A program made the position numbers and the translations under genes. Of a DNA stretch of 37,424 nucleotides, positions 1 through 37,424 are shown in pieces. The stretch comes from Hydrogenobaculum sp. (lineage in GTDB: Bacteria; Aquificota; Aquificia; Aquificales; Aquificaceae), in the NCBI GenBank assembly GCA_002878215.1, contig PNJC01000133.1, positions 1 to 37,424 on the forward strand. Direction: 5' to 3'. A model generated the notes under the pieces. It was not told the DNA's origin, did not search any database, and worked only from the letters and a program-made list of their open reading frames with translations. Positions within the stretch are counted from its first letter, which is position 1. Every line of letters begins with the position of its first letter.

Positions 1-142
1 TAATCATCACTTCTTATTTTCAAAAAACTCTGTATGCCTATGGGTAAAACCTTCACAGTTATATTATATATCTTTGGTTATTGCTAGAAGATATTTCCTC
101 TTTTTTATAAATTTATGAACATATATTGATATTGTTACAAAA

Positions 143-160
143 CCCCAAAAAGGGGGATAC
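143..160 (-). terminator. weak candidate terminator after cytochrome c gene
   Basis: Downstream of the cytochrome c stop on the minus strand, CCCC and GGGG flank a 5-nt T-rich loop and are followed by a short T run. The stem is only four G-C pairs, so this is a marginal intrinsic terminator. Nothing else recognisable lies in bases 1-177. Confidence 0.25.
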
Positions 161-177
161 GTATAAATTTTTGGTTG

Positions 178-504
178 TTATTTCAAAGATAGGATGAATC
201 TAGCGAGCTCTTCAGCTTGGGCTTGGGTGACGTTTTGAGGCGGCATCGGTACTGATCCCCATTTACCAGAATTTCCGTTTTTAATCATTTTTGCAAGGTA
301 TGGAACGTATTTTAGGTTGTGGTGATACTTGGCTGCCACATCTTTAAAAGCTGGTCCCACTACTTTGTGGTCAATGGCATGGCACGCAAAACATCCCTTT
401 TCTTGAGCCAACGCTTGCGGGCTTATCGCCATTGCGCTTACCTGAGCAAACGCTACACCAGCCAAAGCCAGCATCATCATTTTACGTCTTAAAAGACCTT
501 TCAT
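178..504 (-). CDS. Exported monoheme cytochrome c (class I, c-551/c-552 type)
   Basis: This is a small periplasmic electron carrier. The 108-residue precursor has a basic start (MKGLLRRK), a hydrophobic core and a likely cleavage around residues 25-34, leaving about 75-80 residues, the usual size of bacterial c-551/c-552 cytochromes. The heme attachment motif CFACH is at residues 38-42, and the Met of VPMPP (residue 87) is the expected sixth iron ligand. The ATG has a strong AAGGAGGT ribosome binding site. The gene stands alone and diverges from the lipoprotein gene. The redox partner cannot be read from the context; transfer of electrons to a terminal oxidase is typical of the family. Confidence 0.9.
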   Translation of the reverse strand: MKGLLRRKMMMLALAGVAFAQVSAMAISPQALAQEKGCFACHAIDHKVVGPAFKDVAAKYHHNLKYVPYLAKMIKNGNSGKWGSVPMPPQNVTQAQAEELARFILSLK

Positions 505-606
505 AGGCTTAACCTCCTTTACTAGATATAAATTATTTTATACCAAAATCATGAAAAAATGATGAAGATTTTAGAAAATATATATGTGAATATTTACATA
601 TCACAT

Positions 607-633
607 TATAATTAGTATGTCATAGTTTATAAT
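607..633 (+). promoter_or_regulatory. two perfect TATAAT hexamers upstream of the lipoprotein gene
   Basis: TATAAT occurs at 607-612 and again at 628-633 in the divergent intergenic region, upstream of the ATG at 652. Neither has a convincing -35 box at 16-18 nt, so only the -10 elements support a promoter here. Confidence 0.3.
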
Positions 634-651
634 ATATGAAGTAGGTTTGTT

Positions 652-695
652 ATGAAAAAATATTAGCCTTATCATCTACAATAGCCTTAGGATTT
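652..695 (+). other. Out-of-frame signal-peptide segment of the lipoprotein (A6 frameshift)
   Basis: An ATG at 652 followed by six A residues (655-660) opens a frame that stops at once (MKKY, TAG at 664). In the frame of the downstream gene, the same bases read as a typical lipoprotein leader from ILALSST through to the lipobox ISSC. One extra A in the run, or a -1 shift of the ribosome after the second AAA, would join ATG-Lys-Lys to that leader. This may be a contingency tract, a recent mutation, or a base-calling error. Confidence 0.7.
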
Positions 696-1319
696 TTGAT
701 AAGCTCGTGTGCTGGTACAGATATGCAAGGGTTAGAATCAAGTGGATTGCTTTACCCTCATTCACAATCCAAATACATCATGGGAGCTCCAGCAAAAGCT
801 TATCACAACGAACAAGCTTACAAACAAACCATAAAACCCACATCTATAAACCCAAACGCTATAAACAGCACAAAAACAGCCTCCACAAACAAAGAGCAAG
901 CACCTGTTCAGGTAAAAAGAGAAATCGCCATTATAAAAGCCCCTTATCGTAGAGTATTTCAAGAGCTTATAAAGTTTTGCTCTTTAAACAACTACCATAT
1001 CCTAAAACAAAGCTATAAAGAGGGCTTTATAAGGTGTGATATCACTACAAACACAGCGCAGTTTTATGAAAACCAAACACCAAAAGAAGTATCTAAATTT
1101 GTAGTAAATGCACCTTCTTTAGGAGGCTTAGCTGCTTGGACGCTCACTATGGATATGTTTATAACACCCGGGACAAACAATAAAACCATGATAGAGTTTG
1201 TGCCAAAATACTACGCCGTTAGCATGAATTCAAAAGGTAAGCTTGTTTTAATTTCAAACGGCTATTTTGAAAACAGCGCCATAAGTTTTATAAACCAAGA
1301 TTTAAAAGAGTTTCCTTAA
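696..1319 (+). CDS. Putative lipoprotein of unknown function, frame broken at its start
   Basis: As an uninterrupted frame, this starts at TTG 696 and gives 207 residues beginning MISSCAGTDMQ. The natural product almost certainly starts at ATG 652 (MKKILALSST..., then lipobox LISSC), but a one-base slip in an A6 run separates the two parts. From TTG 696 the protein would lack its export signal. After the Cys comes a low-complexity Asn/Thr/Lys/Pro stretch of about 60 residues, usual for a lipoprotein tether. It is followed by a globular domain of about 130 residues starting at VKREIAIIKAPY. I do not recognise that domain. No catalytic motif is evident. The expected location is membrane-anchored in the periplasm or outer membrane. 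Confidence 0.65.
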   Translation: MISSCAGTDMQGLESSGLLYPHSQSKYIMGAPAKAYHNEQAYKQTIKPTSINPNAINSTKTASTNKEQAPVQVKREIAIIKAPYRRVFQELIKFCSLNNYHILKQSYKEGFIRCDITTNTAQFYENQTPKEVSKFVVNAPSLGGLAAWTLTMDMFITPGTNNKTMIEFVPKYYAVSMNSKGKLVLISNGYFENSAISFINQDLKEFP

Positions 1320-1379
1320 GTTTTTTAGCTTTTAAGAGAAACAAGCTTAAATTATATATTGTGCTATACTATTAAAACC

Positions 1380-2717
1380 TTGGAAGCAAACCTTATTGTC
1401 GATGAGTCTAAGACTAAAAAAGATATATTAAAAGCCGTCCTTAACGTTGCTACACCGGTTATTATTTCAAATTTGCTTTATACCGTTGAAACGCTTGTAT
1501 CGCTTCTTTTGGTATCACATCTTGGCAAAAGCGCCATAGCTGGGGTTGGTTATTCAATATCAATGATGTGGTTTGTTTACTCTTTGATGGCTCTTACTTA
1601 CAACGGAACGTCTATTATGGTATCTCATCGGGTTGGAGCCGGCAAGCCGTTTTTTGATGTGTTTTTAAGCGGTATGGTTTTATCGCTTTTGTTATCTATA
1701 CCTATTGCCATGTTTGGTACAAAACTAATACCAGAGCTCATGCTTTTGTTTGGAGCTAAAAAAGACATAGCAAATATAGCAAAAATATATCTAAAACCCA
1801 TCTTTTTGGCGGCCTTTATACAATTTGCTACAGAGGTATTTTACGCTACATACAGCGGTATGGGTCAGACTAAATTTCCCTTTAAAGTATCGGTGGTGAT
1901 GAATATAACCAACATAGTGAGCTCTTACGTGCTTATAAATGGTAAGCTCGGTTTCAAGGCTTTTGGCATAGAAGGGGCAGCTTTTGGTATTGTAATATCA
2001 GAAGTGGTTGGATTTTTAATTTACGCTTATGTACTTTTTGCTAAAAAACCCTTTGGTAAACTTTCTTTTAAAAGCCTAAAAACTATCTTGGAAATGTTAA
2101 AACTTGGCATACCGGTAACAATAGATAGGGGTCTTACAAGTTTGTCTTTTAATCTTTTCGTGGGTTTTGTGGCAAGGTTTGGCAATACTATTTTAGCAGC
2201 TTATCAAATAGGTCTTAGGTTAGAAAGCATATCTTTTATGATAGGATACGCTCTTAGCATATCTGCAAGCGTATTGACTGGACAAAATTTTGGCGCTGGC
2301 AACATAAAAGGGGCTTTTAGAGGAGCAAAGGTAATTGCAAACTTTAGTGCTTTGGCAATGGGTATAGTTGGTCTTATAGTGATTGCTTTATCAAAATATA
2401 TGGCTATGATATTTACAAGCGATAAAAACATAATACATTACGCCGAAATATATCTTATCATGGTAGGCTTAACGCAGGTATTTTTATCTTATAGCTTTGT
2501 TTTATCTGGGGCTATAAAAGGCTTAGGTAAAACTTACATACCTATGATTATAAACATAGTATCGTTTTGGATTTTTAGAATAATGCCTATAGTTGTTATG
2601 TTAAAATATATCTTCAATCCATTTGTACCTTGGGTATTTATGAGTGTTGAAACTGTAGCAAGGGCTATTTGTTTTTTGGTAGTATTTAAATATCTGGAGA
2701 AAAACTATGGATATTAA
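1380..2717 (+). CDS. MATE family multidrug/cation antiporter
   Basis: This is an inner-membrane exporter of the MATE (MatE/NorM/DinF) family, which expels organic cations or drugs in exchange for Na+ or H+. The frame can be read from TTG 1359 (452 residues). I prefer TTG 1380 (MEANLIVDESK..., 445 residues) because residues before it are not family-like; neither has a clear Shine-Dalgarno. About twelve hydrophobic segments follow, with the duplicated MATE layout: the first half begins near ILKAVLNVATPVIISN and the second near LKTILEMLKLGIPVTID. The Gly/Asn-rich segment with ASVLTGQNFGAG is typical of the second bundle. Its last 11 bases overlap the next gene. The substrate is unknown. Confidence 0.88.
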   Translation: MEANLIVDESKTKKDILKAVLNVATPVIISNLLYTVETLVSLLLVSHLGKSAIAGVGYSISMMWFVYSLMALTYNGTSIMVSHRVGAGKPFFDVFLSGMVLSLLLSIPIAMFGTKLIPELMLLFGAKKDIANIAKIYLKPIFLAAFIQFATEVFYATYSGMGQTKFPFKVSVVMNITNIVSSYVLINGKLGFKAFGIEGAAFGIVISEVVGFLIYAYVLFAKKPFGKLSFKSLKTILEMLKLGIPVTIDRGLTSLSFNLFVGFVARFGNTILAAYQIGLRLESISFMIGYALSISASVLTGQNFGAGNIKGAFRGAKVIANFSALAMGIVGLIVIALSKYMAMIFTSDKNIIHYAEIYLIMVGLTQVFLSYSFVLSGAIKGLGKTYIPMIINIVSFWIFRIMPIVVMLKYIFNPFVPWVFMSVETVARAICFLVVFKYLEKNYGY

Positions 2718-3045
2718 CGCTGAACTTGTACAGCTAAGACAAACGCTGGAAGAGCAAAAAAAAGCTATAGAAGAAAAGGATAAAACTATAGAGACTTTAG
2801 ACAGAGAACTTGTCAAATGCAAAACTGAATATGAGCTTTTAGAAAAAAGAAACAAAGAGATAAGGCAAGAGCTTGACAACATACTAAAGATAGTAGAAGA
2901 CGTAAAAGCTATGATAGAATCAAAAGACCAATATATAAAATCTTTAGAAGAAGAAAAGAAAAGACTTACCATGTTAAACATTGGGCTTTTCATAGCAACG
3001 CTTGTCTTGATAGCCATTGTCATAGTATTTTCTCTAAAATCATGA
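2707..3045 (+). CDS. Tail-anchored coiled-coil protein of unknown function
   Basis: The product has 112 residues. Residues 1 to about 85 form one long charged coiled coil with heptad-like spacing (QLRQTLEEQKKAIEEKDKTI and onward). One hydrophobic segment of about 20 residues near positions 90-109 follows, with a three-residue tail (LKS). There is no signal peptide, so the coil should face the cytoplasm with the C-terminus in the inner membrane. The ATG lies inside the end of the MATE gene and the stop overlaps kdsB by 4 nt, so it is translationally coupled on both sides. I cannot name a family; a scaffold or adaptor role is only a guess from the architecture. Confidence 0.75.
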   Translation: MDINAELVQLRQTLEEQKKAIEEKDKTIETLDRELVKCKTEYELLEKRNKEIRQELDNILKIVEDVKAMIESKDQYIKSLEEEKKRLTMLNIGLFIATLVLIAIVIVFSLKS

Positions 3046-3746
3046 AAACGCTTATAGTAGTACCAGCCCGTTTAAAATCTACAAGACTAAAGCACAAACC
3101 TTTGATAGAAGTATGTGGTAAGCCCATTGTAAGATGGGTGGTTGAAAATCTCAAAAAAACAGGATTTGACATACTTCTTACGTCAGACAGCGAAGAGGTT
3201 TACAGCGTAGTAAAAGACCTCCATATAGATTTCGTAAAAACAAAAGAAGATTTAGCCTCTGGAAGCGATAGGGTTTATGAAGCTTCAAAAGATTTTAATG
3301 TAGATTTTATTATAAACCATCAAGGAGATGAGATTTTTTCATACAAAGAGGATATAGAAAACCTTGTTAAAAGCTTACAAAACTCCTATGTAGCAAGCTT
3401 ATACACAAAACTTGAAAAAGATTCTCCGGCAAACGTAAAACTTGTGCTTGACAAGGATTCAAACGCCCTTTATTTCTCTAGGTCTTTAATACCTTACAAA
3501 AGAAACGATATATCATCTATTTACCCGCTAAAACATATAGGTATTTACGCTTTTAGAAAAAATATATTAGAAACATTTGTAAAATTACCCCAAAGTACGC
3601 TGGAGCAGATAGAAGGTTTAGAGCAGCTGAGACTTTTGGAAAACAGCATACCAATAAAGATGGTTTACACAAAAAACTTTTATCATGGGATAGATGTAGA
3701 AGAAGACATAAACATTGTAAAGGAGATGTTATGCAAAACTACGTAA
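3042..3746 (+). CDS. kdsB: 3-deoxy-manno-octulosonate cytidylyltransferase (CMP-Kdo synthetase)
   Basis: KdsB activates Kdo with CTP to form CMP-Kdo, the donor for the inner core of lipopolysaccharide, in the cytoplasm. The 234-residue protein has the family signature PARLKSTRLKHKPL at the N-terminus (nucleotide-binding loop), the TSDSEEV segment, DLASGSDRV, and the metal-binding NHQGDE. The C-terminal part has YFSRSLIPY, HIGIYAFR and the LEQIEGLEQLRLLE block. Length is slightly under the usual 240-250. It overlaps the preceding gene by 4 nt and rlmB by 16 nt. Together with lptB elsewhere in the window it shows that the organism makes Kdo-type LPS. Confidence 0.95.
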   Translation: MKTLIVVPARLKSTRLKHKPLIEVCGKPIVRWVVENLKKTGFDILLTSDSEEVYSVVKDLHIDFVKTKEDLASGSDRVYEASKDFNVDFIINHQGDEIFSYKEDIENLVKSLQNSYVASLYTKLEKDSPANVKLVLDKDSNALYFSRSLIPYKRNDISSIYPLKHIGIYAFRKNILETFVKLPQSTLEQIEGLEQLRLLENSIPIKMVYTKNFYHGIDVEEDINIVKEMLCKTT

Positions 3747-4471
3747 TATGGGGGAGAAATCCCGTCATAGAAGCGCTTTTATCTGGCCAATCGATGGAGA
3801 AAATACTGGTAGCTCATGATTCAAAAGCACCAAAAGAGCTTTTAGAGCTTGCCAAAGAAAGGGGTATAAAAGTCCAGATTGCACCAAGGCAAAAGTTAGA
3901 AGAGCTTGCAAATACAAAAAAGACCCAAGGCGTCGTAGCCATACTAAGCCCTATCACCTATGTGCCAGAAGAAGAGCTTTTCAGAAAAACCATAAAAGAA
4001 AAAGGCTTTTTCGTGGTGCTTGATCACATCACAGACCCGCAAAACGTAGGTTCTATAGCAAGGACTGTCGAAGTATTTGGGGGTATAGGGCTTTTAATAC
4101 CAAAAGATAGAAGCGCTCCAATAAATCCTACGGTGGTAAAATCTTCTTCAGGTGCCATATTTCATCTTAAAATCTCTAAAACTCCAAGTATAAGCAAGGC
4201 TATAAAGACTTTTAAAGAGATGGGTGGCTGGGTTTACGCCCTTGAAAAAGGCGGAAAAGATATAAAAGAAGTAGATTTTGCATATCCTATGTGTATAGTG
4301 CTTGGCTCTGAAGGAGAAGGCGTATCAAAAAATGTGCTAGAGCATTCAGATGTAAGAGTATCTATACCCATGAAAGGCAAAGTAACATCTCTTAACGTAA
4401 GTGCAGCTGGAGCCATATGTTTGTGGGAAGTTTACAAACATCAAGCAAACATAGGAGCGTCAAAAAAGTAA
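3731..4471 (+). CDS. rlmB: 23S rRNA 2'-O-ribose methyltransferase, TrmH/SpoU family (RlmB-like)
   Basis: This enzyme transfers a methyl group from SAM to the 2'-OH of a guanosine in 23S rRNA (G2251 in E. coli for RlmB). The N-terminal substrate-binding domain (residues 1 to about 80, WGRNPVIEALLSG) precedes a SPOUT knot domain with DPQNVGSIARTVEVFG (motif 1), LGSEGEGVS (motif 2) and SIPMKGKVTSLNVSAAGA (motif 3). The length of 246 residues is normal. Whether the target is the RlmB site or another TrmH group 3 site cannot be told from sequence. The start lies inside kdsB, in another frame. Its 3' end overlaps the convergent NurA-like gene by 31 nt. Confidence 0.9.
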   Translation: MQNYVIWGRNPVIEALLSGQSMEKILVAHDSKAPKELLELAKERGIKVQIAPRQKLEELANTKKTQGVVAILSPITYVPEEELFRKTIKEKGFFVVLDHITDPQNVGSIARTVEVFGGIGLLIPKDRSAPINPTVVKSSSGAIFHLKISKTPSISKAIKTFKEMGGWVYALEKGGKDIKEVDFAYPMCIVLGSEGEGVSKNVLEHSDVRVSIPMKGKVTSLNVSAAGAICLWEVYKHQANIGASKK

Positions 4472-5337
4472 TATCCAAGATAAGCTCTAAGATAACTCTC
4501 CAAAGCGCTTATAGGTGCTAAATTTTGCGGAGCCCTTTGCTCATACAACGGACTAGAGGCGAACTTTCTTAAAATAACACAAATGGCGTTGGCCAAAGAA
4601 GAAGTTTTTTCTATATCCATGTTTGCCAACGTTTCAATTCTAACAAGCCCAGTTATATCGTTGTTTAGCGTGGTATACCAAGTGTAGTAAAAGTTTTTTT
4701 GGTCTTGGCTTGTGTAGTGTATTATAGGTGTTCTTTGAAAAGCTCTTATTTCATATAAAAGCTCAAGATTTTTGGGACTTACAAAATATTTCCTATGAGA
4801 TTTAATAAAGCCAAAAACCAGCTTGTTGTCCAAACCTGAAAATGTAATAGGCAAAGAGCCGTCCCATATTATAATCTCAGCGCTTGTATTTTTTGTATAA
4901 TCCATCAAACTTTCATGCTCTAGCTGTTTTAATAAAACAAGATGATCTTGGTCTTTAGCGACTAAATCGTATTTTGCATCTTTTACAACTATTTGATTTT
5001 TTGGTATCTCTTTGTCTGGTATTGCTATTTTCTTTGTTTTTATGCTTTTAAAAGCCTCGAAATCATTATAGATATTGGGTCTCATCTCACATATACCGCT
5101 TGCCAAACTAAATAACCTAAGTCTAGCCTTGTTTTCTTTGTAAAAAATTTCACTATCAAGTCTTACTATACCATCAAGAAAAGCTATACCATCTGGTATA
5201 CTCACATCTTTAATGTCTATGAGAGCCCAAAGGGAGTTTCCTACCTCTATATACTCATCTATACCCTGCGCTGTTTCTTCCCATTGACCTTCGTTTATTT
5301 TATCGCTGTCCCAAGAAGAGTTAAAAGCATCCGTCAT
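4441..5337 (-). CDS. NurA domain nuclease-like protein
   Basis: The 298-residue protein resembles the bacterial branch of the NurA 5'-3' exonuclease family, which works with the HerA translocase in DNA end resection. Visible landmarks are FLDG (residues 53-56), followed by a basic/acidic strand (RLDSEIF), [10 protein letters not shown] around 155-164, [10 protein letters not shown] at 176-185, and a C-terminal block [13 protein letters not shown] (268-280) with LRAYLG. The Asp residues in FLDG and WDGS are in the place of the metal ligands of NurA. No herA gene is in the window. The start overlaps the chemoreceptor stop by 4 nt, so both are probably on one transcript. The family call rests on motif memory, not a search. 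Confidence 0.6.
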
Positions 5338-6995
5338 AGTTTAAACCTGTTGATAAATTGCTTTGAGCTGTCCACAATGCTTTTTACAACCTCTGACTTG
5401 CTCTTTATATTTAAAATCTTTGAAGTATTCTTTTCTGAAGAATCCTTTATATTAAACACAGCGTTTACTATGGTGTTTAGAGCTGCATTTTGCTGTTCTA
5501 TGGCTTTTGCTATTTGACTTATAAGAAAAGACATCGTTTCAAAGCTACTTATTATCGTTTTAAACTCCTCTGTGGATTCTTGAGTAGCTTTTACAGTGTC
5601 TTCTATAGCTTTTATAACTTCGTTTACCATACCGCTTATTTCGGAAGCGGCTTCTTGGGTGTTGTTTGCTAATTTTCTCACTTCATCGGCTACCACCGCA
5701 AACCCTCTTCCTTGCTCACCAGCGCGGGCAGCTTCTATAGCAGCGTTTAAGGCTAGTAGGTTTGTTTGTTCTGATATATCTATTATTTTTTCTATAAATT
5801 CTGATATCCTTTTACCAGAATGCATAATCTTTGAAGAAGCTTGGCTTAAAGCTTCCATCTTCTCCTTACTAGAAGCTATAGAGTCGTTCATAGATTTTGT
5901 AGAGTTGTCAAGCTTTTCTGTGCTATTTGATATATCCTTTAAAGTAGCGGAAAACTCTTCTATCATAGAGGATATAGCGTTAATTTCTTCGTTTTGCAAC
6001 GATATATTCTCTGTAATGTCTTTTATATCTCCTTCAAAAGAGTCTATATGCTCAGATATTTTGTTGAAGCTATCTACAGAAGTTTTTAAGCTTTTAGAAA
6101 GCTCGTCTAAAGCGCTGTTTAGATTGCCTTTGATATTTTCAAATTCACCAGAAAAGTTTGACGATATTCTATACCTTAAATCACCTTGAGATAAAGATTT
6201 TGCCAAATCAAAAAGCTCCGCAAAAATAGTTTTTAATACATTTGCTAAGTTTCTATAAGAAGATACGATGTTTCCTATTTCATCTTTAAGGTTTACATCT
6301 TTCAAAGCGCTAAAAGCTCCAGAAGAATCTGAAAAATCGCCGTTGGATAGCTCGGATATAGAAGTTTCCATCTTGGAAAAAATAGATGTATATTTTGAGA
6401 AAAATCTACTCATCACAAAAAATACTACAATTATTACAACCAAATAAAACATAGATATACCAATTGACATAAATATACCTAGGTTTCTAAATTTGTTTAG
6501 ATCAAGCTTTAGCGTCAAAGCTCCTAAAACTGTCCCTTCTTTAACCTGATGGCACTGTAAACAATTTATGCCTTTGTAGGATCTAGCTATATAAGGTATA
6601 GTGATTCTAAAAGAAGCGTTTTTTAAATTTTCATCAAACACGTATATGGGTTTACCAGTTTTCAAAACTTTGTAGTCTATAGCATCTCTTGGATTTTCGT
6701 TTTTAAAGCCTGGTCCGAACTGTTTGTCTACAGCTTCCCCTCTTATAACATAAACATCTTGAATACCTTTTATGTATTTTACTTCTTTTAGTATAAATTC
6801 TCTGGTAGCCATGGTTCCGTTTAGCATATCTGAATTGAGCCCTATTCTTACCGTTTTGGCAGCTATGTAAGCGGTTTGTTTAGCGCTTTTGACAGCTAAA
6901 GCTCTAGCGAGATAAAGTATGGCTACAGTGCTCACTATCCAAAGGAAAAAAAGAGCAAGCAATATTCTTATGTTTACTTTCGTTTTAAATTTCAT
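5334..6995 (-). CDS. Methyl-accepting chemotaxis protein with periplasmic c-type heme motif
   Basis: This is a transmembrane chemoreceptor of 553 residues. TM1 is at about residues 11-30 and TM2 at about 172-197. Between them is a periplasmic domain of about 140 residues with a single CLQCH motif (145-149). That resembles the c-type-heme sensor domains (DUF3365/Tll0287-like) found on some receptors. A HAMP-like linker follows, then a long coiled coil with the conserved hairpin tip (about 407-445; [20 protein letters not shown] and [10 protein letters not shown]) that contacts CheA and CheW. There is no C-terminal CheR-binding pentapeptide. A sensor of redox state or of a small heme ligand is inferred. 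The gene has its own strong promoter only 6 nt before the ATG. It lies directly downstream of the molybdoenzyme operon. Confidence 0.92.
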
Positions 6996-7001
6996 GATAA
7001 T

Positions 7002-7031
7002 ATTTTAAATGAAAATCTTGATAAATGTCAA
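7002..7031 (-). promoter_or_regulatory. sigma70-like promoter of the chemoreceptor gene
   Basis: On the minus strand, TTGACA (7026-7031, perfect -35), an 18-nt spacer and TAAAAT (7002-7007) precede the ATG at 6995 by 6 nt. There is no room for a Shine-Dalgarno, and the predicted transcription start falls on the A of the start codon. It lies between the molybdoenzyme operon and the chemoreceptor gene. Confidence 0.7.
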
Positions 7032-7039
7032 CTAGTTTT

Positions 7040-8002
7040 TTATTTTAAAAAATCTAATATCATATTTTGTAGATTTTGCTCTTTTTGGCAAAACAGGCAT
7101 AAATTTTGGTTTTCTTCCTTGGTATAAAAAGTTTTTCCGCAATTCTCACAGGTTCTTTTATCGGATTTTGAGATATATTCATATTCATAACTATATTTCG
7201 ACGGTATAACGGCTTTTCTAAGAGTGAGAGGTTTTAAAGGATGGCTTATAGCACAAGCGTATTCACATAAACCACAAGCTATACAAAGCCCGTGAGAAAA
7301 TTTTAAACCCCCTTCTAACTTTATAGCTTTTTGAGGACATATAGAAACACACGCACCGCATAGGTTGCAGTCTTTTGAAACCTCTATGTATCCAAATTTA
7401 CCTTCAAAAGGAATTGTGTTAGAGCATAAATCTTTTATGTTTAATGGTTTAAAATTTTGCTTTTCTTGATTTTTAAAATGAGTATATCTAAACTTTGGTT
7501 TGTAGTCTTCATTTACAAAAGAAGGAATATACTTAAGTTTAAATATCTTTGATAAATATATAGTTTTTGATATAAAGTTTTTTATATCTTTTGAAAAGCT
7601 GTAAACACAATTTTCACAAGCGCTTATATCTATATAAAGCTTTTTTGAAGAAGATATGTTTAACAAATCTTTTTCACTAAGAGCTAAAAGGCAAGGTAGC
7701 ACAACCTCGGCTTTGTTTGATTTTGCACAACCTACGGAAATTTCTTCTTTTTCTAAGCTTTTTATAGAATCAACATAGTTTATGTTTATCTTGATAGCCT
7801 CGGTAGGGCATACTAAAGAACATGCACCACAGAGGGTGCATTTAGAGGCTTCTACGGAAGGGCTTTCTAAATCAATAGCGTTTGCTGGACATATCTTTTC
7901 GCAAGCATCACACTCTTTTTTTGATTTTATCACATTGATACACTTTTTTTCGTCAAAACTAATAGGAAATTTTAGTTCTAAAAGCCCAACAAAATTTACC
8001 AT
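7040..8002 (-). CDS. Multi-cluster ferredoxin-like protein of the molybdoenzyme operon
   Basis: The 320-residue cytoplasmic-type iron-sulfur protein has two ferredoxin pairs. The N-terminal pair is C21/C31/C34/C38 and CTLCGACSLVCP (55-66). The second pair is CNLCGACVSICP (212-223) and CIACGLCEYAC (240-250). Between the pairs is a segment with C92, C104, C129 and C132 (GCAKSN..LPCL..CENC) that may bind a further cluster. The C-terminus ends in a zinc-ribbon-like CENCGK...CLFCQ (285-305). It has no signal peptide or membrane segment. The start overlaps the NrfD-like gene by 7 nt, so it is probably co-expressed with the reductase. Electron transfer between the membrane subunit and a cytoplasmic donor is inferred; it could also help with assembly. 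Confidence 0.8.
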   Translation of the reverse strand: MVNFVGLLELKFPISFDEKKCINVIKSKKECDACEKICPANAIDLESPSVEASKCTLCGACSLVCPTEAIKININYVDSIKSLEKEEISVGCAKSNKAEVVLPCLLALSEKDLLNISSSKKLYIDISACENCVYSFSKDIKNFISKTIYLSKIFKLKYIPSFVNEDYKPKFRYTHFKNQEKQNFKPLNIKDLCSNTIPFEGKFGYIEVSKDCNLCGACVSICPQKAIKLEGGLKFSHGLCIACGLCEYACAISHPLKPLTLRKAVIPSKYSYEYEYISKSDKRTCENCGKTFYTKEENQNLCLFCQKEQNLQNMILDFLK

Positions 8003-8895
8003 GGGTATGTGTAATATCCAAACTTTAAGATATAAAACCTTAACAAAAACCCACCCATTAGTACCAATATAGAAGCCAATACCACAAGAGATTTAGAATG
8101 CTTTTTGATAGCGTATATCTCCAAGAAAAACGGTACTAAAAGTCCAAGTACTACGAAAAATCCCATAAATCCAATAGAAGAAAACATTTTAGAAATTATA
8201 TATTTACCAGCGGCGCTTGATATAAAAAGATAGTTAAAGAAAGCTGAGATTATAATTATCTCCAAAGCAAGTAAGGCTATGTCGAGTTTTTCGTTTTCGT
8301 GAGCGATATTAGAAGGTGATACCAGCATAAAATAAGCTGTGGCAGTGGAAAGAGCGGATACCATAAAAAGTACAGGCAATCCTGGATTTGACCAGAGTGT
8401 TATAGCCGGTGCCGTAGATAACAATAGCCCAGTGTAAACAGCGGTTAAAAGCCCCATAATTCCACTTATGTATCCAAGTTTATCTACCAAAGAAGGGTTT
8501 AAGGTTTTGAGCTTTTGAGAAAAAGGAAAGTTTATAGAAGAAGATATCAAAGAAAGGCCCCATACAGCACCAGCAATAGTATATATCATAATAAACGATG
8601 CACCCCAAAATATCCAACTAGTAGGGTGAGTCCATACAAAAAATGCAAACCAAGGTTTAAGCATGTGTATAAGCAAGAATATACCACCAAAATTTACAAG
8701 CCCAATACCAAGGAGTGTGGATAGACCAAAAAGCAAGGGATGTTTTTCTTTTCTTATAAGATAAAAATAAGAGGATAACGCTCCCATTGAGCCACCCAAT
8801 CCACCTAAAAAAAGATAAACAGCTATCATCCATCCCCAAGACGTCTGATGCACAAAGTGCTGATAATTACCAAAGTACATTGTAAGTCCGTCCAT
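7996..8895 (-). CDS. NrfD/PsrC-family membrane subunit of a sulfur-type molybdoenzyme
   Basis: This is the integral membrane anchor and quinone-interaction subunit of a Psr/Phs/Sre-type reductase. The frame is open from 8958, but the start at 8895 (MDGLTMYFGNYQHF) is preferred because it has a perfect GGAGG 5 nt upstream and matches the family N-terminus; the product is then 299 residues. About eight to nine hydrophobic helices are visible. These include WGWMIAVYLFLGGLGG near the start, as in PsrC, and the FFVWTHPTSWIFWG and WGLSLIS segments. Upstream is the ferredoxin subunit gene, whose stop (8909) lies just before this start. Confidence 0.9.
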   Translation of the reverse strand: MDGLTMYFGNYQHFVHQTSWGWMIAVYLFLGGLGGSMGALSSYFYLIRKEKHPLLFGLSTLLGIGLVNFGGIFLLIHMLKPWFAFFVWTHPTSWIFWGASFIMIYTIAGAVWGLSLISSSINFPFSQKLKTLNPSLVDKLGYISGIMGLLTAVYTGLLLSTAPAITLWSNPGLPVLFMVSALSTATAYFMLVSPSNIAHENEKLDIALLALEIIIISAFFNYLFISSAAGKYIISKMFSSIGFMGFFVVLGLLVPFFLEIYAIKKHSKSLVVLASILVLMGGFLLRFYILKFGYYTYPW

Positions 8896-8908
8896 ATTTA
8901 CCTCCTTT

Positions 8909-9580
8909 TCAAATAGTTTGTTTATAAGGTGGTTCATCAAGATGATGAGATACAACACCTACAGGTGTTTCTTTTGAGGTTACATAAAATACCTTGGGCT
9001 CTGTACCAAGCTGAGGACTTAGCGGTATAGCCTTACCTTCTAATACAAGCCTTGATACGTAAGAATCTACATTTAAATCTCCGAACATACGGCAGTTGGT
9101 AGGACAAGTCTCTACACACGCTGGTTCTAAACCTTCCTTAAGTCTATGGTAGCACCAAGTACATTTATCTATATGAGGTGTGGTATGCCTTGCCTCTTCG
9201 CCGTAAAGTTTTTCACATTCGTCTACATCGTCAGACTCATAGGGATATCTCGCTCCGTAAGGACAAGCTATTACACAAGCCTCACAGCCTATACATCTTT
9301 CGTGATTTACAAGCACAATACCTTCTTCAGTTTTGTAAGTAGCTCCAGTTGGACAAGCGTAATAACAAGGAGTGTTCTGACATTGCATACAAAGATGTGG
9401 AAAAAATACGCGTTTTGCCTCTGGAAACTCACCTATCTCTATTTGCTCTACCTTTGTTCTCCACTTTTCTGACCAATAGGGAGTTTGATTTTCTTGGGCG
9501 CAAGCGGCCATACAAGCGTTGCATCCTACGCAAGAGTTTAAATCCACCACGAACACCCATTTTGGTATAACTTTTTCCAT
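8909..9580 (-). CDS. Ferredoxin (electron-transfer) subunit of a Psr/Phs/Sre/Ttr-type reductase
   Basis: The 223-residue protein is of the DmsB/PsrB/TtrB type, which wires the catalytic subunit to the membrane subunit through four [4Fe-4S] clusters. The four Cys groups are CVGCNACMAAC (about 17-27), CMQCQNTPCYYACP, CIGCEACVIACPYGAR and CTWCYHRLKEGLEPACVETC, in the usual order. It has no signal peptide of its own, which is normal because it is carried out with the TAT-exported catalytic subunit. GGAGG precedes the ATG. It sits 18 nt downstream of the catalytic subunit gene. Confidence 0.92.
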   Translation of the reverse strand: MEKVIPKWVFVVDLNSCVGCNACMAACAQENQTPYWSEKWRTKVEQIEIGEFPEAKRVFFPHLCMQCQNTPCYYACPTGATYKTEEGIVLVNHERCIGCEACVIACPYGARYPYESDDVDECEKLYGEEARHTTPHIDKCTWCYHRLKEGLEPACVETCPTNCRMFGDLNVDSYVSRLVLEGKAIPLSPQLGTEPKVFYVTSKETPVGVVSHHLDEPPYKQTI

Positions 9581-9598
9581 AAAAGCCTCCTAAAATGT

Positions 9599-12412
9599 TT
9601 AAGCCTTAACTACTTTTACAGTAAACTCGTTTGCTCTATATCCACCTATGACAGGCTCTGGTCTATAAGGTATCAAATCGCTTAATGGAGTTCCTAAGCC
9701 ACCACCGTATGTGAGCTTTTTAGAAGAAGCCCCAAAAGACGCTGGTATAAATATCGTATCTGGTCTTATTAGCTTTGTAAGATGCGCCTTACCTTTTACT
9801 TTTAAGTTTGGATACATAGCATTTACAACAACAATTTCATCAGCTTCTTTTATACCAAGGGACTTTGCTTTTTGCTCATTAATCCATATACCGTAATAAA
9901 CACCTTCTCTCCACTTTCCTATGCTTACTAAAATAGGATTATCCACTGTAGCAGCACAAGTATGAGATTGTAGCGGTATTTTACCGTGAGTTATAAAAAA
10001 TTCGTTTTCTTCAAGCTTCACGTCTTCTGGCGCTATATCACCTTTCCATTTGGGTGGTATGTAAGCGATGAGTGGGTCGTAGTTTGGTTTATAGCCAAAC
10101 ATATTTTGTAAGGTGGCAAATATGTTTGAATAAATTTCCATACGCCCGCTTGGAGTAGGTACAGGTTGATGCCACGGGACGGAGTATTTAGCCATAAGCT
10201 CTTCTCTATCCATTACATTTATTACACCGTTTCTTGATATTTCCTCATCAAGCTCTTTTACGGATTTTGTCACTCCTTTATACTCTTTTAGCTCATCAGC
10301 TACCATTCTAAGTTGAAGTTCTCTTATGGCTGGTACTATTGTATGGTATTTGTTCCAAGACTCTTCACATTTTTGATTGAGTTCTTTTTTGTCCCATTTC
10401 CAATACTGATAAATTTCTGCCATTTTGTCAAGCCAAGGTGCATTCAGAGCTTTTGATAGCATGTACATAAAATCCAAAGCGTGCATTTCATCACCGTCTT
10501 TTTCCATGGCAGCTTCCCTTGTACCAAAAGTATAATCGTGAGATGTGTTTATATCAAAAATAATATCTTTCTTTAGTATATATGGTATGTCTGGGAAAAT
10601 AACGTCCGCATATAGCATGGTATCTGAAGGCATGGTATCAAAGCCTACCACCAAATCAAGATTTGTTAAAAACTCTTTCCATCTTTGGGTTTCCACATCA
10701 CCTCTTATAAGATTTAGAGCATATATAAAAAGGGCTTTTATCTGATATGGTTGACCGTTCCAAAAAACCTCTTTCTTGGTAGATTCATAAAAGCCGTTGT
10801 CTGTAATATAAGGAAACACGGTAGCTTCTTTCCCTTTTGAAAGTTCTGTTTGTAAGTAGGCCCATTGGATAGACGGGTATCCATGTGTCCAAGCTTTTGG
10901 ATTAAAAAAGTATTTAAAACCAACGTCCAAAACCCTAAGCATTCCTGGTATGTCTACGTCTGGATAGCCTTTGATGGGTATGGTGATTTTGTTGCCGTTT
11001 TTCTTTGTAAAATCAAAAAAATCTTTTATAAGCATCTTGTAGCTTCCACCCGTTATCCAAGTACCTGGCTTATCGTATCCACTCGTTATAGCTTGTATAA
11101 TAGCCAACGTTTTTCTTAGTTGAATGGTATTTTCATACCTAGAGTCGTAAATTCCCGGTTCTATGATGGCTGGTTTCATAGTGGCAAACTCTACGGCGAC
11201 TCTTTTTATGGTGGAGGCTGGTACATCGGTTATTTTGGAAGCCCACTCCGGTGTATAGTCTTTTGTATAGTCTATAAGATACTCAAATACGGTTTTTACG
11301 CTTTTGCCGTTTACATTGAGATTGTTTGTAAAAAGTGCTGGTTTTAGGTTTTTACCATCCTTAGATATTTTGTTTGTATTGTAAAAGCCAAATACTTTTT
11401 GAACAGAACCAGATATTTCATCGTAAACATACCAAGCTTCTACAGCACCGTCTTTATCTACATCAGACAAAAGTTGTAAATTTCCCTTCTCATCTTTGTA
11501 AGCCAAAAACGGAGCGTTTGTAAAATATCTAAGGATTTCTTCATCGTACAAAGGCTTACCGTCTTTTTGCTCTCTTAATATTACATGAAGCATAGCCAAA
11601 GCAAAAGCGTTGTCTGTGCCAGGTCTTATAGGAATCCATTCATCCGCTTTAGCGGCAAGTTCTGATGCTCTTGGGTCTAATACCACAACCTTTGCGCCGT
11701 TTTTAATACCAGCCCCAAACCTATGGGCTCTTCCTGTTGATATACCAGCCAAAGAACCGTTGCTTCTAACTGCCAATATATACTTTGCTCTATCGTAATC
11801 GCATACCACCTCATCGTGGGTGTTGTAGTTTCCAAACACCGTATGAAGACCCAAATGCTCTGAACCAACACAATGCTGTATAGGAGAACCATAAAGCGTC
11901 GGTATTTGAGCAGCTAACACAAAAGGTAAAAGATATGTACCGTAGAAAGCGCATCCTTGCCATCCTCCCATTAAAGCCATTTCATAAGGTTTTATATTTT
12001 TTAGCTTGTTCATCATGTAATCAAAAGCTTCTTCCCACGTTGCCTCTTTAAACTTCCATTCGCCTCTTTTAGAGCCTTCAATCCTTATGAGAGGTTTTTT
12101 AATGCGGTCTTTATCGTATATGTAAGATATACCGCTTTGACCTCTAGCGCATGCAACACCTCTGTTGTAAGGATGATGAATATTGCCTTCTATTTTCATA
12201 AGCCTATTTGGTTTGCCATCTACATAAGCTACCCTTACTTTTATACCGCAGATGTTTGCGCAAAAATTACATATATTTGGTTTGTAAGCGTATTTAATGT
12301 TTTTAGTTTGTATTGCCTTTGCCTGTTCTGGGGTTAGCAACTTTTTACCCACCAGCGTAGCAACACCAGTAGCAGCCATTCCCTTCAAAAAACCACGCCT
12401 TGTAACGTTCAT
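9599..12412 (-). CDS. Molybdopterin oxidoreductase catalytic subunit (polysulfide/sulfur/thiosulfate reductase type)
   Basis: This 937-residue member of the DMSO reductase superfamily carries bis-MGD molybdenum. A twin-arginine signal, TRRGFLKG, is at residues 4-11, so it acts on the outer face of the membrane. The [4Fe-4S] ligands are C48, C51, C55 and C88 (CNFCANIC...CARGQSG). C181, in SPIQHCVGSEHLG, is in the place of the Mo-coordinating Cys of PsrA/PhsA/ArrA-type enzymes. The C-terminal cofactor-binding domain has ITHGKIPLQSHTCAA and PASFGASSKKLTYGGG. The partner order catalytic-FeS-NrfD is that of polysulfide, sulfur (SreABC), thiosulfate and tetrathionate reductases. I cannot decide the substrate from sequence; arsenate is less likely because ArrA loci usually lack NrfD. 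Confidence 0.9.
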   Translation of the reverse strand: MNVTRRGFLKGMAATGVATLVGKKLLTPEQAKAIQTKNIKYAYKPNICNFCANICGIKVRVAYVDGKPNRLMKIEGNIHHPYNRGVACARGQSGISYIYDKDRIKKPLIRIEGSKRGEWKFKEATWEEAFDYMMNKLKNIKPYEMALMGGWQGCAFYGTYLLPFVLAAQIPTLYGSPIQHCVGSEHLGLHTVFGNYNTHDEVVCDYDRAKYILAVRSNGSLAGISTGRAHRFGAGIKNGAKVVVLDPRASELAAKADEWIPIRPGTDNAFALAMLHVILREQKDGKPLYDEEILRYFTNAPFLAYKDEKGNLQLLSDVDKDGAVEAWYVYDEISGSVQKVFGFYNTNKISKDGKNLKPALFTNNLNVNGKSVKTVFEYLIDYTKDYTPEWASKITDVPASTIKRVAVEFATMKPAIIEPGIYDSRYENTIQLRKTLAIIQAITSGYDKPGTWITGGSYKMLIKDFFDFTKKNGNKITIPIKGYPDVDIPGMLRVLDVGFKYFFNPKAWTHGYPSIQWAYLQTELSKGKEATVFPYITDNGFYESTKKEVFWNGQPYQIKALFIYALNLIRGDVETQRWKEFLTNLDLVVGFDTMPSDTMLYADVIFPDIPYILKKDIIFDINTSHDYTFGTREAAMEKDGDEMHALDFMYMLSKALNAPWLDKMAEIYQYWKWDKKELNQKCEESWNKYHTIVPAIRELQLRMVADELKEYKGVTKSVKELDEEISRNGVINVMDREELMAKYSVPWHQPVPTPSGRMEIYSNIFATLQNMFGYKPNYDPLIAYIPPKWKGDIAPEDVKLEENEFFITHGKIPLQSHTCAATVDNPILVSIGKWREGVYYGIWINEQKAKSLGIKEADEIVVVNAMYPNLKVKGKAHLTKLIRPDTIFIPASFGASSKKLTYGGGLGTPLSDLIPYRPEPVIGGYRANEFTVKVVKA

Positions 12413-12456
12413 AACAAACCTCCAAGTTAATACTAACTAAATCAAGCTCTAATAAT

Positions 12457-12485
12457 ATAATGACACTAAACAAAGAAAAAGTCAA
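12457..12485 (-). promoter_or_regulatory. candidate promoter of the molybdoenzyme operon
   Basis: On the minus strand, TTGACT (12480-12485), a 17-nt spacer and CATTAT (12457-12462) lie about 45 nt upstream of the catalytic-subunit ATG, which has its own GGAGG site. The -35 matches consensus at five of six positions, the -10 at four. Confidence 0.5.
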
Positions 12486-12538
12486 TATATTTATTTAGAA
12501 ATAACGATAAAACAAGATTTTTATAAAAATTTTATATT

Positions 12539-13012
12539 TTAAGATAAAAGAACATCTTTCTCTATAATAGGGTGTACAAAACCTTTCAAAGAGGATTTAT
12601 ACCTTATTAAATCCCTAACTATGGTGGAGCTTATATGTATGTATTCTTGGCTTGGCATCATAAAAAGCGTTTCAAGACCCCCCAGTATATAATTACTCAT
12701 CGATATTTGAAGCTCGTATTCAAAATCCGTAAAAAGCCTCACACCTCTTACCACAAGCTTTATATTTTTTGATTTGGCATACTCAACCAACGTGGTATCA
12801 AAGATCTCCACATAGACATTTTTTAAATTTTCGGCTTTTAGCATCTTATCAAAAAGATGCTTCCTAAGGTTGGCTTCAAACATTGGATTTTTGTGAGGGT
12901 TTCTCGCTATTGCTATAAATACTTTATCAAAGATACAAGAGGTCCTTTTTACTATATCAAGGTGTCCTAAGTGAGGTGGGTCAAAAGTCCCTGGATATAT
13001 AACTTGGCTCAA
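12539..13012 (-). CDS. coaD: Phosphopantetheine adenylyltransferase
   Basis: CoaD joins ATP and 4'-phosphopantetheine to make dephospho-CoA, the penultimate step of coenzyme A synthesis, in the cytoplasm. The 157-residue length is standard. The nucleotidyltransferase motif is YPGTFDPPHLGHLDI at residues 6-20 (HxGH form). VVRGVRLFTDFEYELQISMSN and the C-terminal ISSTIVRDL are the other family marks. The start codon is TTG at 13012, overlapping the TGA of the FrdB-like gene by 4 nt, so it is the last gene of that operon. Confidence 0.95.
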   Translation of the reverse strand: MSQVIYPGTFDPPHLGHLDIVKRTSCIFDKVFIAIARNPHKNPMFEANLRKHLFDKMLKAENLKNVYVEIFDTTLVEYAKSKNIKLVVRGVRLFTDFEYELQISMSNYILGGLETLFMMPSQEYIHISSTIVRDLIRYKSSLKGFVHPIIEKDVLLS

Positions 13013-13659
13013 CTATCCAAAAGCTCCCTTATCAAAGTGGCAGGTTTTACCTCTTTAGGACATGCGTTGTTACACTTGTTGCAAGAAAGACAATGCAATA
13101 TCAAAGTGTCTTTTGCCTCCAAAAGTCTGATATCGTGCTCACGGTCTCTAGGGTCTACAAAAAGCCTATAGAGTTTGGCAAAGAACAAAGGACCGGCATA
13201 ATCTTTATCTGTAACTTCTGGACAAAAGCTCTGACAAGCATAACACAATATACAATCCGAAGCTTCTTCTATTTTTTTGCTAAGCTCCTGATTTATTTTT
13301 AAATTATTTTCAACAGGTGTTATCCAAGCTTTATAAGCTTTTATTCGATGAGACATATTTGAAGTATCTATAACCAAATCTTTCACAATTTCAGCGTTGT
13401 TTAAAGGTTCTAAAACCGTTGGACTTTCCTCTAAAGCATAGGACAACGCCTGCTCTTTGCAGATAAGCTTAGGAAAACCATTCACATTTACAGCACAAGT
13501 ACCACATATACCAGCCCCGCAAAACTGTCTAAAAGCCAAAGAAGGATCTATATACTCTTTTATGTACTTTAAAGCGTCTAAAAGTGTCATACCTTCTTTG
13601 TAGGGCACTTCGAAAGTTTCAAACCTATCTTGTCTTCTAATGCTAAGCTTAAGCTTCAT
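13009..13659 (-). CDS. Succinate dehydrogenase/fumarate reductase iron-sulfur subunit
   Basis: This is an SdhB/FrdB-type protein that carries electrons between the flavoprotein and the quinone site. A plant-type [2Fe-2S] domain comes first (FCGAGICGTCAVNVNG...LIC). It is followed by CILCYACQSFCP and HCLSCNKCNNACP for the [4Fe-4S] and [3Fe-4S] or second [4Fe-4S] clusters. The frame is open to 13722, but the ATG at 13659 (MKLKLSIRR) is the likely start. It overlaps the upstream stop as ATGA, follows GGAG, and gives the usual N-terminus and 216 residues. The flavoprotein partner is not in the window. It lies oddly between a glycosyltransferase fusion and coaD. Confidence 0.88.
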   Translation of the reverse strand: MKLKLSIRRQDRFETFEVPYKEGMTLLDALKYIKEYIDPSLAFRQFCGAGICGTCAVNVNGFPKLICKEQALSYALEESPTVLEPLNNAEIVKDLVIDTSNMSHRIKAYKAWITPVENNLKINQELSKKIEEASDCILCYACQSFCPEVTDKDYAGPLFFAKLYRLFVDPRDREHDIRLLEAKDTLILHCLSCNKCNNACPKEVKPATLIRELLDS

Positions 13660-15854
13660 TTCTCCAAATATGTGTTTACTATATATTCTCTTCTCATAAC
13701 GTTGGTCTGGATAAGTTCCCAAAGAACATCTAATCTTTTAAACCAGTAGTTGTTTATGGGCTTTTTAGAGGCTAGTACTATGCCAAATTGACCGTGTAAA
13801 GAAAAAGAGTTTAATATTGGTTTCATATAGTTATAAATATATGTTTCCATACCAGCTGGGTTTATGTTCATCTGCTGGTTGTTTCCGGTGTTTAGAGTCA
13901 GTACCGGAGGGGGACCCATTATTTGCACTATATCACCCGGGAAAAGCGGCGTAGCGTTAGCATGTGTATAGCCAAATCCAGCTTTCCTAAGAGCTATCTC
14001 TAACCCCCTTGCACTCACTCTATTTAAGGTAAATTCGTAATCTCCATCTTCCACAGACCAGTCTAAGCCTTTTCTAACTTTCACATAAGGTCTGTCTTTG
14101 TTAGAAAATGTAAATATAGCTACTCCATCTTCTTCTATCAAATCTTTAACAGCCTCAAAAAACTCATACGGGTATTCCAAGTTTCCTATCACATTTTCTA
14201 AAATCACAATACCAAAAGTTCCCCATCTATCTTTTAGGCTTTTAAGATATTGATGATCCAAACTCTTAGCACTATCTACGCTTATATTTTTAAGAGCCTT
14301 TCTAACCTTTTCTGTTTGAGCTTCACTTCTCTCCACACCGTATGCTTCTATACCAAGAAGTTCACTAGCCACAGCAAGAAGCTTACCAGCGTTAAAACCA
14401 ACATCAAGCATCTTTTTGCCTTTCAGTTTGGGCTCTACATCAAGCAAAGCTCTTATAGTGGGATAGGTGTATATGGTAAATATGTTGGTAATGCCAAGTT
14501 TTTCTTTGTTGTCAATATTGTCAATATCTTCTATATCTTTAGTATCGTAAAAAGGTTTTAGCTGCTCTTTGTTTAGTATATCGTCCAATGTTTTTTTAGC
14601 TTTTCTTGGTAAAGAGAATATAGAACCACAAACGCTACACTCCCATAGCCTATATCCCCAAGACTTTTCAACCTCTTCAAAATATACGTTTGTTTCTTTA
14701 CAGATTGGACACTCAGTGGGTATATCTTTGTCCGGATTTTCTATATAATGCACTATCGTTTTAAACTTGAAAATAACTTCATCTACATCTATGTTATCAA
14801 AACAAGGGCTGTAAAATTTCTGTTTTATTTGGGCTTCCTGACAAGGTCCCGCTACAGCGTGCATAATACAAGGGGCAGAACATGTATTGCCAAGATATTT
14901 AGCATAGACTGGTTGCGATGTGGTATAGCTCATCTTAGGGAAGTGTTGGGCTTCTGGGGCTACACCACCAGATATTACTACGCAAGGTTTTTTAAGAGCC
15001 GCTGCTATATGGGGTACAACCGTATCAGCGGAGATAACTCCGTCTACTTCTTGAATTGCCGCTACAAGATACTGAGGTTTTTCCATGTAAGGGGATAGGT
15101 TTTCCACATCCATCATATAAAGTTCTTTTGATATATCTACAGCGGGAGCTTCCCATTTTGGATGAGCGGTAATAAAAACATACTCATCCTTCATTTTGTC
15201 TATTATTTTTGATACAAGGTAAGGAGGTAAGCTTCTATGTATAGAGGAAGCTACCATGTGCGCCATTATTATTTTTTTACCGGGGTTTTCGTCCCTTATT
15301 TTTTGTATTATTGGCTTCATATAATCTATTGCTTCTTGCTTTGGCACTACAACCGGGTCTTTATCTGTTATATCGAACTGTCTTAGCTTGGCAGCCCAAA
15401 AATCTACCAAATTCATATAGTTGTAAAAGTAAGAGCCAACGTATTCGTAGCAGTCCGTATAATAATCTACTTCTTTAAACCTTGTGTAAGGAACTGGAGT
15501 ATATATAAATTCATCTACATAAGGGTTGCCTTCCAATAGATTATACCCTTGTCTTGTTTCCATTATTATATAGCTTTTAGGATACTTCTTTTTAAGATGT
15601 TTTAATATCGGTGTAAACATCAAAGAGTCACCAAGGGCGAACAAGTTTAATATCAGTAAACTTTTTCCGTTTAAATCTTCACCGTAGTATTCTTTAGGGA
15701 GTTCTGGCACTTTTGTTTGTTCATAGTTATCTCTTGGAAGTTGTGCCATCAAGTCACGGGCTATCACATATCTACTTTTTTCCATGAATGTATGAAAATC
15801 TGCTCCGCCAGCGTAAGGCTGTTTAAAGGTTCTTTTTACTCTTATTATCTCCAT
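13656..15854 (-). CDS. Glycosyltransferase family 9 / zinc ribbon / SAM methyltransferase fusion protein
   Basis: This 732-residue protein has three parts. Residues 60 to about 370 look like GT9 (ADP-heptose LPS heptosyltransferase fold): LLILNLFALGDSLMFTPIL at the N-terminal loop, and VISADTVVPHIAAALKKPCV for the donor site. Residues 382-409 form a zinc-ribbon (CPIC...CSVCG). Residues about 480-640 are a class I methyltransferase, with motif I LDVGFNAGK (483-491) and an acidic residue after YGV (E508). The remaining C-terminal part is unassigned. Transfer of a sugar to a surface glycan or protein plus methylation is inferred; the acceptor is unknown. It starts 1 nt after sapC and overlaps the FrdB-like start by 4 nt. 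Confidence 0.8.
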   Translation of the reverse strand: MEIIRVKRTFKQPYAGGADFHTFMEKSRYVIARDLMAQLPRDNYEQTKVPELPKEYYGEDLNGKSLLILNLFALGDSLMFTPILKHLKKKYPKSYIIMETRQGYNLLEGNPYVDEFIYTPVPYTRFKEVDYYTDCYEYVGSYFYNYMNLVDFWAAKLRQFDITDKDPVVVPKQEAIDYMKPIIQKIRDENPGKKIIMAHMVASSIHRSLPPYLVSKIIDKMKDEYVFITAHPKWEAPAVDISKELYMMDVENLSPYMEKPQYLVAAIQEVDGVISADTVVPHIAAALKKPCVVISGGVAPEAQHFPKMSYTTSQPVYAKYLGNTCSAPCIMHAVAGPCQEAQIKQKFYSPCFDNIDVDEVIFKFKTIVHYIENPDKDIPTECPICKETNVYFEEVEKSWGYRLWECSVCGSIFSLPRKAKKTLDDILNKEQLKPFYDTKDIEDIDNIDNKEKLGITNIFTIYTYPTIRALLDVEPKLKGKKMLDVGFNAGKLLAVASELLGIEAYGVERSEAQTEKVRKALKNISVDSAKSLDHQYLKSLKDRWGTFGIVILENVIGNLEYPYEFFEAVKDLIEEDGVAIFTFSNKDRPYVKVRKGLDWSVEDGDYEFTLNRVSARGLEIALRKAGFGYTHANATPLFPGDIVQIMGPPPVLTLNTGNNQQMNINPAGMETYIYNYMKPILNSFSLHGQFGIVLASKKPINNYWFKRLDVLWELIQTNVMRREYIVNTYLEK

Positions 15855-15855
15855 A

Positions 15856-16560
15856 TTAACCCATCCTCTTTAAATATCTTATAAATTCCACATTCATAAG
15901 AGAAGATGCTACGTTGTATATTACAGGTGTAACACCTCTTCTTGTAAGATCGTACAGCTTCTCCGGAGATATACCAAGAAGCACACCTGGGTCTGGCATC
16001 ACTGCACCTTCTATAAGAAACTTTTCATCGTCATCTATTTTTAACTCTAAATCTGTTTGTCTTAAGATTTTAAGATCGTGCATCTCTTTTATAAGGTTTG
16101 CCGCTATTTCAAAATCCTGATAAAAACCAAGAGCCATTTGAGATATTTTTTGAAGATGTTCTGTGGCCTCTCCAAGAACATTTACAAACTCTATTTCTTC
16201 GCATTCGGTGGATTCTTCTGGCATCTTATCGTAAAATACCACTACGTTGTTGGTAGCCCTATCTCTTATAGCACCAAAAGGATAAAAATCAAGCACTTTT
16301 GGCTTATGGTCTATCTTCCATTTACCGTCTTTTGTAAGATAGTGGTTTACATCGCCTCCCAAAACAGCGAAAGCCGCAAAAACCCCTTCGTGATGAGCAA
16401 ACACAATGGGATAAAGGGCTGCTAAATAAACCAACTCAGACATGCCAACCGGTACTATTGTGAAATCCCTACTAAAAGAGTAGTTTTTCGGCATGCAAAT
16501 TTCTAAAGGTTTGTCCTCCACCGTATTTATAACTTTCGGGTAATTGTATATACCTAACAT
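15856..16560 (-). CDS. SapC family protein
   Basis: The 234 residues match the SapC family (first named at the surface-layer locus of Campylobacter fetus). Seen here are DFTIVPVGMSELVYLAALYPIVFA followed by an AAFAVLGG strand, KWKIDHKPKVLDFYPFGA, and the later LIEGAVMPDPG. The biochemical function of the family is not established. There is no signal peptide. The neighbour is a glycosyltransferase/methyltransferase fusion starting 1 nt downstream, which suggests a joint role in cell-surface modification. A TATAAT lies 6 nt before the ATG and no Shine-Dalgarno is visible, so a leaderless mRNA is likely. An internal ATG (MPKNYSF) would also be family-compatible, but it too lacks a ribosome binding site. 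Confidence 0.75.
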   Translation of the reverse strand: MLGIYNYPKVINTVEDKPLEICMPKNYSFSRDFTIVPVGMSELVYLAALYPIVFAHHEGVFAAFAVLGGDVNHYLTKDGKWKIDHKPKVLDFYPFGAIRDRATNNVVVFYDKMPEESTECEEIEFVNVLGEATEHLQKISQMALGFYQDFEIAANLIKEMHDLKILRQTDLELKIDDDEKFLIEGAVMPDPGVLLGISPEKLYDLTRRGVTPVIYNVASSLMNVEFIRYLKRMG

Positions 16561-16566
16561 AAAATA

Positions 16567-16572
16567 ATTATA
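16567..16572 (-). promoter_or_regulatory. -10 box of the sapC operon, leaderless geometry
   Basis: A perfect TATAAT on the minus strand ends 6 nt before the sapC ATG at 16560. The best -35 is poor (TTCAAG at 18 nt). The predicted transcript begins at the start codon. Confidence 0.5.
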
Positions 16573-16627
16573 GCATAGATATCGTAAAAGCTTGAAAAAT
16601 TCAAAAATTTTTTATATTTAATATGAT

Positions 16628-17191
16628 ATGAGAAAGGTAAATCCGCTATGGTTTCTAATGCTCGCACAGATTGGACTTATACTTTACGGCTTTTATAGGC
16701 TAACGCTTACAAGGTTAAACGTAAGATGGTTTGAAGTCACTTGGGTTGTCGTAGGTCCCGTGATACTGATGTCTTTTTTTGGCATTTACACATATTACAA
16801 TATAAAAAACGCATACAAAGAGCCTTCTGAAGTAAGGACATCAGACAGGTGTCCCGTTTGCGGGGCTTTCGTATATTCACACCCAAACACCATAACAGAA
16901 ATTTACTTGGATGGTAGATATATGTATTTTGACTCCTTTAAAGATATGTTAAAATTTATTAAAGATATGGATTTTTATATATCTTACAGAAAGCTAAATA
17001 TAAAAGACAAAAACATAAAATCTATTTACACAAAAGACTTCCAAACAAAGCAGTGGATAGATGGTAAAAAAGCTTTTTACGTCAACATAAACGACGATAT
17101 ATATGCGTTTTCATCCTTGGAATCCGCCAAAGATTTTGCAGCATTAAACAACATCCAAGAAATAAAGACTTTTGACAAATTGCTTTCATAG
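16628..17191 (+). CDS. NosL-like membrane-anchored protein
   Basis: The 187-residue protein has two hydrophobic segments (about 8-26 and 37-56) and then a soluble domain resembling NosL, a Cu(I)-binding accessory protein of nitrous-oxide reductase loci. Visible family marks are RCPVCGAFVYSHPN (C75, C78), FDSFKDMLKFI, a KQWIDGKKAFYV strand, and a C-terminal ESAKDFA segment. NosL proteins usually read CxxCGM; here the Met is replaced by Ala (A80), so copper binding may differ. No nosZ, nosD or nosFY is nearby; instead lptB follows after 6 nt. The ATG has no Shine-Dalgarno. The NosL assignment is by motif memory. Confidence 0.65.
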   Translation: MRKVNPLWFLMLAQIGLILYGFYRLTLTRLNVRWFEVTWVVVGPVILMSFFGIYTYYNIKNAYKEPSEVRTSDRCPVCGAFVYSHPNTITEIYLDGRYMYFDSFKDMLKFIKDMDFYISYRKLNIKDKNIKSIYTKDFQTKQWIDGKKAFYVNINDDIYAFSSLESAKDFAALNNIQEIKTFDKLLS

Positions 17192-17197
17192 ATTTTT

Positions 17198-17914
17198 ATG
17201 ATAGAAGTATTAAATATTTCTAAAAGCATTAAAAACAACCCTATAATATCCAACGTATCGTTACAAATACATCCAGGTGAAATAATAGGGCTTATGGGTC
17301 CAAACGGTGCCGGTAAAACCACGATATTTAACGCAATTTCTGGCTTTATAAAAGTTGATAAGGGAACTATAAAAATAGACGGTCAAGAAGTAACCCATTA
17401 TCCACCTTACAAAAGAGCCAGGTTTGGTCTTTCTTTCTTGCCTCAAGAGCATTCTTTGTTTGAAGAGATAACGGCCTGGGACAACATCCTCATGTTTGCA
17501 GATTTTATATATAAAAACAAAAAAGATGCACAAGATATATCAGAAGAACTTCTTCAAAGCTTTGGGCTTTTAGAACACAAAGATAAAAAAGCAGGTGAAT
17601 TATCTGGTGGTATGAAAAGAAAATTAGAGGTAGCAAGATGCCTTTTGATAAAACCATCCTACATAATGCTTGATGAACCGTTTGCTGGAGTAGATCCGGT
17701 GGCTATCTCAGATATAAAAAAAATGCTTTTAGATTTAAAAGAAAAAAATATCGGTATACTCATTACCGATCACAACGTTTTTGAGCTTTTAAGGTTGATA
17801 GATAGAGGTTATATAATAAACCACGGAAGTGTATTGGCGGAAGGGACTCCAAAAGATTTGCTAAAAAACGAAAAAGTAAGGGAAGTATACATAGGATATG
17901 AAATAGAGCTATGA
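17198..17914 (+). CDS. lptB: Lipopolysaccharide export ABC transporter ATPase
   Basis: LptB powers extraction of LPS from the inner membrane through LptFG and on to the LptC-A-D bridge. The 238 residues carry Walker A GPNGAGKTT, the Q-loop LPQEHSLFEEI, signature LSGGMKRKLEVARCL, Walker B YIMLDEPFAGVDP and the switch His in LITDHNV. The block DEPFAGVDPVAISDIKKML and the ending VREVYIGYEIEL are characteristic of LptB rather than of other ABC ATPases. It sits between a NosL-like gene and thiD, with thiD overlapping by 4 nt. LptFG are not in the window. Confidence 0.93.
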   Translation: MIEVLNISKSIKNNPIISNVSLQIHPGEIIGLMGPNGAGKTTIFNAISGFIKVDKGTIKIDGQEVTHYPPYKRARFGLSFLPQEHSLFEEITAWDNILMFADFIYKNKKDAQDISEELLQSFGLLEHKDKKAGELSGGMKRKLEVARCLLIKPSYIMLDEPFAGVDPVAISDIKKMLLDLKEKNIGILITDHNVFELLRLIDRGYIINHGSVLAEGTPKDLLKNEKVREVYIGYEIEL

Positions 17915-18690
17915 AAAGCGTAGTACTTGTGTTTGCAGGGTATGATCAAACCTCTGGAGCAGGGGTTATAGCAGATGCTAGGACAATAACTTGCATAGGA
18001 GCTCATCCAGTTTGCATAACCACTTCTTTTGTAATTCAAAATACCAAAGGTGTAAAAGAAGTAATATTTTTAGAACCAGATATCATTAAAAAACATATAG
18101 ATATACTTGATGTAAAGCCTAAAGTTGTAAAAATAGGCGTAGTAGGAGATGACAGCGCCATAAGGCTTATATCAAAAGCTATAGACACGTTAAAACCAGA
18201 ACACGTGGTATTAGATACGCCTCTTTTTTCCAAAAACGACACACCTCTTTTTAAAAGTATAGAACTTTACAAAGATTTAATAGTATCAAAAGCCACCATC
18301 ATAACACCAAACATAAAAGAGGCCTCTTTTCTAACGGGTATTGACATAAAAACTAAAAAAGATATAGAGCGAGCGGCCAACATCTTTCTCGATATGGGAG
18401 TAAAGCACGTAGTTATAAAAGGTGGACATAGAGAAGATGAACCAGGCGTTGATTTTTACAAAAGCATGGAAGAAAGTTTTGAAATAAAAAAAGATTTTAT
18501 ACAAACAAAAACTACCCATGGCACAGGATGCGTCTACGCTTCTTCTATAGCGTCTTATTTAGCTATTGGAAACGACGTAAAAGCTTCCATAATAAAAGCC
18601 AAAGATTACGTAGATAAAGCCATAAAACAAGGTTATATGTTAAACAGCGACAAAGATAGCTGGGGTGTACTTAACATAAGCACCCCATAG
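17911..18690 (+). CDS. thiD: Hydroxymethylpyrimidine/phosphomethylpyrimidine kinase
   Basis: ThiD phosphorylates HMP and HMP-P to HMP-PP for thiamine synthesis. The 259-residue ribokinase-fold protein shows GYDQTSGAGVIADARTIT at the N-terminus (substrate loop; more often GxDPSGGAG), ITPNIKEASFLTGI, VVIKGGHRED and the anion-hole motif THGTGCVYASSIAS with the catalytic Cys. The start overlaps the lptB stop as ATGA. The stop codon is embedded in a terminator. No TPP riboswitch is visible upstream, as expected for an internal operon gene. Confidence 0.92.
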   Translation: MKSVVLVFAGYDQTSGAGVIADARTITCIGAHPVCITTSFVIQNTKGVKEVIFLEPDIIKKHIDILDVKPKVVKIGVVGDDSAIRLISKAIDTLKPEHVVLDTPLFSKNDTPLFKSIELYKDLIVSKATIITPNIKEASFLTGIDIKTKKDIERAANIFLDMGVKHVVIKGGHREDEPGVDFYKSMEESFEIKKDFIQTKTTHGTGCVYASSIASYLAIGNDVKASIIKAKDYVDKAIKQGYMLNSDKDSWGVLNISTP

Positions 18691-18700
18691 TTTTTATTTT
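18661..18700 (+). terminator. Rho-independent terminator overlapping the thiD stop codon
   Basis: TGGGGTG (18661-18667) and CACCCCA (18681-18687) form a perfect 7-bp stem with a 13-nt loop, followed by TAG and a T-rich tail (TTTTTATTTTT). The stem encodes the last codons of thiD. It closes the plus-strand nosL-like/lptB/thiD operon. Confidence 0.75.
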
Positions 18701-18783
18701 TCAGCTTTTATCAAAACAAACGCCACAAACAACACAGCGCTTACAAAAATCGCAAAAGCGAACACGTAAAGTAAAATAGTCAT
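18694..18783 (-). CDS. Possible 29-residue single-span membrane peptide
   Basis: A short ORF reads MTILLYVFAFAI at its start, continues as an unbroken run of Phe/Val/Ala/Leu to about residue 25, and ends LIKAEK before TAA. This is the shape of a one-helix small membrane protein, with N-terminus out or in not determinable. It lies 39 nt downstream of the helicase stop. A TAAAAT sits 6 nt before its ATG, the same spacing as at the chemoreceptor and sapC starts, but there is no good -35 and no Shine-Dalgarno. Its 3' end overlaps the thiD terminator on the other strand. Chance cannot be excluded without homologues. Confidence 0.4.
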   Translation of the reverse strand: MTILLYVFAFAIFVSAVLFVAFVLIKAEK

Positions 18784-18822
18784 GAATATATTTTACAGTA
18801 TAAACATAAAAATAAAATAAAA

Positions 18823-19917
18823 TTACACCGATATTTTTGATCTCAGTTTCTTTATGCGCCACAACGCCTTGGAATCTTCTGGACATATTAAAGAGAATGC
18901 TTTACCGCTTTTACCTATTCTACCAGTCCTTCCTATCCTATGTATGTAAAGCTCTGGATCTTCAGGTATGTTGTAGTTTATTACGATTCCTACGTCTTTT
19001 ATATCAAGGCCTCTGGCGGCAACATCGGTAGCTATCAATATACTAACAGCACCAGATTTAAATGCACTCAGGGCTTTTTCCCTTTGTCTTTGCGTAAGAT
19101 CTCCATGAAGAGCCTGAACTCTTATGCCCTTTTTCGTAAGCAAGAAAAATAAATCTTTTGCATCTTTTTTAGTTTTTACAAAAATAAGCATTTTTTCCAT
19201 AGGATGGGTATCTATTATATGCATAAGCTCGTGTATCTTTTCTCCGGGTGAAGACAGTTTTATCATCTTCTCTTCTATGTTTGGCTTTAACTCTACCGAT
19301 GGCACTTTCACAAATTTGAAATCGCTCTTTAAGAATCTTTTTGCTAAAATCTCAATACGGTTTGGTACAGTGGCTGAAAACATATAAGTGGTTCTTTCTT
19401 TTGGCAAAAAGCTTATTATGTATTCTATATCCTCTATAAAGCCCATATCAAGCATTTGATCAAATTCGTCCAAAACGAGATATTCTACGTTTGACAAATT
19501 TAAAGCTTTTCTATCGATGAGGTCTTTTATACGTCCAGGAGTTCCTATTAAGATATCCACATTTTTATTTTGCAAAATATCTAAATTCTGTTTTACAGAA
19601 GTCCCACCGTAAAATACGTAAGAAAAAAGCCTTTTATACTTGGTAAGCATATATATCTGCTCTTTTACCTGTATAGCCAGCTCTCTAGTAGGTGTCAGCA
19701 CAAGAGCTTTAACGCCTGGTTTTCCCTTTTGAAGCTTTTCTACTATTGGTATGGCAAAAGCCCCTGTCTTCCCTGTCCCGGTAGCAGCTTGTCCCAAAAT
19801 ATCGTAGCCTTCCAACGCTAAAGGAATAGCATCTCTTTGAATGGGTGTTGGTTCTTTATATCCAGCATCCTCCAAAGCTTTTTGTAGTTCTAAACTAAGT
19901 TTTGAGAATAATGACAT
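18823..19917 (-). CDS. DEAD-box ATP-dependent RNA helicase
   Basis: The two RecA domains of a DEAD-box helicase are complete in 364 residues. They contain the Q motif PTPIQ (23-27), motif I AATGTGKT (44-51), Ia PTRELA, TPGR, motif II DEFD (150-153), motif III SAT (181-183) and motif VI HRIGRTGR near the C-terminus. There is no C-terminal extension beyond the core. Motif II has Phe where nearly all family members have Ala. The frame is open from 19998, but ATG 19917 (MSLFSKLSLELQ) has an AAGGAG site and the family N-terminus. A role in RNA remodelling, ribosome assembly or mRNA decay is typical; the specific role is unknown. It is separated from khpA by a terminator. Confidence 0.93.
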   Translation of the reverse strand: MSLFSKLSLELQKALEDAGYKEPTPIQRDAIPLALEGYDILGQAATGTGKTGAFAIPIVEKLQKGKPGVKALVLTPTRELAIQVKEQIYMLTKYKRLFSYVFYGGTSVKQNLDILQNKNVDILIGTPGRIKDLIDRKALNLSNVEYLVLDEFDQMLDMGFIEDIEYIISFLPKERTTYMFSATVPNRIEILAKRFLKSDFKFVKVPSVELKPNIEEKMIKLSSPGEKIHELMHIIDTHPMEKMLIFVKTKKDAKDLFFLLTKKGIRVQALHGDLTQRQREKALSAFKSGAVSILIATDVAARGLDIKDVGIVINYNIPEDPELYIHRIGRTGRIGKSGKAFSLICPEDSKALWRIKKLRSKISV

Positions 19918-19996
19918 TTTGTTTCTCCTTATAAATCTTTTAATATAAATATAGTAAGTTTTATAGAATAAGCAACATTTATTTTTTATTATCAAC

Positions 19997-20022
19997 AAAC
20001 ACCGCCCACACAGTGGGCGGAT
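19997..20022 (-). terminator. Strong terminator hairpin ending the ribosomal mega-cluster
   Basis: CCGCCCAC (20002-20009) and GTGGGCGG (20013-20020) form a perfect 8-bp stem with a 3-nt loop, 17 nt beyond the khpA stop on the minus strand. The following sequence (TGTTTGTTG) is moderately U-rich. It is the most GC-rich and stable hairpin I noticed in the window. It also insulates the helicase gene. Confidence 0.75.
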
Positions 20023-20037
20023 AGCCTTATAAAATTA

Positions 20038-20277
20038 TTACTCTATAATCTCCAACATATATTTTTTGCCGCTTTTTCTACCCATAGCCGATACAAGCGT
20101 TCTCAGGGCTTTGGCTATGCGCCCTTGTTTACCTATAACCTTACCTATATCTTGAGGGCCAACCCTTAGCTCTATAACAACGGTTTGCTCTCCCTCGACT
20201 TCAACCACGTTTACCTTTGATACGTCCTCTACTAGGCTTTTTGCGAAGATTTCCACAAGATCTTTAGCTTGGCTCAT
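20038..20277 (-). CDS. khpA: KH-domain RNA-binding protein KhpA
   Basis: The small 79-residue protein consists of a single KH domain with the GKVIGKQGRIAKALRTL loop (GxxG = GKQG) that contacts single-stranded RNA. In other bacteria KhpA partners with KhpB/Jag and affects cell envelope and sRNA biology. It follows rpsP by 13 nt, the usual ffh-rpsP-khpA order. The rimM and trmD genes that often follow are absent; a terminator comes next. Confidence 0.92.
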   Translation of the reverse strand: MSQAKDLVEIFAKSLVEDVSKVNVVEVEGEQTVVIELRVGPQDIGKVIGKQGRIAKALRTLVSAMGRKSGKKYMLEIIE

Positions 20278-20290
20278 ACGTTACCTCCTA

Positions 20291-20542
20291 TTAAGAATTT
20301 GCATTAACGTTAGCGTTAGCTTGTTTTAAAATAGCTTTCACTCTATCAGAAAGCTGAGCACCCTTTTTAATCCATTGGTCTATGGCTTCTTTGTTTAAAT
20401 TTATTACGTTGCCAGATTTTGGATCGTAGGTGCCTAAAATATCCAAATAATGCCCCTCTCTCGGAGACTTTGAATCCATCGCCACTATCCTATATATAGG
20501 ATGATGTGTTCTACCAAATCTAGCTAGTCTTATCTTTACCAA
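20291..20542 (-). CDS. rpsP: 30S ribosomal protein S16
   Basis: The product has 83 residues with the S16 start MVKIRLARFGRTHHPIYRIV, then DSKSPREGHYLDILGTYDP. The start codon is TTG with only a weak AAGGG upstream, so initiation is likely inefficient or regulated. The 101-nt gap to ffh holds a structured leader. S16 is a primary-to-secondary binder needed for 30S assembly. Confidence 0.95.
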   Translation of the reverse strand: MVKIRLARFGRTHHPIYRIVAMDSKSPREGHYLDILGTYDPKSGNVINLNKEAIDQWIKKGAQLSDRVKAILKQANANVNANS

Positions 20543-20558
20543 AGCTCAGTACCCTTTT

Positions 20559-20617
20559 ATTTGGCTTTTAAAAACCAAATAGAGTGGATATTTGTAATCG
20601 CCTACCACTCTGGCGAT
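20559..20617 (-). promoter_or_regulatory. Candidate structured 5' leader of rpsP (H-type pseudoknot plus hairpin)
   Basis: Read on the minus strand, ATCGCC (20617-20612) pairs with GGCGAT (20602-20597). The loop bases AGAGTGG (20611-20605) can pair with CCACTCT (20587-20581) further downstream, through a 9-nt connector. This gives an H-type pseudoknot of 6 and 7 bp. It abuts a second hairpin, ATTTGG (20580-20575) with CCAAAT (20564-20559), which ends 16 nt before the TTG start of rpsP. All three stems are perfect. Confidence 0.6.
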
Positions 20618-20643
20618 ATTTATATTTGAAATATTCTTCATAG

Positions 20644-21951
20644 TTAAAACGGAAGCCCTAAACCACCAAACGGTGATTTCTGATTCTTCAGCTTTCTAAT
20701 CATCTTTTTCATATCCTGATATTGTTTTAAAAGCTTGTTAACGTCGGAAACGGTAGTACCGCTACCTTTAGCTATCCTTTGTTTACGGCTTAAGTTTATA
20801 ATGTTTGGATTTGCTCTTTCCTCAGGAGTCATAGAATCTATCATTGCTATAATACGCTTGAATATCTTTTGATCAACTTTTATATTTTTCAGCTGAGAAC
20901 CAACCCCTGGCAACATTGAAAGTACTTTGTCAAGAGGACCCATATTCATCATAAAACTTATATTTTTCTTTAAATCGTTTAAATCAAACTCTCCTCTCAT
21001 CATTTTATAGGTTATAGCTTGAGCTTCGTCTTCACTAATGACTTGTTCAGCTTTTTCTATAAGACTCTGCAAATCGCCAAGACCTAATATCCTTTGGGCA
21101 ATCCTATCTGGATAAAATTGGTCTATATCCTCCAGCTTTTCACCAACGCCTATATACTTTATTGGAATACCTATGGCATCCTTTATAGAAAGCGCTACGC
21201 CACCTCTGGTATCACCATCCATTTTGGTAAGAATAGCTCCCGTAAGCCCTACGACTTCATTAAAAGTTTTAGCTACAGAGAGGGCTTCTTGTCCTTGCAT
21301 GCTATCAGCTACGTATATAACCTCAGAAGGTTTTACAGCTTCTTTTATGGCTCTTAACTCTTCCATCAGTTCGTTATCTATATGAAGTCTACCAGCTGTA
21401 TCTAAAAATAAATAATCGTATTTTTTGCTTTTAAAAGCCTCAAAAGCCTCTTTTGCTATATCAACAGGGTTCTTGTCTGGACTAAATTCTAGGTATTCTA
21501 CGCCTGCTAACTCAGATACACGCTTTAATTGAAGCATGGCTGCTGGTCTTCTTACGTCTGTGGATACCGTCATAACACTTCTACCGTTTTTCTTCATGAG
21601 GTTTGCTAACTTACCTATTGTCGTGGTTTTACCAGTCCCCTGAAGACCAACAAACATTACGACTCCCTCTTCTAAAGGAGAAGCATTTCCCCCTAGCGTT
21701 TTGACAAGCTCATCATAAACGCTCATTATAATCATATCAGTAGGGGACAAGTGAGTTTTTATCTCTTCAGAAAAGATACGTTCTCTTAACCTTTTAATAA
21801 AATCCTTCGCTACATCATAATCTACATCAGCTTCCAATAAAGCAGCTCTAATATCTCTAAGAGTATCGTTAACTAACTTTTCATTTAACTTTTTAGCACC
21901 TTTTAGCTTCTCTAAACTTCCACTAATCTTTTCCGTTAAAAGTTCCAACAT
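20644..21951 (-). CDS. ffh: Signal recognition particle GTPase Ffh (SRP54)
   Basis: Ffh with 4.5S RNA delivers nascent membrane proteins to FtsY and SecYEG. The 435 residues contain the N domain, then the G domain with GLQGTGKTTTIGKLA, DTAGRLH, TKMDGDTRGG and the GVGEKLEDI closing loop. The Met-rich M domain follows (MMRGEFDLNDLKKNISFMMNMG, SRKQRIAKGSGTTVSDVNKLL). It has its own sigma70-like promoter whose -10 ends 7 nt before the ATG, and no Shine-Dalgarno. It lies downstream of yggT in the ribosomal cluster. Confidence 0.97.
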   Translation of the reverse strand: MLELLTEKISGSLEKLKGAKKLNEKLVNDTLRDIRAALLEADVDYDVAKDFIKRLRERIFSEEIKTHLSPTDMIIMSVYDELVKTLGGNASPLEEGVVMFVGLQGTGKTTTIGKLANLMKKNGRSVMTVSTDVRRPAAMLQLKRVSELAGVEYLEFSPDKNPVDIAKEAFEAFKSKKYDYLFLDTAGRLHIDNELMEELRAIKEAVKPSEVIYVADSMQGQEALSVAKTFNEVVGLTGAILTKMDGDTRGGVALSIKDAIGIPIKYIGVGEKLEDIDQFYPDRIAQRILGLGDLQSLIEKAEQVISEDEAQAITYKMMRGEFDLNDLKKNISFMMNMGPLDKVLSMLPGVGSQLKNIKVDQKIFKRIIAMIDSMTPEERANPNIINLSRKQRIAKGSGTTVSDVNKLLKQYQDMKKMIRKLKNQKSPFGGLGLPF

Positions 21952-21958
21952 AGTCTAT

Positions 21959-21986
21959 ATTATACCATAATGTAACACTATCTCAA
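21959..21986 (-). promoter_or_regulatory. Promoter of ffh-rpsP-khpA, leaderless geometry
   Basis: On the minus strand, TTGAGA (21981-21986), a 16-nt spacer and a perfect TATAAT (21959-21964) end 7 nt before the ffh ATG at 21951. The -35 overlaps the yggT stop codon. The predicted start of transcription is at or next to the start codon. Confidence 0.65.
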
Positions 21987-22214
21987 AATATGCTGCAACA
22001 CCACCAATATAAATATAAGCACCGCTGGAGACAAATCAAGCCCAGCTACAGGTGGCACAACCCTTCTTATAACCTCAAGAGGTGGCTCTATTATCTTTGC
22101 TAAAAAATCAAAAAAACTATTCTCGGTAAATTGTGGAAACCAAGAGCCCAAGGAATATACAATTATCAAAATAATATAAACCTCAATAAAGGCGTCTATA
22201 AGCCTAACTATCAT
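21978..22214 (-). CDS. YggT family membrane protein
   Basis: The 78-residue protein has two hydrophobic segments (about 8-26 and 60-77) around the family motif [23 protein letters not shown]. YggT proteins are inner-membrane proteins of uncertain function, linked to osmotic tolerance and, near sepF, to division. The start overlaps the rplQ stop by 4 nt, so it is translated as a continuation of the alpha operon. Confidence 0.88.
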
Positions 22215-22567
22215 TCAACAAACTCTATTATAGCCAACTCTGTGCTATCTCCTGGCTTCCTGTTTGGTAGTTTGACAATCCTTGTATACCCACCGTTCCT
22301 ACCTTCAAACCTAGGAGCCAACTCTGTGAATAGTTTTCTTACAGCCTCTTTATCTGGAAGAAGCGACAAAGCCCTTCTTCTAGAAGCCAAGTCACCTTTC
22401 TTGGCAAGTGTTATAAGCCTTTCCACAAACGGTCTCAAAGCCTTTAGCTTGGCTTCAGAGCTCTCTATCTTTTCAAATAATATAAGAGACCTTGCCAAAG
22501 ACCTCATCAAGGCGGTTCTTTGTTCAGCAGTCCTGCTAAAATGCTTTTTCTTAACTTTATGTCTCAT
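22211..22567 (-). CDS. rplQ: 50S ribosomal protein L17
   Basis: The product has 118 residues with the family start [20 protein letters not shown] and the [12 protein letters not shown]-type segment ([18 protein letters not shown]). The C-terminal domain ends in ELAIIEFVE. It follows rpoA by 4 nt, as in the alpha operon of most bacteria. Confidence 0.96.
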
Positions 22568-22571
22568 ATCA

Positions 22572-23531
22572 TCACACCTCTGAACCTCTTTGTTCTCCTA
22601 TATTCATACCTAAAGAAAAACCCATGTTTTTAAGAGCCTCTTTTATCTCAGTCAAAGCTTTTCTACCTATGTTTTTAGAGCTTTTAAGCTCATCCTCTGT
22701 AAGCTGCACAAGTTCACCTATGGTTGTTACCCCTATTCTTTTTAGTGAGTTTAAAGCTCTTTGAGAAATATCAAGCTCCTCTATAGAAAATGTAAGTTTT
22801 TCCATCAACTCATCTGGGGGCATAGGTTCTGGTAAAGTAGGCACTTCATAGGATATATTCGTAAGCATGTTCATGTGTTTTACTATAAGCTCTACAGCTT
22901 GTTGGACAGCAGTGTCTGGAGGCACAACACCGTTGGTGAGAAGCTCAAAAGTAAGCTTATCATAATCTGTTCTATCACCTACTCTAGTAGCCTCTACTCT
23001 AAAAGCTGCAACTTTTACAGGAGAAAAATCAGCATCAAGCACTATCCATCCAGCTTCTCCTATTTGCTCCATCTCATCAGACATAACATAACCCTTTCCT
23101 CTTTCTATGCGTATTTCCATTTTAAGGGTTATATTGGTAGAGTTTATTGTAGCAATGTAAGCATCTTTGTTTATGATGGTAACATTTGGAGGAGTTTTGA
23201 TATCAGAAGCCAAAACAACACCCGGCGTATTTCTTTCTAAATACAAAATCTCTAAATCAGAGTCTTTCAAGTCAAATCTAACATTTTTAAGATTTGCTAT
23301 AAGCTGTAACACATCTTCTTGGACACCTTCAATAGTAGAAAACTCGTGTTGAACACCTTCTATCTTTATAGCCGTGATAGCACTACCGTATATAGAAGAA
23401 AGCAAAACCCTTCTAAGAGCGTTACCTATCGTAGTGCCATAGCCCCTTTCTAAGGGTTCTACAACAAATCTACCATAGTTTTTATCTTTTTCTTCCCAAT
23501 ATATTTTCATCGGAAAAATAAACTCTTTCAT
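22572..23531 (-). CDS. rpoA: DNA-directed RNA polymerase alpha subunit
   Basis: Alpha dimerises to start RNA polymerase assembly, and its C-terminal domain contacts UP elements and activators. The frame is open to 23564, but ATG 23531 ([16 protein letters not shown]) has a GGGG site 6 nt upstream and avoids overlap with rpsD, giving 319 residues. N-terminal marks are [25 protein letters not shown] and the [13 protein letters not shown] loop. The C-terminal helix-hairpin-helix domain has [20 protein letters not shown] and [10 protein letters not shown]. Confidence 0.97.
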
Positions 23532-23541
23532 ATCTTTCCCC

Positions 23542-24165
23542 TTACACCCTTGAATAATACTCAATGATGTACTGCATGTTTATAGGCACTTCCAAAACAA
23601 CATCCTTAGGCTTATCCACAACCTTACCTCTAAAATTATCCTTATCTATCTCAAGCCAATGAGGTACGCTTCTTGGGTCGAGATTTTCAAGATTTTGCCT
23701 TATCTGAGGTATATCTTTGGAATACACTTCTATTATATCTCCAACGTTTACCTGATAAGAAGGCACGTCAACTTTCTTACCGTTTACCATTATATGGCCG
23801 TGTGTTACAAACTGACGAGCTTGCCTTCTGGTACAAGCTATGCCCAACCTATAAACTACGTTATCTAAGCGTCTTTCCAAAAGCTCTATCATTACAGAAG
23901 CTGTATTACCTTTTGCTTTTGAAGCTTTATCAAAGTACTTTCTAAATTGAGACTCTCTTAAACCACCGTACAACATTTTAAGTTTTTGTTTTTCATTTAA
24001 CCTAAGCCCAAACTCTGTAGATTTAGCCCTACGACCTTTGGTTCTACCGTGTTGACCTGGCGGGAAATTTCTTCTGGTTAAAATCTTGTTGCCGCTTAAC
24101 TTCCCTGAAACAACAACGCCAAATCTTCTGTCTACTTTAGACCAAGCTTGTATCTTTCTTCCCAT
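23542..24165 (-). CDS. rpsD: 30S ribosomal protein S4
   Basis: This 207-residue primary rRNA binder has NFPPGQHGRTKGRRAK, LNEKQKLKMLYGG, and an S4 RNA-binding domain (LERRLDNVVYRLGIACTRRQ, HGHIMVNGKKVDVPSYQV). It lacks the N-terminal zinc Cys cluster seen in some bacteria (Cys-minus form). It follows rpsK by 3 nt. Confidence 0.97.
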   Translation of the reverse strand: MGRKIQAWSKVDRRFGVVVSGKLSGNKILTRRNFPPGQHGRTKGRRAKSTEFGLRLNEKQKLKMLYGGLRESQFRKYFDKASKAKGNTASVMIELLERRLDNVVYRLGIACTRRQARQFVTHGHIMVNGKKVDVPSYQVNVGDIIEVYSKDIPQIRQNLENLDPRSVPHWLEIDKDNFRGKVVDKPKDVVLEVPINMQYIIEYYSRV

Positions 24166-24168
24166 ATG

Positions 24169-24561
24169 TCACACTCTCCTTCTAGAAGTTGGTCTACAAC
24201 CGTTGTGAGGTATAGGGGTAACATCCCTTATGGCTTTTATTTTAACACCGGCGGCTTGGATAGATCTTATGGCAGACTCTCTACCAGCACCTGGACCTTT
24301 TACCCAAACCTCTGCCTCCTGTAAACCGTATTCGTTTACAGCCTTCTTTATAGCCTTCTGAGCGGCTACTTGAGCAGCATAAGGAGTACCCTTTCTGGTG
24401 CCTTTAAAACCAGTGGTACCACCAGATTCCCAAGCTAAAGTGTTTCCAAGAGAGTCAGTTACAGTTACTATAGTATTGTTAAATGTGCTATAAATATGTA
24501 CTATTCCACTGCTTACATTACGCTTTTCTTTCTTTGTTTCTTTGGTCCTTTTCTTAGCCAT
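24169..24561 (-). CDS. rpsK: 30S ribosomal protein S11
   Basis: The 130-residue platform protein has the family blocks [35 protein letters not shown] and the C-terminal [18 protein letters not shown]. An AGGAGG-type site precedes the ATG. It sits between rpsM and rpsD. Confidence 0.97.
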
Positions 24562-24573
24562 TATAAAACCTCC

Positions 24574-24954
24574 TTACTTTGATACCTTCTTCTTGTTGGC
24601 AACGGTACCTTTTCTTCTTCCTTTTCTAGTTCTAGCGTTTGTCTTTGTTTGCTGGCCTCTTACCGGTAGCCCTCTCACATGTCTAAGGCCTCTATAGGTA
24701 CCTATATCTACCAACTTTTTTATATTTAACTGCACTTCTCTTCTTAAATCACCTTCAACCTTTATGTTTTGCTCTATATACCTTCTTAATTGATTCAACT
24801 CTTCTGGCGTAAGCTCACCAAGTTTCTTCGTAGATGGTATGCCAGTTTGCTCACAAACCTCTTTAGCCTTAGACCAACCTATACCATAAATGTATGTTAA
24901 CGCCACTTCCAGTTTCTTGTGATCTGGTAAATCAACACCTGCTATTCTAGCCAT
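24574..24954 (-). CDS. rpsM: 30S ribosomal protein S13
   Basis: The 126-residue head protein touches the P-site tRNA with its basic tail. It has [35 protein letters not shown] (helix-hairpin-helix), [20 protein letters not shown] and a Lys-rich C-terminus. It follows rpmJ by 14 nt. Confidence 0.97.
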
Positions 24955-24968
24955 ATAAAACCTCCAAC

Positions 24969-25082
24969 TTAACCTTGCCTTTGCTTATGCTTAGGATTTT
25001 CACAAATCACCATAACACGTTTTTTCCTTCTTATAATCTTACACTTTGGACATATCGGTTTTACAGATGGTCTTACCTTCAT
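24969..25082 (-). CDS. rpmJ: 50S ribosomal protein L36 (zinc form)
   Basis: This is a 37-residue gene starting [19 protein letters not shown] and ending HKQRQG. The ligands C11, C14, C27 and H32 make the classical zinc-binding (C+) form. It lies between infA and rpsM as in many bacteria. An AGGAGG-type site lies a few nt before the ATG. Confidence 0.95.
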
Positions 25083-25091
25083 AAAAGCCTC

Positions 25092-25334
25092 CTAAACTCT
25101 ATAAATAATTCTACCTTTTGTAAGATCGTAAGGTGTCATTTCCACCTTAACCCTATCACCTGGTAAGAGCTTTATAAAATGAATCCTCATCTTACCAGAC
25201 ACGTGGGCTATAATAGTATGCCCATTGTCCAATTTAACCCTAAACATAGCATTTGGAAGAGCCTCTTCTATAACACCTTCAAATACAATACCCTTTTCTT
25301 TTTCTGGTTCTTGATTCTTGTTCTTCTTTGCCAT
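25092..25334 (-). CDS. infA: Translation initiation factor IF-1
   Basis: This 80-residue OB-fold protein blocks the A site during initiation. After a charged N-terminal tail of about 14 residues ([15 protein letters not shown], longer than usual) comes [39 protein letters not shown] and [12 protein letters not shown]. It starts just after map. Confidence 0.96.
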
Positions 25335-25335
25335 A

Positions 25336-26109
25336 TTACCACTCCGTTAACACTACAGGACCATCTTCAAGTACAGCTACCGTATGCTCAAAATGACAAG
25401 CGTATTTGCCCTTTGCTTTTATAGTCCATCCATCGTTTGATTTATAAACAGCACCATTACCAGTGGTAAACATAGGCTCTATAGCTATAACCATACCAGG
25501 TTTTAACTGCGCATTCATTTTAGAAGTAATAACCTCTGTACAATTGGCTACAAAAGGTTCCTCATGGCTATTTCTACCTATTCCATGACCACCGTATTCA
25601 CACACTATACCAAAACCATACTCTTTTGCCACAGTTTCTATGCTTTTAGCTATATCGTAAAGGTATTTGCCTGGTTTACATTGAGCAATAGCCTCATACA
25701 ACGCCTTTTTGGTAGCCTCGATAAGTTTCTGATTTTCTGAAGAAATATTACCAACTCCTATTGTCATAGCCGCATCGCCTGCATAACCATCGTATATCGC
25801 ACCAAAATCAAGACTTACAAGATCTCCATCCTTTATTTTTTTTGTTTTTGATGGAATACCGTGCACTACCTCATCGTTTATAGAAACACACAAAGCGGCT
25901 GGGTATCTTTTCTTAGAAAACGGCGGTTGATAGTTCAAAAAAGCCGGTATACCACCAAGTTCTTTAGTCTTTTCTCTAGCCGCCATCTCTAAATCGTAAG
26001 TTATAACTCCTGGTTTTACCATAGAAGCTATATATTTTAGCACATCGCTAACTATTTGACAAGCTTTTTTTATCTTTTCTATCTCAGATTTTGAATAAAG
26101 CTCTATCAT
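25336..26109 (-). CDS. map: Methionine aminopeptidase type I
   Basis: Map removes the initiator Met from new proteins. The 257 residues keep the pita-bread fold ligands: [20 protein letters not shown] (two Asp), [13 protein letters not shown] (His), [10 protein letters not shown] (Glu) and [12 protein letters not shown] (Glu region). The start overlaps the adk stop by 4 nt, and infA follows 1 nt later. Confidence 0.96.
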
Positions 26110-26741
26110 AACATACTTTTTAGTTTTTCAAATACCTCTTCTTGAGTACCGTTGGCAGATACTACAAAAAGCTTACCTTTAGATTTGTAATACTCTATAA
26201 GAGGAAAAGTTTGTTCTTTGTAAACTCTCAATCTATTTGCTATAACCTCTTCTTTATCATCGTCTCTTTGAATTAAAGGCGTATTATCGTTATCGCATAA
26301 AGTATCATTCTTTGGCTTTTGATAATAAATATTGTAAGTGGCACCACACTTTGGACACACTCTTCTGCCAGAAAGACGCTTTATTATAACATCATCGTCT
26401 AAATCAAAGTAAAATACCTTATCCACTTGTAGCCCCATAGTGTTTAGCATTGTTTCAAAAGCCTCGGCTTGATTAACATTTCTTGGAAACCCATCAAAAA
26501 CATAATTTTTATGAGGAGCTTGACTTAAAATGTTTTTTATCATAGCTATGATCAAATCGTCCGGTACCAAAAGTCCCTGCTTCATATACTCCTCAGCCTT
26601 TAAACCAAGGTGAGATTTCTTAGCAACTTCAGCTCTTAACATATCACCGGTAGATATGTGCTCAAAGCCAAGCTTACTCTTCAGAAGAGCTCCTTGTGTA
26701 CCCTTACCAGAACCAGGAGGACCTAACAATACCAAAATCAT
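26106..26741 (-). CDS. adk: Adenylate kinase
   Basis: Adk interconverts ATP + AMP and 2 ADP. The 211 residues have the P-loop GPPGSGKGTQ, STGDMLRAEV, FDGFPRNVNQAEAF and a long LID with CPKCGATYNIYY and a later CDND. These supply a Cys3-Asp type zinc site, common in thermophile and Gram-positive enzymes. The ATG shares one base with the secY stop (TAATG). Confidence 0.97.
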   Translation of the reverse strand: MILVLLGPPGSGKGTQGALLKSKLGFEHISTGDMLRAEVAKKSHLGLKAEEYMKQGLLVPDDLIIAMIKNILSQAPHKNYVFDGFPRNVNQAEAFETMLNTMGLQVDKVFYFDLDDDVIIKRLSGRRVCPKCGATYNIYYQKPKNDTLCDNDNTPLIQRDDDKEEVIANRLRVYKEQTFPLIEYYKSKGKLFVVSANGTQEEVFEKLKSML

Positions 26742-28033
26742 TACTTTTTCCTCGTATAAGCTTTATACTTTTTAGTTACTATTTGAGCATCTATTTGATT
26801 TAACGTATCTAAAGCTACTCCAACCACTATAAGAGCGGTAGTACCACCAAAGTAAAAAGGTACTTTTAACCAAACGGTCAAAAATAAAGGCACAATAGCC
26901 ACTATAGATAAGAAAGCAGCCCCTATGATAACTAACCTGTTTATAACACTTTCAAAAAACTTTACAGTTTGTTGACCTGGTCTTACACCGGGTATAAAGC
27001 CATTTGCTTTTTTTAAGTTCTCAGCCACATCGTAAGGGTTAATTAAAACAGCTGTATAAAAATATGTAAAAAATATTATTAACACCACATAAGCAAAATT
27101 GTAAGGTAGAGAAAGAGGGTTAAAAGCATCGTGTATAGCCTGAGCTATAGGATTTTTGATAAATCCTAGCACCGTAGAAGGAACTATTAAAAGGGATTGG
27201 GCAAATATAATAGGTATAACACCCGCTGGATTTAGCTTAATAGGTAAATATGTAGCTCCACCAACAAATTCTTGTCTTCCCACTTGCCTTCTTGGGTATT
27301 GAATAGGTATTCTTCTCTCTGCTTCTTGAAATATTACAATAGCAGCTATTACAGCAATTACTATAAGTATAGCCCCCACAAAAGCAAAAGGGCTAATATC
27401 GCCATGCCTAAGCATTGACACAAACCTTATGGTAGCCTCTGGGAAATTAGCAACTATGCCGGCAAATATAAGCATAGACATACCGTTGCCTATGCCTTTT
27501 TCCGTTATCATATCACCAAGCCAAACTAATATCATAGTACTGGCTACCATTCCAAGCACAGCAACAACTATGAAAAGTATTCCACCATGAGGAACAACAG
27601 GGTATCCGTGAGGAGATGTTTGATGTTCTAACCAAGTAGCTATGCCTAGCGACTGAAAACCGGCAACAAACACAGTTATATATTTTGTGTATTCGTTTAT
27701 TTTCTGCCTTCCGTAATCGCCCTCTTCTTTTGCCAATTTTTGAAGTTCTGGTATTGCGCTTGACAAAAGCTGCATAACGATAGAAGCTGATATATAAGGC
27801 ATTACACCAAGAGCAAACAACGTCATCCTCGAAAGGTTACCACCAGAAAATATATCGTACAGAGAAAACAAAGACCCCTTTAAATTGCTCATAAAATCCG
27901 TTAGAGCTACTGGGTCTACACCAGGAATCGGTATATGACTACCAAGTCTGTATATAGCAAATACTATTAAGGTAAATACTACTCTTTTCCTTAAGGTTTC
28001 TAATTCAAATATCTCTTTTAAAAAATTATTCAC
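26741..28033 (-). CDS. secY: Protein translocase channel subunit SecY
   Basis: This is the 430-residue, ten-helix core of the Sec channel. Landmarks are [17 protein letters not shown] near TM1, the plug region after it, [13 protein letters not shown] (TM2), [27 protein letters not shown] in the cytosolic loop, and [12 protein letters not shown] before TM9. It overlaps rplO by 8 nt. Confidence 0.97.
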
Positions 28034-28484
28034 CTGCTGCCTCTAAAATCTCCACACTACCACCAGCAGCTTCTATTTTCTGCTTGGCGGAGGAAGATAT
28101 AGCATCCACTTTTACCTTAAACTTTTTAGTCACTTCACCCATACCTAAAATTTTTACAGGCTTACCCTTTTTTATTAAGCTTTTAGCAAGAAGGGTTTCC
28201 TTAGTAATCTCATCACCATCGTTGAAATGTTTTTCCAGCATTGATAAGTTTATGACAGAATATTCTTTCTTAAAAGGACTCCTAAAACCTACCTTTGGTA
28301 CTCTCATATGAAGCGGTGTCTGACCACCCTCAAAGTAAGGAGCCAATCTATTATCACCAGATCTAGATTTTTGGCCTTTATATCCTCTGCCTGCCGTTTT
28401 GCCTTTACCAGAACCTAAGCCTCTGCCTATACGTTTTTTATCTTTTACAGCACCTTCGTTTGGTTTTAACTCGTGCAAATTCAT
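28026..28484 (-). CDS. rplO: 50S ribosomal protein L15
   Basis: The start at 28484 ([20 protein letters not shown]) is chosen over 28502 because GGAGGAG lies just upstream and the N-terminus fits the family, giving 152 residues. [21 protein letters not shown] is the conserved rRNA-binding stretch, with [18 protein letters not shown] after it. The ATG overlaps the rpmD TGA. Confidence 0.95.
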
Positions 28485-28660
28485 GACAGCTCCTCCACAC
28501 ATACAAGGTGTTTTACCTTTTCAAGATTTCCACATACCATAGGATTTTTCTCTAGCACAACCGTTTCACCAACTTTCTTTAGGCCTAAGCTTCTAACAGC
28601 CTCTTTTTTTGCCTTATCTTTACCAGCCAATCCTCTTTTCAAAACTATTTTAAGCTTCAT
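28481..28660 (-). CDS. rpmD: 50S ribosomal protein L30
   Basis: The 59-residue protein reads [19 protein letters not shown] at its start and later LRSLGLKK-like [19 protein letters not shown], the usual L30 core. It sits at its standard place between rpsE and rplO, overlapping rplO by 4 nt. The C-terminal VEELS codons double as the rplO ribosome binding site. Confidence 0.93.
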
Positions 28661-28663
28661 AAA

Positions 28664-29233
28664 TCACCTCGCGTATATGTTGTATCTTTCTCTCAGGTCA
28701 TCTACAGTTGTACCTTTTACTTTAGCTATTGTATCTATATCTCTTAATTTTAAAAGCGCATCAAACACAGCTCTGACTACGTTGTGATGGTTTGAGCTTC
28801 CCACTACCTTTGTAAGCACATCCGTGTAGCCAGCCAATTCAAATATAGGCTTAGCAGCACCACCAGCTATAACACCGGTACCTCTTCTAGCCGGGAAAGC
28901 TATAATACGAGCAGCACCGTACTCTCCAACAACGTCATGAGGTATAGTACCATTTACTATAGGAACTCTTATAGTTTTCTTTTTTGCATCCTCTATGGCT
29001 TTTGCTATAGACAGAGGAACCTCTCTAGCTTTACCAAGCCCAAACCCTACGTAACCTCTTTTATCACCTATTACCACCAAAGCACTAAAAGAAAAACGCT
29101 TACCACCTTTTGTAACACGGGTTGTTCTGGCAGCCTCCAAAAGCCTCTCTTCAAACTGAATATCGTCAAGAGTAGTTATACCTTGCTCTATCCTTTTAGC
29201 GTCTATCCTTTGGTTTAAATCCTTAGCGCCCAC
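28664..29233 (-). CDS. rpsE: 30S ribosomal protein S5
   Basis: The 189-residue protein starts at GTG with a GGAGG site. It contains the KH-like S5 domain (RVTKGGKRFSFSALVVIGD, GYVGFGLGKAREVPLSI) and the C-terminal RGTGVIAGGAAKPIFELAG and SSNHHNVVRAVFDAL. It has a role in decoding accuracy. Confidence 0.97.
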   Translation of the reverse strand: MGAKDLNQRIDAKRIEQGITTLDDIQFEERLLEAARTTRVTKGGKRFSFSALVVIGDKRGYVGFGLGKAREVPLSIAKAIEDAKKKTIRVPIVNGTIPHDVVGEYGAARIIAFPARRGTGVIAGGAAKPIFELAGYTDVLTKVVGSSNHHNVVRAVFDALLKLRDIDTIAKVKGTTVDDLRERYNIYAR

Positions 29234-29242
29234 GTTAACCTC

Positions 29243-29611
29243 CTAATTTATAAGCCCTAGTTCTCTACATTTTTCTGCAAAAGCCTTGACTTTACCATGA
29301 TAAAGGTAGCCAGATCTATCAAAAACCGCTTTTTCTATACCCTTTTCTTTAGCTTTTTGAACCAAGATTTCAGCTACTTTTTGAACAGCTTCTATAGACT
29401 TGCCACCTCTTTTACCGGTGGCATCCACATATTCTTTGCTCAAAGATGATACCGTAAGAATGGTGTTGCCGGTAGTATCATCTACCAAAGAAGCGTAAAA
29501 AGCGTTTAAGCTTCTATAAATACACAACCTCGGCCTTAAAGCTGTACCGCTTATTTTCTTTCTTATCCTTCTATGCCTTTTAATACGCTTTTCTTCTCTT
29601 GTAAGCTTCAT
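29243..29611 (-). CDS. rplR: 50S ribosomal protein L18
   Basis: This 122-residue 5S rRNA binder has RRIRKKISGTALRPRLCIYR, a YASLVDDTTGNTILTVSS strand, and VFDRSGYLYHGKVKAFAEKC near the end. It lies between rplF and rpsE. Confidence 0.96.
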   Translation of the reverse strand: MKLTREEKRIKRHRRIRKKISGTALRPRLCIYRSLNAFYASLVDDTTGNTILTVSSLSKEYVDATGKRGGKSIEAVQKVAEILVQKAKEKGIEKAVFDRSGYLYHGKVKAFAEKCRELGLIN

Positions 29612-29622
29612 ACCCTAACTCC

Positions 29623-30168
29623 TTATTTCTTACCTTTACCTGCAGATTTTCCTGGTTTTAGTTTAAGCACTTGACCTTCGTATCTTATACCCTTTCCTTT
29701 ATAAGGATCGGGTTTCCTAAACTTTATAATTTCAGCAGCCACTTGACCAACTAACTGCTTATCTATACCAGATACAGTAATCTTATTTTCTTTAACCTCA
29801 AGCTTAATACCAGCAGGCGGTTTGTAGTATATTGGATGCGAATACCCTAAATTTAACTCAAGTTCTTGACCTTTCATAGCAGCTTTATAACCAAGACCAA
29901 CCACCTCTAACGTTACCGAGTATCCCTTAGAAACACCTTCTATCATGTTTTTTATAAGAGCCGCAGTAGTACCATGCATAGCTTGAGCAAAAGGTGATTC
30001 TTCGTTTTTTGATACCGTTATTTGATTGTCAGCTATCTTTACGTTCACAATTTCGTGAACAGGCATTGACAACTTGCCCTTAGGACCTTCTATGGTTAAA
30101 ATGTTACCATCTAAAGAAACTTTAACATTGCTAGGTATAGCTATCGGTTTTTTACCTATTCTAGACAT
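29623..30168 (-). CDS. rplF: 50S ribosomal protein L6
   Basis: The 181-residue protein has two repeated L6 domains, starting MSRIGKKPIAIPSNVKVSLD, with the C-terminal signature PDPYKGKGIRYEGQVLKLK and the GKSAGKGKK tail. It is located near the factor-binding site of the 50S subunit. Confidence 0.97.
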   Translation of the reverse strand: MSRIGKKPIAIPSNVKVSLDGNILTIEGPKGKLSMPVHEIVNVKIADNQITVSKNEESPFAQAMHGTTAALIKNMIEGVSKGYSVTLEVVGLGYKAAMKGQELELNLGYSHPIYYKPPAGIKLEVKENKITVSGIDKQLVGQVAAEIIKFRKPDPYKGKGIRYEGQVLKLKPGKSAGKGKK

Positions 30169-30180
30169 GGCATTCTCCTT

Positions 30181-30591
30181 TTAATAAACGTATCCTATGA
30201 TTTCGCCACCTTTTTTAAGCTTTCTGGCTTGAGCATCCGATATTATGCCGCTATCACAAGACACTATAGCTAAGCCAAGACCCCTTCTCACGTGAGGCAT
30301 CTTTTTGATAGGTGTATAAACTCTTCTACCTGGAGTAGATACTTTTTCTATATTTTCTATTGCAGAGCGCGTTTTTCTTTGATCAAGGTATTTTAAGTAA
30401 ACTCTTATAGTAGGTTGATTACCCTTTTTATGGGCATCATCCTCTAAAATTTCATAATTTTGTATATAACCTTCTTGTTTTAAAAGCTCTAAAATACGTT
30501 GTTTTAATTTAGAGTGGGGCACATCCACAAAATCTCTTTTTCTTTGAATACCGTTTCTAATTCTAGCAAACATATCAGCAATAACATCCAT
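30181..30591 (-). CDS. rpsH: 30S ribosomal protein S8
   Basis: This 136-residue central-domain rRNA binder starts MDVIADMFARIRNGIQRKRD and ends with RRGLGLAIVSCDSGIISDAQ and GGEIIGYVY. In E. coli S8 represses the spc operon by binding near the rplE start; no such site is obvious here. Confidence 0.97.
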   Translation of the reverse strand: MDVIADMFARIRNGIQRKRDFVDVPHSKLKQRILELLKQEGYIQNYEILEDDAHKKGNQPTIRVYLKYLDQRKTRSAIENIEKVSTPGRRVYTPIKKMPHVRRGLGLAIVSCDSGIISDAQARKLKKGGEIIGYVY

Positions 30592-30602
30592 ATATTACCA
30601 CC

Positions 30603-30791
30603 TCACCAACTGGATTTTCTTACTCCGGTAATTTCACCGCTTAAAGCCATCTCTCTAAAACACAGCCTACACATGTTAAATCTCCTTAAAAATCCTCTAG
30701 GTCTTCCACATATTGGGCATCTATTTTTTTGTCTAGTGGCGTACTTAGGAAAATGCTTCAAATCCTTTACAACTTTTGCTTTTCTAGGCAT
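30603..30791 (-). CDS. rpsN: 30S ribosomal protein S14, zinc (type Z) form
   Basis: The product is 62 residues with CPIC (25-28) and CRLC (41-44) forming the zinc knuckle, [20 protein letters not shown], and the C-terminal [12 protein letters not shown]. This short zinc-binding form is ancestral in thermophiles and many other bacteria. Confidence 0.96.
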
Positions 30792-30800
30792 ATATCCTCC

Positions 30801-31364
30801 TTAATAAGCTCTTATCGGCAATCCAAGCAAAGCTAACAAATACAAGGCTTCTTCGTCAGTTTTTGCGCTTGTATTGATAAGAATATCCATACCTCTTATG
30901 GCATCTACTTTTTCGTAATCTATCTCCGGAAACACTATCTGCTCTGATAGACCAAAAGCATAGTTTCCTCTACCATCGAAAGATCTAGGGTTTAGGCCTT
31001 TAAAATCCTTCACACGTGGTAACGCTACGGATATCAGCTTATCCAAAAAGTTCCACATCCTGTCCTTTCGTAAAGTAACTTTTAAACCTATTGGAAGTCC
31101 TTTTCTTAGTTTAAAAGAAGCCTCTGATTTTTTAGCTTTTCTAATAGAAGGATGTTGACCTGTTATTAGCTTTAAATCTTCCATAGCTCTATCCAAATTT
31201 TTTATATCGCTTATGGCTTCTCCTACACCCATATTTACCACTATCTTTATTATCCTTGGAACTTCCATTGGGCTTTCGTAATTAAACCTTTCCATCAATC
31301 TAGGTACAACAACTTTTTCAAATCGCTCTTGCAATCTTTGTTTTTGCTTTACATCTGTAGACAT
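30801..31364 (-). CDS. rplE: 50S ribosomal protein L5
   Basis: This 187-residue 5S rRNA-binding protein has [50 protein letters not shown] and [20 protein letters not shown]. It is placed between rplX and rpsN in canonical order. Confidence 0.97.
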
Positions 31365-31369
31365 AAGTC

Positions 31370-31726
31370 TTACCTCTTCACCTTATTTTTCTCATAAACG
31401 AGATCTATATTTTCATTACACTTTTTACAATATCTATATTTTCTAACCACGCCGTCTTTCTCTTCTATTCTAAAGCCTACTCTCGTAGGTTTTTCACATT
31501 TTGGGCATACAAGCATCACCTTAGATATAGGCATAGGAAGCTCTATCTCGTATATACCGCCTTCTCTTCTTCCTTCTATAGCCTTAACGTGCTTTTTAGC
31601 TACGTTGATGTTTTTAACAATTACTTTACCACTTTTACTATCTAAAAATTCAACAGTGCTTACCTTACCTCTGTCTTTGCCAGCTAATACTTTTACTTTA
31701 TCGCCTCGTTTTATCTTAAAAGCCAT
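31370..31726 (-). CDS. rplX: 50S ribosomal protein L24 with zinc-ribbon-like Cys pairs
   Basis: The 118-residue assembly-initiator protein has a KOW motif ([18 protein letters not shown]). Two CxxC pairs (CPKC about 77-80 and CKKC about 104-107) around [13 protein letters not shown] may bind zinc. This longer Cys-containing form is found in several phyla. Its ATG shares one base with the rplN stop. Confidence 0.95.
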
Positions 31727-32091
31727 TATACAACCTCCGCAGCCAAGGAAGCAATCTTGGTAAAACCTCTATTTCTGACTTCTCTTGCTATAGGTCCTAA
31801 TATACGAGTACCAAGGGATTCACCATACTGGTTTAGCAGTATGACAGCGTTATCATCAAATTTTATATAAGAACCGTCGCTTCTTTTTAGCTCTTTAGCA
31901 ACTCTCACTACCACAGCCCTATAAACTTTACCTTTTTTAGCTGCACCATTTGGGGTTGCTTCTTTAACAGTTACCGTTACTACATCTCCAACGCTAACAT
32001 ACTGCCTTAGAGCATAAGGTATACCTATTATCTGCACCTTTTTTGCTCCAGAATTATCAGCTACATTCAAATAACTCTGCCTCTGTATCAT
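31726..32091 (-). CDS. rplN: 50S ribosomal protein L14
   Basis: The 121-residue protein starts [20 protein letters not shown], with [20 protein letters not shown] and GPIAREVR. The start has AGGAG. It is preceded by a promoter-like element, making it the first gene of the spc section as in E. coli. Confidence 0.97.
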
Positions 32092-32126
32092 AAGCTCTCT
32101 CCTGAATAAAGCATTCTAAAACGAAT

Positions 32127-32155
32127 ATTATAGCATAATTTATCTAAGACTGCAA
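32127..32155 (-). promoter_or_regulatory. Promoter at the S10/spc operon junction
   Basis: In the 52-nt gap between rpsQ and rplN, one of the wider gaps in the cluster, the minus strand has a perfect TATAAT (32127-32132) preceded by a 17-nt spacer and TTGCAG (32150-32155, TTG conserved). The rplN Shine-Dalgarno lies downstream. The position equals that of the E. coli spc promoter. Confidence 0.6.
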
Positions 32156-32422
32156 AGAAGAATTTTTAGATAAAATTTTAACTACTACCCATCTTTTTGT
32201 TTTGGATATCGGTCTAGTCTCTCTAATAAGCACAACATCGCCAATAGAGCAAGCATTCTCTGGATCGTGAGCATGGAATTTGGTAGATTTTATAACTCTT
32301 TTGCCGTACAATGGATCTGGCATTTCTCTATTTACTTTTACAACTACAGATTTGTCCATCTTGTTGCTAACAACAATGCCTTTAAACTCTTTTCTCTTCT
32401 GATGCCACTTTTTCTCTTTCAT
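32144..32422 (-). CDS. rpsQ: 30S ribosomal protein S17
   Basis: This 92-residue OB-fold protein has [40 protein letters not shown] and [12 protein letters not shown]. It is the last gene of the S10 section. Its start overlaps rpmC by 4 nt. Confidence 0.97.
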
Positions 32423-32619
32423 ACTGCTTGGCCTCTCTTCTTTTCGTTTATCACCGTCAAAATCCTTGCTATATCTCTCTTGGTATCTCTTATTTTAGAA
32501 GGCTCTTTAAGACCTTCAATCTTTTTTGTAATACGGAGTTTAAACAACTCTGTCTTCAGCTCTTTGAGTTTAGCCTCGAGCTCTTGTATACTTAACTGAC
32601 GAAGATCTTTAGCCTTCAT
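32419..32619 (-). CDS. rpmC: 50S ribosomal protein L29
   Basis: This is a 66-residue helical hairpin protein: [32 protein letters not shown] and [13 protein letters not shown]. It sits at the exit tunnel and forms part of the SRP and trigger-factor docking site. It overlaps both rplP and rpsQ by 4 nt. Confidence 0.96.
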
Positions 32620-33041
32620 ACGCTTATACCTCCTGCCTTAACAAGCCTTACCTTTATAGGCAACTTAGCAGATACTTTCCTAAAGGCTTCTTCGGCCATA
32701 TCTTGAGGTACATCTGAAAACTCAAACATTATTCTACCAGGCTTTACAACAGCTACATAACCTTCTGGATCACCTTTACCACCACCACCTCTAACTTCTG
32801 CAGGTTTCTTAGTATATGGCTTATCTGGAAAGATTCTAATCCATACCTTTGTACCTTTTCTTAGATTTCTCACCAAAGCTATACGAGAAGCTTCTATCTG
32901 CCTTTGAGTAATCCAGTGGCTTTCCAACGCTTGAATACCATATTCTCCAAAAGCTACCTGATTTCCTCTAAAAGATTTGCCTTTTAAAGTGCCTCTTTGA
33001 GTTTTTCTATACTTTTGTCTACTAGGTTGTAAAAAAGACAT
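32616..33041 (-). CDS. rplP: 50S ribosomal protein L16
   Basis: The 141-residue protein has [58 protein letters not shown] and [12 protein letters not shown]. It is located near the A-site tRNA and is important for the peptidyl transferase region. Confidence 0.97.
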
Positions 33042-33045
33042 TTCC

Positions 33046-33741
33046 TTATACCTCCTTTGCTTGGCTTACAAGGTCTTCTTCTATCTTTTTCATTATCTCT
33101 TCTTTTCCACCTTTTAGTATATCGCCTTTGTAAATCCACACTTTTATACCTAAAATACCGTATTTAGTATAAGCAGTAGCATAGCCGTAATCTATATCAG
33201 CTCTTAGTGTTTGCAAAGGCATCCTACCTACCAAGAACCATTCAGCTCTAGCCAAATCAGCACCACCTATTCTGCCCTTTACTTGAACTTTTATACCTTT
33301 TGCACCGCTTTTAATAGCATTGTCTATAGCCCTTTTCATGGCTCTTCTATGAGATACACGCCTTTCAATTTGAAGGGCTATATCCTCGGCCACAAGTTGA
33401 GCATCGAGCTGCGGTACTCTAACTTCGTCTACGCTTAAGCTTATGTCTTTATTTTTAACGATTCTTTCCAAATCGTTTTTTAATTGGTCAACTTCAGCAC
33501 CCTTTCTACCAATTATTATACCTGGTTTAGAGGATAAAATCCTTACCCTTATCTTCTCTCCTGATCTTTCGATAGTTACTCTCGATATACCAGCTGATTT
33601 ATATCTTTCTTTAATATATTTCCTAATAACAATATCTTCATGTAAGGTATTTGGATATTCTTTTTTAGAAGTACACCACTTGCTTAACCAATCCTTTGTA
33701 ACCCCTATTCTAAAACCTATCGGATGAGTTTTTTGACCCAT
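33046..33741 (-). CDS. rpsC: 30S ribosomal protein S3
   Basis: The 231-residue protein starts [21 protein letters not shown] domain ([20 protein letters not shown]) and the C-terminal [20 protein letters not shown] and [20 protein letters not shown] are standard. It lines the mRNA entry tunnel. The ATG shares a base with the rplV stop. Confidence 0.97.
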
Positions 33742-34106
33742 TACTTAGCCTCCTCAGTAGCTTCTTGCAACTCTCCTAAAGCGATAGTAATATGAGATGT
33801 ATTTTTTCTCATCATAGTGGCCCTACCATGAGCTCTTGGCATCCACTTTCTAAACATTATACCCTTATCAGCTTTCGCTTCTAATATCACCAATTTCGTA
33901 GGATCAATACCCTTTTGCTCAGCGTTTGCTATAGCACTCTTTAAAACATTTTTTATTATAACAGCAGCTTTCTTGTTCATAAAACTAAGCTGGTACATAG
34001 CATATTCTACTGGTTTTCCTCTTAAAAGCCTCAAAACTTGGGAAGCTTTAAGGGGAGAAATCCTAGCGTTTTTATGAACAGCCTTACTTACCACTTCCAT
34101 ACTCAT
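33741..34106 (-). CDS. rplV: 50S ribosomal protein L22
   Basis: The 121-residue protein has [20 protein letters not shown], the extended tunnel loop with [20 protein letters not shown], and [11 protein letters not shown]. The loop lines the nascent-peptide tunnel and is a macrolide-resistance position in other bacteria. Confidence 0.96.
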
Positions 34107-34116
34107 AATCTATACC

Positions 34117-34578
34117 TCACTTCTTCTTTACCACTTTAGCAGATTTATCTGGGTGCGATCTAAAAGTCCTAGTAGGAGCAAATTCTCCCAACTTATGACC
34201 CACCATTTCGGGGGTTATATATATGGGCACAAAAGTCTTACCGTTATGGACAGCTATGGTATGGTTAACAAACTCGGAAATTACTTGGCTATCTCTAGAA
34301 TACGTCTTAACCACTTTTCTATCACCGGTTTGATTCATTTTTCTTATTGTCGCCCATAGCTTTGGATCCACCCAAGCTTTTTTGTTTACAAAAGCCCTAA
34401 ATTCATCCCAAATTTCTTGATATCTCTTCTTGGCGTTTTCTATAAGCTCATCGTTGTTAGAAAACTCAACTTTTCTAACCTTTTTGTAAGCTTTTTGAGC
34501 TTTTTTATAAAGTTTCAAAAATGTATCTAAATCCTCTATCAATTTGTTTCTTTTATTCCAAGCACCTCTAAAGCCCAT
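34117..34578 (-). CDS. rpsS: 30S ribosomal protein S19 with extra N-terminal domain
   Basis: The S19 core is clear: [11 protein letters not shown] corresponds to the usual KKGPFVD start. It is followed by [40 protein letters not shown] and [12 protein letters not shown]. The protein is 153 residues instead of about 90. The additional residues 1 to about 65 precede the core and look like two charged helices ([39 protein letters not shown]). The extension starts at the only ATG compatible with the rplB end (shared base TAATG), so it belongs to the gene. Its role is unknown; S19 sits in the 30S head near S13. Confidence 0.93.
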
Positions 34579-35444
34579 TATACCTTACCTCCAGCGTTCC
34601 TCTTGGATATTATGAATCTATCAGAATATCTCTTTCCTCTCTTGGTTTTATACCCTTTAGTTTTCCAACCCCAAGGAGATTCTGGGTGCTTACCTTTGGT
34701 TTTACCCTCACCACCACCGTGTGGGTGATCTACTGGATTCATAGCTGTACCACGAACGTTTGGCCTCATACCTAACCATCTAGCTCTACCAGCCTTTCCA
34801 AGTTTAACAAGCTCGTGCTCAGCCAAACCTACAACACCTATAGTAGCCATACATTTATCATTTACAAGTCTTACCTCACCAGAAGGCAAACGCACTTGAG
34901 CATAGCCTTCTATTTTACCTATCACTTGAGCTGATAAACCAGCAGCTCTTACAAGCTTTGCACCTCTACCGGGATTTAACTCTATGTTATGGATAAAAGT
35001 ACCAACTGGGATAAAGCGCAAAGGCATAGCATTACCAGGCTTTATATCTGGAAGCTCCTTCCCTTTAATAGCATCTTCATAGCTTATAGAAACTACCGTA
35101 TCCCCTACGCTAAGTTTGTCAGGCCATATTATGTACCTTTTCTCACCGTCTTTATAATGAAGCAAAGCTATACGAGCGCTTCTAAATGGGTCATACTCTA
35201 TGGAATAAACTTTTGCTGGTATAAGACTCTTATCTCTTTTAAAATCTATCAAACGATACCTTATCTTGTTACCAGCACCTTTCCACCTGGAAGTAATTTT
35301 ACCTTGCTGTCTACTCCTACCTAAAGCCCTTTTGTAATAATAAGTAAGGCTTTTTTCCGGTTCTCTTCTGGTAAGCTCAGAATAATCATAAAGTATAGCG
35401 TGTCTTTGCCCATTTGTCACAGGTTTTAACTTTCTTACACCCAT
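34578..35444 (-). CDS. rplB: 50S ribosomal protein L2
   Basis: This 288-residue protein is needed for subunit joining and peptidyl transfer. It includes [39 protein letters not shown] and the catalytic-region signature [18 protein letters not shown] with [12 protein letters not shown]. It is slightly longer than the usual 275. Confidence 0.97.
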
Positions 35445-35454
35445 ATATATAACC

Positions 35455-35754
35455 TCACAAACTCATAAGATCTATTTTTGAATTCTTATCAAGGGTAATG
35501 ATAGCTTTTTTATAACCTCTTGTGGCACCATAGACTCTGCCTCTTCTTGTTATCGTCCTTTTTACCCTTGGTCTTGCATAAAGAGTGTTAACAGCTTTCA
35601 CTTTTACTCCAAACAGCTTTTCCACGGCATGCTTTATTTCATGTTTATTGGCATCCTTATGAACTTCAAATACATATTTGTTTAAATCTTCCATCAATCT
35701 ATTTGTCTTTTCAGTGATTATAGGGCGTATAATAACTTCTTCAGGTGCTCTCAT
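35455..35754 (-). CDS. rplW: 50S ribosomal protein L23
   Basis: The 99-residue protein has [40 protein letters not shown] and [17 protein letters not shown]. It is the main docking site of trigger factor and SRP at the tunnel exit. It overlaps rplD by 4 nt. Confidence 0.96.
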
Positions 35755-36353
35755 AAACTTACCCTCTCATAAATTTTTTCCAAGGCTCCTTGCTCTATCA
35801 ACAAAGCATCAGCCCAAAGAATATCGTAAACATTAAGGCCTACAACAGGTAAAACTTTCGTGTTTGGTATATTTTTAAAGCTCTTAGAAACAACATCGTT
35901 TTGATCTTTTGTTACTACCAAGACTTTTTTATCAGATAGACCTTTTTCTTTTAAAAGCTCAAAAGCCATCTTAGTCTTGGGCTTTTCTAAAGAAGATAAC
36001 AAAGATTCCAATACATAAATAGAATTATTCTTAGCTTTTGTGCTAAGAGCCATAGCAAGAGCTATTTTTCTATATTTTTTAGATAGCTTGTACTCATAAT
36101 CTCTAGGCTTAGGCCCATGCACAACACCGCCACCAACAAATATATTCGCTGAGCGAGCACCGTGTCTAGCATTACCAGTACCTTTTTGAGGCATTATCTT
36201 CTTTTTACTACAGTTTACCTCGGATCTGGTTTTTGTGGAATGAGTACCTTGCCTTCTTTTAGCAAGCTGCCATCTAACCACATCCCATAAAATATGCTTC
36301 TTAGGTTCTACGTTAAAAACATCGTCTCTTAGTTCTACACCATTTACCAACAT
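35751..36353 (-). CDS. rplD: 50S ribosomal protein L4
   Basis: The 200-residue protein has the tunnel-loop region [40 protein letters not shown] and [19 protein letters not shown]. In E. coli L4 autoregulates the S10 operon through the leader before rpsJ. Here rpsJ follows tuf closely, so that leader is absent. Confidence 0.96.
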
Positions 36354-36354
36354 A

Positions 36355-37053
36355 TCACACTTCCTGCCTTAAAAGATTTGATGATATAAACGACAAACGC
36401 TCCTGTTTCCTTTGAGCTTTCTTTCTAAAGGCGATATGACTCTTTTCAATATATACAATTCCATCTTTATGGCCAGGCACAGAACCCTTCACAAGAATAA
36501 TTCCCTTGTCCTTTAAAACATCCACAACCAAAAGGGCTTGTACCCTTATAGTTTCGTTACCATGCCTTCCGGCCATTCTCTTGCTCTTCCAAACTCTACC
36601 AGGATCAGTACGATTTCCCACAGAACCTACAGCCCTATGATATCTGTGACCGTGAGACTTTGGAAAACCACCAAAATCCCATCTTTTCATGGTGCCTGTA
36701 AAACCCCTACCTTTTGATCTCCCAACTACATCCACCAACTCACCAGGTGAGAAAATATCAACACCTAACTCCTGACCTAATGTAAAACCAGAAATATCAT
36801 CTACTCTAAATTCTTTTAAATATTTTAAAGGTGTTAAATTGGATTTCTTAAAATGACCAACCATAGGTTTTTTAAATCTACTTTGCTTTAAAGGAATACT
36901 ACCTACTTGCACAGCATTATAACCGTCTGTTTCGGAGCTTTTAATATAAACCACATAGTTAGGTTCTACTTTAATAGCTGTTACTGGAATAGCAGTACCA
37001 TCATTTAAAAAAACTCTCATCATTCCAAGTTTCTTACCTATAAGACCTATCAT
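36355..37053 (-). CDS. rplC: 50S ribosomal protein L3
   Basis: The 232-residue protein starts [20 protein letters not shown]. It has [40 protein letters not shown] and RMAGRHGNE near the peptidyl transferase centre. The C-terminus is about 20 residues longer than usual and basic. Confidence 0.96.
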
Positions 37054-37057
37054 ATCC

Positions 37058-37372
37058 TCAACCTCTCATCTTAACTTCAATGTCAACACCAGCTGGAAGA
37101 CTTATCTCCATAAGAGATTCTATAGTTTGTGGTGTAATCTTTACTATATCCAGCATTCTTTTAAACTCTCTAATCTCAAAATGCTCTCTAGATTGATCAA
37201 ACTTATGAGGTGAGCGCAAGACCGCCCAGCGCCTTCTAGAAGTAGGCAAAGGAATCGGCCCCTTCACGGAGCTTCCTGTTCGTTTAACTGTTTCCACTAT
37301 TTGCTTGACAGATTGATCCAAAAGTCTATAATCGTAAGATTTAAGCTTTATACGTATTTTATCTTGCTCCAT
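37058..37372 (-). CDS. rpsJ: 30S ribosomal protein S10
   Basis: The 104-residue protein has [55 protein letters not shown] and [13 protein letters not shown]. It also acts in transcription antitermination with NusB. It begins 10 nt after the tuf stop, so it is cotranscribed with tuf. Confidence 0.97.
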
Positions 37373-37382
37373 ACTAACTTCC

Positions 37383-37424
37383 TCACTCTATAATCTTTGT
37401 GACAACACCAGCACCTACTGTTCT
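37383..37424 (-). CDS. tuf: Elongation factor Tu, C-terminal end (partial)
   Basis: The last 13 codons and the stop of an incoming gene read [13 protein letters not shown], the near-invariant C-terminus of EF-Tu. The rest lies beyond the window edge. It precedes rpsJ as in the common fusA-tuf-rpsJ order. Confidence 0.9.

Follow-up and report, generated by a model that had tools for sequence, protein, structure and literature searches.

What is a conserved RNA fold doing in the gap between ffh and rpsP of Hydrogenobaculum, a hot-spring bacterium of the phylum Aquificota? These are two genes that appear to share one transcript. The window (the whole 37,424-nt stretch of DNA that was analysed) carries on its minus strand a ribosomal-protein cluster that includes rpoA, rplQ and a YGGT-family gene, followed by ffh, rpsP and khpA, with a gap of 101 nt between ffh and rpsP (Table 1). 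The nearest named relatives of its Ffh protein come from Hydrogenobaculum sp. KMB_Bin01 (97%) and Aquificaceae bacterium UBA2488 (88%). The reading that we favour, at a probability of roughly 45%, is a cis-acting leader within the ffh-rpsP-khpA transcript, made up of a pseudoknot and a further stem (P3), that would set rpsP apart from ffh through feedback by its own product, S16.

Table 1 Features of the ffh-rpsP-khpA region, with positions in the window
Feature	Positions	Strand	Remarks
Promoter, TTGAGA-16-TATAAT, extended TG	21959..21986	-	ends 7 nt before the ffh ATG
ffh (signal recognition particle protein)	20644..21951	-	cistron upstream of rpsP
31-codon open frame across the gap	20546..20641	-	probably no gene; open in four species
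P1 hairpin, AUCGCC (20617-20612) / GGCGAU (20602-20597)	20597..20617	-	6 bp, all five species
P2, AGAGUGG (20611-20605) / CCACUCU (20587-20581)	20581..20611	-	conserved core GAGUG:CACUC
Loop 3, 9 nt, UAYAAAUAU	20588..20596	-	invariant except one Y, five species
P3 hairpin, AUUUGG...CCAAAU	20559..20580	-	directly abuts P2
rpsP Shine-Dalgarno, AAGGG, weak	20552..20556	-	-4.7 kcal/mol, simple duplex score
rpsP (ribosomal protein S16), TTG start	20291..20542	-	Pfam PF00886, E 7e-22
khpA (KH-domain RNA-binding protein)	20038..20277	-	Pfam PF13083; cistron downstream of rpsP
Intrinsic terminator after khpA	20002..20020	-	helix kept, sequence changed in relatives

All three stems that the initial annotation had placed in the gap were recovered on the minus strand, including P3, a perfect 6-bp stem that ends, as it had said, 16 nt before the rpsP TTG. 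Its description of a 6-bp hairpin with a complementary 7-nt loop needs one correction: the hairpin (P1) and the seven pairing nucleotides stand, but the loop that contains them is 9 nt long. These seven nucleotides pair downstream to form P2, which has 7 bp in the window and 5 bp (GAGUG:CACUC only) in the relative G001; because the first position of P2 is A, G or U among the species, we prefer to count it as a linker of one nucleotide. The linkers measure 0-1 nt (L1), 2-3 nt (L2) and 9 nt (L3), and together with helices of 5-6 bp they give the classic geometry of an H-type pseudoknot. Helix lengths, downstream pairing of the loop and sterically permitted linkers all agree with the predicted formation of such a fold, in which loop 3 would be expected to cross the minor groove of P1. 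P3, which a folding program lengthens to 9-10 bp, could stack on P2, as no gap separates the two. That P1 and P2 are instead the alternative helices of a two-state switch, with no pseudoknot, is very improbable: nested folding does favour P1 in G000 and P2 in G004, but the program cannot score pseudoknots, and the short L1 and the 9-nt L3 fit one sterically.

When we scanned both strands of the 37.4-kb window for Watson-Crick H-type pseudoknots whose stems each have 6 bp or more and a minimum of three G-C pairs, we found no second example. Among dinucleotide shuffles of the gap, 2 of 4,000 contained a pseudoknot of equal quality, and none of the 4,000 contained one with a further perfect hairpin behind it. 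Scored without the pseudoknot, the gap folds better than its shuffles (z = -2.5), whereas a longer stretch that includes the coding flanks does not (z = -0.6). The stems are real and far beyond chance. Complementarity that arose by accident and does nothing would fit with the small variation among only four distinct sequences, but it is hardly credible beside these shuffle frequencies and the strong constraint on a non-coding gap in five species. We also rejected P3 as a dispersed repeat, given that genome matches to gap positions 63-90 were short, of low complexity and nearly all inside open frames.

To follow the element through relatives, we searched 61 related genomes for S16, found it in 58, and read the rpsP leaders. 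Absence of the stems from close homologues, which the initial annotation had named as grounds for abandoning the fold, was not what we found: the element is present in all five Hydrogenobaculum genomes examined (G000-G004), with one compensatory change in P3. Each of these five genomes contains a single copy of a 26-nt core, sought with 3 or fewer mismatches, always before rpsP; none of 131 other genomes of the phylum contains it. The suggested assignment to Aquificales was sound and can be narrowed to Hydrogenobaculum. In rpsP leaders of other Aquificales, the search for a homologous fold returned two loose matches (L021 and L027), both from other genera and unrelated in sequence. A search for viral contigs with relatives of rpsP found none.

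Within the genus, the element is far more constant than its surroundings. From P1 to P3, G000 and G004 are identical at 59 of 59 nt, with flanks that differ on both sides and ffh third codon positions that differ by 40%. Even in G001, the most diverged species, where ffh third positions are 52% different, the 26-nt block is identical but for one Y; across 690 nt of ffh, by contrast, the three share no identical run longer than 14 nt. In every one of the five species, 13-16 nt separate P3 from the rpsP start. The distance from the element to the ffh stop varies from 2 to 29 nt, and G001 is without the first part of the gap, its P1 starting 2 nt past the ffh stop. This constant spacing to rpsP suggests that the element belongs functionally to rpsP and not to the end of ffh.

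Sequence changes within the stems are few. In G001, P3 reads AUUUAGG...CCUAAAU in place of AUUUGG...CCAAAU, a two-sided compensatory change from G-C to A-U, and P1 has its single change, from C-G to U-G, in the same species. With P1 and P2 nearly invariant and only four distinct rows in the alignment, covariation neither proves nor refutes these two helices: their changes are one-sided, and the covariation score was reached by 124 of 500 shuffles. Shifting the pairing partners by 1-3 columns lowered pairing from 97% to 30-50%.

The initial annotation had pointed to a -10-like TATAAA (20619-20624) and proposed that the fold would form only in read-through RNA. The box is present but not conserved among relatives, and we rejected a promoter inside the gap. 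The proposal of read-through can be made more exact, as a strong, conserved promoter directly before ffh would place the fold in the ffh-rpsP-khpA mRNA. This promoter matches 11 of 12 consensus positions in the window, and none of the five Hydrogenobaculum species departs from ATGGTATAAT, which lies 6-8 nt ahead of the ffh ATG. Together, the conserved promoter and the terminator after khpA predict a single transcript unit of three genes, in which the fold could reset rpsP separately from ffh.

In the region 21952-21986, 6-8 nt separate the end of the extended -10 promoter TGGTATAAT, likewise invariant in the five species, from the ffh ATG, and no clear Shine-Dalgarno sequence stands ahead of that ATG. 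As the promoter abuts the start codon, the ffh message would begin at or next to it, and is probably leaderless or nearly so.

A shared transcript would also suit the main rival to S16 feedback, namely a ligand-free element for processing or ribosome standby. Located between ffh and rpsP in one predicted transcript, the fold might block a 3' exonuclease, guide an endonuclease or act as a constitutive standby or S1 site, with the effect that synthesis of S16 proceeds at another rate than that of Ffh, which is needed in far smaller amounts. However, plain stability helices drift, and the operon supplies its own yardstick for this: the terminator after khpA (L099-L102) retains its helix across the genus while its sequence changes, whereas the fold is nearly invariant in loops and stems alike. 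Other relatives with adjacent ffh and rpsP lack the element and manage without it. We consider a ligand-free role unlikely on this evidence. Whereas the terminator sequence changes, that of the pseudoknot is retained even in the loops, which points to specific recognition rather than to a generic helix.

The region around the rpsP start is in part what translational control would call for. The initial annotation had argued from a weak start codon and a weak Shine-Dalgarno sequence; the latter holds, but the TTG is no special sign because rpsP genes of this order often start this way, TTG being the usual rpsP start in a second family of Aquificales. In the duplex scoring of Table 1, khpA reaches -11.5 kcal/mol and nearly all other ribosomal-protein genes of the cluster about -6 to -13; other Aquificales rpsP genes have Shine-Dalgarno sequences of the GGAGG type. 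No intrinsic terminator or attenuator was called on the coding strand of the gap, where P3 is followed by AAAAGGG with no U run.

We also considered a switch in which UAUCC (20586-20590) masks the Shine-Dalgarno sequence by pairing with GGGUA (20550-20554) around P3 and is excluded by P2. In the models this switch appears in G000 and G002 and partly in G003; we rejected it as a conserved mechanism because it is absent in G004 and G001. In the G000 model, pseudoknot formation raises the unpaired fraction of the Shine-Dalgarno sequence from 0.44 to 0.85. This release, seen in G002 too, would be in keeping with a small-molecule riboswitch or an RNA thermometer governing rpsP, as would the invariant loops, which suggest specific recognition; compact H-type pseudoknots are, moreover, a common riboswitch architecture. 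We nonetheless regard such a sensor as improbable, since two of the five species are without the masking, the element occurs in one copy per genome and never ahead of another gene, and no Rfam riboswitch matches it.

Coupling through translation of the gap itself is less probable still. The 31-codon frame lies 2-3 nt from both the ffh stop and the rpsP start (in the window, 2 nt and 3 nt respectively), as a coupling leader peptide might, and it is open in G000, G002 and G003, and also in G004 with a different first third. However, the nine N-terminal residues bear no relation in G004, changes within the conserved part of the frame are not biased towards synonymous ones, and the frame is absent from G001, where the RNA fold persists.

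Under S16 feedback, the leader RNA would fold into an H-type pseudoknot of P1 and P2, with P3 stacked at its end, and this fold would border the rpsP ribosome-binding site on its 5' side. Free S16 would then bind the pseudoknot, and bound S16 would lower initiation at the weak Shine-Dalgarno sequence and TTG. Conservation, the fixed distance to rpsP and the predicted operon frame come from the sequences; action on translation, repression by binding and S16 as the ligand are what we infer. As a conserved RNA structure just upstream of a ribosomal-protein gene in all five members of the genus, the element resembles an autogenous ribosomal-protein leader (r-leader). S16 is the most probable ligand because it is the sole ribosomal protein of the ffh-rpsP-khpA unit; KhpA, which binds RNA and is encoded in the operon, could be an alternative. 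A comparison with 16S rRNA gave no shared word longer than 8 nt, and the best words fell outside the 5' domain that S16 binds. P2 resembles 16S helix 6, and we discarded it as a mimic of that helix, as helix 6 drifts in G003 and P2 does not. Mimicry of the rRNA binding site, which is frequent but not obligatory among r-leaders, thus did not exceed chance here.

Several known leaders resemble this arrangement in part. In T-even phages, the gene 32 product binds its own leader, where a short H-type pseudoknot lies ahead of the start codon and has a first linker of one nucleotide. That leader shares pseudoknot type, first linker and position with the fold described here and differs in its ligand, a phage single-strand binding protein that spreads cooperatively, and in its unrelated sequence. 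In the rpsO (S15) leaders of E. coli and mycobacteria, too, a single ribosomal-protein gene has a small pseudoknot located at its ribosome-binding site or immediately ahead of it, the mycobacterial one lying upstream of the initiation site as here; protein and sequence differ, and their U-G/C-G motif is not constant in Hydrogenobaculum, where P1 has U-G in G001 only (PMC10931766). The E. coli alpha-operon leader bound by S4 is likewise a pseudoknot in a ribosomal-protein mRNA, but it is more complex, includes the rpsM ribosome-binding site and belongs to another protein and operon (PMC10931766).

For S16 itself, a candidate r-leader upstream of rpsP-rimM in Flavobacteria was predicted by comparative genomics in 2020 (PMC7247131). 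As here, it is a structured RNA directly before rpsP, which its authors take to be bound by S16; unlike the present element, as far as a comparison by description goes, it comes from another phylum, precedes rpsP-rimM and is presented in the main text of that report without a pseudoknot (PMC7247131). A 2024 review has nothing to report on how the rpsP operon is regulated (PMC10931766), and the main text of a survey of Aquificales RNAs does not mention rpsP, S16 or ffh (PMC4227106). Rfam 15 returned no match at gathering score across the window and nothing meaningful at E values up to 10 around the gap.

Judged by these comparisons, the element looks like a new, genus-restricted r-leader. Control of rpsP is almost unstudied, and the fold is probably a switch for the amount of S16. 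More tentatively, and somewhat short of an even chance, it may be a genus-specific, pseudoknotted S16 autoregulator that evolved along with loss of a strong rpsP Shine-Dalgarno sequence; S16 would then have a second leader, unrelated to the one in Flavobacteria as far as description allows a comparison, and the first to contain a pseudoknot. The element would also be one more case of an r-leader that arose afresh within a single lineage, and a transcript that locks rpsP to low-abundance Ffh is a candidate setting for such an origin. At 59 nt and in single copy, the RNA is short enough for a direct test of S16 feedback. Elsewhere among the related genomes, G059 (L049) has two rpsP matches with identical scores about 1 kb apart on one contig, which represent either a tandem duplication or an assembly artefact.
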